Source: Marinosulfonomonas sp. (GTDB taxonomy: Bacteria; Pseudomonadota; Alphaproteobacteria; Rhodobacterales; Rhodobacteraceae). From it: 44,190 nt of DNA. The DNA lies in assembly GCA_030625325.1 (NCBI GenBank), contig DAOURA010000002.1, forward strand, positions 1 through 44,190, given 5' to 3'. The notes beneath the pieces are model-generated. The model was not told the DNA's origin and made no database searches. It saw only the letters and a list, made by a program, of their open reading frames with translations. The translations under genes were made by a program, and so were the position numbers. Below, in pieces: positions 1-44,190 of this stretch; within the stretch, counting starts at the first letter, position 1, and each line of letters begins with the position of its first letter.

Positions 1-794
1 GCGTCACATTGCGCCACCACCTGTTGCAGGTCCAGAACCATAACACCGCCCGCCGTTATCACGACCCCTTCAAGGCGGGCATCAACGGCCCCCTTGATCG
101 TGTTCACCCCGATGGTCGGCAAATCGGCGCGCCGGTCCTGACCGGGCTTGGGGGCTTTGTATAATATTCCACCCATGGGAAACTGCGCCAGTGCCTGGGC
201 ATTTGGGCCAACCCGTGACAGGCTGTGCAGCATGAAATCGGTGCCACTTTGGGTTTCGACCCCCATCACCTGTCCCTTGGTGACAACACAAGACTGCCCC
301 AGATCAACCGCCCCCATCGCGCCCAGCACCGTGATGGCCCGTTTTGCGTCATCTTCATGGGGCGCGCCCGGTTTCCGGCGCGTGGGCACACCGGGACCAA
401 CCAGCAATTCGGGCACGATGTCATGGGCGGCGCAAACTTCAAGCCCGCGATCTTCGAACAAAGACATAATCACCCGCAATGCCCCGTCGTCACCACCGGA
501 AATCGCCTGTTTTATCGCCCCAACCAGCGGCGCGGTGGCCGCGTCAATCAACGCCGGGTCAATTACCGGGCGCCGGACAGAGCCTGCAAAACACACGCTG
601 TCAAAGCCACCGGATTGCAAATCGTTCAACAGACTGCCCAGATGTTCCAGCCGAAACCGGGTGACAGGCATATCCCCCCGTAAATCGGCGGCAAACCCGT
701 CCATTTCGAAAACTGCAAATGGCCGGTCGTCGCGGCGCAGGCGTTCAACCAACACCCCCGGCAAACGTCCCTGCCCTGCGATAAGTGCCAGCAT
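1..794 (-). CDS. lpxI: UDP-2,3-diacylglucosamine pyrophosphatase LpxI, 3' end cut by window edge
   Basis: LpxI (DUF1009 family) hydrolyses UDP-2,3-diacylglucosamine to lipid X at the cytoplasmic face of the inner membrane, replacing LpxH in many alphaproteobacteria. I translated this frame directly. It starts MLALIAGQGRLPG, the usual N-terminus of the family, and carries the conserved C-terminal block KPGQDRRADLPTIG followed by GVVITAGGVMVLD. About 264 residues are visible and families run to roughly 270-285, so only the last residues are missing beyond base 1. The ATG is 9 bases after the lpxA stop, with an AAGGCGGG ribosome-binding site overlapping the lpxA end. lpxB would be expected next, outside the window. 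Family assignment is secure. Confidence 0.92.
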   Translation of the reverse strand, partial: MLALIAGQGRLPGVLVERLRRDDRPFAVFEMDGFAADLRGDMPVTRFRLEHLGSLLNDLQSGGFDSVCFAGSVRRPVIDPALIDAATAPLVGAIKQAISGGDDGALRVIMSLFEDRGLEVCAAHDIVPELLVGPGVPTRRKPGAPHEDDAKRAITVLGAMGAVDLGQSCVVTKGQVMGVETQSGTDFMLHSLSRVGPNAQALAQFPMGGILYKAPKPGQDRRADLPTIGVNTIKGAVDARLEGVVITAGGVMVLDLQQVVAQCD

Positions 795-803
795 TTTCCC
801 GCC

Positions 804-1601
804 TTAAACCGGGGTCAGAAATGAACGACCAGTGCCCGTCAGGATGAAATCCACAATTTCGCGCACATGCGCGCTGTCGGTTTCCTGTGCCAGTCGCCGG
901 GCGCGTTCCTGAAATGCGCCGTCACCCTGTGCCAGGGCCTGATAGGCGGCGCGCAGGGCGGTAATATCAGCGCGCGAAACCCCGCGCCGCTTCAGCCCGA
1001 CCAAGTTTAGCCCATGTAATTCGCCGCGCGAACTTTGCACCAGACCATGGGGAATAACGTCGTTGGTCACCATGGTAACCGCACCAATAATGGCCCCCTT
1101 ACCAATGCGCACGAACTGATGAATACCCGACAGGCCGCCAATGATCACGTCGTCCCCGACAACACAGTGCCCCGCCAACGCCGCCTGATTGGCCATCACC
1201 ACCCGATCACCAACAATTGCATCGTGGCCCACATGGGCACCGGTCATGATCAGGCAATCATCACCAACCCGTGTGACCCCGCCACCACCATCGGTGCCAA
1301 CATTCAGGGTTGCGCCTTCACGAATGCGGTTGCGTTTTCCGATGATCAGGCGGGTTTTTTCACCGCGGAATTTCAAATCCTGCGGGACTTCGCCCACAAC
1401 GGCAAAGGGAAAAATGATCGTTTCTTCGCCAATTTCGGTCATGCCGGCAACCACACAGTGGCTTTTCAATTCAACCCGCGCACCCAGAACAACATCTGCG
1501 CCAACCGTGCAAAACGGGCCAACAATGCAGCCTTCAGCAATGTCGGCACCCGGTTCAATGATCGCCGAAGGGTGAATCGTTGTTTCTGGATGAATTGCCA
1601 T
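804..1601 (-). CDS. lpxA: UDP-N-acetylglucosamine O-acyltransferase LpxA
   Basis: First committed-path enzyme of lipid A synthesis: it moves a 3-hydroxyacyl chain from ACP to UDP-GlcNAc in the cytoplasm. The 265-aa product is a left-handed beta-helix built from hexapeptide repeats (for example IAEGCIVGPF, VGDDVIIGG) over residues 1-190, with an alpha-helical C-terminal domain. The catalytic histidine motif GAHVGHD is at residues 121-127, with His126 matching the family's general base. Length equals the usual 260-270 aa. It lies 7 bases after fabZ and 9 before lpxI, so the three are almost certainly co-transcribed. The ATG start is the only sensible one. Confidence 0.97.
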   Translation of the reverse strand: MAIHPETTIHPSAIIEPGADIAEGCIVGPFCTVGADVVLGARVELKSHCVVAGMTEIGEETIIFPFAVVGEVPQDLKFRGEKTRLIIGKRNRIREGATLNVGTDGGGGVTRVGDDCLIMTGAHVGHDAIVGDRVVMANQAALAGHCVVGDDVIIGGLSGIHQFVRIGKGAIIGAVTMVTNDVIPHGLVQSSRGELHGLNLVGLKRRGVSRADITALRAAYQALAQGDGAFQERARRLAQETDSAHVREIVDFILTGTGRSFLTPV

Positions 1602-1608
1602 CGCTGGC

Positions 1609-2061
1609 CTACTTGCTGTCCATCATGGCCGTGAACTCTGCCTGCGCGGCCAGTTCACCGTCCACCTCTGCGCGCCCCTGAAAACGCCACACCTTGGAAC
1701 CACCACGAATGGTTTCAATATGCATCGTCAAAACATCACCGGGCACCACCTTGCGGCGGAACTTGGCGTTGTTGATGCTCATGAAATAAATCAGCATTTC
1801 ATTGTCCAACAGTGACAATGACAGGCCAACCATAACACCGGCGGTTTGCGCCATTGCCTCAACTATTGTGACGCCGGGCATAATCGGGCTGCCGGGGAAA
1901 TGGCCCTGAAAATGAGGTTCGTTAAAGGTAACGTTCTTAACCCCAACGGCGGATTTATTCGGCACAACATCCCGAACCTTGTCCACCAGTAAAAAAGGAT
2001 ACCGGTGGGGTAAGATCTTCTGAATAAGTTCCAGATCGGCGCTTAAAAATTCGGGACTCAT
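1609..2061 (-). CDS. fabZ: 3-hydroxyacyl-ACP dehydratase FabZ
   Basis: Dehydrates 3-hydroxyacyl-ACP in fatty acid elongation, competing with LpxA and LpxD for the same substrates. The 150-aa hot-dog-fold protein has the full active-site block [12 protein letters not shown]...EAMAQ with catalytic His54 and Glu68. The ATG start has an AAGGA ribosome-binding site 7 bases upstream. It is followed by lpxA and preceded by ompH, from which it is separated by 66 bases. In most proteobacteria lpxD sits in exactly that gap. Here it does not, and lpxD lies at 30546-31643 instead. Confidence 0.97.
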
Positions 2062-2127
2062 GGACGATCCTTTATTTGCTCTTCGCTTTTTCTAACGAAC
2101 CAATCTTAGGGACACAAGAACCTGTGT

Positions 2128-2739
2128 TTAATCGGTTGATTGCGGGACGTCAGGGTTCTGCGCGTCGCCCGGCGGCGAAACAGCGCCGTTATCTGGCGTG
2201 GTATGGGTCAGGGCCGCATCGATACGGTCAATGATTTCCTGAGTAATATCAATGCTGTCGGCAGACAGCAATACATTACGACGTTCAAAAACCGCAACAG
2301 CCCCGTGGCGTCTGGCAATTTCGGACAACAGGGGCGTTATCGCTTCGATAAATGACTGGCGCTCTGCCTCGCGCAATTGCTGTAACTGGCGTTGCTTTGC
2401 GTCTTGCTCAGCACGGATTTTCTGAACTTTTTCATCAAATGCATCGGCCAGAACCCGGAAATCGGCAATTTCCATAGTAGCGCGTTTTTCGGTCAGCCCC
2501 AGTTCTTCGGCTTCCAGCTCGGCGGCTATCCGGGTGTTTTCGGTGGCCAGATCCTTAACCTGCCCTTCCAGATTGGACGTAATCTGTTGGCCCACCAACG
2601 TAGACCCAAACACCCGTTCACTGTCAATCGTCACAATCGGTGACAGGGTAACACCCAGTTCCTGCGCACCAACCTGCGCGCCACACAACACCAGTGTTAC
2701 GATCAATAATGCCCTTTGGATCATCCTGCCTGGGCGCAT
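2128..2739 (-). CDS. OmpH/Skp-family periplasmic chaperone
   Basis: Skp-type chaperones hold unfolded outer-membrane proteins in the periplasm on their way to BamA. The product has a signal peptide (hydrophobic ALLIVTLVLCGAQVGAQ, cleavage likely after AQVGA or QA), then a beta strand segment and a long charged coiled-coil region from about residue 60 to 140 (KRATMEIADFRVLADAF, KIRAEQDAKQRQLQQL), ending in a disordered Pro/Asp-rich tail. At 203 aa it is somewhat longer than enteric Skp, as usual in alphaproteobacteria. The first ATG is 2 bases after the bamA stop. A second in-frame ATG at 2724 has a closer AGGCAGG and may be the true start. Position directly after bamA supports the assignment. 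Confidence 0.9.
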   Translation of the reverse strand: MRPGRMIQRALLIVTLVLCGAQVGAQELGVTLSPIVTIDSERVFGSTLVGQQITSNLEGQVKDLATENTRIAAELEAEELGLTEKRATMEIADFRVLADAFDEKVQKIRAEQDAKQRQLQQLREAERQSFIEAITPLLSEIARRHGAVAVFERRNVLLSADSIDITQEIIDRIDAALTHTTPDNGAVSPPGDAQNPDVPQSTD

Positions 2740-2741
2740 AT

Positions 2742-5081
2742 TTAAAACTGCGTTGATATGGTCAGATCGAAATTGCGCACCTTGTCATAGCTTTCTTTTT
2801 GCAAAGCCTGCGAAAAGTTAAAGCGCAACGGCCCGATCGGCGTTTTCCAGAATATTGAGATACCAGCACTTGAACGCAGGTGCATCGTATCATCCACAGC
2901 GCCCCCATTGGTGTTGTCCAAATCCCAGACCGACCCGATATCAAAGAACAACCCGCCATTTATGCCCAGCTCTTCCGGCAGACCCAGTGGGAATTCTGTT
3001 TCAAAGCGCGCAACCGCATAGGTGTTACCACCCAATGCATCCTGATTTGCCGCCGTCATATCCCGTGGCCCGACACCCGCAGGGGAAAACCCGCGCAGTT
3101 TCGTGGAATTCAGGAAAAACCGATCGGTCAGAACACTGGTCGCACCATATGAATCCAGCATTCCGCCTTCCAGCGTGACACGCAGGGCAACCTGATCATT
3201 GAAAACCTTGGCCTCACCGCCCAGTTTCACTGTGGATTTCAGTGAATTATCACCCCCCCCAAGGGCGGCGTAATCCTGTGAAAACTGCAACAGAACCCCG
3301 GCACTGGGGTTCAGGCCCTTATTGCGGGTGTCATAGGTGAACGTATAGCCAACAGAATTTGACAGAACCGCACCTGCGGCTTCTTCGGTATGTAAAACGG
3401 CCGATGACCCGGCATCGACATTAAAGATTTTGTTGTTGGACAGGGCGTAACGCACGTTCATCTTGCCAAATTCGCTGACAGGAAAGCCAAACGAAGGCCG
3501 GATCAGCGCCTTTTGGGTATCATAGTTGGTGTAATCATATTCTGTCTGGCGATATTCACCATCCAGCCTGAAGGACAGATCACGCCCCAAAAACGCAGGT
3601 TCAATAAACGTCAGCCCGCCTGTTGAATTGTCCAGCCCAAGGATCACATCGAAATTCAGCGTCTGACCACGGCCCAGCAAATTTCGTTCCATGTACTTGG
3701 CCGTTAGCCCAACACCGGTTGAAAAATTATAGGCCCCGCCAAACGACAGTGACCCAGTTTTTTGTTCCTGAACTTCCACATCGATCACAACCTGATCAGG
3801 CGCGCTGCTTTGACGGGCATCAACCCCAACCGCACTAAACAAACCAAGGGCACGAATGCGTGCGGCCGCTTCGCGGATTTCACGGGGGTTGAACGGGTCC
3901 CCTTCCACAACGCGGAACTGGCGGCGAATAACCCGGTCCAGTGTCGTGGCGTTGCCTTCGATATCGATCCGCTCAACAAAAATGCGCGGGCCGCGCACCA
4001 GCGCGAATTCCAGATCAAGGGTCATATCCCGGTCATTGCGCGTCACCCGTGGGTCAACACGAACCAGATTAAGACCTTTTTTCAGGGCCAGCTTTTCCAG
4101 ACGCGCAATGGTGTTATCCACGGCCTCGGGCGAATAGACCTGCCCGGACCTGATGCGTGACACACGCTGGAACTTGGCAATATCCACCTCTGGCAGGTCG
4201 GTGGTGGTGGTGATGTTGGCAAATTTGTATTTCTGACCCTCACGGATATTGAAGGTCACGAAAAAGGCGTTGCGCTCTCGCGAAAACTCGGACGCCACTG
4301 ACAATGTCTGAAAATCGATATAGCCGCGTGCCTGATAAAAATCGCGCAGCAGGGCCTTATCAAATTCAATCCGGTCCTCAACAAAGTTATCCTGACGGAT
4401 CAATGCGCGCAGGGATCCGGCCTGTTTGGTTTCCAAAACCCGGCGCAAACGGCCATCGGAAAACTGGCGGTTGCCGACGAATGACAGGCGCTCAACCTCA
4501 ACTGTGCGCCCTTCGCTTACCTCAAACACCACATCAACCCGGTTGTTGGACCGTTTGATGATACGCGGCGTTACCATGGCCGACAAACGGCCCTGGGCGC
4601 GGTAGGCCTGAATAAGGGCGGCGGCGTCCTGTTCAACAACATTCGGGCTGAACACAAGGCGCGGCTTGGACTGAAACAGCCCCAGCGCGGTTTCATCACT
4701 GATGCGCCGGTTGCCTTCCACATTCACCCGGTTGATCGACGGGAATTCAACAACCTTGATCACCAGACGCCGGCCACGGGGGATAAAATCAACACTTTCG
4801 AACAATCCGGTGTTCACCACCCGCTGATACGCCTGATTCAGGGCCGATGCGGAAATGGATTTACCCGGGGTGATTCCAGCCTGCCCAATGATATTTTCGT
4901 CACCAATATGGTCATTCCCCTGCACCGAAAATGACGTAAATCGATAGGTCTGCGCCTCGGCAGAACCCACGCCAATCACCGAAGTAATTGATATTGCAAA
5001 CAAAAATACCAAAGCCAGACGGCGAAGTAAATTAATGAAAACGGACCCCAAGTCCGATTGGCAACAAAAAATATAGCGCAT
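2742..5081 (-). CDS. bamA: Outer-membrane protein assembly factor BamA
   Basis: Central subunit of the BAM complex that folds beta-barrel proteins into the outer membrane. After a signal peptide (hydrophobic LALVFLFAISITSVIG, ending GSAEAQ) come five POTRA repeats over roughly residues 45-420, then a 16-strand barrel. The lid-loop motif KLRGFSP (VRGF equivalent) and the C-terminal aromatic signal ending in STQF are present. The length of about 780 aa is normal. The open frame extends upstream to a TTG at 5096 and an ATG at 5090. I prefer the ATG at 5081 (MRYIFCC), which still leaves a long n-region, so the exact start is uncertain. It heads bamA-ompH-fabZ-lpxA-lpxI. Confidence 0.96.
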   Translation of the reverse strand: MRYIFCCQSDLGSVFINLLRRLALVFLFAISITSVIGVGSAEAQTYRFTSFSVQGNDHIGDENIIGQAGITPGKSISASALNQAYQRVVNTGLFESVDFIPRGRRLVIKVVEFPSINRVNVEGNRRISDETALGLFQSKPRLVFSPNVVEQDAAALIQAYRAQGRLSAMVTPRIIKRSNNRVDVVFEVSEGRTVEVERLSFVGNRQFSDGRLRRVLETKQAGSLRALIRQDNFVEDRIEFDKALLRDFYQARGYIDFQTLSVASEFSRERNAFFVTFNIREGQKYKFANITTTTDLPEVDIAKFQRVSRIRSGQVYSPEAVDNTIARLEKLALKKGLNLVRVDPRVTRNDRDMTLDLEFALVRGPRIFVERIDIEGNATTLDRVIRRQFRVVEGDPFNPREIREAAARIRALGLFSAVGVDARQSSAPDQVVIDVEVQEQKTGSLSFGGAYNFSTGVGLTAKYMERNLLGRGQTLNFDVILGLDNSTGGLTFIEPAFLGRDLSFRLDGEYRQTEYDYTNYDTQKALIRPSFGFPVSEFGKMNVRYALSNNKIFNVDAGSSAVLHTEEAAGAVLSNSVGYTFTYDTRNKGLNPSAGVLLQFSQDYAALGGGDNSLKSTVKLGGEAKVFNDQVALRVTLEGGMLDSYGATSVLTDRFFLNSTKLRGFSPAGVGPRDMTAANQDALGGNTYAVARFETEFPLGLPEELGINGGLFFDIGSVWDLDNTNGGAVDDTMHLRSSAGISIFWKTPIGPLRFNFSQALQKESYDKVRNFDLTISTQF

Positions 5082-5097
5082 AAGCCCCATTTCCAAA

Positions 5098-5131
5098 GCA
5101 GATTTAAGCAGATTCGAGCAGATTTAGCAGA
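5098..5131. repeat. Phased short tandem repeats before bamA
   Basis: Read on the plus strand, GCAGATTTAA, GCAGATTCGA, GCAGATTTA and GCAGAC follow one another with periods of 10, 10 and 9 bases, immediately upstream of the bamA start and downstream of the likely promoter. They would therefore lie in the 5' leader of the bamA mRNA as TCTGC-type repeats. One-helical-turn phasing could suit protein binding to DNA; in RNA they could be sites for a small RNA or protein. No function is known to me. Confidence 0.5.
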
Positions 5132-5144
5132 CGTCCCACCTACT

Positions 5145-5173
5145 TTGGTAACGGGATTATGAAGGCTTGTCAA
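5145..5173 (-). promoter_or_regulatory. Candidate bamA promoter
   Basis: On the minus strand a perfect TTGACA (-35, bases 5173-5168) is followed after 17 bases by TACCAA (-10, bases 5150-5145), a weak match. The start point would be near 5138, giving a leader of about 55 bases that contains the GCAGA-type repeats. It sits directly after the terminator of the rseP side, which fits bamA being transcribed independently of rseP. Sequence-only prediction. Confidence 0.4.
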
Positions 5174-5179
5174 AACAGC

Positions 5180-5213
5180 AAAACGCGCCCCGGACCATTT
5201 GGTCGGGACGCGC
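5180..5213 (-). terminator. Intrinsic terminator after the rseP side
   Basis: Arms at 5184-5196 and 5201-5213 form a GC-rich stem of about 11 pairs with one bulge and one mismatch and a 4-base loop. Read on the minus strand the stem ends in TTTTG. It lies 30 bases past the stop of the 47-aa ORF and immediately before the predicted bamA -35 element, separating the two transcription units. Confidence 0.6.
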
Positions 5214-5242
5214 AAAAATTCACAAATTCCAGTTGGATAGGT

Positions 5243-5386
5243 CTAAAGGGACCCCACGTAAGCCCCCAACAACAGCGCAACCGCAAGGGTCACAAAATAC
5301 AGCAATCGGTCCCAGTTCAGATCGAACAGAAGCGACAGACTTTTATAGCTGGTTTGTAGTGCTTGCATTTCTTTGTCCCGTTTCAT
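5243..5386 (-). CDS. Small single-pass membrane protein (47 aa), function unknown
   Basis: I found this ORF by translating the gap between rseP and bamA. It begins MKRDKEMQALQTSYKSL and ends with one hydrophobic helix, LLYFVTLAVALLLGAYVGSL, so a small membrane protein with a charged cytoplasmic N-terminus is likely. A second ATG (residue 7) gives 41 aa and has a GGGACAAAGA in front of it, a better ribosome-binding site than the first ATG has. A CTGACA-N17-TACAGT promoter-like pair upstream would start transcription almost at the first ATG. It is followed by a terminator 30 bases on. Clean hydrophobic composition and tight framing by regulatory signals argue that it is real. I do not recognise the family. 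Confidence 0.6.
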   Translation of the reverse strand: MKRDKEMQALQTSYKSLSLLFDLNWDRLLYFVTLAVALLLGAYVGSL

Positions 5387-5457
5387 CCAGTTACTGTAAT
5401 TTTAGGCACGGACTATGTCAGGATTATGTCATCACTCTGGCGATCCCGCCCCAATCT

Positions 5458-6792
5458 TCAGGGGCATAACAGGTCATTACTTAGGGCAAACAGCATCAGC
5501 ATCGCCATCAGCGCCAGCCCCACCATCATCAGCAATTGCAGGGCCTTGTCACTGGGGGGGCGACCGCGCACGGCTTCATAGGCGTAAAACACCAAATGCC
5601 CGCCATCCAGAATTGGGATCGGAAACAGGTTCAACATGCCCACAGCCGTGGATAAAACCGCAACAAACCAGATAAACGTCAGCGCGCCCTGACTGGCCGC
5701 CGCCCCGGATGTCTGGGCAATCCCAACGGGGCCGCGCAAATTACAGGTGGAAATTGACCCAACAATCACATGATACAGGCCCGACAGGCTGGATTTCACA
5801 ATGTAATAGGTCTGATCCACCCCATAGCCCAGCGCCCCAACCACACCGGGGGACGCGGTTTTTGGTTCAAACAACATCCCGCCGGTGATCCCAATCAGCC
5901 AGCGTGTTTCAAACCCGCCATCATCCAGCGGTAAATCAACCCGGCGCGGGGACAGGGTCAGGTTTAATATTTCACCATCCCGCCAAACCTCAAACGCCAA
6001 TGCACCACCATCCGAGGCCCCAACATAGTCGCGCAGGGTCGAAAACACTTCGACCGGGATCGTATCAATGCTTAAAATCACATCGCCAACTTCAATATTG
6101 GCCTCCATCGCGGCCGATCCGGGGGTCAGCCCAACCACCAGTGCAGGGTAAGGATGGGGGGCCACAACACTAAATTCTTCGCCATCCCGGCGCACCAGAT
6201 AATCAAGCCCGCCGGTTTTTGGCAGATCCCCGATAAAGCCGCTGAATTCTTCCAGTTTCGGGGTCTCAACCCCGGCGATTTCCAGTATTTCATCCCCCGC
6301 CATCAGGCCATTTTCAAACGGCATAGGGCGCAGTTCTTCTATGGTCAGCGGGTCTGACGCAATCCCGCGCACCCCGACAATGGCACTAAAGACCACAATC
6401 GACAGCATGAAATTAAACGCAGGCCCCGCGGCCACCGTTGCCGCACGCGCCCACAGGGGGGCGCCATGCATGGTGCGCCGTTTGTCACCGTCTGACAGGG
6501 ACTTAATTGCCTCGCCGTCCTTGCCACTGGCGGCATTGGAATCGCCCAAAAATTTCACATAACCGCCAAACGGCAACGCCGCCACCTGCCATTTGGTGCC
6601 ATGTTTGTCGGCCCGCGACCAGATCACCGGGCCAAACCCCAAGGAAAATACCTCGGCATGGATGCCCGACCAGCGGCCAACAATGTAATGGCCATATTCG
6701 TGGATCGCCACGATCACCAGCAGGGCAACCACAAAGGCCCCGATGGTAAAGATAAGATTGCCAAAGGATGGGATCAGATTGATCAGTTCCAA
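5458..6792 (-). CDS. rseP: Site-2 zinc metalloprotease RseP
   Basis: Membrane-embedded protease that cleaves anti-sigma factors and leftover signal peptides inside the bilayer. The 444-aa product has the zinc motif HEYGH at residues 31-35 in the first helix, tandem PDZ-like segments in the middle (VGLTPGSAAMEANIEVGD is clear) and the second active-site helix FPIPILDGGHL near the C-terminus, followed by a final helix. The start is TTG: no ATG exists before the catalytic helix, the N-terminus LELINLIPSFG fits family members, and AAAGGG lies about 9 bases upstream overlapping the dxr stop. It is 12 bases after dxr. Confidence 0.96.
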   Translation of the reverse strand: MELINLIPSFGNLIFTIGAFVVALLVIVAIHEYGHYIVGRWSGIHAEVFSLGFGPVIWSRADKHGTKWQVAALPFGGYVKFLGDSNAASGKDGEAIKSLSDGDKRRTMHGAPLWARAATVAAGPAFNFMLSIVVFSAIVGVRGIASDPLTIEELRPMPFENGLMAGDEILEIAGVETPKLEEFSGFIGDLPKTGGLDYLVRRDGEEFSVVAPHPYPALVVGLTPGSAAMEANIEVGDVILSIDTIPVEVFSTLRDYVGASDGGALAFEVWRDGEILNLTLSPRRVDLPLDDGGFETRWLIGITGGMLFEPKTASPGVVGALGYGVDQTYYIVKSSLSGLYHVIVGSISTCNLRGPVGIAQTSGAAASQGALTFIWFVAVLSTAVGMLNLFPIPILDGGHLVFYAYEAVRGRPPSDKALQLLMMVGLALMAMLMLFALSNDLLCP

Positions 6793-6804
6793 GGTATATG
6801 CCCT

Positions 6805-7974
6805 TTATGTTTTTGCGGCGATGGCTTCGCGGGTGCGTACCCGTGCCAAATGGTCGGTTTGGGCGACGTTATCAAGGGTGATTGCGCCATCAATATGGCC
6901 ACTGTCCGCTGACATTTTCGTCAACACATCCTCAACAATGGCCGCCATATCCAAAAACCCGATCTGCCCGGCAATAAACCCGTCCAGCACGGCCTCTTTT
7001 GCGCCGTTAAACACCGCCCCCGCCAGACCGCCGGTGGCCATAACATCGCGCGCCAGTCGCAGGGCGGGGAAACGTTCTTCATCCGGGGCCTCAAATCGCA
7101 AACCGCCAATGCGCGCCAGATCCAGCCGTTCAACCGGCAGGTCCATCCGCCGGGGCCAGTTCAGCGCAAAGCCAATGGCGTGGCGCATATCATGTGGCCC
7201 AAGATGGGCCATCAACGCCCCATCGTTGAACCCCACCAGCGCATGGATCAGACTTTCAGGGTGAACAATCACCTCTATCTGATCGGGGGTGAAACCGAAA
7301 AACTCTTTGGTTTCTATGACTTCCAAGGCTTTGTTAAACATCGACGCACTGTCAATGGTAATGCGTTGGCCCATGGCCCAGTTCGGGTGGTTCAATGCCT
7401 GTTCCAGCGTGGCACGCGCCAGTTGCCCCACGGGCCAGTCCCGAAACGGGCCGCCGGACGCGGTGATGATCACCCGTTCCACGGTCGCGATGTCTTCGCC
7501 GATCAAGCCCTGAAAAACCGCCGAATGTTCACTGTCCACCGGCAAAACGGTTGCCCCGAAACGGCGCGCGGTGTCCAACAGCAATGGCCCGGCTGTGACC
7601 AGACTTTCCTTATTGGCCAGCGCCAGCGTGGTGCCCTGTTCCAGCGCCTTCAACCCCGGCGCCAGCCCCGCCGCCCCGACAATTGCCGACATGATCCAAT
7701 CCGCCGGGCGCTCTGCCGCCTCTGTCAGGGCCCCGGCCCCGGCGGCCACCTGCACACCAGACCCCGACAAAGCCGCCACCAGATCATCATAGCATTCTTC
7801 ATGGGCCGTCACCGCAACCCCGGCCCCAAATTCACGGGCATCGGCGGCCAGTTGTTTGATATTGCGCCCCCCCGTCAGGGCGACAATTTCAAAATCACCC
7901 GGTCGGCGACGGATCAGATCAAGGGTATTTTGGCCAATGGACCCGGTCGAGCCAAAAATTGAAACGCGGCGCAT
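6805..7974 (-). CDS. dxr: 1-deoxy-D-xylulose 5-phosphate reductoisomerase
   Basis: Converts DXP to MEP with NADPH, the committed step of non-mevalonate isoprenoid synthesis, which feeds UppS in the same operon. The 389-aa product starts MRRVSIFGSTGSIG with the NADPH-binding loop, and has the SEHSAVFQ and TASGGPFRD metal/substrate motifs and DSASMFNKALEVIETK. The frame is open further upstream, but the ATG at 7974 overlaps the cdsA stop by one base (TAATG) and matches the known N-terminus, so it is the start. Confidence 0.97.
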   Translation of the reverse strand: MRRVSIFGSTGSIGQNTLDLIRRRPGDFEIVALTGGRNIKQLAADAREFGAGVAVTAHEECYDDLVAALSGSGVQVAAGAGALTEAAERPADWIMSAIVGAAGLAPGLKALEQGTTLALANKESLVTAGPLLLDTARRFGATVLPVDSEHSAVFQGLIGEDIATVERVIITASGGPFRDWPVGQLARATLEQALNHPNWAMGQRITIDSASMFNKALEVIETKEFFGFTPDQIEVIVHPESLIHALVGFNDGALMAHLGPHDMRHAIGFALNWPRRMDLPVERLDLARIGGLRFEAPDEERFPALRLARDVMATGGLAGAVFNGAKEAVLDGFIAGQIGFLDMAAIVEDVLTKMSADSGHIDGAITLDNVAQTDHLARVRTREAIAAKT

Positions 7975-8657
7975 TAAATCCAGTCCGGTATCTGTACAAT
8001 AAACGGCGAAATAACCAGCCACAGGGCGAACGTGGCAATCATCGCGTCAAACCGGTCCAGCAAACCACCATGCCCCGGCAACAGGTTTGAACTGTCCTTG
8101 ACCCCGACACGGCGTTTGATCGCACTTTCGGCGATATCGCCCAGCTGTGCTGCAAAGGCCAGTAAAACACTGGCAACACCCAGATTATCATTCAACAGGC
8201 TGGAAAAATACATCCCCACCAACGCCGCCCCAACCCAGCCCCCGATGGTCCCCGACCATGTCTTTTTGGGGCTGATCCGGGGCCAGAATTTCGGCCCGCC
8301 AACAACGCGCCCCACCAGATACCCGGCCACATCGGACGCCACCACAACCGCCACCAACCAGAACACATAAGGCCCAAAAATCTGCCGGGTATAAAGGATC
8401 GAAAAACACCCCGCCAAAATCAGTGCGCCATATAGAACAAAGATAATCTTATGCTTGCTTTGCAACAGGTTGGCGATCTTTTGGTCCGGGCTAAGCAGTC
8501 GCGCCAGTTCCCAAAACATCAAAACACAGGCCAGCACCAGTAAAACCAACAACGGCCAGTTGCCCACAAGCAGCGCCCCACCACCAACCACGATCAACAC
8601 CACAGCCGTCAGGATTCTAGGGCGCAGATCATCCCACTTACGTACGGGGCCACTCAT
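7974..8657 (-). CDS. cdsA: Phosphatidate cytidylyltransferase CdsA
   Basis: Makes CDP-diacylglycerol from phosphatidate and CTP, the branch point for all phospholipids. It is an integral membrane protein with about 6 hydrophobic helices in 227 aa. The family signature is present near the C-terminus as SAIKRRVGVKDSSNLLPGHG followed by GLLDRFDA. It is shorter than the enteric enzyme (about 285 aa), mainly at the N-terminus, but complete. The start codon overlaps the uppS stop (ATGA), and its own stop overlaps the dxr start (TAATG), indicating translational coupling along the chain. Confidence 0.95.
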   Translation of the reverse strand: MSGPVRKWDDLRPRILTAVVLIVVGGGALLVGNWPLLVLLVLACVLMFWELARLLSPDQKIANLLQSKHKIIFVLYGALILAGCFSILYTRQIFGPYVFWLVAVVVASDVAGYLVGRVVGGPKFWPRISPKKTWSGTIGGWVGAALVGMYFSSLLNDNLGVASVLLAFAAQLGDIAESAIKRRVGVKDSSNLLPGHGGLLDRFDAMIATFALWLVISPFIVQIPDWI

Positions 8658-9373
8658 TGGGCAACGGCACCATAGCGGCGTTCGCGCTTGGCGAAATTTT
8701 CCAGAATTTCAGCAAATATTTCGCGGGAAAAATCCGGCCACAGGGTATCTATAAATTCGTATTCCGAATAGGCCGACTGCCACAGCAGAAAATTGGAAAT
8801 CCGCGCCTCGCCACTGGTGCGGATCACCAGATCCGGGTCGGGCAGAACACAGGTGTCCAGATATTTTGCCAGGGTTTCAGCATCCACCGCTTCGGGGTCC
8901 AACGTTCCGGCCTTAACATCACACGCAAGGCGCTTGGTGGCACGCGCAACTTCGTCACGCCCCCCATAATTGATTGCCACCGTCAGATGCACCAGATCGT
9001 TATCTTTGGTTAACTTTTCCAGATTATCCATCATTTCGACCAGCTTTGGCTCCAGCCGGATGCGGTCACCGATGAAACGAACACAAACACCATTGTCGCG
9101 CAACGCCGTTGCTTCGCGGGTGATGTAACGCTTGAACAGGGTCATCAGGCCGGTCACTTCGGCCTGTGTCCGTTTCCAGTTTTCGGTCGAAAAAGCGAAA
9201 ACTGTCAAATACTTAACCCCAAGGTCCGGGCACGCCGTCAGAATTTCACGCACCCGCCGACCACCCGCACGGTGGCCATAAAGGCGCGGTTTACCACGGG
9301 CCTGTGCCCACCTGCCGTTGCCATCCATAATTATGGCCACATGCCGGGGGGCGGCTTGGGTGTTGTCTTTCAA
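8654..9373 (-). CDS. uppS: Undecaprenyl diphosphate synthase (cis-prenyltransferase)
   Basis: Condenses farnesyl-PP with eight isopentenyl-PP units to make the C55 carrier for peptidoglycan and polysaccharides. The 239-aa product has the catalytic AIIMDGNGRWA block near the N-terminus, FAFSTENWKR, and DLVIRTSGEARISNFLLWQS toward the C-terminus. The start is TTG: GAGG lies 7 bases upstream and no ATG occurs before the catalytic aspartate. It overlaps cdsA by 4 bases and follows frr after 34 bases. Confidence 0.96.
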   Translation of the reverse strand: MKDNTQAAPRHVAIIMDGNGRWAQARGKPRLYGHRAGGRRVREILTACPDLGVKYLTVFAFSTENWKRTQAEVTGLMTLFKRYITREATALRDNGVCVRFIGDRIRLEPKLVEMMDNLEKLTKDNDLVHLTVAINYGGRDEVARATKRLACDVKAGTLDPEAVDAETLAKYLDTCVLPDPDLVIRTSGEARISNFLLWQSAYSEYEFIDTLWPDFSREIFAEILENFAKRERRYGAVAQ

Positions 9374-9407
9374 AATAATTCCTCACTGCAAGGTAACGCC
9401 AAAAACG

Positions 9408-9971
9408 TCAGACCTGCATAATTTCGGCCTGTTTGTTTTCAAGCGTGCTGTCGATCGCGGCAATTGCTTTGTTGGTTAATTCCTGAACTTCTTCATGCCA
9501 GATTTTGTTGTCGTCTTCGGACATGCCATCGGCCAGTGCTTTTTTCAGCTGATCCATGCCATCACGTCGCACATTGCGCACCGCAATACGCGCGCTTTCG
9601 GCGTATTGGGCACCAACCTTGGTCAGCTCGCGGCGGCGTTCTTCGTTCAGCTCAGGGATTGGCAGGCGAATAATTGTGCCATCAATCACCGGGTTGATGC
9701 CCAGACCACTGTCACGGATCGCCTTTTCGGCCGCCCCCACCAGTGCCTTGTCCCAAATGTTAATCGTCACCATCCGTGGTTCGGGCACATTGACCGTGCC
9801 AACCTGGTTGATCGGGGTCATAGCGCCGTAGGCGTTTACCATGATCGGTTCTACCATCGTGGCAGACGCCCGTCCGGTGCGCAGGGTTGCAAATTCGGCC
9901 CGAAGCGATGTCATCGCCCCGTCCATCCGACGTTCAATATCATCCAGGTCAATTTCTAAATCGTCTGACAT
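9408..9971 (-). CDS. frr: Ribosome recycling factor
   Basis: Splits the post-termination ribosome together with EF-G. The 187-aa product matches the family's 185-aa length, with the hallmark segments [16 protein letters not shown] near residue 30 and [18 protein letters not shown] near residue 105, which form the long helical domain and hinge. It follows pyrH by 57 bases in the classic pyrH-frr order and precedes uppS. AAGAGTGG lies upstream of the ATG. Confidence 0.98.
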
Positions 9972-10028
9972 CGTACCACTCTTGCTGTTATTATTGCTGT
10001 TTCAGCCGCCCTTAATGCCCTGATTAAG

Positions 10029-10766
10029 TTAACCGCCGACAGTTGTATAGGTGCCTTCGCCCCGCAGGATACCACGAAAGCCCCCCGGTTCATCCAATGA
10101 AAACACGATGATTGGCAGGTCGTTGTCCCGCGCCAACGCAATCGCCGAGGCATCCATCACCCCCAGACGCTTGGCCAGAACCTCATCATAGCTGATATTG
10201 TCATAGCGCTTGGCGTCGTCGTGTTTTTCCGGGTCCTTGTCGTAAACCCCGTCCACCTTAGTGCCCTTGAAAATTGCTTCGCAGTTCATTTCGCTGGCCC
10301 GCAGGGTCGCGGCGGTGTCGGTGGTGAAAAACGGGTTGCCTGTCCCGGCGGCAAAAATACAGACCCGCGCCTTTTCAAGGTGACGCACCGCGCGCCGCCT
10401 GATGTAAGGCTCACAGACCTGATCCATCGGGATGGCGCTGATCACGCGGGTGAAAACACCCTTGTCTTCCAGGGCGGCCTGCATCGCCAGCGCGTTCATC
10501 ACCGTGCCCAGCATCCCCATATAATCGGCGGTGGTGCGTTCCATCCCCTGCGCGCTGCCCTGAAGGCCGCGGAAAATATTGCCGCCGCCGATGACCATGC
10601 AGATCTCAATGCCAAGGCTGTGAACTGACTTTACCTCATCCGCGATGCGGCTGACGGTTGGCGGATGCAACCCGTACCCCTGATCGCCCATCAGGGCCTC
10701 ACCCGAGATCTTCAGAAGAACACGTTTATATTTCGTGGCGGGCTGACCTTGGTCCTGCTCACTCAT
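10029..10766 (-). CDS. pyrH: UMP kinase PyrH
   Basis: Phosphorylates UMP to UDP in pyrimidine nucleotide synthesis and is usually regulated by GTP and UTP. The 245-aa amino-acid-kinase-fold protein has [14 protein letters not shown] at the N-terminus, [10 protein letters not shown], and the nucleotide-binding block [17 protein letters not shown] at 10775 is in frame, but AGGGG is positioned correctly for the ATG at 10766, which is preferred. It is the first gene of the leftward envelope block. tsf may precede it in other genomes; here miaA is divergent. Confidence 0.97.
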
Positions 10767-10914
10767 AAATAACACCCCTGTTTTTTAATTTGGAAATCTG
10801 GCGCAAAATGTCGCAAAAAGGCATTGTGTTCAATGCAGGAAACCAATGAAACTGAATTTACCCAAAAATAAAATCACCCAGCCCCGGATCACCCAATAGA
10901 AACTGCCCCGTAAC

Positions 10915-11793
10915 ATGTTGTCATCTCTGCAAAATATATCAAAAGAACTGCCAATCCTGATTGCCGGGCCAACCGCGTCGGGCAAATCGGCGCTGGCGGG
11001 TGAACTGGCGGCCAAATATGGCGGCGTGATTGTGAACGCCGATGCGTTGCAGGTGTTTTCCGACTGGCGCGTGCTGACAGCGCGCCCGACGGCCGCCGAT
11101 GAAACCCAGCACCAACACCATCTTTACGGCCATGTGGCCGGGGATTTCGCCTATTCGGTCGGCCACTGGCTGCGTGATGTCACCCCCCTGCTGACCACCG
11201 GGCAAAGGCCGATTATTGTGGGCGGCACAGGGCTGTATTTCACCGCCCTGACACAGGGGCTGGCCGATATACCGCCAACCGCGCCCGATATCCGCGCCCT
11301 TGGCGACCAGAAAATCGCCGCCGGGGAACTGGGGGATATGTTGGATGAGATTGACCCCGACACACGGGCGCGCATCGATACCAAAAACCCCGTGCGCATC
11401 CAAAGGGCATGGGAAGTGTGGCGCACCACCGGGAAATCACTGGCCCAGTGGCAAGATAGCACCCCGCCACCGGTTTTGCCCCTGCAAAACACCCACCCGA
11501 TCCTGCTGAATGCCGACAAAGACTGGTTGAACCAACGGATCGCCAGCCGCTTTGACGCCATGTTGTCAGGTGGCGCACTGGACGAAGCCCGCACAAACGC
11601 GCCGGGCTGGAACCCGGCCCTGCCCTCGGCCAAGGCAATCGGCGCCAGTCAGTTGATCCAATACCTTGCCGGAACCCTGTCACTGGACGCGGCACGTGAT
11701 TCTGCAACAATCGCCACACGCCAGTACGCCAAGCGTCAGCGCAGCTGGTTTCGCGCCCGCATGGCCGGTTGGTCGGGGCTGAATTTACCCTGA
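10915..11793 (+). CDS. miaA: tRNA dimethylallyltransferase MiaA
   Basis: Adds a dimethylallyl group to A37 of tRNAs reading UNN codons, drawing on the isoprenoid pool. The 292-aa product has the P-loop GPTASGKSALA at residues 20-30, the NADALQVFSDW substrate segment, GGTGLYFTAL and the C-terminal tRNA-binding region RQYAKRQRSWFR. The length is standard. It is transcribed divergently from pyrH across a 148-base gap that contains a perfect 6-bp dyad (GCATTG/CAATGC, 10821-10836). The ATG is taken as the start because it precedes the P-loop by the usual distance. Confidence 0.95.
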   Translation: MLSSLQNISKELPILIAGPTASGKSALAGELAAKYGGVIVNADALQVFSDWRVLTARPTAADETQHQHHLYGHVAGDFAYSVGHWLRDVTPLLTTGQRPIIVGGTGLYFTALTQGLADIPPTAPDIRALGDQKIAAGELGDMLDEIDPDTRARIDTKNPVRIQRAWEVWRTTGKSLAQWQDSTPPPVLPLQNTHPILLNADKDWLNQRIASRFDAMLSGGALDEARTNAPGWNPALPSAKAIGASQLIQYLAGTLSLDAARDSATIATRQYAKRQRSWFRARMAGWSGLNLP

Positions 11794-11949
11794 CCCCAGC
11801 TATATCTGGCGGCTGAAAATGCATCGGTGCCAATATCTTGCGAATCACCATAGGGGCGAAAAAAACGTCTATCTTTTAAGGACTTCCTGACATAACTTTC
11901 ACAAACCGAACACTGAGTTCTGCCCCAAAAACAATGACTGCCGCCACAA

Positions 11950-12762
11950 ATGAACATATTAGAACAACCTGAAAACGGCTTTCGCGTCGTGCCATTGCCG
12001 CAATTTTCACGGGGGGGGCGCTGGCGTACAGAAGCCATGCGCAGCTATTCCCAGCACATGCTGATCTGGTTCACCAAGGGTCAGGGGCGCATCACTGTTT
12101 CGGGTGTCACCCGTGGGTACGGGCCGCACAATGCGGTGTTCATCCCTGCCGGTACCATGCATGGCTTTGACCTGATTGGTCAAATCTTCGGCTCAATCGT
12201 ATTTTTTCCCGACAACATAGATATTGACCTGCCAACCGAACCCCTGCACCTGCGGTTTCGGGATGCGGCACGCCACGCCGAACTTAGCGTGATGGTCGAT
12301 AACATTCAGCGCGAAAGTGAACGCAAACTGTCCGGTCAGGATCGTGCCCTGATACACCATGGTGGTCTGTTGTCGGTCTGGCTGCGCCGTCAGGCCGAAA
12401 CCATGCCCGAATCTGAAATCGAACTGGACACATCCCGCCGTCTGGCGGCCGCCTATACCGCACTGGTTGAACGCGATTACCATATGTCCAAATCAGTTGC
12501 CAATTATGCGCGCGAACTGGGTGTCACCCCCACCCACCTGTCACGGGTCTGCAATATCGCCTGCGGGCGGCCTGCGTCGATCCTGCTAAGTGAACGTATC
12601 CACTTTGAGGCCCGCCGCCTGCTGGCCGAAACCCCAACGCCGGTCAAAGATATCGCCGAACACCTTGGTTTTACCTCGGCGGCCTATTTCACACGGGCAT
12701 TTCAGAAATATTCCGGCAAAACCCCGACCTCTTTCAGAAAATCCAGTCTGTCCAGCCAGTAA
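11950..12762 (+). CDS. AraC-family transcriptional regulator, likely of the adjacent importer
   Basis: A 270-aa regulator with an N-terminal cupin-like sensor domain (residues about 25-100, with the PAGTMHGFD metal/ligand-pocket type motif) and a C-terminal pair of helix-turn-helix units (residues about 165-265: SVANYARELGVTPTHLSRVC, then DIAEHLGFTSAAYFTRAFQK and the closing GKTPTSFRK). It lies directly upstream of, and in the same direction as, a peptide-type ABC importer, with repeats typical of AraC-type sites in between, so control of that operon is inferred. An 8/11 match to the same half-site at 11860-11870 could allow autoregulation. The ligand is unknown. Confidence 0.9.
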   Translation: MNILEQPENGFRVVPLPQFSRGGRWRTEAMRSYSQHMLIWFTKGQGRITVSGVTRGYGPHNAVFIPAGTMHGFDLIGQIFGSIVFFPDNIDIDLPTEPLHLRFRDAARHAELSVMVDNIQRESERKLSGQDRALIHHGGLLSVWLRRQAETMPESEIELDTSRRLAAAYTALVERDYHMSKSVANYARELGVTPTHLSRVCNIACGRPASILLSERIHFEARRLLAETPTPVKDIAEHLGFTSAAYFTRAFQKYSGKTPTSFRKSSLSSQ

Positions 12763-12810
12763 CAAATAGTTTTCCGGTCAAGGCCCTTTTCCCCTTGCTT
12801 GCGGGCCCAT

Positions 12811-12941
12811 TGTCGTTTTTGAATGGGGGGAATGTCGTTTTTGGACTATTATCTGGCGAAATCAAGCATAGACGCTAGCCCATTTTCATGTGGGAATACC
12901 AATAAGACCAGGGGGGCCATACCAAATAACCAATAACGACA
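12811..12941. promoter_or_regulatory. Candidate AraC-type operator: three copies of TGTCGTTTTTG
   Basis: Two direct copies, TGTCGTTTTTGAA at 12811-12823 and TGTCGTTTTTGGA at 12833-12845, start exactly 22 bases apart, about two helical turns, the layout of AraC/XylS half-sites. A third, inverted copy (10 of 11 bases) lies at 12931-12941. The second copy covers TTGGAC (12841-12846), a plausible -35 element with only a poor -10 (AGCATA near 12865), as expected of an activator-dependent promoter. The whole 246-base gap precedes the binding-protein gene. Confidence 0.5.
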
Positions 12942-13008
12942 GCCATCGGCTTTATGCAGCCGACCCTATTATCATAAACGTTTTAGCAAATTTTACCGGG
13001 AGAAAAAG

Positions 13009-14682
13009 ATGCCACTAGACACCATCAACGGAAAGCCAATGCACCGCGCCGCGAAAATGTACGCCGACGAATGCAAGGCCGGAAAACTTAGCCGGCGCGA
13101 ATTTCTGGCGCGCAGTTCTGCCCTTGGGGTCACCACCGCCGCCGCATATGGCCTGATCGGCCTTACAGCCCCTGTTCAGGCGGCAGGCAACATCATGGCC
13201 GGTGGCACCCTGCGCATCCAACAAGAAGTGCGCGCCCTGAAAGATCCGCGCACATTTGACTGGTCGCAGATCGCCAACTTTACCCGTGGCTGGCTGGAAT
13301 ATCTGGTTGAATACAACCGTGACGGCACCTTTCGCGGTATGTTGCTGGAAAGCTGGGACGTGAATGATGACGCCACCGTTTACACCCTGAATGTGCGCAA
13401 GGGCGTAAAATGGAACAACGGCGATGATTTCACCGCGGATGATGTTGCACGCAACATCGCCGACTGGGCCGACAAAGATGTCGAAGGCAATTCAATGGCG
13501 GCCCGCGTGTCGGCCATTATCGACGCCGATACCAATCAGGCAATCGCCGGTTCTATCAAGGTTATCGACAGTCACACCGTTCGTTTGACCCTGCCAACGC
13601 CTGATATTTCAATCATTTCAGGCATGGCCGATTACCCGGCAGCGATCGTTCACAGCAGTCATAACCCCGATGCAATGCTGGAAACGGCCGTTGGCACTGG
13701 CCCTTACCTGCCCGAAAGTCTGGAAGTGGGCGTAAAAGGTGTGCTGGCGCGCAACGAAAACCACACATGGTGGGGGCATGACGCGCTGGAAGGTGGCGGC
13801 GCCCATCTGGACCGGATTGAATACATTGATTATGGCACTGATCCTTCTGCATTTGTGGCTGCGGCGGAATCTGAAGAAGTTGACATGTTCTATGACACCG
13901 CGTCCGATTTTGTTGACCTTATGGACAGCATCGGCTGGAATTCATCCGAGGCCGTAACCGCCGCCACCGTGGTCATTCGCCCCAATCAACTGGCAGAAGT
14001 TGACGGCACAAAACCATACGCAGACGCCCGCGTGCGCCGTGCGCTGGCAATGGCTGTTGATAACTCGGTCTGCCTTGAACTTGGTTACGGCAGCCGCGGC
14101 ACCCCCGCGGAAAACCACCATGTTTGCCCGATCCACCCGGAATACGCCGAACTTGCACCACAGGTTGTTGACGGTGCCGCCGCCAAGGCCCTGATGGAAG
14201 AGGCCGGAATGGCGGACTATGAACATGAACTGGTGTCGATCGACGATGACTGGCGCAAAAACACCACCGATGCCGTCGCCGCGCAACTGCGCGATGCGGG
14301 TATCAAGGTCAAACGCACCATCCTGCCCGGCAGTACGTTCTGGAACGACTGGACAAAATATCCGTTCAGTTCAACCAACTGGAACATGCGCCCCCTTGGT
14401 GTTCAGGTGCTGGCACTGGCATACCGTTCCGGCGAGGCCTGGAACGAAAGTGGCTTTGCCAACGAAGAATTCGACACATTGCTGAACAAAGCCCTGGCAA
14501 TTTCAAACGCGGATGAACGGCGCAAGGTGATGGTGCGTATCCAGACCATCATGCAAGAAGAAGGCGTAACAATTCAGCCTTACTGGCGTTCGCTCTATCG
14601 CCATTTCCGTGATGGGGTGGTCAACGCCGAGATGCACCCGACATTTGAAATTCACGTCTATAAACTGGGCCTGTCAGCCTGA
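13009..14682 (+). CDS. ABC importer substrate-binding protein, family 5 (peptide/nickel/opine type), Tat-exported
   Basis: Periplasmic binding protein of the SBP_bac_5 (DppA/OppA) family, delivering peptides or related small solutes to the permeases encoded next. The N-terminus carries a twin-arginine signal, [13 protein letters not shown] at residues 28-40, followed by a hydrophobic stretch and cleavage near PVQA-AG. The mature part has the family block [22 protein letters not shown] and the C-terminal lobe with YWRSLYRHF. The 557-aa length fits Tat-dependent members found in alphaproteobacteria. GGGAG is 8 bases before the ATG. A strong hairpin follows the stop. The substrate cannot be told from sequence. 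Confidence 0.92.
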
Positions 14683-14688
14683 TAAAAC

Positions 14689-14722
14689 AACTGGCCGCCC
14701 CCGAATGTGGGGGCGGCCAGTT
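14689..14722 (+). other. Perfect 14-bp hairpin between binding-protein and permease genes
   Basis: AACTGGCCGCCCCC (14689-14702), a 6-base loop GAATGT, and its exact complement (14709-14722) form a very stable GC-rich stem 6 bases after the stop codon. No T-run follows (ACCTTGATCG). It is therefore more likely to be an mRNA-stabilising or partial-termination element, giving more binding protein than permease, than a full terminator. Confidence 0.75.
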
Positions 14723-14803
14723 ACCTTGATCGCTTTGACATAAATCGCGACAGGTTTGCGCCAATAAATGGCGCCTTTCCCAATGCCGACAACAGGGGCC
14801 AAC

Positions 14804-15850
14804 ATGGGACTATTCATTTTACGCCGGGTCGGGATGATGATCCTGACGGCACTTTGCCTGACGTTTGTGGTATTTTTCCTGACGAACCTTTACCCGAACC
14901 TTGAAAAGCTGGCCAAAAGTCAGGGCAACCAACGCATGTCAGACGAAGCGGTTCAAAGCTGGCTGGGCAATCGTGGCTATCTGCAATCAACGCCGGTGAA
15001 ATATGGCGAATGGCTGGGCGTGTTGCCGGGGTTCACCCATACAAATGATGACGGCAAAACCACCGGGCGCTGCATTGATGCACGCAAACCCGTGGATACC
15101 CCGCCCCGTTTTTGCGGCGTTGTTCAGGGCGACTGGGGCTATTCAACCGTGTTCAAAGAAGACGTCAGCACCATCATCGCACGCCGCCTTGGCAAAACCG
15201 GCAAACTGATGTTCTGGGTGATGGTGCTTATGGTGCCATCGGCCCTGATCCTGGGGGTGCTTGCCGGTATGCGCGAAGGCTCCAAACTGGACCGCACCCT
15301 GTCCACCGTTTCAATCACCACCACCGCCACCCCGGAATATGTATCCGGCGTGATCCTGATTTCAATCTTTGCATCCTCTGCCTTTGGATTGAAATGGTTC
15401 AAAGGCACCGCCACATCGGCCATGGATAACGCAACATTTGAAAACTTTTTCCTGCCGGTGCTGACCATTGCCCTGTATGGCATCGGCTATATCGCCCGCA
15501 TGACCCGCGCCAGCATGGCCGAAGTGATGACATCCCAATATATCCGCACCGCCCGCCTGAAAGGCGTCAGCTTTCCAAACATCGTGATAAAACACGCCCT
15601 TCGAAATGCACTGATCGCACCGTTTACCGTGATTATGTTGCAATTTCCGTGGCTGTTGAACGGCGTGGTAATTGTTGAAACCCTGTTTAACTACAAGGGC
15701 TTTGGCTGGACGCTTGTACAGGCCGCCGGCAACAATGACATTGAACTGCTGCTGGCCAGTTCAGTGGTGGCGGTGTTTGTCGTGCTTGTTACACAGCTGA
15801 TATCGGACGTTGGCTATGTCTTTTTGAACCCACGCATTCGGATAGCTTAA
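14804..15850 (+). CDS. ABC importer permease, DppB type
   Basis: First inner-membrane subunit of the importer. It starts MGLFILRRVGMMIL, the usual DppB/OppB N-terminal helix, followed by a periplasmic region of about 100 aa that contains two cysteines (RCIDARKPV, PRFCGVVQ) and then the core permease helices. The coupling-helix EAA-type segment is seen around ARLKGVSFPNIVIKHALRNA, and the C-terminus VGYVFLNPRIRIA is typical. The frame is open from 14768, but AGGGG precedes the ATG at 14804, giving 348 aa. It is 12 bases from the next permease gene. Confidence 0.92.
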   Translation: MGLFILRRVGMMILTALCLTFVVFFLTNLYPNLEKLAKSQGNQRMSDEAVQSWLGNRGYLQSTPVKYGEWLGVLPGFTHTNDDGKTTGRCIDARKPVDTPPRFCGVVQGDWGYSTVFKEDVSTIIARRLGKTGKLMFWVMVLMVPSALILGVLAGMREGSKLDRTLSTVSITTTATPEYVSGVILISIFASSAFGLKWFKGTATSAMDNATFENFFLPVLTIALYGIGYIARMTRASMAEVMTSQYIRTARLKGVSFPNIVIKHALRNALIAPFTVIMLQFPWLLNGVVIVETLFNYKGFGWTLVQAAGNNDIELLLASSVVAVFVVLVTQLISDVGYVFLNPRIRIA

Positions 15851-15862
15851 AGGAGCCTCGTG

Positions 15863-17044
15863 ATGGAACCATTATCCTGGGGCGGCATTATCGTCCGCAT
15901 ATTTTTGCAGTTCACGCCGATCTGGATTTCACTGATCGTTCTGTTTGGCATGTCGATCAGGTTCAAGCGACGCCTTGGCCTTTATGGAAAACTGTTCGAC
16001 AGCACCGTCGGCATGATCGGCTTTGCGCTGGTGATGTTCTGGGTCTTTACCGGCATATACGCCGCCTTTGACCTGATCATCCTGAATGATCCACTGTCCC
16101 AAGTGTCAGGCATGAAATACAAACTGCCCGGCACGCCCCTGCCCGACGGCAGCGGCTATTACCTGCTTGGCGGGGACACATTGGCGCGCGATGTGTTTAG
16201 CCGCATGGTGGCCGGCAGTTGGATCGTGGTGAAAATTGCGCCACTGGCAACCGTGTTCGCCTTTATGGTCGGCATCACCCTTGGCCTGCCGGCGGGCTAT
16301 TACGGTGGCAAATTCGACACCGTCCTATCGTTCATTTCCAATCTGGTGCTGGCCTTTCCGGTGATCCTGCTGTTTTACCTGCTGGTGACACCCGAAATTG
16401 TTGAAACCGGTATCCCGGCCTATATGGCGGCGGTGCTGTTTATTTTTCCGATCATTTTTCTGACGGTACTGTTGAATTCACGCTTTTACACCCAACCGGC
16501 AAAACGAAACCTGTATGTCGGGGTGACACTGTTGGTTAGCGTGACCCTTTATTTGTCACTAATCAGCGAACCGGGCACTGTTATTTCCTTTGTGCCACGC
16601 TGGATTGACCTGTTCGACATCCCCGGCAACCTGCTGGTGGTGTTTGTGTCGGTGGTGTTTGTGAATTCACCAACGGTGTTTCGCATCGTGCGTGGGCTGG
16701 TGCTGGATATCCGCACCCGCGATTATGTCGCCGCCGCACAAACCCGTGGCGAAGGGGCATGGTACATCATGCTGTGGGAAATTCTGCCCAATGCACGCGG
16801 GCCGCTGATCGTCGATTTTTGCCTGCGCATTGGTTACACCACGATCCTGCTGGGGACGTTGGGGTTCTTTGGTCTGGGGTTGGAAAGCGAAAGCCCGGAC
16901 TGGGGTACAACCATCAATGCCGGGCGCAAGCTGTTGTCGGTCTATCCACACCGCGCCCTGCCCCCCGCACTGGCACTGATGACGCTGGTGCTGGGCCTCA
17001 ACCTGCTGGCCGATGGCCTGCGCGAAGAAAGCCTGAGGGATTGA
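15863..17044 (+). CDS. ABC importer permease, DppC type, with extra membrane segments
   Basis: Second permease subunit. The 393-aa product is longer than the usual 280-310 aa. It has an additional N-terminal helix (about residues 10-35) before the normal first helix, and an inserted hydrophobic pair in the middle (VLFIFPIIFLTVLL and YVGVTLLVSVTLYLSLI). The DppC core is clear: GGDTLARDVFSRM, the coupling segment RDYVAAAQTRGEGAWYIM, and LGFFGLGLESESPDWG. AAGGAG lies 7 bases before the ATG; a GTG one codon earlier is less likely. Its stop lies three bases before a 35-aa ORF that leads into the ATPase gene. Confidence 0.92.
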   Translation: MEPLSWGGIIVRIFLQFTPIWISLIVLFGMSIRFKRRLGLYGKLFDSTVGMIGFALVMFWVFTGIYAAFDLIILNDPLSQVSGMKYKLPGTPLPDGSGYYLLGGDTLARDVFSRMVAGSWIVVKIAPLATVFAFMVGITLGLPAGYYGGKFDTVLSFISNLVLAFPVILLFYLLVTPEIVETGIPAYMAAVLFIFPIIFLTVLLNSRFYTQPAKRNLYVGVTLLVSVTLYLSLISEPGTVISFVPRWIDLFDIPGNLLVVFVSVVFVNSPTVFRIVRGLVLDIRTRDYVAAAQTRGEGAWYIMLWEILPNARGPLIVDFCLRIGYTTILLGTLGFFGLGLESESPDWGTTINAGRKLLSVYPHRALPPALALMTLVLGLNLLADGLREESLRD

Positions 17045-17047
17045 ACC

Positions 17048-17155
17048 ATGCAAAAGGTTAACAGCGCTGTGGTGATTCCTGAGTCATATGGAATTCATAT
17101 GGGAATCATATGGGTTTCCGATGGTCCGAAATTGCAAGCCGAGAGGAATGGTTAA
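17048..17155 (+). CDS. Candidate 35-aa ORF coupled to the importer ATPase gene
   Basis: Between dppC-type and ATPase genes an ATG with GAGGG about 8 bases upstream opens a 35-codon frame (MQKVNSAVVIPESYGIHMG, then IIWVSDGPKLQAERNG) whose stop overlaps the ATPase start as TAATG. That geometry suits translational coupling or a leader peptide. The middle is built from a TCATATGG-type repeat, so the peptide may be incidental. I recognise no family, and nothing beyond the start, ribosome-binding site and overlap supports it. Confidence 0.3.
   Translation: MQKVNSAVVIPESYGIHMGIIWVSDGPKLQAERNG
17084..17116. repeat. Triple TCATATGG repeat
   Basis: TCATATGGA (17084), TCATATGGGA (17095) and TCATATGGGT (17107) repeat with periods of 11 and 12 bases in the gap before the ATPase gene. 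Each contains the palindrome CATATG. It could be a replication-slippage product or a binding site; no function is assigned. Confidence 0.6.
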
Positions 17156-19239
17156 TGCCCAACCCGGACACCAATGGCCCGATCCTCGAGATAACAGATT
17201 TATCAATCTCATTCTTCACCCGGCTGCGTGAAATCCCCGCCGTGATGGATTTTTCTGCCACCGTCATGCCCGGCGAAGCCCTTGGTTTGGTTGGTGAAAG
17301 TGGCTGTGGCAAATCCACCGTGGCCCTTGGGGTGATGCAGGACCTTGGCGTAAACGGTCGCATCGTTGGCGGATCGATCAAGTTCAAGGGCCGTGATCTG
17401 AACACCATGTCCGAGACTGAGCTGCGCGATATACGCGGCAGCGAAATTGCCATGATATATCAAGAGCCTATGGCATCCCTGAACCCGGCAATGAAGATCG
17501 GCAAACAGCTGATGGAAGTGCCGATGATCCATGAAAATGTGACCGAAAAAGACGCCTATGCCCGCGCGCTTGAGGTGGTCACCGACGTGAAACTTCCCGA
17601 CCCGGAACGGATACTGGCCAGCTATCCCCACCAGTTGTCCGGCGGTCAGCAACAGCGGATTGTGATCGCTATGGCCTTGATGTCAAAGCCTTCTTTGCTG
17701 ATCCTTGATGAACCGACCACCGCACTGGACGTGACCGTTGAGGCCGCAGTTGTCGAACTGGTCAAGGACCTTGGCAAAAAATACGGCACCTCAATGCTGT
17801 TCATCAGCCACAACCTTGGCCTGATCCTGGAAACCTGTGACCGCATCTGCGTGATGTATTCCGGTGAGGCCGTTGAAACCGGGTCAATCAAAGACGTCTT
17901 TGACAAGATGCAACACCCTTATACACAGGCCTTATTTCGTTCGATCCCCCTGCCCGGTGCTGACAAAAACGCCCACCCGCTGGTGGCTATTCCCGGCAAC
18001 TTCCCCCTGCCCCACGAACGCCCGCCGGGCTGTAACTTTGGCCCGCGCTGCGATTATTTTGAACCCGGCCGCTGTGATGCCGATGATATCCACATGGGGA
18101 CAGTTGCGGGCGATACACGCCATGCCTCCCGTTGTCTGAAGTTCAATGAAATCGACTGGGACGCACCTGTAACCATAGGGGAAATAAAGGAAAAAGCACC
18201 TGTCGGTGATGTGGTGCTGAAAATAGATAACCTGAAAAAGCACTATGAAGTTGCCGCCAATGCTCTGTTTGGCGGCGGCGACAAAAAGGTGGTCAAAGCC
18301 AATGAAACCCTGTCCTTTGTCGCCCATGAAAGCGAAACACTCGCCATTGTCGGTGAAAGCGGCTGTGGCAAATCCACGTTTGCCAAGGTTCTTATGGGGC
18401 TGGAAACGGCCACTGACGGCACCATCGAACTGGATGGCCGCCAAATTCAGGACATCCCGATAGAAAACCGCGACACCAAAACCGTGTCATCCGTACAGAT
18501 GGTGTTTCAAAACCCGTTCGACACCCTGAACCCATCCATGACCGTGGGGCGCCAGATCGTGCGCGCCCTTGAAGTTTTTGGCATCGGTGACACCGACGCC
18601 GAGCGGCGCCAGCGCATGTTGGAACTGCTTGATCTGGTCAAACTACCCCGCGAATTTGCCGACCGTATGCCGCGCCAATTGTCCGGCGGGCAAAAGCAAC
18701 GTGTTGGAATCGCACGCGCTTTTTCCGGTGGTGCACGGATTGTGGTGGCGGATGAACCGGTTTCAGCACTGGACGTTTCGGTGCAGGCGGCAGTGACGGA
18801 CCTGTTGATGGAAATTCAGCGCAACGAAAAAACCACCCTGTTGTTCATCAGCCATGACCTGTCAATCGTGCGCTATCTAAGTGACCGGGTGATGGTGATG
18901 TATCTGGGCCATGTGGTGGAAATTGGCGATACAGATCAGGTCTTTGCCCCGCCCTATCACCCCTATACCGAGGCATTATTATCCGCTGTTCCGATTGCCG
19001 ACACCAGCGTTGAAAAGAAACATATCGTGCTAGAGGGCGACATCCCATCCGCGATGGACCCGCCCCCCGGTTGCCCGTTTCAGACCCGCTGTCGCTGGAA
19101 AGATCAGGTTGCGGATGGGCTGTGTGAGCGCGAAATGCCAGCCGTACGCACCCTTGCCGAAGGTCACGAAATTAAATGCCACCTTTCAGGCGAAACCCTT
19201 GCCGAAATGGAACCGGTGATCAAGGTTGCGGCTGAATAA
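17155..19239 (+). CDS. Fused double ATPase of the peptide-type ABC importer (DppD-DppF fusion)
   Basis: Energises the importer. It contains two complete ABC domains in 694 aa. Domain 1 has Walker A GESGCGKST at residues 47-55, LSGGQQQR and LLILDEPTTALD. Domain 2 has a second GESGCGKST near residue 400, LSGGQKQR and IVVADEPVSALD. Each is followed by the oligopeptide-type C-terminal extension with four cysteines (CNFGPRC...C...C and CPFQTRC...C...C), the motif that binds a [4Fe-4S] cluster in DppD. The frame opens at 17110, but AGAGGA favours the ATG at 17155. Both halves look catalytically competent. Confidence 0.94.
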   Translation: MPNPDTNGPILEITDLSISFFTRLREIPAVMDFSATVMPGEALGLVGESGCGKSTVALGVMQDLGVNGRIVGGSIKFKGRDLNTMSETELRDIRGSEIAMIYQEPMASLNPAMKIGKQLMEVPMIHENVTEKDAYARALEVVTDVKLPDPERILASYPHQLSGGQQQRIVIAMALMSKPSLLILDEPTTALDVTVEAAVVELVKDLGKKYGTSMLFISHNLGLILETCDRICVMYSGEAVETGSIKDVFDKMQHPYTQALFRSIPLPGADKNAHPLVAIPGNFPLPHERPPGCNFGPRCDYFEPGRCDADDIHMGTVAGDTRHASRCLKFNEIDWDAPVTIGEIKEKAPVGDVVLKIDNLKKHYEVAANALFGGGDKKVVKANETLSFVAHESETLAIVGESGCGKSTFAKVLMGLETATDGTIELDGRQIQDIPIENRDTKTVSSVQMVFQNPFDTLNPSMTVGRQIVRALEVFGIGDTDAERRQRMLELLDLVKLPREFADRMPRQLSGGQKQRVGIARAFSGGARIVVADEPVSALDVSVQAAVTDLLMEIQRNEKTTLLFISHDLSIVRYLSDRVMVMYLGHVVEIGDTDQVFAPPYHPYTEALLSAVPIADTSVEKKHIVLEGDIPSAMDPPPGCPFQTRCRWKDQVADGLCEREMPAVRTLAEGHEIKCHLSGETLAEMEPVIKVAAE

Positions 19240-19325
19240 GTCTGACCCTAAGCATCTGATTCTGCATTTGTTTTTAGCGGCTCATGTAAGCATTTATTGC
19301 AAACCGAACATCAGGCACATGGCAT

Positions 19326-19916
19326 TCATGGGGTTGCCAGTATCACCTGCACGTAATTCTGTGTCTCAGCATAGGGCGGGATGCCGTTGTATTTCGCCAC
19401 CGCCTCTGGCCCCGCGTTATAGGCCGCAAGGGCCAGGTTCCATGACCCGAACCTGTCAAACATCATCCGTAAATACCGCGCGCCACCGTTCAGGTTTTCC
19501 GATGGATTTTGCGGATCAACCTTTAACAGGCGGGCTGTGGCGGGCATCAGCTGTGCCAGCCCAATGGCCCCCTTTGGCGACAGGGCCGCCGGGTTCCAGC
19601 CGCTTTCCTGCTGGATCAGGCGGATAAACAGCCCTTCGGGAATGCCATAGGTTTTTGCCGCCGTTTGGGCCGGCACCAGATAGGGGCTGTCTTTGGCGTC
19701 AATGGCTGCCAGTGCCCCAGGGGTTCCGGGGATGATGGCCTTGGGCGGTTGAAGGCGCACAGAGCCAGAATATTGCGTCGCTGCGCGATTATCCAGCACG
19801 TTGAGTTGCGAGCGCAGCAAATCAGTGCGCGACTTTGACGACACAAACAGGCCCTCGGCGTGGGCCGGGCCAGCCACGCCAATAATCACCAGACAAACAA
19901 CAAAACGGATACGCAC
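19326..19916 (-). CDS. Small lytic transglycosylase (SLT/GEWL domain), secreted
   Basis: Cleaves the MurNAc-GlcNAc bond of peptidoglycan with 1,6-anhydro product formation. The 196-aa product has a signal peptide ending AGPAHA, a short linker, and a C-terminal SLT domain: catalytic Glu104 in IQQESGWNPAALS, GAIGLAQLMPATA, and the closing AAYNAGPEAV. The frame is open to 20129, but that would run into ssb. The GTG at 19916 has AAGGTGGGG upstream and begins the signal peptide directly, so it is preferred. It is divergent from ssb. Confidence 0.9.
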   Translation of the reverse strand: MRIRFVVCLVIIGVAGPAHAEGLFVSSKSRTDLLRSQLNVLDNRAATQYSGSVRLQPPKAIIPGTPGALAAIDAKDSPYLVPAQTAAKTYGIPEGLFIRLIQQESGWNPAALSPKGAIGLAQLMPATARLLKVDPQNPSENLNGGARYLRMMFDRFGSWNLALAAYNAGPEAVAKYNGIPPYAETQNYVQVILATP

Positions 19917-19943
19917 AATCCAACCCCACCTTATGGTTCCCAC

Positions 19944-19972
19944 TATATAGGAAAAAATAAAAAAACTGCCAG
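19944..19972 (-). promoter_or_regulatory. Candidate promoter of the lytic transglycosylase gene
   Basis: On the minus strand CTGGCA (19972-19967) and TATATA (19949-19944) are separated by exactly 17 bases, an almost pure T-tract. The start point would be about 20 bases before the GTG codon. Prediction from sequence alone. Confidence 0.35.
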
Positions 19973-20057
19973 TGGTGGGGTATATTAAGCGATGTTTAAC
20001 CAAGATAAGCTGGTGTAACCTACGCGCAAATTCAAAGAATCGAACGGAGATATCTAG

Positions 20058-20555
20058 ATGGCTGGTTCTGTTAACAAAGTAATCCTGATCGGCAATCTGG
20101 GTGCTGACCCGGAAGTTCGCACATTTCAAAATGGCGGCAAGGTCTGCAACCTGCGGATCGCAACATCAGAAACCTGGAAAGATCGCAGTTCCGGTGAGCG
20201 GCGCGAAAAAACCGAATGGCATTCGGTTGCCGTGTTCAGCGAAGGTTTGGTTCGGGTCTGCGAGCAATATCTGCGCAAGGGGGCCAAGGTATATATCGAA
20301 GGCAAACTGCAAACCCGCAAATGGCAGGACCAGTCCGGCAATGACCGCTATTCCACCGAGGTGGTATTGCAGGGCTTTGGCAGCACCCTGACCATGCTGG
20401 ATGGACGCGGTGACGGCAGCGGCGGCGGTAGTGGCAGCAGCAGCGGCGGCGGCGGCGGTGGTTACAGTTCAGGCCAACAGGGCGGTGGCGGAAATGACGG
20501 TGGTTATGGCGGCCCCGGCCCGGCAAGTGACATGGATGACGAAATCCCGTTCTAG
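20058..20555 (+). CDS. ssb: Single-stranded DNA-binding protein
   Basis: Coats single-stranded DNA in replication, repair and recombination and recruits partners through its C-terminal tip. The 165-aa product has the N-terminal OB fold (residues 1-115: [47 protein letters not shown]), a glycine/serine-rich flexible linker (about 118-155) and the acidic tip [22 protein letters not shown] precedes the ATG. I looked for the alphaproteobacterial LexA box (GTTC-N7-GTTC) upstream and did not find one. A hairpin terminator follows. Confidence 0.98.
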
Positions 20556-20592
20556 GAATTTCCACCTCAGTCTGCAGTATTGATATGATTTT

Positions 20593-20615
20593 TCGGGCCC
20601 TGCGGGGCCCGATTT
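20593..20615 (+). terminator. Hairpin terminator after ssb
   Basis: TCGGGCCC (20593-20600), loop TGCG, GGGCCCGA (20605-20612), then TTT. The perfect 8-bp stem has a short T-run and is shared with the 3' side of the convergent aroB gene, so it may act in both directions. Its 3' end merges with a repeated intergenic motif. Confidence 0.65.
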
Positions 20616-20637
20616 GCCTCCGGCGGGGATATTTTTG
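20614..20637 (+). repeat. Repeated intergenic motif, copy 1
   Basis: A 24-base motif with core GCCTCCGGCGGGGATATTT lies in the ssb-aroB gap. A second copy, matching 21 of 24 bases, lies on the opposite strand at 38903-38926. Similar CTCCGGCGG-ATATTT strings are, from memory, frequent between genes in Rhodobacterales genomes. Both copies can fold a small hairpin around CGGC. Confidence 0.55.
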
Positions 20638-20658
20638 AACAGAAGATTTATTGGGCGT

Positions 20659-21765
20659 TCAGGACAGTGCGTCTGACAGGACCGATTTCACCACATCAGG
20701 GTCAACGTCGGATGTAACGAAGGCGTCGCCAATCCCGTGGACCATGACGAAATGCAGTTTGCCGCCCAGCATCTTTTTGTCCTGCAACATCAGCCCCATC
20801 AGGGTGTCTGCATCTGGCAGGTTACCGGGGATATCTGAAATATCGGTTTTCATCCCCATTGCCTTTAGGTGCGCGCGAACGCGGCTGGGGGCTTCTTGTG
20901 AGCACAGGCCAAGGCGGGCGGATGTTTCAAACGCCAGCGCGCAACCAATGGCGACACCTTCGCCGTGTAGTAAGCGGTCGCAATAACCTGTTGCGTTTTC
21001 AAGGGCATGGCAGAATGTGTGGCCCAGATTTAACAGGGCGCGTTCCCCCTGTTCGGTTTCGTCGCGGCCGACAATATCAGCCTTCATTTGGACAGAGCGG
21101 CGCACGGCCTCTTGTCTTAGCACCAGATCACCGGCGGCCAGGGCTGGGCCATTGGATTCAAGCCATTCAAAGAAATCCGCATCCCCCAGCAGGCCATATT
21201 TTACAACCTCACCATAGCCCGACAGGAAATCACGCGCGGTGAGCGTGCCCAGTATATCAATATCGGCCAGCACAAGTGATGGTTGGTGGAACGCGCCAAT
21301 CAGGTTTTTGCCATGCTTGGAATTTATGCCGGTTTTGCCACCAACAGAACTGTCCACTTGCGCCAACAGCGACGTTGGGATTTGAACAAACCGAACACCC
21401 CGGCGCAACACCGCAGCGGCAAACCCCACCAGATCACCGATCACGCCACCGCCAAAGGCAATAACCACATCACCCCGTTCGATTTTTTGGTCCAGCAGCC
21501 ATTCGACACTATGTGAAAAATGTTCCCAGCTTTTGGTGCCTTCGCCCGCAGGTAAATTCAATGACACCATTGATATACCACGACTGGCCAAACCAGAGCG
21601 CAGGGCGTCAAGGTGCAAGCCCGCGACGGTTTCATCGGCAATGACCGCAACCCGTGGCTGTGTTAGCAGTGGTGCGATTTCGCCGCCAGCCCGGGCCAGA
21701 AGGCCCCGCCCAATACGCACATCATAGGCCCTGTCCCCCAAGGGAACCCGAACAACATCAATCAT
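20659..21765 (-). CDS. aroB: 3-dehydroquinate synthase
   Basis: Second enzyme of the shikimate pathway: it cyclises DAHP to 3-dehydroquinate using NAD and a divalent metal. The 368-aa product has the NAD-binding block FGGGVIGDLVGFAAA, the QIPTSLLAQVDSSVGGKTGIN segment, and the metal ligands in LNLGHTFCHALE and LHGEGVAIG. The length is standard. Its ATG directly abuts the aroK stop, so the two are one operon. Confidence 0.97.
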   Translation of the reverse strand: MIDVVRVPLGDRAYDVRIGRGLLARAGGEIAPLLTQPRVAVIADETVAGLHLDALRSGLASRGISMVSLNLPAGEGTKSWEHFSHSVEWLLDQKIERGDVVIAFGGGVIGDLVGFAAAVLRRGVRFVQIPTSLLAQVDSSVGGKTGINSKHGKNLIGAFHQPSLVLADIDILGTLTARDFLSGYGEVVKYGLLGDADFFEWLESNGPALAAGDLVLRQEAVRRSVQMKADIVGRDETEQGERALLNLGHTFCHALENATGYCDRLLHGEGVAIGCALAFETSARLGLCSQEAPSRVRAHLKAMGMKTDISDIPGNLPDADTLMGLMLQDKKMLGGKLHFVMVHGIGDAFVTSDVDPDVVKSVLSDALS

Positions 21766-22311
21766 TTAGCACCTTTCCAGAACATCACTGTGGTTCAACA
21801 GTTTATCAATAACGGCCATCGCCATGGCTTCTATTGAATAATCGGGTCGGGCGACCACTGACAGGGCGGCATGTGCATAAAGTGGTTCACGTTTTTCGCA
21901 CAATTCACGCAATGTTTGGCGGGGGTTGTCGGTTTGCAGCAAAGGGCGCGTATTTTTATGGCGCACCCGCGACCAGAGCAGATCCTGATCAGCACGCAAC
22001 CAAAGGGCCACCGCCTTTTGGTCAATGATTTCCCGGTTCAAATCCGACAAAAAGGCGCCACCGCCGGTGGACAGGATACCCGGTTCTTCGTCCAGCAACC
22101 TGTTAAGGACCTCAGTTTCACGAACCCTGAAAAATTCTTCCCCGTCGCGGGTGAAAATTTCAGCAATGCTCATGTTGGCGGCTTTGACCAGTTCATCATC
22201 AGAATCGCGAAAGCCCACACCAAGTATCCGCGCCAAGGCACCGCCCACGGCCGTTTTGCCGGCCCCCATCATCCCGACAAGGACAACTGTCTTTTTCAAC
22301 TTATATTGCAA
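21766..22311 (-). CDS. aroK: Shikimate kinase
   Basis: Phosphorylates shikimate with ATP. The 181-aa product has the P-loop GMMGAGKTAVG at residues 13-23, the shikimate-binding DSDDE and FFRVRE segments, and STGGGAF. No ATG is available upstream of the P-loop apart from the one inside it. The frame begins at a TTG (22311), and another TTG four codons on is equally possible, so the start is uncertain by a few residues. aroK-aroB is the usual pair; a 45-aa membrane ORF is divergent. Confidence 0.94.
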   Translation of the reverse strand: MQYKLKKTVVLVGMMGAGKTAVGGALARILGVGFRDSDDELVKAANMSIAEIFTRDGEEFFRVRETEVLNRLLDEEPGILSTGGGAFLSDLNREIIDQKAVALWLRADQDLLWSRVRHKNTRPLLQTDNPRQTLRELCEKREPLYAHAALSVVARPDYSIEAMAMAVIDKLLNHSDVLERC

Positions 22312-22440
22312 CTGGCAAAGCCCCGCGCACGAATTAGATGTCCTGAATGGCGTGAACTTTCCAAAGATGCCATATATAAAGCAACAAAGGCCACCATTCA
22401 GAGTGGTCTATTCCGCGGGCATGGGCAGAAAGGCACTGAT

Positions 22441-22578
22441 ATGTTTGGCAAGAGTTTTAAATTGCTGTTGTTTTTGGTTGTGGTCGGGTTTGTGGCCCTG
22501 GTCGGATATGCCTATTTCGGTGATCTGTCGCCTGACACCAGCGATGTCCGCGAACCGGTAACGCTGAATGTTAACTAG
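22441..22578 (+). CDS. Small single-pass membrane protein (45 aa), function unknown
   Basis: An ATG opens a 45-codon frame, MFGKSFKLLLFLVVVGFVAL then VGYAYFGDLSPDTSDVREPV, ending LNVN. It has a positively charged N-terminus, one strong hydrophobic helix and a short acidic periplasmic tail. Its last 11 bases overlap the next gene, so the two are probably translated together. The composition is that of a genuine small membrane protein. Similar short proteins next to xerD are familiar to me from Roseobacter-type genomes, but no function is known. Confidence 0.7.
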   Translation: MFGKSFKLLLFLVVVGFVALVGYAYFGDLSPDTSDVREPVTLNVN

Positions 22579-24103
22579 AACCACCGGGTTTCTTACGCTG
22601 GTTTTGGCGTGGTTTGGCGCTGGTGCGGGGGCGCAAACGCCTTTGTCCGCAATAGACTGGCTGTCTGACAGCCTGACAGCGCCGCGATTACAGATTACAA
22701 CATCACCACATGCAGACATCGCAACCAATGCGCTGCCTGAAAACGTGTCAGTTTCCGATATTGCCGGGCCATCACCGGATGCAATCGGCCTGCTTCCTAC
22801 CAGTGTCACTGGCCTGCCACGGGGCCTGTGGGGGAACAGCCGCTCGGCAAATTTGGCGGGGCGATTACAGGCAGAGCGGGTCGATATAATGCCCGCGATG
22901 CAGGACATGATTCGCACCCTGCTGTTGGCAGAGCTGGATCCACCGGTTGATTCCGGCCCCGACGCTAAACTATTTCTGGCCCGTCTGGACACATTGCTGG
23001 CCATGGGGGCGTTGGAACAGGCAAAATCCCTGTTGGTTCTGTCGGGTCAGAACAGGCCAGAACTATTTCGCCGTGCCTTTGATGTTTCCCTGCTGTTGCG
23101 GGTCGAAGATTTGGGCTGTGCCACATTGCGCACCACCCCGTCCCTGTCACCGACATTTCCGGCGCGGGTGTTTTGTCTGGCCCGTGGCGGGGACTGGGAC
23201 GCCGCCGCCTTGTCCCTTGAAACCGGGCGCGCCCTTGGCTTTTTAGATGAATTTGAAGATGCCCTTTTGGCACGGTTTCTGGACCCGATGCTGTTTGAAG
23301 GTGAACCAAGGCTAACCGTCCCCGAACGCCCCAGCCCATTGGTGTTTCGTTTGCTTGAAGCCATTGGCGAGCCAATTCCAACAACCGGCCTGCCCCGCGC
23401 ATTTGCCCATGCGGACCTGCATGCCAACACCGGCTGGAAGGCCCAGATAGAAGCCGCCGAACGTCTGGTGCGCACCGGGGCCGTTGACCCAAACCAATTA
23501 CTGGGCCTTTACAGTGAACGCCGTCCGGCCGCATCGGGCGGGGTCTGGGACCGGGTGAAGGCCATTCAAAAACTGGATCAGGCCCTTACAGGCGGGGATG
23601 CACAGGCGGTTGTGGCCGCCCTGCCCGCCGCATGGCGCGAAATCGAACTGGCTGAATTGGAAGTTCCCTTTGCCACGCTGTTTTCCCGCCGCCTGTCGCA
23701 AATGACATTGCCGGGGGACGCCCGTGAACTGGTCTTTGAAATTGGGCTGTTGTCTGATGATTACGAAGTTGTTGCACAGGATTTCACCCCGACAAATGAC
23801 CGCCAACATCTGTTAAAGGCCATTGCATCCGGCAATCCGGGGCCGGTGTTTGCCGCCGATCCGATAACGGCCGCCCTGCAGGACGGGTTTCGGGCCGATG
23901 GTGTCCCCATTCGTCTGCAATCCCTGACAACAAACGATCGTCTGGGCGAAGCAATACTGCGCGCGATTGACCTGTTTCAAAATGGCTCTCACGGGGATCT
24001 GGATGAACTAAGCGATGCACTGGCGTTTTTTCGTGCGGTCGGGCTGGAAGATCTGGCGCGCCGCGCGGCCCTGCAATTGCTGTTGCTGGAGCGGCGCGGA
24101 TGA
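22568..24103 (+). CDS. Periplasmic protein of unknown function (511 aa)
   Basis: I do not recognise a characterised family. The protein has a signal peptide (MLTRTTGFLTLVLAWFGAGA, cleavage near AGAQ) and no further membrane segment. It is mostly helical and leucine/alanine-rich, with recurrent patterns such as LLLAELDPPVD, LARLDTLLAMGALEQAK and ALSLETGRALGFLDEFEDALL that resemble degenerate TPR or Sel1-like helical pairs. It overlaps the preceding 45-aa membrane gene by 11 bases and the following xerD by 4 (ATGA), so the three form one coupled unit. An envelope role is an inference from location only. Confidence 0.75.
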   Translation: MLTRTTGFLTLVLAWFGAGAGAQTPLSAIDWLSDSLTAPRLQITTSPHADIATNALPENVSVSDIAGPSPDAIGLLPTSVTGLPRGLWGNSRSANLAGRLQAERVDIMPAMQDMIRTLLLAELDPPVDSGPDAKLFLARLDTLLAMGALEQAKSLLVLSGQNRPELFRRAFDVSLLLRVEDLGCATLRTTPSLSPTFPARVFCLARGGDWDAAALSLETGRALGFLDEFEDALLARFLDPMLFEGEPRLTVPERPSPLVFRLLEAIGEPIPTTGLPRAFAHADLHANTGWKAQIEAAERLVRTGAVDPNQLLGLYSERRPAASGGVWDRVKAIQKLDQALTGGDAQAVVAALPAAWREIELAELEVPFATLFSRRLSQMTLPGDARELVFEIGLLSDDYEVVAQDFTPTNDRQHLLKAIASGNPGPVFAADPITAALQDGFRADGVPIRLQSLTTNDRLGEAILRAIDLFQNGSHGDLDELSDALAFFRAVGLEDLARRAALQLLLLERRG

Positions 24104-25035
24104 CCATGATGGCACGCCAAATCCAAAGTTTTCTTGAGGCACAATCGGCAGAACTGGACGCCGCCAACAACACCCTGTTGGCCTATGCCCGCGACCTGAA
24201 TGATTTTTCAGGATGGCTGACGGCAAAAAACAAAGTTTTCAACACCTGTGGGCGGGGCGATATAGAGGCCTACCTGATTGATTGCGACATTCAGGGGTTG
24301 GCGGCGTCCACACGGGCGCGCCGTTTGTCGGCGGTAAAACAGCTGTTTCGTTTTGGGTTTGAAGAAGGCTGGCGCAAGGACAACCCGGCGATCCAGATCA
24401 AAGGGCCGGGCCGCGACAAGCGCCTGCCCAAGGTTCTGGATCAGGGCGAAGTTGGCGACCTGTTACAGGCCGCCACCCGCATCGGTAAAAACAACGACGA
24501 AAACCTGCGCAATTCCTGCCTGATGGAACTGCTGTATGCCACCGGCATGCGGGTAACTGAATTGGTTAGCCTGCCAGTCTCAGCCGCCCGGGGTGACCCC
24601 AAAATGTTGCTGATCAGGGGAAAGGGCGGCAAGGAACGCATGGTTCCCCTGTCCCAACCCGCGCGCGATGCCATTACTGGTTGGTTGGCGGCCCGTGACC
24701 GCGCGCAGGATCAGGCAACCAAAGATGGCAAACCGGGGTCGTCGTTTCTGTTTCCGTCCCGTGGTAAACTGGGCCACCTGACGCGGCATTGGTTTTATGG
24801 GCTGATCAAGGATCTGGCATATGCGGCTGGGGTGAACCCATCCAAGGTAACGCCCCACACATTGCGCCACGCCTTTGCGACCCACCTGTTGGCTAACGGC
24901 GCCGATTTAAGGATCATCCAGACCTTATTGGGGCACGCCGACATAACCAGCACCGAAATCTATACCCATGTTCTGGATGAACGGCTGCGCGAACTGGTGT
25001 TGCAACACCACCCGCTGGCCCGCGCAAAACAATAG
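24100..25035 (+). CDS. xerD: Tyrosine recombinase XerD
   Basis: Resolves chromosome dimers at dif together with XerC. The 311-aa product has the N-terminal SAM-like core-binding domain (residues 5-95) and a catalytic domain with the full residue set: Arg151 in YATGMRVTEL, Lys175 in GKGGKER, His253 and Arg256 in PHTLRHAFATHLL, His279 in LGHAD, and nucleophile Tyr288 in EIYTHV. It is complete and not linked to any element, consistent with a housekeeping recombinase. The XerD rather than XerC label rests on length, the N-terminus and the LLGHADITSTEIYTHV block, and is fairly but not fully certain. Confidence 0.9.
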   Translation: MTMMARQIQSFLEAQSAELDAANNTLLAYARDLNDFSGWLTAKNKVFNTCGRGDIEAYLIDCDIQGLAASTRARRLSAVKQLFRFGFEEGWRKDNPAIQIKGPGRDKRLPKVLDQGEVGDLLQAATRIGKNNDENLRNSCLMELLYATGMRVTELVSLPVSAARGDPKMLLIRGKGGKERMVPLSQPARDAITGWLAARDRAQDQATKDGKPGSSFLFPSRGKLGHLTRHWFYGLIKDLAYAAGVNPSKVTPHTLRHAFATHLLANGADLRIIQTLLGHADITSTEIYTHVLDERLRELVLQHHPLARAKQ

Positions 25036-25119
25036 ATCAGCCCGAAAACCTGCATGTTTTCTTGATTGCGCGCCTAATCACGCCCATAAGACCAATGATT
25101 TTATTGAAAGAAAGACGGA

Positions 25120-26427
25120 ATGGACCTGACGACCTTTGAATTTGACACGGCCTTTTGGGTGACATCCGGGGCTATTTTGACCTTATTGATCCTGTCTGGG
25201 TTTTTTTCGGGCTCTGAAACGGCCCTGACAGTTGCATCCAGACCCAAGCTGCGCACACGGGCCGCCAAAGGGTCAAAGGGTGCACAGCGCGCACTGGACA
25301 TAACAGACGACAAAGAACGCCTGATCGGTTCGATTTTGTTGGGTAACAACCTGACCAATATTCTGGCCGCGTCTTTGGCCACGGCCCTGTTTACCCGAAT
25401 GTTTGGTGACAATGGGGTGGCGCTGGCCACGCTGATCATGACCTTGCTGGTGCTGGTCTTTGCTGAGGTGCTGCCAAAATCATACGCCATCACCAACCCT
25501 GAAAATGCCGCGATGAATGTCTCTCGTCTGATCCGGGCGATCATCTTTTTGTTTTCGCCCTTTGTGGCGGCTGTACGGGCATTGGTACGCGGAATTCTTT
25601 GGGTTTTCGGTGTGCGCACCGATCCCGGCGGTCAAATGCTGGCGGTTCGCGAAGAAATCGCCGGCGCTATTTCCCTTGGCCACGACGAAGGCGCGGTTGA
25701 AAAAGAAGACCGCGACCGCCTGCTAGGTGCGCTTGATCTTGGGGATCGCTCAATCGAAGAAATCATGCGCCACCGCTCAGAAATTGAAATGATTGATGTG
25801 GCCCTGCCCCCGCAGGACATATTGGAAAAGGTACTAAAGTCGGCCCATACCCGGATACCAATTTTTAAGGGTAACCCGGAAAATATTATTGGGGTGCTGC
25901 ACGCAAAGGATTTGCTGCGCGCCATGTATGCCCGCACCCTTGGTGCTGCGGTCAGTGATAGTCCGTTTGAAGACTTTGACGTATTCGAAGTGGCCATGCC
26001 ACCCTATTTTGTACCGGAAACCACGCCGCTGGATGACCAGATGCGCCAATTTCTGCACCGTCAAACCCATTTTGCGCTAGTGGTTGATGAATACGGTGTC
26101 TTGCAGGGGCTGATCACGCTGGAAGACATCCTTGAAGAAATAGTTGGCGAAATTACCGACGAATTTGACCCCGACAGCGAACTGGAACTGGTTCGTTCCG
26201 AAGATGGTGAATGGACGGTGGATGGTGCCACAACGATACGCGATCTGAACCGCGCAGCCGACTGGAACCTGCCCGATGAAGAAGCGATCACCATTGCCGG
26301 CCTGATCATCCATGAGGCCCAGTTGATCCCGACCCAGGGGCAGGTGTTTTCGTTCCATAATTTCCGGTTTGAGGTACTTGAACGCAAGGCAAACCGGCTG
26401 ACCCGGTTACGCATTCGCCCGCTTTAG
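25120..26427 (+). CDS. CNNM-domain/CBS-pair protein (HlyC/CorC family)
   Basis: Inner-membrane protein of the family linked to magnesium/cobalt efflux. In 435 aa it has an N-terminal CNNM (DUF21) domain with four hydrophobic segments ([13 protein letters not shown] is the family motif), a tandem CBS pair at about 210-335 ([40 protein letters not shown]), and a C-terminal CorC_HlyC domain ([20 protein letters not shown]). It follows xerD after 84 bases containing a weak GAAAAC/GTTTTC dyad (25044-25061). Its stop overlaps that of the convergent HerA-like gene. Transport function is inferred from the family. Confidence 0.92.
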
Positions 26428-26432
26428 CGGGC
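26417..26432. terminator. Hairpin over two overlapping convergent stop codons
   Basis: GCCCGC (26417-26422), loop TTTA, GCGGGC (26427-26432). The loop and first base of the right arm contain the TAG of the plus-strand gene and the TAA of the minus-strand gene. No T-run follows on either strand, so it is a symmetrical hairpin at both 3' ends rather than a classical terminator. Confidence 0.45.
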
Positions 26433-27968
26433 CTTGAACAGCCCCCCAAGGATGCCGCGAACGATCCGTCGCCCCGTGGTTCCCTTTAGTTCCTTGATCA
26501 CAACTTTGGCCACCGATTCACCAAAGCTGTCGCTGGCCTTTTTGCGTGATCTTGACCGGGGCGATTTGCTGCTTGCACCGCTGTAACGGCGGGCCTTGCG
26601 AAATTCCCGTTCTTTTTCTTCCAGGCGATCTTCTTCATCCTCGGCGATCTCTGCGGCTTTGGCGGCGGCCTCGGCGCGTGCCTTCAACCGCTCAAACGCG
26701 GAAACGCGATCAATCAGCGTTTCGTATTTTCCGGCCACGGGGGACGCGGCAATCACCGCTTTTCTTTCTGCGTCACTAATCGGGCCCAGTTGCGATGATG
26801 GGGGGCGGATCAGGGTGCGTTCAACCACACCGGGCGCACCTTTTCGCACCAACATTGATGTGACGGCTTCCCCAACGCCAACTTCTTTAATGGCGTCTTC
26901 CGTGGAAAAGCGCGGGTTGTCCCGGTATGTTTCGGCGGCCCGGCGCAGGTTTTTCTGATCCCGCGCGGTAAAGGCGCGCAAGGCATGCTGCACCCGGTTG
27001 CCAAGTTGTCCCAATATACCATCGGGAACATCCGCCGGGTTTTGGGTGACAAAAAACACACCAACCCCTTTGGAACGGATCAGGCGGGCGACCTGTTCAA
27101 CCTTTTTGACCAGTGCGCGCGGGGCATCATCAAACAAAAGGTGGGCCTCATCAAAGAAGAACACCAGCTTTGGTTTGTCCGGATCACCAATTTCCGGCAA
27201 CTCTTCGAATAGCTCCGACAGCAACCACAACAAAAAGGTCGCGTATAAGCGTGGTGAACTCATCAATTTGTCAGATGCCAATATCGAAATCTGCCCGCGC
27301 CCGTCCAGATCCGTGCGCATCAGATCGCTTAGTTCCAGCGCGGGTTCGCCAAATAAATTACCGCCACCCTGATTTTCCAGAACCAGAAGCGAGCGTTGAA
27401 TTGCCCCAACAGATGAGCCGCTGACGTTACCATATCGCAATGACAGATCTTTGCCATTTTGCCCGACCCAGACCAACAGGGCCTGCAAATCCTTTAGGTC
27501 CAGCAATGGCAAGCCGTCATCATCAGCCACCCGAAAGGCAATGTTCAACACCCCTTCCTGCACGTCAGATAATTCCAACAGTCGGGACAACAACAGCGGG
27601 CCCATTTCACTAACGGTGGTGCGAACCGGATGGCCTGACTTTCCAAACAAATCCCAGAACATCACCGGGAAACTTTCGTACCCGTAATCTGCAAAGCGAA
27701 TAGTTTCCGCGCGTTTCATGAACGCGTCATGTAATTTGAAATCGGCAGAGCCCGCCACCGCAAGGCCGGCCAGATCCCCCTTAACGTCCGACAGAAATAC
27801 CGGCACACCGGCGCTTGAAAACCCCTCAGCCAAAATTTGCAGGGTCACAGTTTTACCTGTTCCCGTGGCACCGGCGATCAATCCGTGCCTGTTGGCGTAT
27901 TTTAACAGCAGCCCCTGCGCCTGGGCATATCCTTTGCCACCACCACCAACAAAAATCTGATCAGCCAA
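26424..27968 (-). CDS. HerA-like ATPase, DUF853 family
   Basis: A 514-aa P-loop ATPase of the HerA/FtsK clade (DUF853; E. coli YjgR-like). Walker A is GATGTGKT at residues 33-40, Walker [12 protein letters not shown] near 270, with [20 protein letters not shown] as the sensor/arginine-finger region. A charged coiled-coil follows ([20 protein letters not shown]), then a basic C-terminal tail. Its role is not established; DNA translocation is inferred from the clade. The start is TTG, with AGGAG 9 bases upstream and the conserved FVGGGG strand right after it. No partner nuclease (NurA) is encoded nearby. Confidence 0.9.
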
Positions 27969-27994
27969 TGTTCAATGCTCCTGTTTGGAAAATA

Positions 27995-28023
27995 TTGCTC
28001 GCGCCACAATACAAAATTAATAT
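27995..28023 (+). promoter_or_regulatory. Candidate small-RNA promoter
   Basis: TTGCTC (27995-28000) and TAATAT (28018-28023) are separated by exactly 17 bases in the AT-rich start of the 416-base gap. The predicted start is about 28030. The downstream unit has no ORF but ends in a strong terminator. Confidence 0.4.
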
Positions 28024-28029
28024 ATCTGC

Positions 28030-28127
28030 GCCAGTATAACCCAGCCCCCGAAAGCGTGTTCTTGCTTTACGTGGTGCAAATCCTCCCTGTTTAACTGGCC
28101 GCACCAAATACTGGTGCGGTTTTTTTT
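28030..28127 (+). ncRNA. Candidate small regulatory RNA (about 98 nt)
   Basis: This stretch has a promoter-like pair upstream, no ORF, and a near-perfect intrinsic terminator at its end, yet no plus-strand gene reads into it: the upstream genes are a minus-strand ATPase and a plus-strand gene that ended 1.5 kb earlier. Predicted structure: a hairpin at about 28049-28071 (CGAAAGC paired with GCTTTACG, one bulge), then an unpaired segment containing ATCCTCCCTG, whose CCTCCC is complementary to a ribosome-binding site core, then the terminator with eight Ts. That layout is typical of Hfq-dependent trans-acting RNAs. The family is not recognised; tRNA and SRP RNA folds were considered and do not fit. 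Confidence 0.5.
28099..28127 (+). terminator. Strong intrinsic terminator
   Basis: CCGCACCA (28099-28106), loop AATAC, TGGTGCGG (28112-28119), then eight Ts (28120-28127). The perfect 8-bp stem plus U-tail is the clearest terminator in the window, and it has no protein-coding gene upstream on its strand. Confidence 0.85.
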
Positions 28128-28223
28128 GTTTCTGTCAGATGCACTGTTGACCGGCAGAGGCAAAAAATATAACTTTTGCGCCACTAAGTCGGCCAGTCCG
28201 ACAGGGAGAAATAATAATAATAA

Positions 28224-28254
28224 AGGAAAAGGGCCCCCTTGCGGCCCTTTTCCT
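28224..28254 (-). terminator. 12-bp inverted repeat with T-rich flank on the minus strand
   Basis: AGGAAAAGGGCC (28224-28235), a 7-base loop, and its exact complement (28243-28254). On the minus strand the stem is followed by TTTATTATTATTATTT, so it most resembles a leftward terminator. On the plus strand it lies in the leader region of ialB and could attenuate it. What leftward transcript it would stop is unclear. The rest of the 27969-28384 gap holds the candidate RNA and a TTGACC/TATAAC pair with 15-base spacing at 28147-28173. Confidence 0.5.
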
Positions 28255-28384
28255 AATTGCCGGTCCGCACTCCGGCACCCGGCGGAATTCCCCGGAAACC
28301 CGTGAAATCTGAAAAATCCTGTCTGACACGGCTGCTTTGTTGTGCTAAGCCCGGTCTGAAATTAACTGCAGACACGGATAAATT

Positions 28385-28999
28385 ATGACACACCGACGAA
28401 TACTGGCTTTGACATTTGCAACACTTATGCTGGCATTGCCACATGGTGCTGTTGCGCAGGACACAACCACATCCGAAACCACGGCACAATCAGGGGCATC
28501 CGACCTTTCCCTTGGGCAAACCGTTCTTCAGGTTGGCACAATTTACACCCGTGACACCTATGGCGACTGGGAAGTGCGTTGTTCCAAAACCGCCGATGGC
28601 AAAGACCCCTGCCGCCTTTACCAACTGATGCAAGATGACAAAGGAAATTCAGTAGCCGAGATCAACCTGTTTAACCTGCCCTCAGGTCAGGCGGCGGTTG
28701 CCGGTGCCACCATTGCGGTGCCACTGGAAACTTTGCTGACTGAACAACTGACCCTTGGCATTGATGATGGCAACGCCAAGCGCTACCCCTACAGCTGGTG
28801 CTCATCCTTGGGCTGTTACGCCCGGATCGGCCTGACGGCGGCTGATATTGCAAACTTTGAACGGGGTGCCACGGGAACGGTTTCCATTGTTCCGGTTGCA
28901 GCACCTGACGCCCGGGTTGCCCTGACAATGTCCCTGAAGGGGTTCACCAGCGGGTTCGCCGCAGTGAAAAAATCAAACGCGGCTATTGCTGCCAACTGA
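28385..28999 (+). CDS. IalB-family (invasion-associated locus B) periplasmic protein
   Basis: A 204-aa secreted protein with a signal peptide (ILALTFATLMLALPHGAVAQ), a low-complexity Thr/Ser linker to about residue 40, and an IalB domain from GTIYTRDTYGDWEVRC onward. Four cysteines (in WEVRC, KDPCRLY, SWCSSLGCY) are placed as in the family and probably form disulphides. The family name comes from Bartonella, but members are widespread in free-living alphaproteobacteria, where their role is unknown; no virulence function should be read from the name. It stands alone with its own terminator at 29025. Confidence 0.9.
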   Translation: MTHRRILALTFATLMLALPHGAVAQDTTTSETTAQSGASDLSLGQTVLQVGTIYTRDTYGDWEVRCSKTADGKDPCRLYQLMQDDKGNSVAEINLFNLPSGQAAVAGATIAVPLETLLTEQLTLGIDDGNAKRYPYSWCSSLGCYARIGLTAADIANFERGATGTVSIVPVAAPDARVALTMSLKGFTSGFAAVKKSNAAIAAN

Positions 29000-29024
29000 T
29001 CAACATTAATATCGTGACATCAGG

Positions 29025-29046
29025 CCGCCCCAAGGGGCGGTCTTTT
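29025..29046 (+). terminator. Intrinsic terminator of ialB
   Basis: CCGCCCC (29025-29031), AA, GGGGCGG (29034-29040), then TCTTTTT. In practice the loop opens to about 6 bases. It sits 26 bases after the ialB stop, and its T-run touches the stop of the convergent ketoacyl synthase gene. Confidence 0.8.
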
Positions 29047-30254
29047 TATATGCGCCGCAGGGCCAGCACCGCGTTTAGCCCACCAAAGGCAAAGGCATTG
29101 CTTAACACGGCCTTTACCTTTGCCTGCCTTGCCACATTGGGCACAACATCAAGGGCGCAGTCGGGATCAGGTTGTTCATAACCGATTGTCGGGGCAATCA
29201 CCCCGTCCCGCAGGGCCATGATACAGGCCAACAGTTCAACCGCGCCGGTCCCGCCAATCAAATGCCCATGCATTGATTTGGTGGATGAAATCATCACCTT
29301 GTCCGCGTGACTGCCAAACACATTTCGCACAGCCGCACATTCGGTTTTATCATTGGCCGCCGTCCCGGTGCCATGTGCGTTGATATACCCGATATCTTCG
29401 GGGGTCAGGCCCGCATCTTTTATCGCGCCGCCAATGGCACGCGCAGCCCCCTGTGCAGATGGCATCACAATATCGGATGCATCAGACGTCATTGAAAAAC
29501 CCGCCACTTCGGCCAGTATTTCAGCCCCGCGCGCGCGGGCATGTTCATAGTCTTCAAACACGAAAATCGCGGCACCTTCGCCCTGAACCATGCCGTTGCG
29601 ATTGGCCGAAAATGGCCGGCAACCGTCCGGGGACATCACGCGTAGCCCTTCCCATGCCTTGACCCCACCAAAACACAGCATGGATTCTGACCCACCCGTT
29701 ACCATCACATTGCTTTGACCACTTCGGATCATGTTAAAGGCCTGCCCCATGGCATGGTTGGACGACGCGCAGGCCGTTGCCACCGTATAAGACGGCCCCA
29801 TTAGGTTATGTTCCATCGATACATGGCTGGCGGCGGCATTGTTCATCAGGCGGGGCACAACAAAGGGATGAACCCGGTTTTTGCCAGCCTCATATACCGC
29901 GCGATAGCTTTCGTCCCATGTGTTCACCCCGCCCCCGGCCGTCCCGAGTATAACCCCGGTGCGTTCCGCCAGTTCGCCGTCAAAAACCAGACCGGACTGT
30001 GCCACCGCCTGCTTTGCGGCCAGCACTGCAAATTGGCTGAAACGGTCATACAGGGCAATTTTCTGGCGGTTGAAATGGTCCCCGGCTGAATAGTTTTTAA
30101 CCTGCGCGCCGATACGAACCGTCAGGCGGTCAACATCGCGGATATCCAGATCAGCAATACCGCATTTCCCCTCGGCCATGGCCTGCCAGGTTTGTGTGAC
30201 CGAATGACCAAGGGGGTTGATCGTTCCAGCCCCGGTGATGACCACACGTTTCAT
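29046..30254 (-). CDS. Beta-ketoacyl-ACP synthase, NodE/FabF-like
   Basis: Condensing enzyme that extends an ACP-bound acyl chain by two carbons. The 402-aa thiolase-fold protein has the Cys-His-His triad: Cys162 in TACASSNHA, His294 in NAHGTGT and His331 in KSMHGHLIGG. Segments such as ACASSNHA, GCRPFSANRNGMVQGEGA, PDPDCALDVVPNV and the 402-aa length resemble NodE more than the housekeeping FabF. Its ATG overlaps the stop of the ACP gene (ATGA). With the ACP and LpxD upstream in the same operon, it probably makes a specialised acyl chain for lipid A or another envelope lipid. That role is inferred. Confidence 0.9.
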   Translation of the reverse strand: MKRVVITGAGTINPLGHSVTQTWQAMAEGKCGIADLDIRDVDRLTVRIGAQVKNYSAGDHFNRQKIALYDRFSQFAVLAAKQAVAQSGLVFDGELAERTGVILGTAGGGVNTWDESYRAVYEAGKNRVHPFVVPRLMNNAAASHVSMEHNLMGPSYTVATACASSNHAMGQAFNMIRSGQSNVMVTGGSESMLCFGGVKAWEGLRVMSPDGCRPFSANRNGMVQGEGAAIFVFEDYEHARARGAEILAEVAGFSMTSDASDIVMPSAQGAARAIGGAIKDAGLTPEDIGYINAHGTGTAANDKTECAAVRNVFGSHADKVMISSTKSMHGHLIGGTGAVELLACIMALRDGVIAPTIGYEQPDPDCALDVVPNVARQAKVKAVLSNAFAFGGLNAVLALRRI

Positions 30255-30517
30255 GTGGGTTGCCGGGTCAGCAGCCGTTCAACTGCCGACACGATCGAAG
30301 CCACCGTTGAAATATCAAAGTCACCTGATCCGGGTTCATTGGCATTGAACGGCACTTCAAGATCAAAGGTTTCTTCAATTGCAAAGATACATTCAACCAA
30401 CGCCATACTGTCGATCCCCAGATCATCCAGCGTGCTTTGCATGGCCACATCCGAAATATCCAGAATGGCCTGATCGGCCAGAATTTTGATGATACGTTCT
30501 TGGGTGTTTTGGGTCAT
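30251..30517 (-). CDS. Specialised acyl carrier protein, NodF-like
   Basis: An 88-aa ACP with the phosphopantetheine site DDLGIDSMALVE, Ser37 being the attachment residue, followed by the acidic helix IFAIEETFDLEVPFN. The C-terminal half (SGDFDISTVASIVSAVERLL) differs from housekeeping AcpP. The frame extends to 30598, but AAGGGG is correctly placed for the ATG at 30517. It lies 28 bases after lpxD and overlaps the synthase gene by 4 bases, so ACP and synthase are likely a matched pair. AcpXL-like use for long acyl chains is possible but not shown. Confidence 0.9.
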   Translation of the reverse strand: MTQNTQERIIKILADQAILDISDVAMQSTLDDLGIDSMALVECIFAIEETFDLEVPFNANEPGSGDFDISTVASIVSAVERLLTRQPT

Positions 30518-30545
30518 TGATCGCCCCTTGCCAGTTGCGGGCAAA

Positions 30546-31643
30546 TTAGTCTTTGCGCGGCGGTTTTGAAACTGGTTTCTTTGGCGCGGCAAAGTCACGC
30601 ATGAACCGTGGCAACCTGCGCAGGGCTTTATAGCTTTCGATATGGGTTTGTATTTTCACCGCCGGATAGCCAAGAATTGCGCGCCCCGCCGGAACATTTG
30701 ACAGGATCTTACTGGCACCACCGGCAATTACCCCGTCACCAATGGTGATATTATCGGCAACACCGGCCTGCCCCCCCAATACGACGCCATTTCCAAGGGT
30801 GGCAGAACCACCAACGGCCACATGGGCGCACAGCAGGCAATTGCGCCCGACTATGACATTGTGCCCAACCTGAACCAGTGCATCGATCTTGGTGCCGGAT
30901 CCGACCCTTGTGGGGCGGATCGTTCCGGCGTCAACGCTGGAATTTGCACCGATTTCAACATCATCGCCGATCACAACCCCGCCAATTGAATGGATCTTCA
31001 GCCAGGTCTGATCATTGCCATCAGCCGATGCATCGCCAAGTGTTTCACGCACCGTTTCCACTGATGACTTTTCCGCCGTCACAAATGAAAACCCGTCCCC
31101 CCCGATCACAACACCAGAATGGGCGATCAGACGGTTTCCGATATGAACATTTCGGCCAACATGACAGCCGGGCTGAAGCACACAGTCCCCGCCCAACACG
31201 GCCCCATCCGCAATTGTCGATTGTGCGCCGATAATACTGTTTTCACCGATATTCGCGCCGGCCCCAACCACCACATAGGGGCCAATGGAACAGTTGGCAC
31301 CGATTTGGGCCGATGGATCAATGATCGCAGTTGGGTGAATTTCACGGGGCGGGTTAGACGTATCATCCAAATGGCGGGTCAGCGCGGCCATCGCCAAACG
31401 TGGGCGCCCAACCAGTATTGCCGCCACCAGACCCAGCCCCTGCCAATCGGCGTCCTGCCAAAGAACAGCAGCCCGCGCCTGCCCCTTTGACAGTTGCGCC
31501 CCATAGCGGGGGTCCATCGCCACGGCCAGTTGGTCGGGCGCGGCATCGGCGGGTTCGCACGCCCCACTAACCAAAAAGTCGCCGTCCCCAACAACAGTTG
31601 CAGACAGCGCCTTTGCAATATCGTTAATTTTGTAACGGGTCAT
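30546..31643 (-). CDS. lpxD: UDP-3-O-acylglucosamine N-acyltransferase LpxD
   Basis: Adds the second 3-hydroxyacyl chain in lipid A synthesis. The 365-aa product has the N-terminal uridine-binding domain (residues 1-100), a left-handed beta-helix of hexapeptide repeats (about 102-320) and a C-terminal helix. Catalytic His261 is in ALVQVGHNVIVG. An inserted segment at about 190-215 interrupts the helix. AGGAG precedes the ATG at good distance. It is located 28 kb from fabZ-lpxA, between an L,D-transpeptidase and an ACP/ketoacyl synthase pair, instead of its usual place after skp. Confidence 0.95.
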   Translation of the reverse strand: MTRYKINDIAKALSATVVGDGDFLVSGACEPADAAPDQLAVAMDPRYGAQLSKGQARAAVLWQDADWQGLGLVAAILVGRPRLAMAALTRHLDDTSNPPREIHPTAIIDPSAQIGANCSIGPYVVVGAGANIGENSIIGAQSTIADGAVLGGDCVLQPGCHVGRNVHIGNRLIAHSGVVIGGDGFSFVTAEKSSVETVRETLGDASADGNDQTWLKIHSIGGVVIGDDVEIGANSSVDAGTIRPTRVGSGTKIDALVQVGHNVIVGRNCLLCAHVAVGGSATLGNGVVLGGQAGVADNITIGDGVIAGGASKILSNVPAGRAILGYPAVKIQTHIESYKALRRLPRFMRDFAAPKKPVSKPPRKD

Positions 31644-31652
31644 CTAATTCTC

Positions 31653-31685
31653 CTGCGGGGCGGGCACGCTCTGCCGGCCCCGCAG
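31653..31685 (-). other. Long hairpin abutting the lpxD ribosome-binding site
   Basis: Arms 31653-31666 and 31672-31685 pair over 14 positions with one mismatch, loop of 5. On the minus-strand mRNA the stem ends inside CGCAG-GAG, so it touches the lpxD ribosome-binding site, 10 bases before the ATG. No T-run. It could dampen read-through from the L,D-transpeptidase gene or modulate lpxD translation. Confidence 0.5.
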
Positions 31686-31691
31686 TATGAT

Positions 31692-33302
31692 TTAGCTTCG
31701 TACGGCCCGCAGTACCACCCCGGCCTTTTGCAGGGCCGAGAATATTCGACCATCCCGTCCGTAAATGTCACGGCGGAAATTGATGTTGCCCTTTGCAGAC
31801 GTGAACGCCGTGCGGTAAACCAGATGCACCTGAACTGGCTGATCCAGCGGCACCACATTTTCACGACCGGTTGCCAGACGTGCCTGAAAAAATTCTTCCG
31901 GGTTTTTCATTTGCTTGCGCAACAGTGCATAGGCAAAATCAAACGGGTCATTCAGGCGAATACACCCATGGCTAAAGGCCCGGCTTTCGCGTGCAAACAG
32001 GTTCTTGGCCGGGGTGTCGTGCAGATAGATATTGTACCGGTTCGGGAACATGAATTTCACCAGACCAAGCGCGTTACGCCGTGAAGGGGGCTGTTTCAGA
32101 TCAAACGGGAAATTCGCCTTGGTGTATTGGGAAAAGTCCAAACCTTCCCGACTAACAGAGCGCCCACTACCATCGATCAGACGCAAATGCCCGGCCGCGT
32201 TGGGGTTGCGTTGCATCATCGGCAGGTATTCCTTGACGGCGATGGACCGGGGAACATTCCAGGTCGGGTTAATGACCATATGTTCCATCACATCCGAAAA
32301 TTCAGGGCTGCGACGGTCACCTTTATTCGCGCCGACCACGGAACGCGTTTTGAATGTAACCTTGCCATTATCAATGATCTTGGCCGAGAAATCTGTCAGG
32401 TTAACCCAGACGTGGCGTTTGCCGCGGGGGATGTTCATCCAGCGTTCACGCTCCATCGCGACCAGAACAGACCCCAGTCGTGACTGAACGGTCACGTTAA
32501 TTTCTTTCAAAGTCCCCGCACCGGCAACGCCGTCAGGGTTCAGGCCGTGTGCCAGTTGAAACTGCTGCACACCTTTTTGCAGGTTTGCGTCAAACGTCTG
32601 ACTGGCAGAACGGCGCATGTAACCCATTGAAATCAGCCGGTTCCGCAGGGCCACAACACTTGGGCCACTTTGCCCCGGTTGTAGTTTTTTACCCGGAACC
32701 TTGGGGCCCCAACCGCCCTTTGCCAGCTTTTTTTCCAACAGCAGTTTTTGCTTCATCAGACGGGTGTATTCGGGGGCCTTTGGGGGCAACTGGCGCAAAA
32801 ATGCAGCGGGGGAAGACTTTGTGAAACTGACCAGCAATTGCGTCCGGTCACGCAGGGGAACCTGACGTTTGATGCCACTGTCAACCTTGCCGGGCGTCAG
32901 AACGCCAGTCTGAACATCGCGGGCATAGCGCAGGAACAGTTTGCTTAGCTCAACTTCGATGCGCCCCAGATCACGTTCGGACTTAACCGCGCGCAGGTTC
33001 GCCTTTAGAAAATCTGTGTCATATTGCGGCAAACCATGGTTGCCCGCTGAGGTCAGCGCCTTTAGCAGCGCCTGACGGCGTGACTGGTCACGCCCGCCCC
33101 TGCCAGTCCAGATCGGTTTATACCCATTTGCCTGATAAAAGGCCGAAATTGACTTATCCCGGGCGGAACTTTCAGCAATGGCCTGCATAAACGCAGTTAC
33201 CTGCGCCTGGGCCGGGGCAATAAACGTTGTCGCAAATAGCGTACCAATAAGGGCGGCTGTTATTAAAAAAGACCGGCGCGAAAAACTGAATAGTTTGGAC
33301 AT
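31692..33302 (-). CDS. L,D-transpeptidase, YcbB/LdtD-like, periplasmic
   Basis: Forms 3-3 (mDAP-mDAP) cross-links in peptidoglycan. The 536-aa product has a signal peptide (RRSFLITAALIGTLF, cleavage near APAQAQ), a helical scaffold domain (about 40-195), a peptidoglycan-binding domain (about 205-270, SGPSVVALRNRLISMGYM) and a YkuD catalytic domain (about 290-460) with nucleophile Cys447 in SHGCIRL, His445 and His428. AGAGG lies 7 bases before the ATG. It heads an operon-like run with lpxD and is divergent from a MepK-like endopeptidase that would cut the bonds it makes. Confidence 0.94.
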   Translation of the reverse strand: MSKLFSFSRRSFLITAALIGTLFATTFIAPAQAQVTAFMQAIAESSARDKSISAFYQANGYKPIWTGRGGRDQSRRQALLKALTSAGNHGLPQYDTDFLKANLRAVKSERDLGRIEVELSKLFLRYARDVQTGVLTPGKVDSGIKRQVPLRDRTQLLVSFTKSSPAAFLRQLPPKAPEYTRLMKQKLLLEKKLAKGGWGPKVPGKKLQPGQSGPSVVALRNRLISMGYMRRSASQTFDANLQKGVQQFQLAHGLNPDGVAGAGTLKEINVTVQSRLGSVLVAMERERWMNIPRGKRHVWVNLTDFSAKIIDNGKVTFKTRSVVGANKGDRRSPEFSDVMEHMVINPTWNVPRSIAVKEYLPMMQRNPNAAGHLRLIDGSGRSVSREGLDFSQYTKANFPFDLKQPPSRRNALGLVKFMFPNRYNIYLHDTPAKNLFARESRAFSHGCIRLNDPFDFAYALLRKQMKNPEEFFQARLATGRENVVPLDQPVQVHLVYRTAFTSAKGNINFRRDIYGRDGRIFSALQKAGVVLRAVRS

Positions 33303-33619
33303 TATATACCTCTAACCACAATATCATGTGGGTTCTTGCAACAAACTATGACCATATTGCAGTGTGTGTGTGTCCACAATGTTGCAATGCCAAACTTCAT
33401 GGTTTTTACAGATCACAGTTTTGTGTAACGATCCCCAGCAGTATAAATACCCGTCTATGGGCGAAATACTGCCTATATCAAGTGTTTATGACCTTTTTCT
33501 TAATCAACGACTTGGTAACCACGCTGAAATGTGACAAAGATGTAAAAGCCTGGGGATAGGCAACGCGGTCCTTTGCTGCACACGCTAGGGCCGGAATACG
33601 ACGGGGCACTTGATAAGCT
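33303..33619. promoter_or_regulatory. Divergent control region, L,D-transpeptidase / MepK-like gene (317 bp)
   Basis: No convincing gene lies here. It contains a perfect 8-bp inverted repeat TTGCAACA (33336-33343) / TGTTGCAA (33380-33387), a CCACA/TGTGG dyad (33316-33331), a (GT)6 tract (33362-33373) between the arms, and TATAAATAC near 33451 as a possible rightward -10. The region is AT-rich compared with the genes on both sides and must hold both promoters. The inverted repeat is a candidate site for a regulator shared by the pair. Confidence 0.45.
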
Positions 33620-34189
33620 ATGAATGAAAAACGATCTTCCGTCGTAAGTCGACGTGCTGTTTTGGGTGCTTTTGCAGCCACCGCACTTGTCGCCGCCCCT
33701 ACTTTTTCCAATGCTGCCGGTTTTTTGCGTGGCGCCGGTGATATCCGCCGGATCCGCATGTATTCTGGTCGTACAGGCGAAAGCATCGACACGATCTATT
33801 GGATCGAAGGTGACTACATCAAAGACGCGCTGAATGAGGTTAACTATTTCATGCGTGACTGGCGCACGGATCAGACAATTTCAATTGATTCCCGCACCCT
33901 TGATATTATGGCCGCATCCCACAACCTTTTGGATGCCAACGAACCTTATATGATGCTATCAGGTTATCGTTCCCCGGCCACAAATGCGATGCTGCGTTCG
34001 CGTTCGCGCAATGTGGCAAAAAACTCCCTTCACATGACGGGTCAGGCCGGCGATCTGCGGCTTAAATCACGCTCCGTTTCGCAAATGGCAAGTGCCGCAA
34101 AGGCCTGTCATGCTGGTGGCGTTGGTAAATATTCCCGCTCCAACTTTGTTCACATGGACTGTGGTCCAATCAGAACCTGGCGCGGCTAG
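33620..34189 (+). CDS. DUF882 / MepK-like peptidoglycan endopeptidase
   Basis: A 189-aa exported zinc peptidase of the YcbK/MepK (peptidase M15-like) family, which in E. coli cleaves both 3-4 and 3-3 cross-links. The N-terminus has a Tat-like SRRAVLGAFAATALVAAP signal. Predicted zinc ligands are His138 and Asp145 in SLHMTGQAGDLRL and His178 in FVHMDCG. GYRSPATNAML precedes them, as in the family. Position opposite the L,D-transpeptidase mirrors the E. coli ycbB-ycbK neighbourhood. Substrate specificity is inferred. Confidence 0.9.
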   Translation: MNEKRSSVVSRRAVLGAFAATALVAAPTFSNAAGFLRGAGDIRRIRMYSGRTGESIDTIYWIEGDYIKDALNEVNYFMRDWRTDQTISIDSRTLDIMAASHNLLDANEPYMMLSGYRSPATNAMLRSRSRNVAKNSLHMTGQAGDLRLKSRSVSQMASAAKACHAGGVGKYSRSNFVHMDCGPIRTWRG

Positions 34190-34217
34190 ACACAAGGCAT
34201 GTTCCCCACCGGGAAAG

Positions 34218-37200
34218 TCACCGTATTGCGCCCAGCCTTTTTGAAACATCCGCCATCACTGTCTTTGCAGCGTTTCCTTTGATCGGGCCATAACCGCGTA
34301 TTTGCATCGGGGCTTGCAGGATACTTAGCCAGTGTTCGGCTTTGGCTTTGCTATATGTATTGGCGCATTCTGCCATCAGGCCGCCGTACCAATTAATTAA
34401 CTGACGCTCTTGTTTGCGTTCTGCACTGTACCCGAACGGGTCAAACATTGTGCCGCGCAGCCATTTGAACCGTGCCAGCATCGACATTGAAGCCCCCATA
34501 AGTCGGCCAAATTCACGTTTTTGCGGCCTGCCATGGCTGTCACGCGCCCCCGAAAACACCGGTGGTGCCATATGGTAACGCAGTGAATAATCGCCTTGGA
34601 ATTTCGCCGCGATATCGGCCCTGAATTCAGAGCCACTTAGCAGGCGGGCGACTTCGTATTCATCCTTATAGGCCATAAGTTTGAACAGGGATTTCGCCGC
34701 AGCAATCTGAATTTCTTCATCAGGAACGGCATGCGAGAACTGCTCCAATAGCTGTGCGTACTGTGCGCCCAACTTTGCATTCTGATATTTGGTCAGGAAT
34801 TGAATACGGGTGGCGATGGTTTCCTTAATATCATCTGTCCCCTGCGCCGCAGCTTGGTTTGGCGATTGTTCCAATGCCTTTGGATCTGCGGCCAAAACCC
34901 GGCCAAGTTCAAATGCCATTTTGTTTTCGTCGGGGGTGACCCCGTTCAGGTCAATGGCGCGAAACAGTGAACCCTGATTGATTGGAACAAGGCCCTTTTG
35001 CCACGCAAACCCCAACATCATCACATTGGCATAAACCGCATTCCCTAACAGGTCCTCTGCCCACATATTTGCATCAATCCCCCAAAGGTTTTGGGCGCCA
35101 ACGCGCGCGCCCAAAGCATCCCGCCGGTCACCAATGCGCAAATCCGCGTCCGGGTCCAGAACCAGATCACCGGTCGGCATCTGGGCTAGGTTCAGGGCTA
35201 TTTTTGTGTTGTTGTTATAGGTCGCAGACGCCTTGGGCGATGACGAAACCACTATATCACAGCCAATAACCGCATCCGCGCGGCAATCATCAATGCGCAC
35301 CTGATTAATGCCATCCGGGCTGGGCGCCAGCCGGATATTGCACAGAACTGCGCCAAATTTCTGGGCGAACCCGGTGAAATCCAAAACGCTTGAGCCTTTG
35401 CCTTCCAAATGGGCGGCCATGGTGATCAGGGCACCGATTGTCACCACGCCTGTCCCGCCAACGCCCGTGACCAGCAAATCAAACGGCCCGTCCAGCGTGG
35501 GTATCACCGGGGTTTTGACCTTGGCCAGCAATGGCGCCAAATCAATTTTGGCCGTTTCGGGTTTACGCCGCGTTGCCCCTTCAACCGTCACAATGGCCGG
35601 GCAATACCCGTCCAGACAGGTGAAATCCTTATTGCAACTGGACAGGTTAATCTGGCGCTTGCGGCCAAATTCAGTTTCCAGTGGCTCAACACTCAGGCAA
35701 TTGGACTGTTTGGAACAATCACCGCACCCCTCACAGACCAGCGGGTTGATCACCGCAAATCTTGCCGGGTCATCAATTTCACCGCGCTTACGCTGACGGC
35801 GCTTTTTACTGGCGCAGGTCTGTTCGTAAATCAGGACCGTAACGCCGGAAATTTCACGCAGTTCGCGCTGTACACCGTCCAGATCGTGGCGATCATGAAA
35901 GCTGGTGCCCTGGGGGAAGTCCCGGGCCTGAAATTTTTGGTGGTTGTCGGACACCAGCGCAATACGCGCCACCCCTTCGGCCCGGCAGATATGGGCGATG
36001 GCCTGCACACTGACGGGGCCATCAACAGGTTGACCGCCAGTCATGGCAACCGCATCATTATACAGGATTTTATAGGTAATATTGGCCTTGGCGGCAATCG
36101 CCTGACGGATTGCCATAGACCCCGAATGATACCACGTACCTTCGCCCAGATTTTGGAAAATATGCCCCTTACCGGTAAAGCGTGAACTGGCCGCCCAGCC
36201 TATTCCTTCGCCGCCCATCTGAATTTGCGACGTGGTTTCGCGCCCCATCCAACAGGCCATGAAATGACACCCGATCCCGGCCAGTGCCTTGGAACCCTTG
36301 GGCACCTTGGTTGAACTGTTATGCGGACACCCCGAACAAAAATAGGGCCGCCGTGTTGCCCCGGACACATCCAAAAGAACCGGCACCCGCCGTGTCAGCG
36401 TATCTGCCCGTTTGGCGAACCCTTCACCGGGAAATATCTGATCCAGACGTTTTGCGATAATCGGGGCCAGCAACAGGGGTGACAATTCACCGATCCAGGG
36501 GATCAGGGGCTTCAGGTTTTCGTCATTCTTGCCAACCATCCGGGCGGGTTTGTCACCGGGCCAGTCATAGAAATATTCCTTTAGCTGGCTTTCAATGATC
36601 CCACGTTTTTCTTCGCATACCAGCACTTCTTCTTTGCCGCGCACAAATTTCAGGGCATTTCGCCGTGGCAGGGGCCAGACCATACCAACCTTGTAAATAT
36701 CTATCCCCAATCTGCGGCAGGCCGTTTCATCAACCCCCAACAGGCGCAGGGCCTCCATCGTGTCCATATGGGCCTTGCCGCTGCTGACGATGCCAAACCG
36801 GGCCTTGGCCACACCATAGATTGTCCGATCAATCGGGTTGGCCTGTGAAAAGGCAAAAACTGCACGCTTCTTGGCCGCCATGCGTTTTTCTATTTCCGGG
36901 CTGGGCAGGTCGGGCCAGCGGTAATGCACCCCGCCGGGCGGAAAATCATGGGCAGGCAGAATGAATTTACGATCCGGGCGCAGGGTAACCGATTGCGCGG
37001 CCTCAACCGTTTCTGACACAGCCTTAAAGCCAACCCACATCCCGCTAAAGCGCGACAGGGCATACCCATATTCCCCAAACTCCAGAAACTCGGCCACATT
37101 TGACGGGGCCAGAACCGGCATGAACCAGTTTAAAAATGCAACATCCGACTGGTGCGACATTGACGATGAAACACACCCGTGATCATCCCCCGCAACCACC

Positions 37201-37637
37201 AGAACACCGCCACGGGGCGACGAACCAAAAGCATTGCCATGTTTCAGGGCATCGCCAGACCGGTCCACCCCCGGCCCCTTACCGTACCACATGGCAAAAA
37301 CCCCATCGAACCGGGTGTCGGGGCTGGTTTCAACCTGCTGACTGCCAAACACCGCCGTTGCCCCAAGGTCTTCGTTAACGGCCGGCATGAAATCAATTTG
37401 GTGCTGGTCCAGCAGGGTTTTGTTTTGCCACAACTCCTGATCAACAGCCCCCAGGGGTGAGCCACGATACCCCGAAACAAACCCGGCTGTGTTCAACCCG
37501 GCCCTTTGGTCACGGCGCGCCTGATCGACAATGATGCGAACCAGCGCCTGGGTTCCGCTTAAAAATACCCGCCCGGACTGGGCGGCGTATCGATCGTTTA
37601 GCTGGTAGGGCTGAAAGTTGTGCTGCAATAGGGACAT
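34218..37637 (-). CDS. Fused indolepyruvate:ferredoxin oxidoreductase (IorA-IorB type)
   Basis: Oxidatively decarboxylates aryl (and possibly branched) 2-oxo acids to acyl-CoA, passing electrons to ferredoxin. The single 1139-aa chain has an N-terminal pyruvate:ferredoxin-like domain (GFVSGYRGSPLGAVD), a TPP-binding domain (GEGTWYHSGSMAIRQA, YNDAVAMTGGQ), iron-sulphur cysteines (CSGCPHN; CEGCGDCSKQSNC; C...CLDGYCP), then a gamma-type domain (VTGVGGTGVVTIGALI) and a C-terminal DUF6537-like part. The length matches the fused proteobacterial form. It is divergent from an Lrp-type regulator across a gap with a perfect palindrome, so control by that regulator and by amino-acid supply is likely. 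Confidence 0.94.
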   Translation of the reverse strand: MSLLQHNFQPYQLNDRYAAQSGRVFLSGTQALVRIIVDQARRDQRAGLNTAGFVSGYRGSPLGAVDQELWQNKTLLDQHQIDFMPAVNEDLGATAVFGSQQVETSPDTRFDGVFAMWYGKGPGVDRSGDALKHGNAFGSSPRGGVLVVAGDDHGCVSSSMSHQSDVAFLNWFMPVLAPSNVAEFLEFGEYGYALSRFSGMWVGFKAVSETVEAAQSVTLRPDRKFILPAHDFPPGGVHYRWPDLPSPEIEKRMAAKKRAVFAFSQANPIDRTIYGVAKARFGIVSSGKAHMDTMEALRLLGVDETACRRLGIDIYKVGMVWPLPRRNALKFVRGKEEVLVCEEKRGIIESQLKEYFYDWPGDKPARMVGKNDENLKPLIPWIGELSPLLLAPIIAKRLDQIFPGEGFAKRADTLTRRVPVLLDVSGATRRPYFCSGCPHNSSTKVPKGSKALAGIGCHFMACWMGRETTSQIQMGGEGIGWAASSRFTGKGHIFQNLGEGTWYHSGSMAIRQAIAAKANITYKILYNDAVAMTGGQPVDGPVSVQAIAHICRAEGVARIALVSDNHQKFQARDFPQGTSFHDRHDLDGVQRELREISGVTVLIYEQTCASKKRRQRKRGEIDDPARFAVINPLVCEGCGDCSKQSNCLSVEPLETEFGRKRQINLSSCNKDFTCLDGYCPAIVTVEGATRRKPETAKIDLAPLLAKVKTPVIPTLDGPFDLLVTGVGGTGVVTIGALITMAAHLEGKGSSVLDFTGFAQKFGAVLCNIRLAPSPDGINQVRIDDCRADAVIGCDIVVSSSPKASATYNNNTKIALNLAQMPTGDLVLDPDADLRIGDRRDALGARVGAQNLWGIDANMWAEDLLGNAVYANVMMLGFAWQKGLVPINQGSLFRAIDLNGVTPDENKMAFELGRVLAADPKALEQSPNQAAAQGTDDIKETIATRIQFLTKYQNAKLGAQYAQLLEQFSHAVPDEEIQIAAAKSLFKLMAYKDEYEVARLLSGSEFRADIAAKFQGDYSLRYHMAPPVFSGARDSHGRPQKREFGRLMGASMSMLARFKWLRGTMFDPFGYSAERKQERQLINWYGGLMAECANTYSKAKAEHWLSILQAPMQIRGYGPIKGNAAKTVMADVSKRLGAIR

Positions 37638-37652
37638 TGTACCGGGCCTGTT

Positions 37653-37676
37653 GTTATTATTTTACAAAATAATAAC
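37653..37676. promoter_or_regulatory. Perfect AT-rich palindrome, candidate Lrp-type operator
   Basis: GTTATTATTTT (37653-37663) and its exact complement AAAATAATAAC (37666-37676) flank a 2-base centre, 15 bases upstream of the iorAB start. The 24-base dyad with an AT-rich core is of the type bound by Lrp/AsnC octamers, and the divergent gene encodes such a regulator. A smaller TAGG/CCTA dyad lies near 37730-37742. Confidence 0.6.
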
Positions 37677-37779
37677 CAACTGCGGTGGAAATATACTTCA
37701 TGGTTTGCGCGGATACAGGATTTAGTGGTAGGAACAACCTAATATATGATAAATAGTGGTCAAAACACCCGGATATGTA

Positions 37780-38247
37780 ATGTTACTAGAAACACACGAC
37801 CTTAAAATCCTGACCGCCCTGCAACGGGATTCGACAATTTCCAATGCAGAACTGGCAAAATCAGTGTCCCTGTCCACATCCGCCTGTTGGCGGCGCGTGC
37901 GCATACTGGAAGAGGCCGGAATAATCACAGCCTACCGCGCAGAAATTGACCCGGGCGCCTGTGGTCTGGCGTTTCACGCGATTGTTCATGTTCAGCTTAT
38001 CCGCCATGAAACCGAAAATTTTTCAAAATTCATCAGCACAATCAATTCGCGCCCCGAGGTGCTGGATTGTTTTGCCACTGCGGGTGAAGCCGACTATCAC
38101 CTGAGGATTTTGTGCCGGGATCTGGATGCCTATAACCGGTTTCTGGAAACCTGCCTGTTTCGAATTCCCGGTGTGGCCAGCGCACGCACGAACCTGATCC
38201 TGCGTGAAATCAAACAGACCCGGGTGATCCCGTTGAATGAAATGTAA
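37780..38247 (+). CDS. Lrp/AsnC-family regulator, probably of iorAB
   Basis: A 155-aa regulator with the N-terminal winged helix-turn-helix (residues 5-60: LKILTALQRDSTISNAELAK, SLSTSACWRRVRILEEAGII) and the C-terminal RAM/effector domain (about 70-150, with GEADYHLRILCRDLDAYNRF). The frame opens at a GTG (37756), but the ATG at 37780 starts the domain in the usual way. Divergent placement next to an amino-acid-derived keto-acid oxidoreductase makes that operon the likely target. Confidence 0.92.
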   Translation: MLLETHDLKILTALQRDSTISNAELAKSVSLSTSACWRRVRILEEAGIITAYRAEIDPGACGLAFHAIVHVQLIRHETENFSKFISTINSRPEVLDCFATAGEADYHLRILCRDLDAYNRFLETCLFRIPGVASARTNLILREIKQTRVIPLNEM

Positions 38248-38296
38248 TTGGGGCCTAGGCCGAAAATTGAATTGCGCCCGCAAAATCGGCGCGCGC

Positions 38297-38320
38297 GGTT
38301 CAGACCCGAAGGTCTGAACC
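38297..38320 (-). terminator. UUCG-capped hairpin downstream of ndk
   Basis: On the minus strand GGTTCAGACC-TTCG-GGTCTGAACC forms a perfect 10-bp stem with an extra-stable C(UUCG)G loop, 31 bases after the ndk stop. No clean T-run follows (GCGCGCGCCGATTTT), so termination efficiency is uncertain. It may also mark the 3' end of the convergent regulator gene. Confidence 0.6.
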
Positions 38321-38351
38321 CGTAATATGATATATGTAAACGCCGGGGCGC

Positions 38352-38774
38352 TTAACCAACCAGTTCCAGACCGGAAAAGAAAAATGCGATCTCTTCAGCA
38401 GCCGTTTCAGGCGCGTCGGACCCGTGAACCGAGTTTTCACCAACAGATTCGGCAAATTCCGCCCGGATCGTACCAGCGGCCGCATCGGCAGGGTTGGTTG
38501 CGCCCATAACTTCACGGTTCTTGGCAATGGCGCCTTCGCCTTCCAGAACCTGAACAACAACTGGCTCGCTTGCCATGAAATCACACAGTTCGCCGTAAAA
38601 CGGGCGTTCGGCGTGAACCGCATAAAACTGACCGGCCTGCGCCTTGGACAGGTGAATGCGTTTTTGCGCAACGATACGCAGGCCCGCATCTTCAAACTTG
38701 GCATTGATTTTGCCAGTCAGGTTGCGTCGTGTTGCATCGGGTTTGATGATCGAAAATGTGCGTTCTAGCGCCAT
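38352..38774 (-). CDS. ndk: Nucleoside diphosphate kinase
   Basis: Balances nucleoside triphosphate pools by phosphate transfer through a histidine. The 140-aa product starts [14 protein letters not shown] and has the active-site block [12 protein letters not shown] with phospho-acceptor His117. The length is exactly that of the family. The frame is open upstream to 38906, but AGAGG is placed for the ATG at 38774. Confidence 0.98.
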
Positions 38775-38902
38775 GTCATGCCTCTTGGGTTGTCTGTCTG
38801 GCCGGCCCAATGCCCGCCGTGAAATTCCGGGCTGCCCTAACATGGTGCGCCGCAGTTGAAAAGCGGTGATGTTTTGCACCTGCCCCAGGGCCCTCGATTT
38901 GG

Positions 38903-38926
38903 CCAAAATATCCTCGCCGAAGGCAA
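38903..38926 (-). repeat. Repeated intergenic motif, copy 2
   Basis: On the minus strand this matches copy 1 (20614-20637) at 21 of 24 positions, with core GCCTTCGGCGAGGATATTTT. The two differing core bases (C to T and G to A) preserve pairing of the small hairpin, a compensatory change. Flanking CTCGATTTGGCC and GGCAATTCGAG also pair around it. It lies in the 245-base ndk / ABC-F gap, in which I see nothing else. Confidence 0.5.
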
Positions 38927-39019
38927 TTCGAGATACTCAGGCCACCACAAGGCCAATTAATATCCTAAAGGTGGCGCCATTCGATTGACCCTTGCCAGCG
39001 GCTCAGGCAAACCCCGCCC

Positions 39020-40867
39020 ATGTTAAAAATTGAAAACATCACTTATGCGATCAACGGTCGCCCCCTGTTTGAAAATGCCAGTGCGGTTATCCCGACCGGG
39101 CACAAGGTGGGCCTCGTGGGGCGCAACGGCACCGGTAAGACAACCCTGTTTCGCCTGATCCGGGGTGAACTGTCGTTGGAATCGGGCGCCATCAGCATGC
39201 CCAAACAGTCCCGTATTGGCGGCGTTGCACAGGAAGTTCCCAGCAACGAAGTTTCGCTGATAAACACCGTGCTTGCGGCCGACACGGAACGCAGTTCTCT
39301 GCTGGCCGAATCTGAAACAGCCACAGACGCGGGGCGCATCGCTGACATTCAGACCCGCCTGAACGATATCAACGCGTGGTCTGCCGATGCGCGCGCCGGG
39401 TCAATTCTGCGGGGGCTGGGCTTTACCCATGCAGAGCAACAACAGCCCTGTTCGGCCTTTTCGGGCGGCTGGCGAATGCGTGTGGCCTTGGCGGGGGTGT
39501 TGTTTTCACAGCCTGACCTGCTGCTGCTGGACGAACCGACCAACTACCTTGATCTGGAAGGCGCACTGTGGCTTGAAAACTACCTTGGCCGCTATCCCCA
39601 TACTGTCATTATCGTCAGCCACGATCGCGCACTGCTAAACCGCGCCGTGGGGTCGATCCTGCATCTGGAAGACCGCAAACTGACCTTTTATCAGGGCGTT
39701 TACGACACGTTCGCCGCCACCCGCACTGCGCGTCTGGCGATGGCCGACGCCGAAAACCGCAAAACCGAAGCCCGGCGCGCCCATTTGCAAAGCTTTGTTG
39801 ACCGGTTCCGCTATACAGCCAGCAAAGCAAAACAGGCCCAGTCACGCCTGAAAATGCTCGATGGCCTAAAAACCATTTCCACCCCACAAGAAGCGGCCCT
39901 GAAACGCTTTAGCTTTCCCAAACCTGAAGAACTGTCACCCCCCATTGTGGTGCTGGAAAACGCGTCCGTTGGCTATGATGACAAGGCCGTTTTAAAACGT
40001 CTGAACCTGCGCATTGATCAGGATGACCGCATTGCCCTGCTGGGGCGCAACGGCGAAGGAAAATCCACCCTTGCCAAGCTGTTATCGGGCCGTCTTGAAC
40101 CAATGGACGGCCGCATGACCACCTCGAACAAACTGCGGGTTGGCTTTTTTGCCCAGCATCAGGTTGACGAACTTTATGTTGATGAAACCCCGATTGATCA
40201 CATTCGCCGCCTGCGCCCATCTGAAGCGCCCAGCCGCCTGCGCGCGCGCCTTGGGGGTTTTGGCATTGGGGCGGAACAGGCCGAAACGCTGGTTGGCAAA
40301 CTGTCAGGGGGGCAAAAGGCCCGCCTGTCACTGATGTTGGCCACGATTGATGCACCGCATTTGCTAATCCTGGACGAACCAACCAACCACCTGGACATCG
40401 AAAGCCGCGAAGCCCTGGTTGAGGCCCTGACCGCCTATACCGGTGCTGTGATCCTTGTCAGCCACGACATGCACCTGTTGTCGATGGTCGCGGACCGGCT
40501 GTGGCTGGTCAAGGACGGCCATGTGGCGCCCTATGACGAAGACCTTCAGGCCTATCGCAAGTTACTGCTGTCCAGCGACAAACCGGCCGACAAACAAAAG
40601 CCCAAACCCGCCGTCAAACGCGCCAGTCGCGATCAGGTGCTGGGCCTGCGATCAGACGTGCGCAAATGTGAAGAACGGGTTACAAAACTTAACCAGATGC
40701 GCGACAAACTGGCCACCAAACTGGCCGACCCCGAACTATACGAAGACGGCAAAGCCGGCGAAGCCGAGGTTTGGCAAAAGAAATACGCCGAGGTCATGAA
40801 CGCCCTGGATCGCGCCGAAGCCATGTGGATGGCTGCACTGGAAAAACTTGAAAAGGCAACGGGTTAG
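39020..40867 (+). CDS. ABC-F family ATPase (YheS-like)
   Basis: A soluble, tandem-ABC protein of the ABC-F translation-factor family that acts at the ribosomal E-site; no membrane segments. In 615 aa: Walker A GRNGTGKTT, signature FSGGWRMRVALAG, Walker B LLLLDEPTNYLD; an inter-domain linker at about 240-300 (P-site tether, rich in Arg/Lys/Ala); then GRNGEGKST, LSGGQKARLSLM and LLILDEPTNHLD. A charged coiled-coil C-terminal extension follows from about 525. The overall pattern and N-terminus resemble YheS more than EttA or Uup. It lies two bases before marC. Confidence 0.93.
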   Translation: MLKIENITYAINGRPLFENASAVIPTGHKVGLVGRNGTGKTTLFRLIRGELSLESGAISMPKQSRIGGVAQEVPSNEVSLINTVLAADTERSSLLAESETATDAGRIADIQTRLNDINAWSADARAGSILRGLGFTHAEQQQPCSAFSGGWRMRVALAGVLFSQPDLLLLDEPTNYLDLEGALWLENYLGRYPHTVIIVSHDRALLNRAVGSILHLEDRKLTFYQGVYDTFAATRTARLAMADAENRKTEARRAHLQSFVDRFRYTASKAKQAQSRLKMLDGLKTISTPQEAALKRFSFPKPEELSPPIVVLENASVGYDDKAVLKRLNLRIDQDDRIALLGRNGEGKSTLAKLLSGRLEPMDGRMTTSNKLRVGFFAQHQVDELYVDETPIDHIRRLRPSEAPSRLRARLGGFGIGAEQAETLVGKLSGGQKARLSLMLATIDAPHLLILDEPTNHLDIESREALVEALTAYTGAVILVSHDMHLLSMVADRLWLVKDGHVAPYDEDLQAYRKLLLSSDKPADKQKPKPAVKRASRDQVLGLRSDVRKCEERVTKLNQMRDKLATKLADPELYEDGKAGEAEVWQKKYAEVMNALDRAEAMWMAALEKLEKATG

Positions 40868-40869
40868 AC

Positions 40870-41490
40870 GTGGAACTTGCAGTATATATCACCACATTTG
40901 TAACCCTGATGGTGGTCATTGACCCCATCGGCCTGACCCCGATGTTTGTGGCCTTGACCAAGGGCAGCAACACCGCACAGCGGCGCGCCGTTGCCCTACG
41001 GGCCTGTTTCGTGGCGGCCATTTTGCTAACCCTGTTTGCCCTGTTTGGTGAGGCGGTTCTTGGCTTTGCCGGCATTTCCATGCCGGCGTTTCGCATTGCG
41101 GGCGGCATTTTGTTGTTTCTGACAGCACTGGACATGTTGTTTGAACGGCGCACAAAACGGCGCAAAAGCCAGACATCCAATGCTGACGATCCATCGGTTT
41201 TTCCCCTTGCCACGCCCCTGATCGCCGGGCCGGGGTCTATTGCCACGATGATCCTGCTGACCGGTCAGGCCACGGACATGGCGGGCATAATCGGTGTTTT
41301 GCTGGTGATGGCGTCTGTTTTGTTGGTGGTGCTGGTGTTTTTTCTGGCCTCTGGCCTTTTGGAACGCGCCCTTGGTGAAACCGGCATCAACGTGATCACC
41401 CGCCTGCTGGGGATGTTGCTGGCGGCCTTGTCGGTGCAGTTTGTGCTGGACGGGTTGGCCAGTTTTGGGCTGGCGTCCGGTCTGGGCTGA
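40870..41490 (+). CDS. MarC-family integral membrane protein
   Basis: A 206-aa membrane protein with six hydrophobic segments, the family hallmark VVIDPIGLTPMFVALT in the first helix and PLATPLIAGPGSIATMIL in the fourth. MarC proteins were once tied to antibiotic resistance, but that is no longer supported and their function is unknown. The start is GTG at 40870, two bases after the stop of the ABC-F gene; no ATG precedes the first helix. Confidence 0.93.
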   Translation: MELAVYITTFVTLMVVIDPIGLTPMFVALTKGSNTAQRRAVALRACFVAAILLTLFALFGEAVLGFAGISMPAFRIAGGILLFLTALDMLFERRTKRRKSQTSNADDPSVFPLATPLIAGPGSIATMILLTGQATDMAGIIGVLLVMASVLLVVLVFFLASGLLERALGETGINVITRLLGMLLAALSVQFVLDGLASFGLASGLG

Positions 41491-41548
41491 CAAACCGCGC
41501 GCCCGCCCCTATTTGTTAGGCAACTGATCTTTTGGCGGAGCAATTTTT

Positions 41549-42127
41549 ATGCAAGGCAACGATTACGCACGATTGGCCTATCTGGTTCTGTTGGGGCTGG
41601 TGATTGGCGGTTGGTTTCTGGCCGAAAACCGGGGCAATCTGGGCAAATCCGCCCGTCAGGCCCTGATCTGGGGGCTGATATTCATCGGCTTTGTCGCCGC
41701 CTTTGGCCTGTGGTCTGATATCCGTGACGATGTATTGCCGCGCCAATCAACGGTTGGGGCCGGTGAAATAGAGGTCCCCCGGCACTTTGACGGGCACTAT
41801 TATCTGGTGCTGCACCTGAACGGCGTTGCGGTGGAATTTATCGTTGATACCGGGGCCACGGACGTGGTTTTGACACTGCAAGATGCGGGTCGCATCGGGG
41901 TTGACCTGAAAAAACTGGCATTCACCGGGCAGGCAAATACGGCCAACGGTATCGTAAAAACCGCGTTTACCCGCGTGAACGAAGTACGCCTTGGCGAGAT
42001 CACCGACCATAACCTGCGGGTTTCGGTCAATGGCGGTGAAATGGACGGATCCCTGCTGGGCATGTCCTATCTGCGCCGCTTTGACAGCATTGAAATCAAA
42101 GGCGATAAATTGCTGCTGACACGCTAG
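41549..42127 (+). CDS. Membrane-anchored retropepsin-like aspartic protease (TIGR02281 family)
   Basis: A 192-aa protein with two N-terminal transmembrane helices (about residues 9-24 and 39-55) and a periplasmic or cytoplasmic clan-AA protease domain. The active-site motif is FIVDTGATDVVL with Asp100, flanked by HYYLVLHLNGV and GSLLGMSYLRRF as in the family. It would work as a dimer. The physiological substrate is not known. GGCGGAG lies 9 bases upstream of the ATG. Confidence 0.92.
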   Translation: MQGNDYARLAYLVLLGLVIGGWFLAENRGNLGKSARQALIWGLIFIGFVAAFGLWSDIRDDVLPRQSTVGAGEIEVPRHFDGHYYLVLHLNGVAVEFIVDTGATDVVLTLQDAGRIGVDLKKLAFTGQANTANGIVKTAFTRVNEVRLGEITDHNLRVSVNGGEMDGSLLGMSYLRRFDSIEIKGDKLLLTR

Positions 42128-42215
42128 CCCAGCATCGAAGTTTGGCAAAACATTGCCCGACAGGATCACCTTCTTAATAATGCCCTATTTTTCATGCAAA
42201 AATTATATTTTCAAC

Positions 42216-42234
42216 CTGAACGTATTTGGTTCAG
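42216..42234. promoter_or_regulatory. Inverted repeat upstream of the PIN-like gene
   Basis: CTGAAC (42216-42221) and GTTCAG (42229-42234) form a perfect 6-bp dyad with a 7-base spacer, 28 bases before the ATG of the PIN-like gene, in an AT-rich leader. It could be an operator or a leader hairpin. Confidence 0.35.
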
Positions 42235-42261
42235 ATGCAAGCAATTTACCGGGATTGATTA

Positions 42262-42852
42262 ATGTCCAAAACATATATCTTTATTGATTACGAAAATGTT
42301 CAGCCCAAGAACCTTTCACCGCTTTATCGGTCTGAATTTCATATCAGAATATTCCTGGGCGCAAACCAGCGCAAACTTGAAACAATAGTTGCAGAAGCCC
42401 TGCAACCCTTTGGCCAAAACGCTGAATATATTCAGATCACCGGCAACGGGAAAAATGCTGCCGACTTTCATATCGCATATTATCTGGGTCAATATGCACA
42501 AGAGGCGGATGTTTCATTTTACGTCGTCACCAAGGACAAGGGTTTTGATCCGTTAATCAAGCACCTGGTGGAAAAAAATATCACCGCTAAGCGGGTCGGT
42601 GAAATCAATAAAATTCCGGTTCTCAGGCAATACTCTGAAAACAGCACTGACGGCAAAGTCGAAAAAATAATATCTAACCTGAAAAGTCGCGGGCAAAGTG
42701 TTCCAAAAAGGGAAAAAACACTCCGCAGTTCGATCAACGCATTGTTTGGCCAAACCCTTAGAGACGAAGAATTAACTAATATCGTCGGCAGGATGCAAAA
42801 CCTGAATCATTTAAAAATAGACGAGGGCAAGGTGCGGTACTATTTCAATTGA
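42262..42852 (+). CDS. PIN-like (NYN-type) nuclease-domain protein with C-terminal helical domain
   Basis: A 196-aa protein of the PIN-like superfamily. Acidic residues that would form the metal site are seen: Asp9 and Glu11 in FIDYENVQ, Asp68 in NAADFHIAYYLG, Asp92 and Asp96 in TKDKGFDPLI. FLGANQ and YIQITGNGKN match a family of bacterial PIN-like proteins. Residues about 130-196 form a small winged-helix-like module ending KVRYYFN. RNA cleavage is inferred from the fold. Its A/T-rich codon use differs visibly from the neighbours, suggesting acquisition by transfer. No toxin-antitoxin partner or mobile element is adjacent. Confidence 0.8.
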   Translation: MSKTYIFIDYENVQPKNLSPLYRSEFHIRIFLGANQRKLETIVAEALQPFGQNAEYIQITGNGKNAADFHIAYYLGQYAQEADVSFYVVTKDKGFDPLIKHLVEKNITAKRVGEINKIPVLRQYSENSTDGKVEKIISNLKSRGQSVPKREKTLRSSINALFGQTLRDEELTNIVGRMQNLNHLKIDEGKVRYYFN

Positions 42853-42878
42853 AACTGAATACCTGCCTCTTATTTGAT

Positions 42879-43352
42879 TCAACCTTTGCCCTCGCTTTCC
42901 GCCTTTTTTTCCCACTTGCCGCTTTCCTGTGACCAGTATTGCGCTGCGCAGCCTGCGTCACTCAGGGCCTTCCATTGGGTGCGGGCGTTTTGCACGGCCT
43001 GCGGATCGTGGCCGTCAAACAGGACGCAGACACGTTCCATCCCGTTGACATCGTCCGGGGTGACATTGGCGCCATCGATCGTCATCAGACAGGCGGCCCC
43101 ATTTGGTGGGGTGTCGTCCCCCTGCCCCAACAGCACGGGTTGTTGGGCGTCAAATTCACCACCCATCACCCCGTGGGGCATGAACCCGTCATCGGGGCCA
43201 AGCCATAACTTTTCGTCCAGCCATTTCAGTCGTTCATCCGAGGTGCCACGCACCATCACGCGCCACCCCGCCCCGCGTGCCTTTTCCAGCAGCATCGACA
43301 GGGTGGTTTCCAGTGGTGCCTTGGTCAGGTGGTAGAAAAAGGCGGCGCCCAT
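42879..43352 (-). CDS. holC: DNA polymerase III chi subunit
   Basis: Chi links the clamp loader to SSB on lagging-strand DNA. The 157-aa product starts MGAAFFYHLTKAPLE and has the family features LLEKARGAGWRVMVR, RLKWLDEKLW near residue 42, FMPHGV, and VLFDGHD near residue 112. The tail is charged and lysine/glutamate-rich. Its ATG abuts the pepA stop, the usual pepA-holC arrangement. It converges on the PIN-like gene with 26 bases between stops. Confidence 0.93.
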   Translation of the reverse strand: MGAAFFYHLTKAPLETTLSMLLEKARGAGWRVMVRGTSDERLKWLDEKLWLGPDDGFMPHGVMGGEFDAQQPVLLGQGDDTPPNGAACLMTIDGANVTPDDVNGMERVCVLFDGHDPQAVQNARTQWKALSDAGCAAQYWSQESGKWEKKAESEGKG

Positions 43353-44190
43353 TCAGCCCTCAAACCGGTCGGCAATCAGACGGTTCAGCGCCAGCACCCC
43401 CCAGCCCGTTGCCCCCTTGGGGGCAAGGGCGGTTGGTGTTTTCACATCCGCGACCCCGGCAATATCAAGGTGGATCCAAGGGGTCTCGTCCTTCACAAAA
43501 CGTTGCAGGAACTGCGCCGCCGTGACCGAGCCAGCCGCACGGCCACCAATATTTTTCATGTCTGCAACATTTGATTTCAACAGATCGTCATAGGCCTGAC
43601 CAAGGGGCATACGCCACGCCCCTTCTGATTCTGCCCCGGCCGATTTCAGGAACCAGTTGCACAGCCTGTCATCATTGGAAAACACACCGGCATTTTCATG
43701 GCCAAGCCCGATGATGATTGCGCCCGTCAGGGTGGCCAGATCGATCATGCCCACGGGCTGATATTTTTCCTGCACATACCACATGATATCGCACAGGACC
43801 AAACGCCCCTCGGCGTCGGTGTTGATGATTTCAACCGTATCGCCCTTCATCGATGCAACCACATCGCCGGGGCGGATCGCCTTGCCGTCAGGCATGTTTT
43901 CAACCAACCCGACGATCCCAACAACATTTGCTTTGGCCTTGCGCATGGCAAGGGTTTTCATAACCCCCGACACCACGCCGGCACCGCCCATGTCCATGGT
44001 CATATCTTCCATGCCGGCCGCCGGTTTTATGCTGATGCCGCCGGTATCGAACACCACACCCTTACCCACCAGCGCCAGCGGCTTTTCGTCACCACCACCG
44101 TTCCATTCCATCACCACAACCTTGGACGGGCTTTCAGAGCCCTGCCCAACCGCCAGCAATGTGCGCATCCCCAGCTTGGCCAACTCGGCC
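43353..44190 (-). CDS. pepA: Leucyl aminopeptidase (M17), 5' end outside window
   Basis: Releases N-terminal residues from peptides using two metal ions. Only the C-terminal catalytic part (about 279 residues) lies in the window. It contains [21 protein letters not shown], the signature [10 protein letters not shown] and the closing [19 protein letters not shown]. Full-length family members are about 480-500 aa, so roughly 200 N-terminal residues and the start are beyond base 44190. It is co-directional with and directly adjacent to holC. Confidence 0.95.

Follow-up and report, generated by a model that had tools for sequence, protein, structure and literature searches.

Between a herA-like ATPase gene and ialB, in a 44,190-nt stretch of DNA from Marinosulfonomonas sp. 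(Rhodobacteraceae; hereafter the window, meaning the whole stretch that was analysed), the list of open reading frames and a domain search leave an intergenic segment in which we place two candidate small-RNA genes, both on the plus strand (Table 1). The first carries an anti-Shine-Dalgarno seed, and the core of the second is complementary to the region of that seed. The genome encodes Hfq (115 bits), on which the first sRNA probably acts. Elsewhere in the window, the Rfam family Cis52_sRNA (RF02647, Ruegeria) matches positions 15427–15605 of the minus strand with 81.7 bits, above its gathering score.

Table 1. Features of the herA–ialB segment and its flanks, in window coordinates
Feature	Position	Strand	Evidence or remark
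herA-like ATPase (HerA_C)	26424–27968	−	PF05872, 736 bits; divergent, upstream of the first sRNA
Conserved upstream element ATACAAA..TTAA..GCCAGTAT	28009–28040	+	79-region alignment
First sRNA (SorX/alpha-r8-like)	28041–28127 (approximate ends)	+	alignment A1 (window and 57 relatives)
5′ hairpin of the first sRNA (predicted)	28044–28077	+	−12.4 kcal/mol, z −2.9 in the window
Seed region AAUCCUCCCUGUUUAACUGGCCG	28079–28101	+	anti-Shine-Dalgarno seed; stretch that complements the second RNA
Intrinsic terminator of the first sRNA	28097–28127	+	hairpin 28097–28121 (10 pairs, loop of 5); eight T at 28120–28127
Promoter of the second RNA	28147–28175	+	TTGACC 28147–28152; −10 TAACTT 28170–28175, overlapping TATAAC (28168)
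Second RNA (proposed sponge)	28178–28258 (approximate ends)	+	alignment A2; model R1
Sponge core GUCGGCCAGUCCGACAGGGAG	28188–28208	+	small hairpin and AGGGAG; complementary to the SorX-type seed region
Terminator hairpin of the second RNA	28224–28254	+	only four T after the GC stem on the plus strand in the window
Promoter-like CTGACA..GCTA	28323–28347	+	before ialB
ialB (invasion associated locus B family)	28385–28999	+	PF06776; downstream neighbor of the second RNA

The first candidate had been proposed as an Hfq-type small RNA of about 98 nt in a sequence-only reading of the window, and several of its parts withstand computation. As that reading held, no ORF of at least 60 aa lies within 28040–28113 of the plus strand (a 63-aa GTG ORF begins at 28114, within the terminator), the terminator is present, and no plus-strand gene upstream accounts for it, herA being oppositely oriented. 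The seed octamer CCTCCCTG (28082–28089), said to be unpaired, is open at 8 of 8 nt in the predicted fold of 28040–28127 and at 7 of 8 in that of 28030–28127, the latter fold also being better than those of dinucleotide shuffles (z −3.1). Its claim to be the strongest terminator of the window is doubtful, since a terminator scan ranks two others ahead (28254–28224 on the minus strand with 12 pairs, and 29022–29043 on the plus strand with 9 pairs, 7 of them G-C). The promoter pair that was named (TTGCTC at 27995 and TAATAT at 28018) exists as letters, but a consensus scan does not return it and it is not conserved: among the 81 regions, the window counted, 4 have TTGCTC and 1 has TAATAT. What the relatives share is a different element, with the consensus ATACAAA..TTAACCnTT..TGCCAGTnT in a 79-row alignment, which is probably the promoter of the first sRNA. 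With this element rather than TTGCTC/TAATAT as the guide, the 5′ end is likely near 28045 by our estimate, which points to an RNA of about 83 nt and speaks against the 98 nt first given. The TTAACC-like part of the conserved element resembles what we take to be a CtrA half-site, in which case the first sRNA would be under CtrA control.

Relatives were collected through herA, which has a match at E ≤ 1e-60 in 84 of the 100 family genomes; regions upstream of it were taken from 80 places, with genomes having split or partial herA (G009, G013 and G111) omitted, and the window brought the set to 81. Exact CCTCCCTG lies 40–330 nt upstream of herA in 66 of these 81 regions (the window counted) and its reversed 8-mer in none, while a run of at least five T follows at the expected distance in 67 of 71 regions and TTAA[CT] precedes the seed by 45–100 nt in 67 of 71 (7 of 71 for the reversed motif). 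The earlier reading had named the absence of its promoter, seed and terminator from close relatives as grounds for giving up the candidate; seed and terminator are kept and its promoter pair is not. Of 70 first-sRNA regions, 58 entered alignment A1, the others being dropped for odd ends or inserts, and CCUCCCUG is invariant across all 58, which were chosen by resemblance to the seed stretch. Because the rows of A1, like those of the corresponding alignment A2 of the second RNA, were ended at the T run, T conservation in them arises by construction and we rely on the separate T-run counts instead. Five of the eight pairs of the terminator stem are retained despite two-sided changes in at least one sequence, the 5′ hairpin has a mean z of −2.6 over 68 sequences (below −1 in 60 of them), and at least 6 of the 8 seed nucleotides are unpaired in 53 of 68 predicted folds. 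On this comparative evidence the first candidate looks like a real, conserved, intergenic sRNA gene, its CCUCCCUG anti-Shine-Dalgarno seed and intrinsic terminator as first described, with the promoter, the length and, as follows, the family comparison to be replaced.

No Rfam family matches the first sRNA in the window at gathering thresholds, and by Rfam score it belongs to neither of its closest relatives, both of which align to it when E-value thresholds are used: SorX (RF02784; 21.2 bits against a cut-off of 46.6) and suhB/MmgR alpha-r8 (RF00519; 22.0 bits against 41), with both of which it has the CCUCCCU seed and terminator in common. At least one herA-linked relative (in G007) does pass the Rfam SorX cut-off, with 48.6 bits. 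Our first-sRNA model R2, which gives 57.9 bits at 28040–28127 in the window (a sequence included in building it), scores SorX-type loci of other genomes at 29–51 bits, and in Rhodobacter sphaeroides (G075 of the family sample, recognized by coordinates and Rfam matches) it finds SorX (L165) at 31.7 and SorY (L163) at 39.3 bits. The SorX and SorY matches there, at 2,598,225 and 1,632,641, agree with the 5′ ends of 2,598,224 and 1,632,642 given in the part of the source available to us (PMC6238624). SorX and SorY, although kept as separate Rfam families, look like siblings themselves, with a common seed and layout: the SorX model scores SorY at 43.6 bits, slightly under its cut-off, while SorY's own family (RF02651) scores it at 115 bits.

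The first sRNA is thus best called a sibling of SorX and SorY in an alpha-r8-like class. Like SorX, it has the CCUCCCUGUU seed directly before a GC-rich terminator and CUGGCC after the seed. Unlike SorX as described in the accessible parts of two reports (PMC6238624, PMC8625941), it is intergenic with its own upstream element; SorX is released by RNase E from the 3′ UTR of an ompR-type gene, and the gene upstream here is divergent herA. With SorY, which according to the same portion of PMC6238624 has its own promoter, it shares the seed and terminator layout, but it lies at a different locus and SorY forms a separate Rfam family. With alpha-r8, MmgR and SisA-D it shares a 5′ hairpin, an unpaired UCCUCCCU and a terminator; of the alpha-r8 10-mer UUUCCUCCCU, the window retains 8 of 10 positions (AAUCCUCCCU) and the A1 consensus 9 of 10 (CUUCCUCCCU). 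Most alpha-r8 genes adjoin an FGase gene (PMC12559287, in the part seen), a usual though not universal neighbor whose place is taken here by herA and ialB. The CcsR group with which the first sRNA had originally been compared (CcsR1–4, stress sRNAs of R. sphaeroides) stands further off than SorX and suhB/MmgR at the scores given above. The CCUCCUCCC motif of CcsR is absent from the window's first sRNA. CcsR RNAs form a cluster derived from the ccaF1 3′ UTR (PMC8625941, as far as available), whereas the neighbors here are herA and ialB, and we drop the relationship because SorX, SorY and alpha-r8 fit better.

The second element, missed by the earlier reading, was noticed about 50 nt downstream of the first sRNA when regions lacking the seed were inspected. 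Its gene, spanning 28147–28258 overall, consists of a TTGAC promoter, the core, a linker and a GC hairpin, the last of which the terminator scan of the window lists on the minus strand only. The core AAGTCGGCCAGTCCGACAGGGAG occurs within 4 substitutions in 69 of the 81 herA-upstream regions; one of these matches (G005) is probably due to chance, there being no match to R1, our model of the second RNA, in that genome. Of loci chosen for their core and nothing else, 72 of 72 have a TTGAC-N16-18-TA promoter, 68 of them with a spacer of 17 nt, and a run of at least four T follows the core in 63 of 72, against 10 of 72 for a control stretch. Alignment A2 holds 55 of the 69 core regions, odd-ended or insert-bearing rows having been left out. 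Within the core, AGGGAG is partly unpaired in the predicted folds (a mean of 3.6 of 6 nt, and at least 5 nt in 17 of 68). That both elements are conserved DNA features, such as terminators or protein sites, that yield no regulatory RNA seems to us highly improbable, as it is at odds with the conserved promoter-to-terminator layout, with stem pairs that change on both sides and with how clearly the first element is related to SorX and SorY, both expressed sRNAs.

Model R1, which scores the window (again a sequence included in its making) at 68.9 bits over 28178–28252, matches 90 of the 100 family genomes at E ≤ 1e-3 and reaches at least 32 bits in 86. At E ≤ 1e-4 it matches 184 of 196 genomes of the order; 176 of these 196, all from the family, were new to the search, and 165 of the 176 match. 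Eight of the twelve order genomes lacking a match belong to one genus (g23); a member of it, G023, has both seed and core altered, and loss of the second RNA or its co-divergence with the seed is possible in this genus. In a class-wide sample of 240 genomes, nine match at E ≤ 1e-3, three of them of the same family; we judge the other six (up to 35.6 bits) to be false, as the two best (L197 and L198) are without the core and in the remaining four no stretch comes within 4 edits of the core, so that in this sample R1 finds nothing convincing outside the family. An exact-pattern scan of named genomes returned at least 118 stretches, with 80 loci among the matches listed. Of those 80, 74 match R1 at E ≤ 1e-5 and 73 score at least 36.8 bits, while a locus in Ancylobacter (L257; 30.0 bits) and the six R1-negative loci were taken as chance; carriers among the matches listed include species of Ruegeria, Roseovarius, Leisingera, Tritonibacter, Shimia, Jannaschia and Gemmobacter. 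The core occurs once in the window's own genome, which is incomplete.

In R. sphaeroides R1 places the second RNA on the minus strand at 1,426,604–1,426,534, roughly the locus of an sRNA that is presumably RSs1368, on which the literature searched yielded no paper. The first sRNA lies on the same strand there, at about 1,426,765–1,426,674. The second RNA matches nothing in Rfam 15 near any gathering score and is a new family by Rfam 15 and the literature searched, though it may have been listed before as an anonymous sRNA. No title or opening of an abstract in that literature names such an RNA pair, and an earlier description is possible. The conserved intergenic sRNAs in the accessible portions of two sRNA surveys, one of R. 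pomeroyi (PMC4809877) and one of P. denitrificans (PMC5107571), could not be placed at the herA–ialB locus.

The gene order bears on whether the second RNA is an RNA in its own right. Of 88 loci, 87 have ialB on the same strand no more than 700 nt downstream of it, including loci where herA lies elsewhere, and R. sphaeroides retains the order first RNA, second RNA, ialB behind a catalase gene that replaces herA. In 17 further family loci, mostly without adjoining herA, R2 scores at least 35 bits upstream of the second RNA in 12, and it matches at E ≤ 1e-5 in 60 of the 80 listed pattern-scan loci; we prefer these counts to the 81 of 88 loci in which a loose pattern (6 edits in 21) places a seed upstream of the core. 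The constancy of ialB, together with the short run of four T that follows the hairpin on the plus strand of the window, would suit a reading in which the second RNA is mainly the ialB 5′ leader, with transcription frequently stopping at the hairpin and SorX-type pairing altering read-through or ialB mRNA stability; ialB would then be a cis target and any sponging a by-product, in the way that UpsM derives from the mraZ leader. Against this, a promoter-like motif separates the hairpin from ialB in 29 of 88 loci, the window among them, and in 0 of 88 shuffled ones, and genomes with the second RNA tend to have SorX at another locus. Given the regular linkage to ialB and a separate motif in 29 of 88 loci, we give a leader role some weight, though we regard it as the less probable account by a good distance. 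The reading we prefer, in which the second RNA is a separately promoted sponge, draws on its complementarity to the seed.

The core is nearly the reverse complement of UCCUCCCUGU..ACUGGCC in the first RNA. In the window the predicted duplex has 16 pairs around a 2-nt internal loop at −30.6 kcal/mol, whereas mononucleotide shuffling of the core, repeated 2000 times, gives a mean of −11 kcal/mol (sd 3) and never a value as low. The R. sphaeroides second RNA is predicted to form 12 contiguous pairs with SorX and 14 with SorY, and its cofold gains, computed without a shuffle control, are −19.6 kcal/mol with SorX, −17.0 with SorY and −14.4 with its own first sRNA; likewise without a shuffle control, the window's genome gives −22.2 kcal/mol for the SorX-type sRNA on contig C102 against −18.1 for the neighboring first sRNA. 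Over 64 genomes, own pairs average −33.2 against −32.7 kcal/mol for swapped ones, with none of 5000 permutations as low, shared ancestry being uncorrected. Where the first RNA has ACUU for ACUG, the second has AAGU in 7 of 9 cases, compared with 3 of the 72 others (Fisher p 1.2e-6 from the 7/2/3/69 table of 81 pairs, for a motif picked after seeing the sequences and with shared ancestry uncorrected). These observations also weigh on an alternative in which the first sRNA is the sole regulator and the second an mRNA-targeting sRNA with a purine-rich seed, their complementarity reflecting a shared anti-SD/SD vocabulary. AGGGAG is indeed like a ribosome-binding site, but the complement exceeds a Shine-Dalgarno sequence in the window, and with SorX and SorY, and takes in the ACUGGCC half beside the terminator, where it covaries; we hold this alternative to be quite unlikely.

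Across the 100 family genomes, in which SorX exceeds its Rfam cut-off in 80 and suhB/MmgR in 10, 79 have both the second RNA and SorX above cut-off, 9 the second RNA only, 1 SorX only and 11 neither (p 1.3e-8, uncorrected for phylogeny). Two genomes with R1 matches of 24.4 and 24.6 bits (G029 and G114) were entered here as lacking the second RNA; entered as carriers, they change p to 7.9e-7. All five genomes without a SorX match at E ≤ 1 lack the second RNA, these two by our judging their 24-bit matches false. The neighboring first RNA was not found beside a retained second RNA in four genomes (G008 and G118, by reading; G064 and G090, which also have no R2 match on the same strand), and all four have SorX over the cut-off, as expected if the second RNA serves the whole class. 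The seed is altered in some genomes that bear the second RNA (e.g., G036, G115). The second RNA is absent from 5 of the 10 suhB/MmgR-positive genomes (G005, G009, G018, G033 and G078) and present in the other 5. A search for mRNA targets found ACAGGGAGGA-N-ATG 189 times and the control TGTGGGAGGA-N-ATG 49 times in 61 family genomes, with solute-binding proteins, judged by eye, after about 10 of 29 of the former and 6 of 17 of the latter, and no ACAGGGAGGA-N-ATG site in the window's genome; since a purine-rich Shine-Dalgarno context alone favors ACAGGGAGGA-N-ATG, the search gives no usable signal and was set aside.

We posit, with some confidence, that the locus holds two tandem, separately promoted sRNA genes, an anti-SD sRNA and a sponge for its siblings across the family. 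The first sRNA (about 28045–28127), once transcribed, would pair its unpaired CCUCCCUG seed with purine-rich ribosome-binding sites to repress translation, it and its siblings blocking such sites via CUCCCUG. The core of the second RNA (about 28178–28258) is predicted to pair over some 16–20 nt with the first sRNA in its seed region, and would also pair in the cell with the other SorX-type sRNAs of the genome, masking the seed or triggering sRNA decay and so releasing the target mRNAs. As AGGGAG is only partly open in the predicted folds, a chaperone or entry via the CCAGU loop may be needed. Since the proposed sponge sits beside one of its own partners, read-through of the first terminator would yield a self-pairing transcript. 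The broader proposition, that a family-wide, usually single-copy sponge absent from Rfam, which arose in Rhodobacteraceae independently of CrfA and is kept beside one of its own partners, controls the whole SorX/SorY-type anti-SD class of that family, we consider an evenly balanced one. SorX and SorY have so far been studied as separate stress sRNAs of R. sphaeroides, a spermidine transporter subunit being the reported target of SorX; our results suggest that they share their seed with a third sibling, absent from Rfam and the literature searched, and that a single conserved antagonist acts against all three. The adjacent antisense-like RNA alters the likely biology of the first sRNA.

Among known systems, StsR (RSs0827) of R. 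sphaeroides resembles the proposed sponge in that it is an sRNA whose pairing partner, UpsM, is an sRNA too (PMC8307010, in the part available). If RSs numbers track the chromosome, the position of StsR would be near 0.85 Mb, against 1.4265 Mb for the sponge; a search with the core pattern, 3 mismatches being allowed, gives a single site in that genome, at 1.4266 Mb, and R2 has no match above 7.2 bits within 835–875 kb. From the interpolated position and the single core site we consider it unlikely that StsR is the sponge. The mechanism itself is proposed by analogy with CrfA and SisA-D of Caulobacter. As described in the accessible part of the CrfA report, CrfA sponges the alpha-r8 sRNAs SisA-D, pairing with their shared UUUCCUCCCU core, lowering those sRNAs and freeing their targets, and this sponging is demonstrated by experiment (PMC12559287). 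The second RNA shows the conserved complementarity to an sRNA family's seed that is expected of bacterial sponges, and like CrfA of Caulobacter crescentus it would be a separate sRNA with a purine-rich segment that pairs with a seed common to sibling sRNAs. Unlike CrfA as described there, its gene adjoins one of its predicted partners and its predicted pairing extends past the 10-mer into CUGGCC. The sponge mechanism is a variant of a known sRNA-sponge principle; if true, Caulobacter would not be the only alphaproteobacterial lineage with a dedicated sponge for anti-SD sRNAs, the second being Rhodobacteraceae, to which the marine roseobacters belong.
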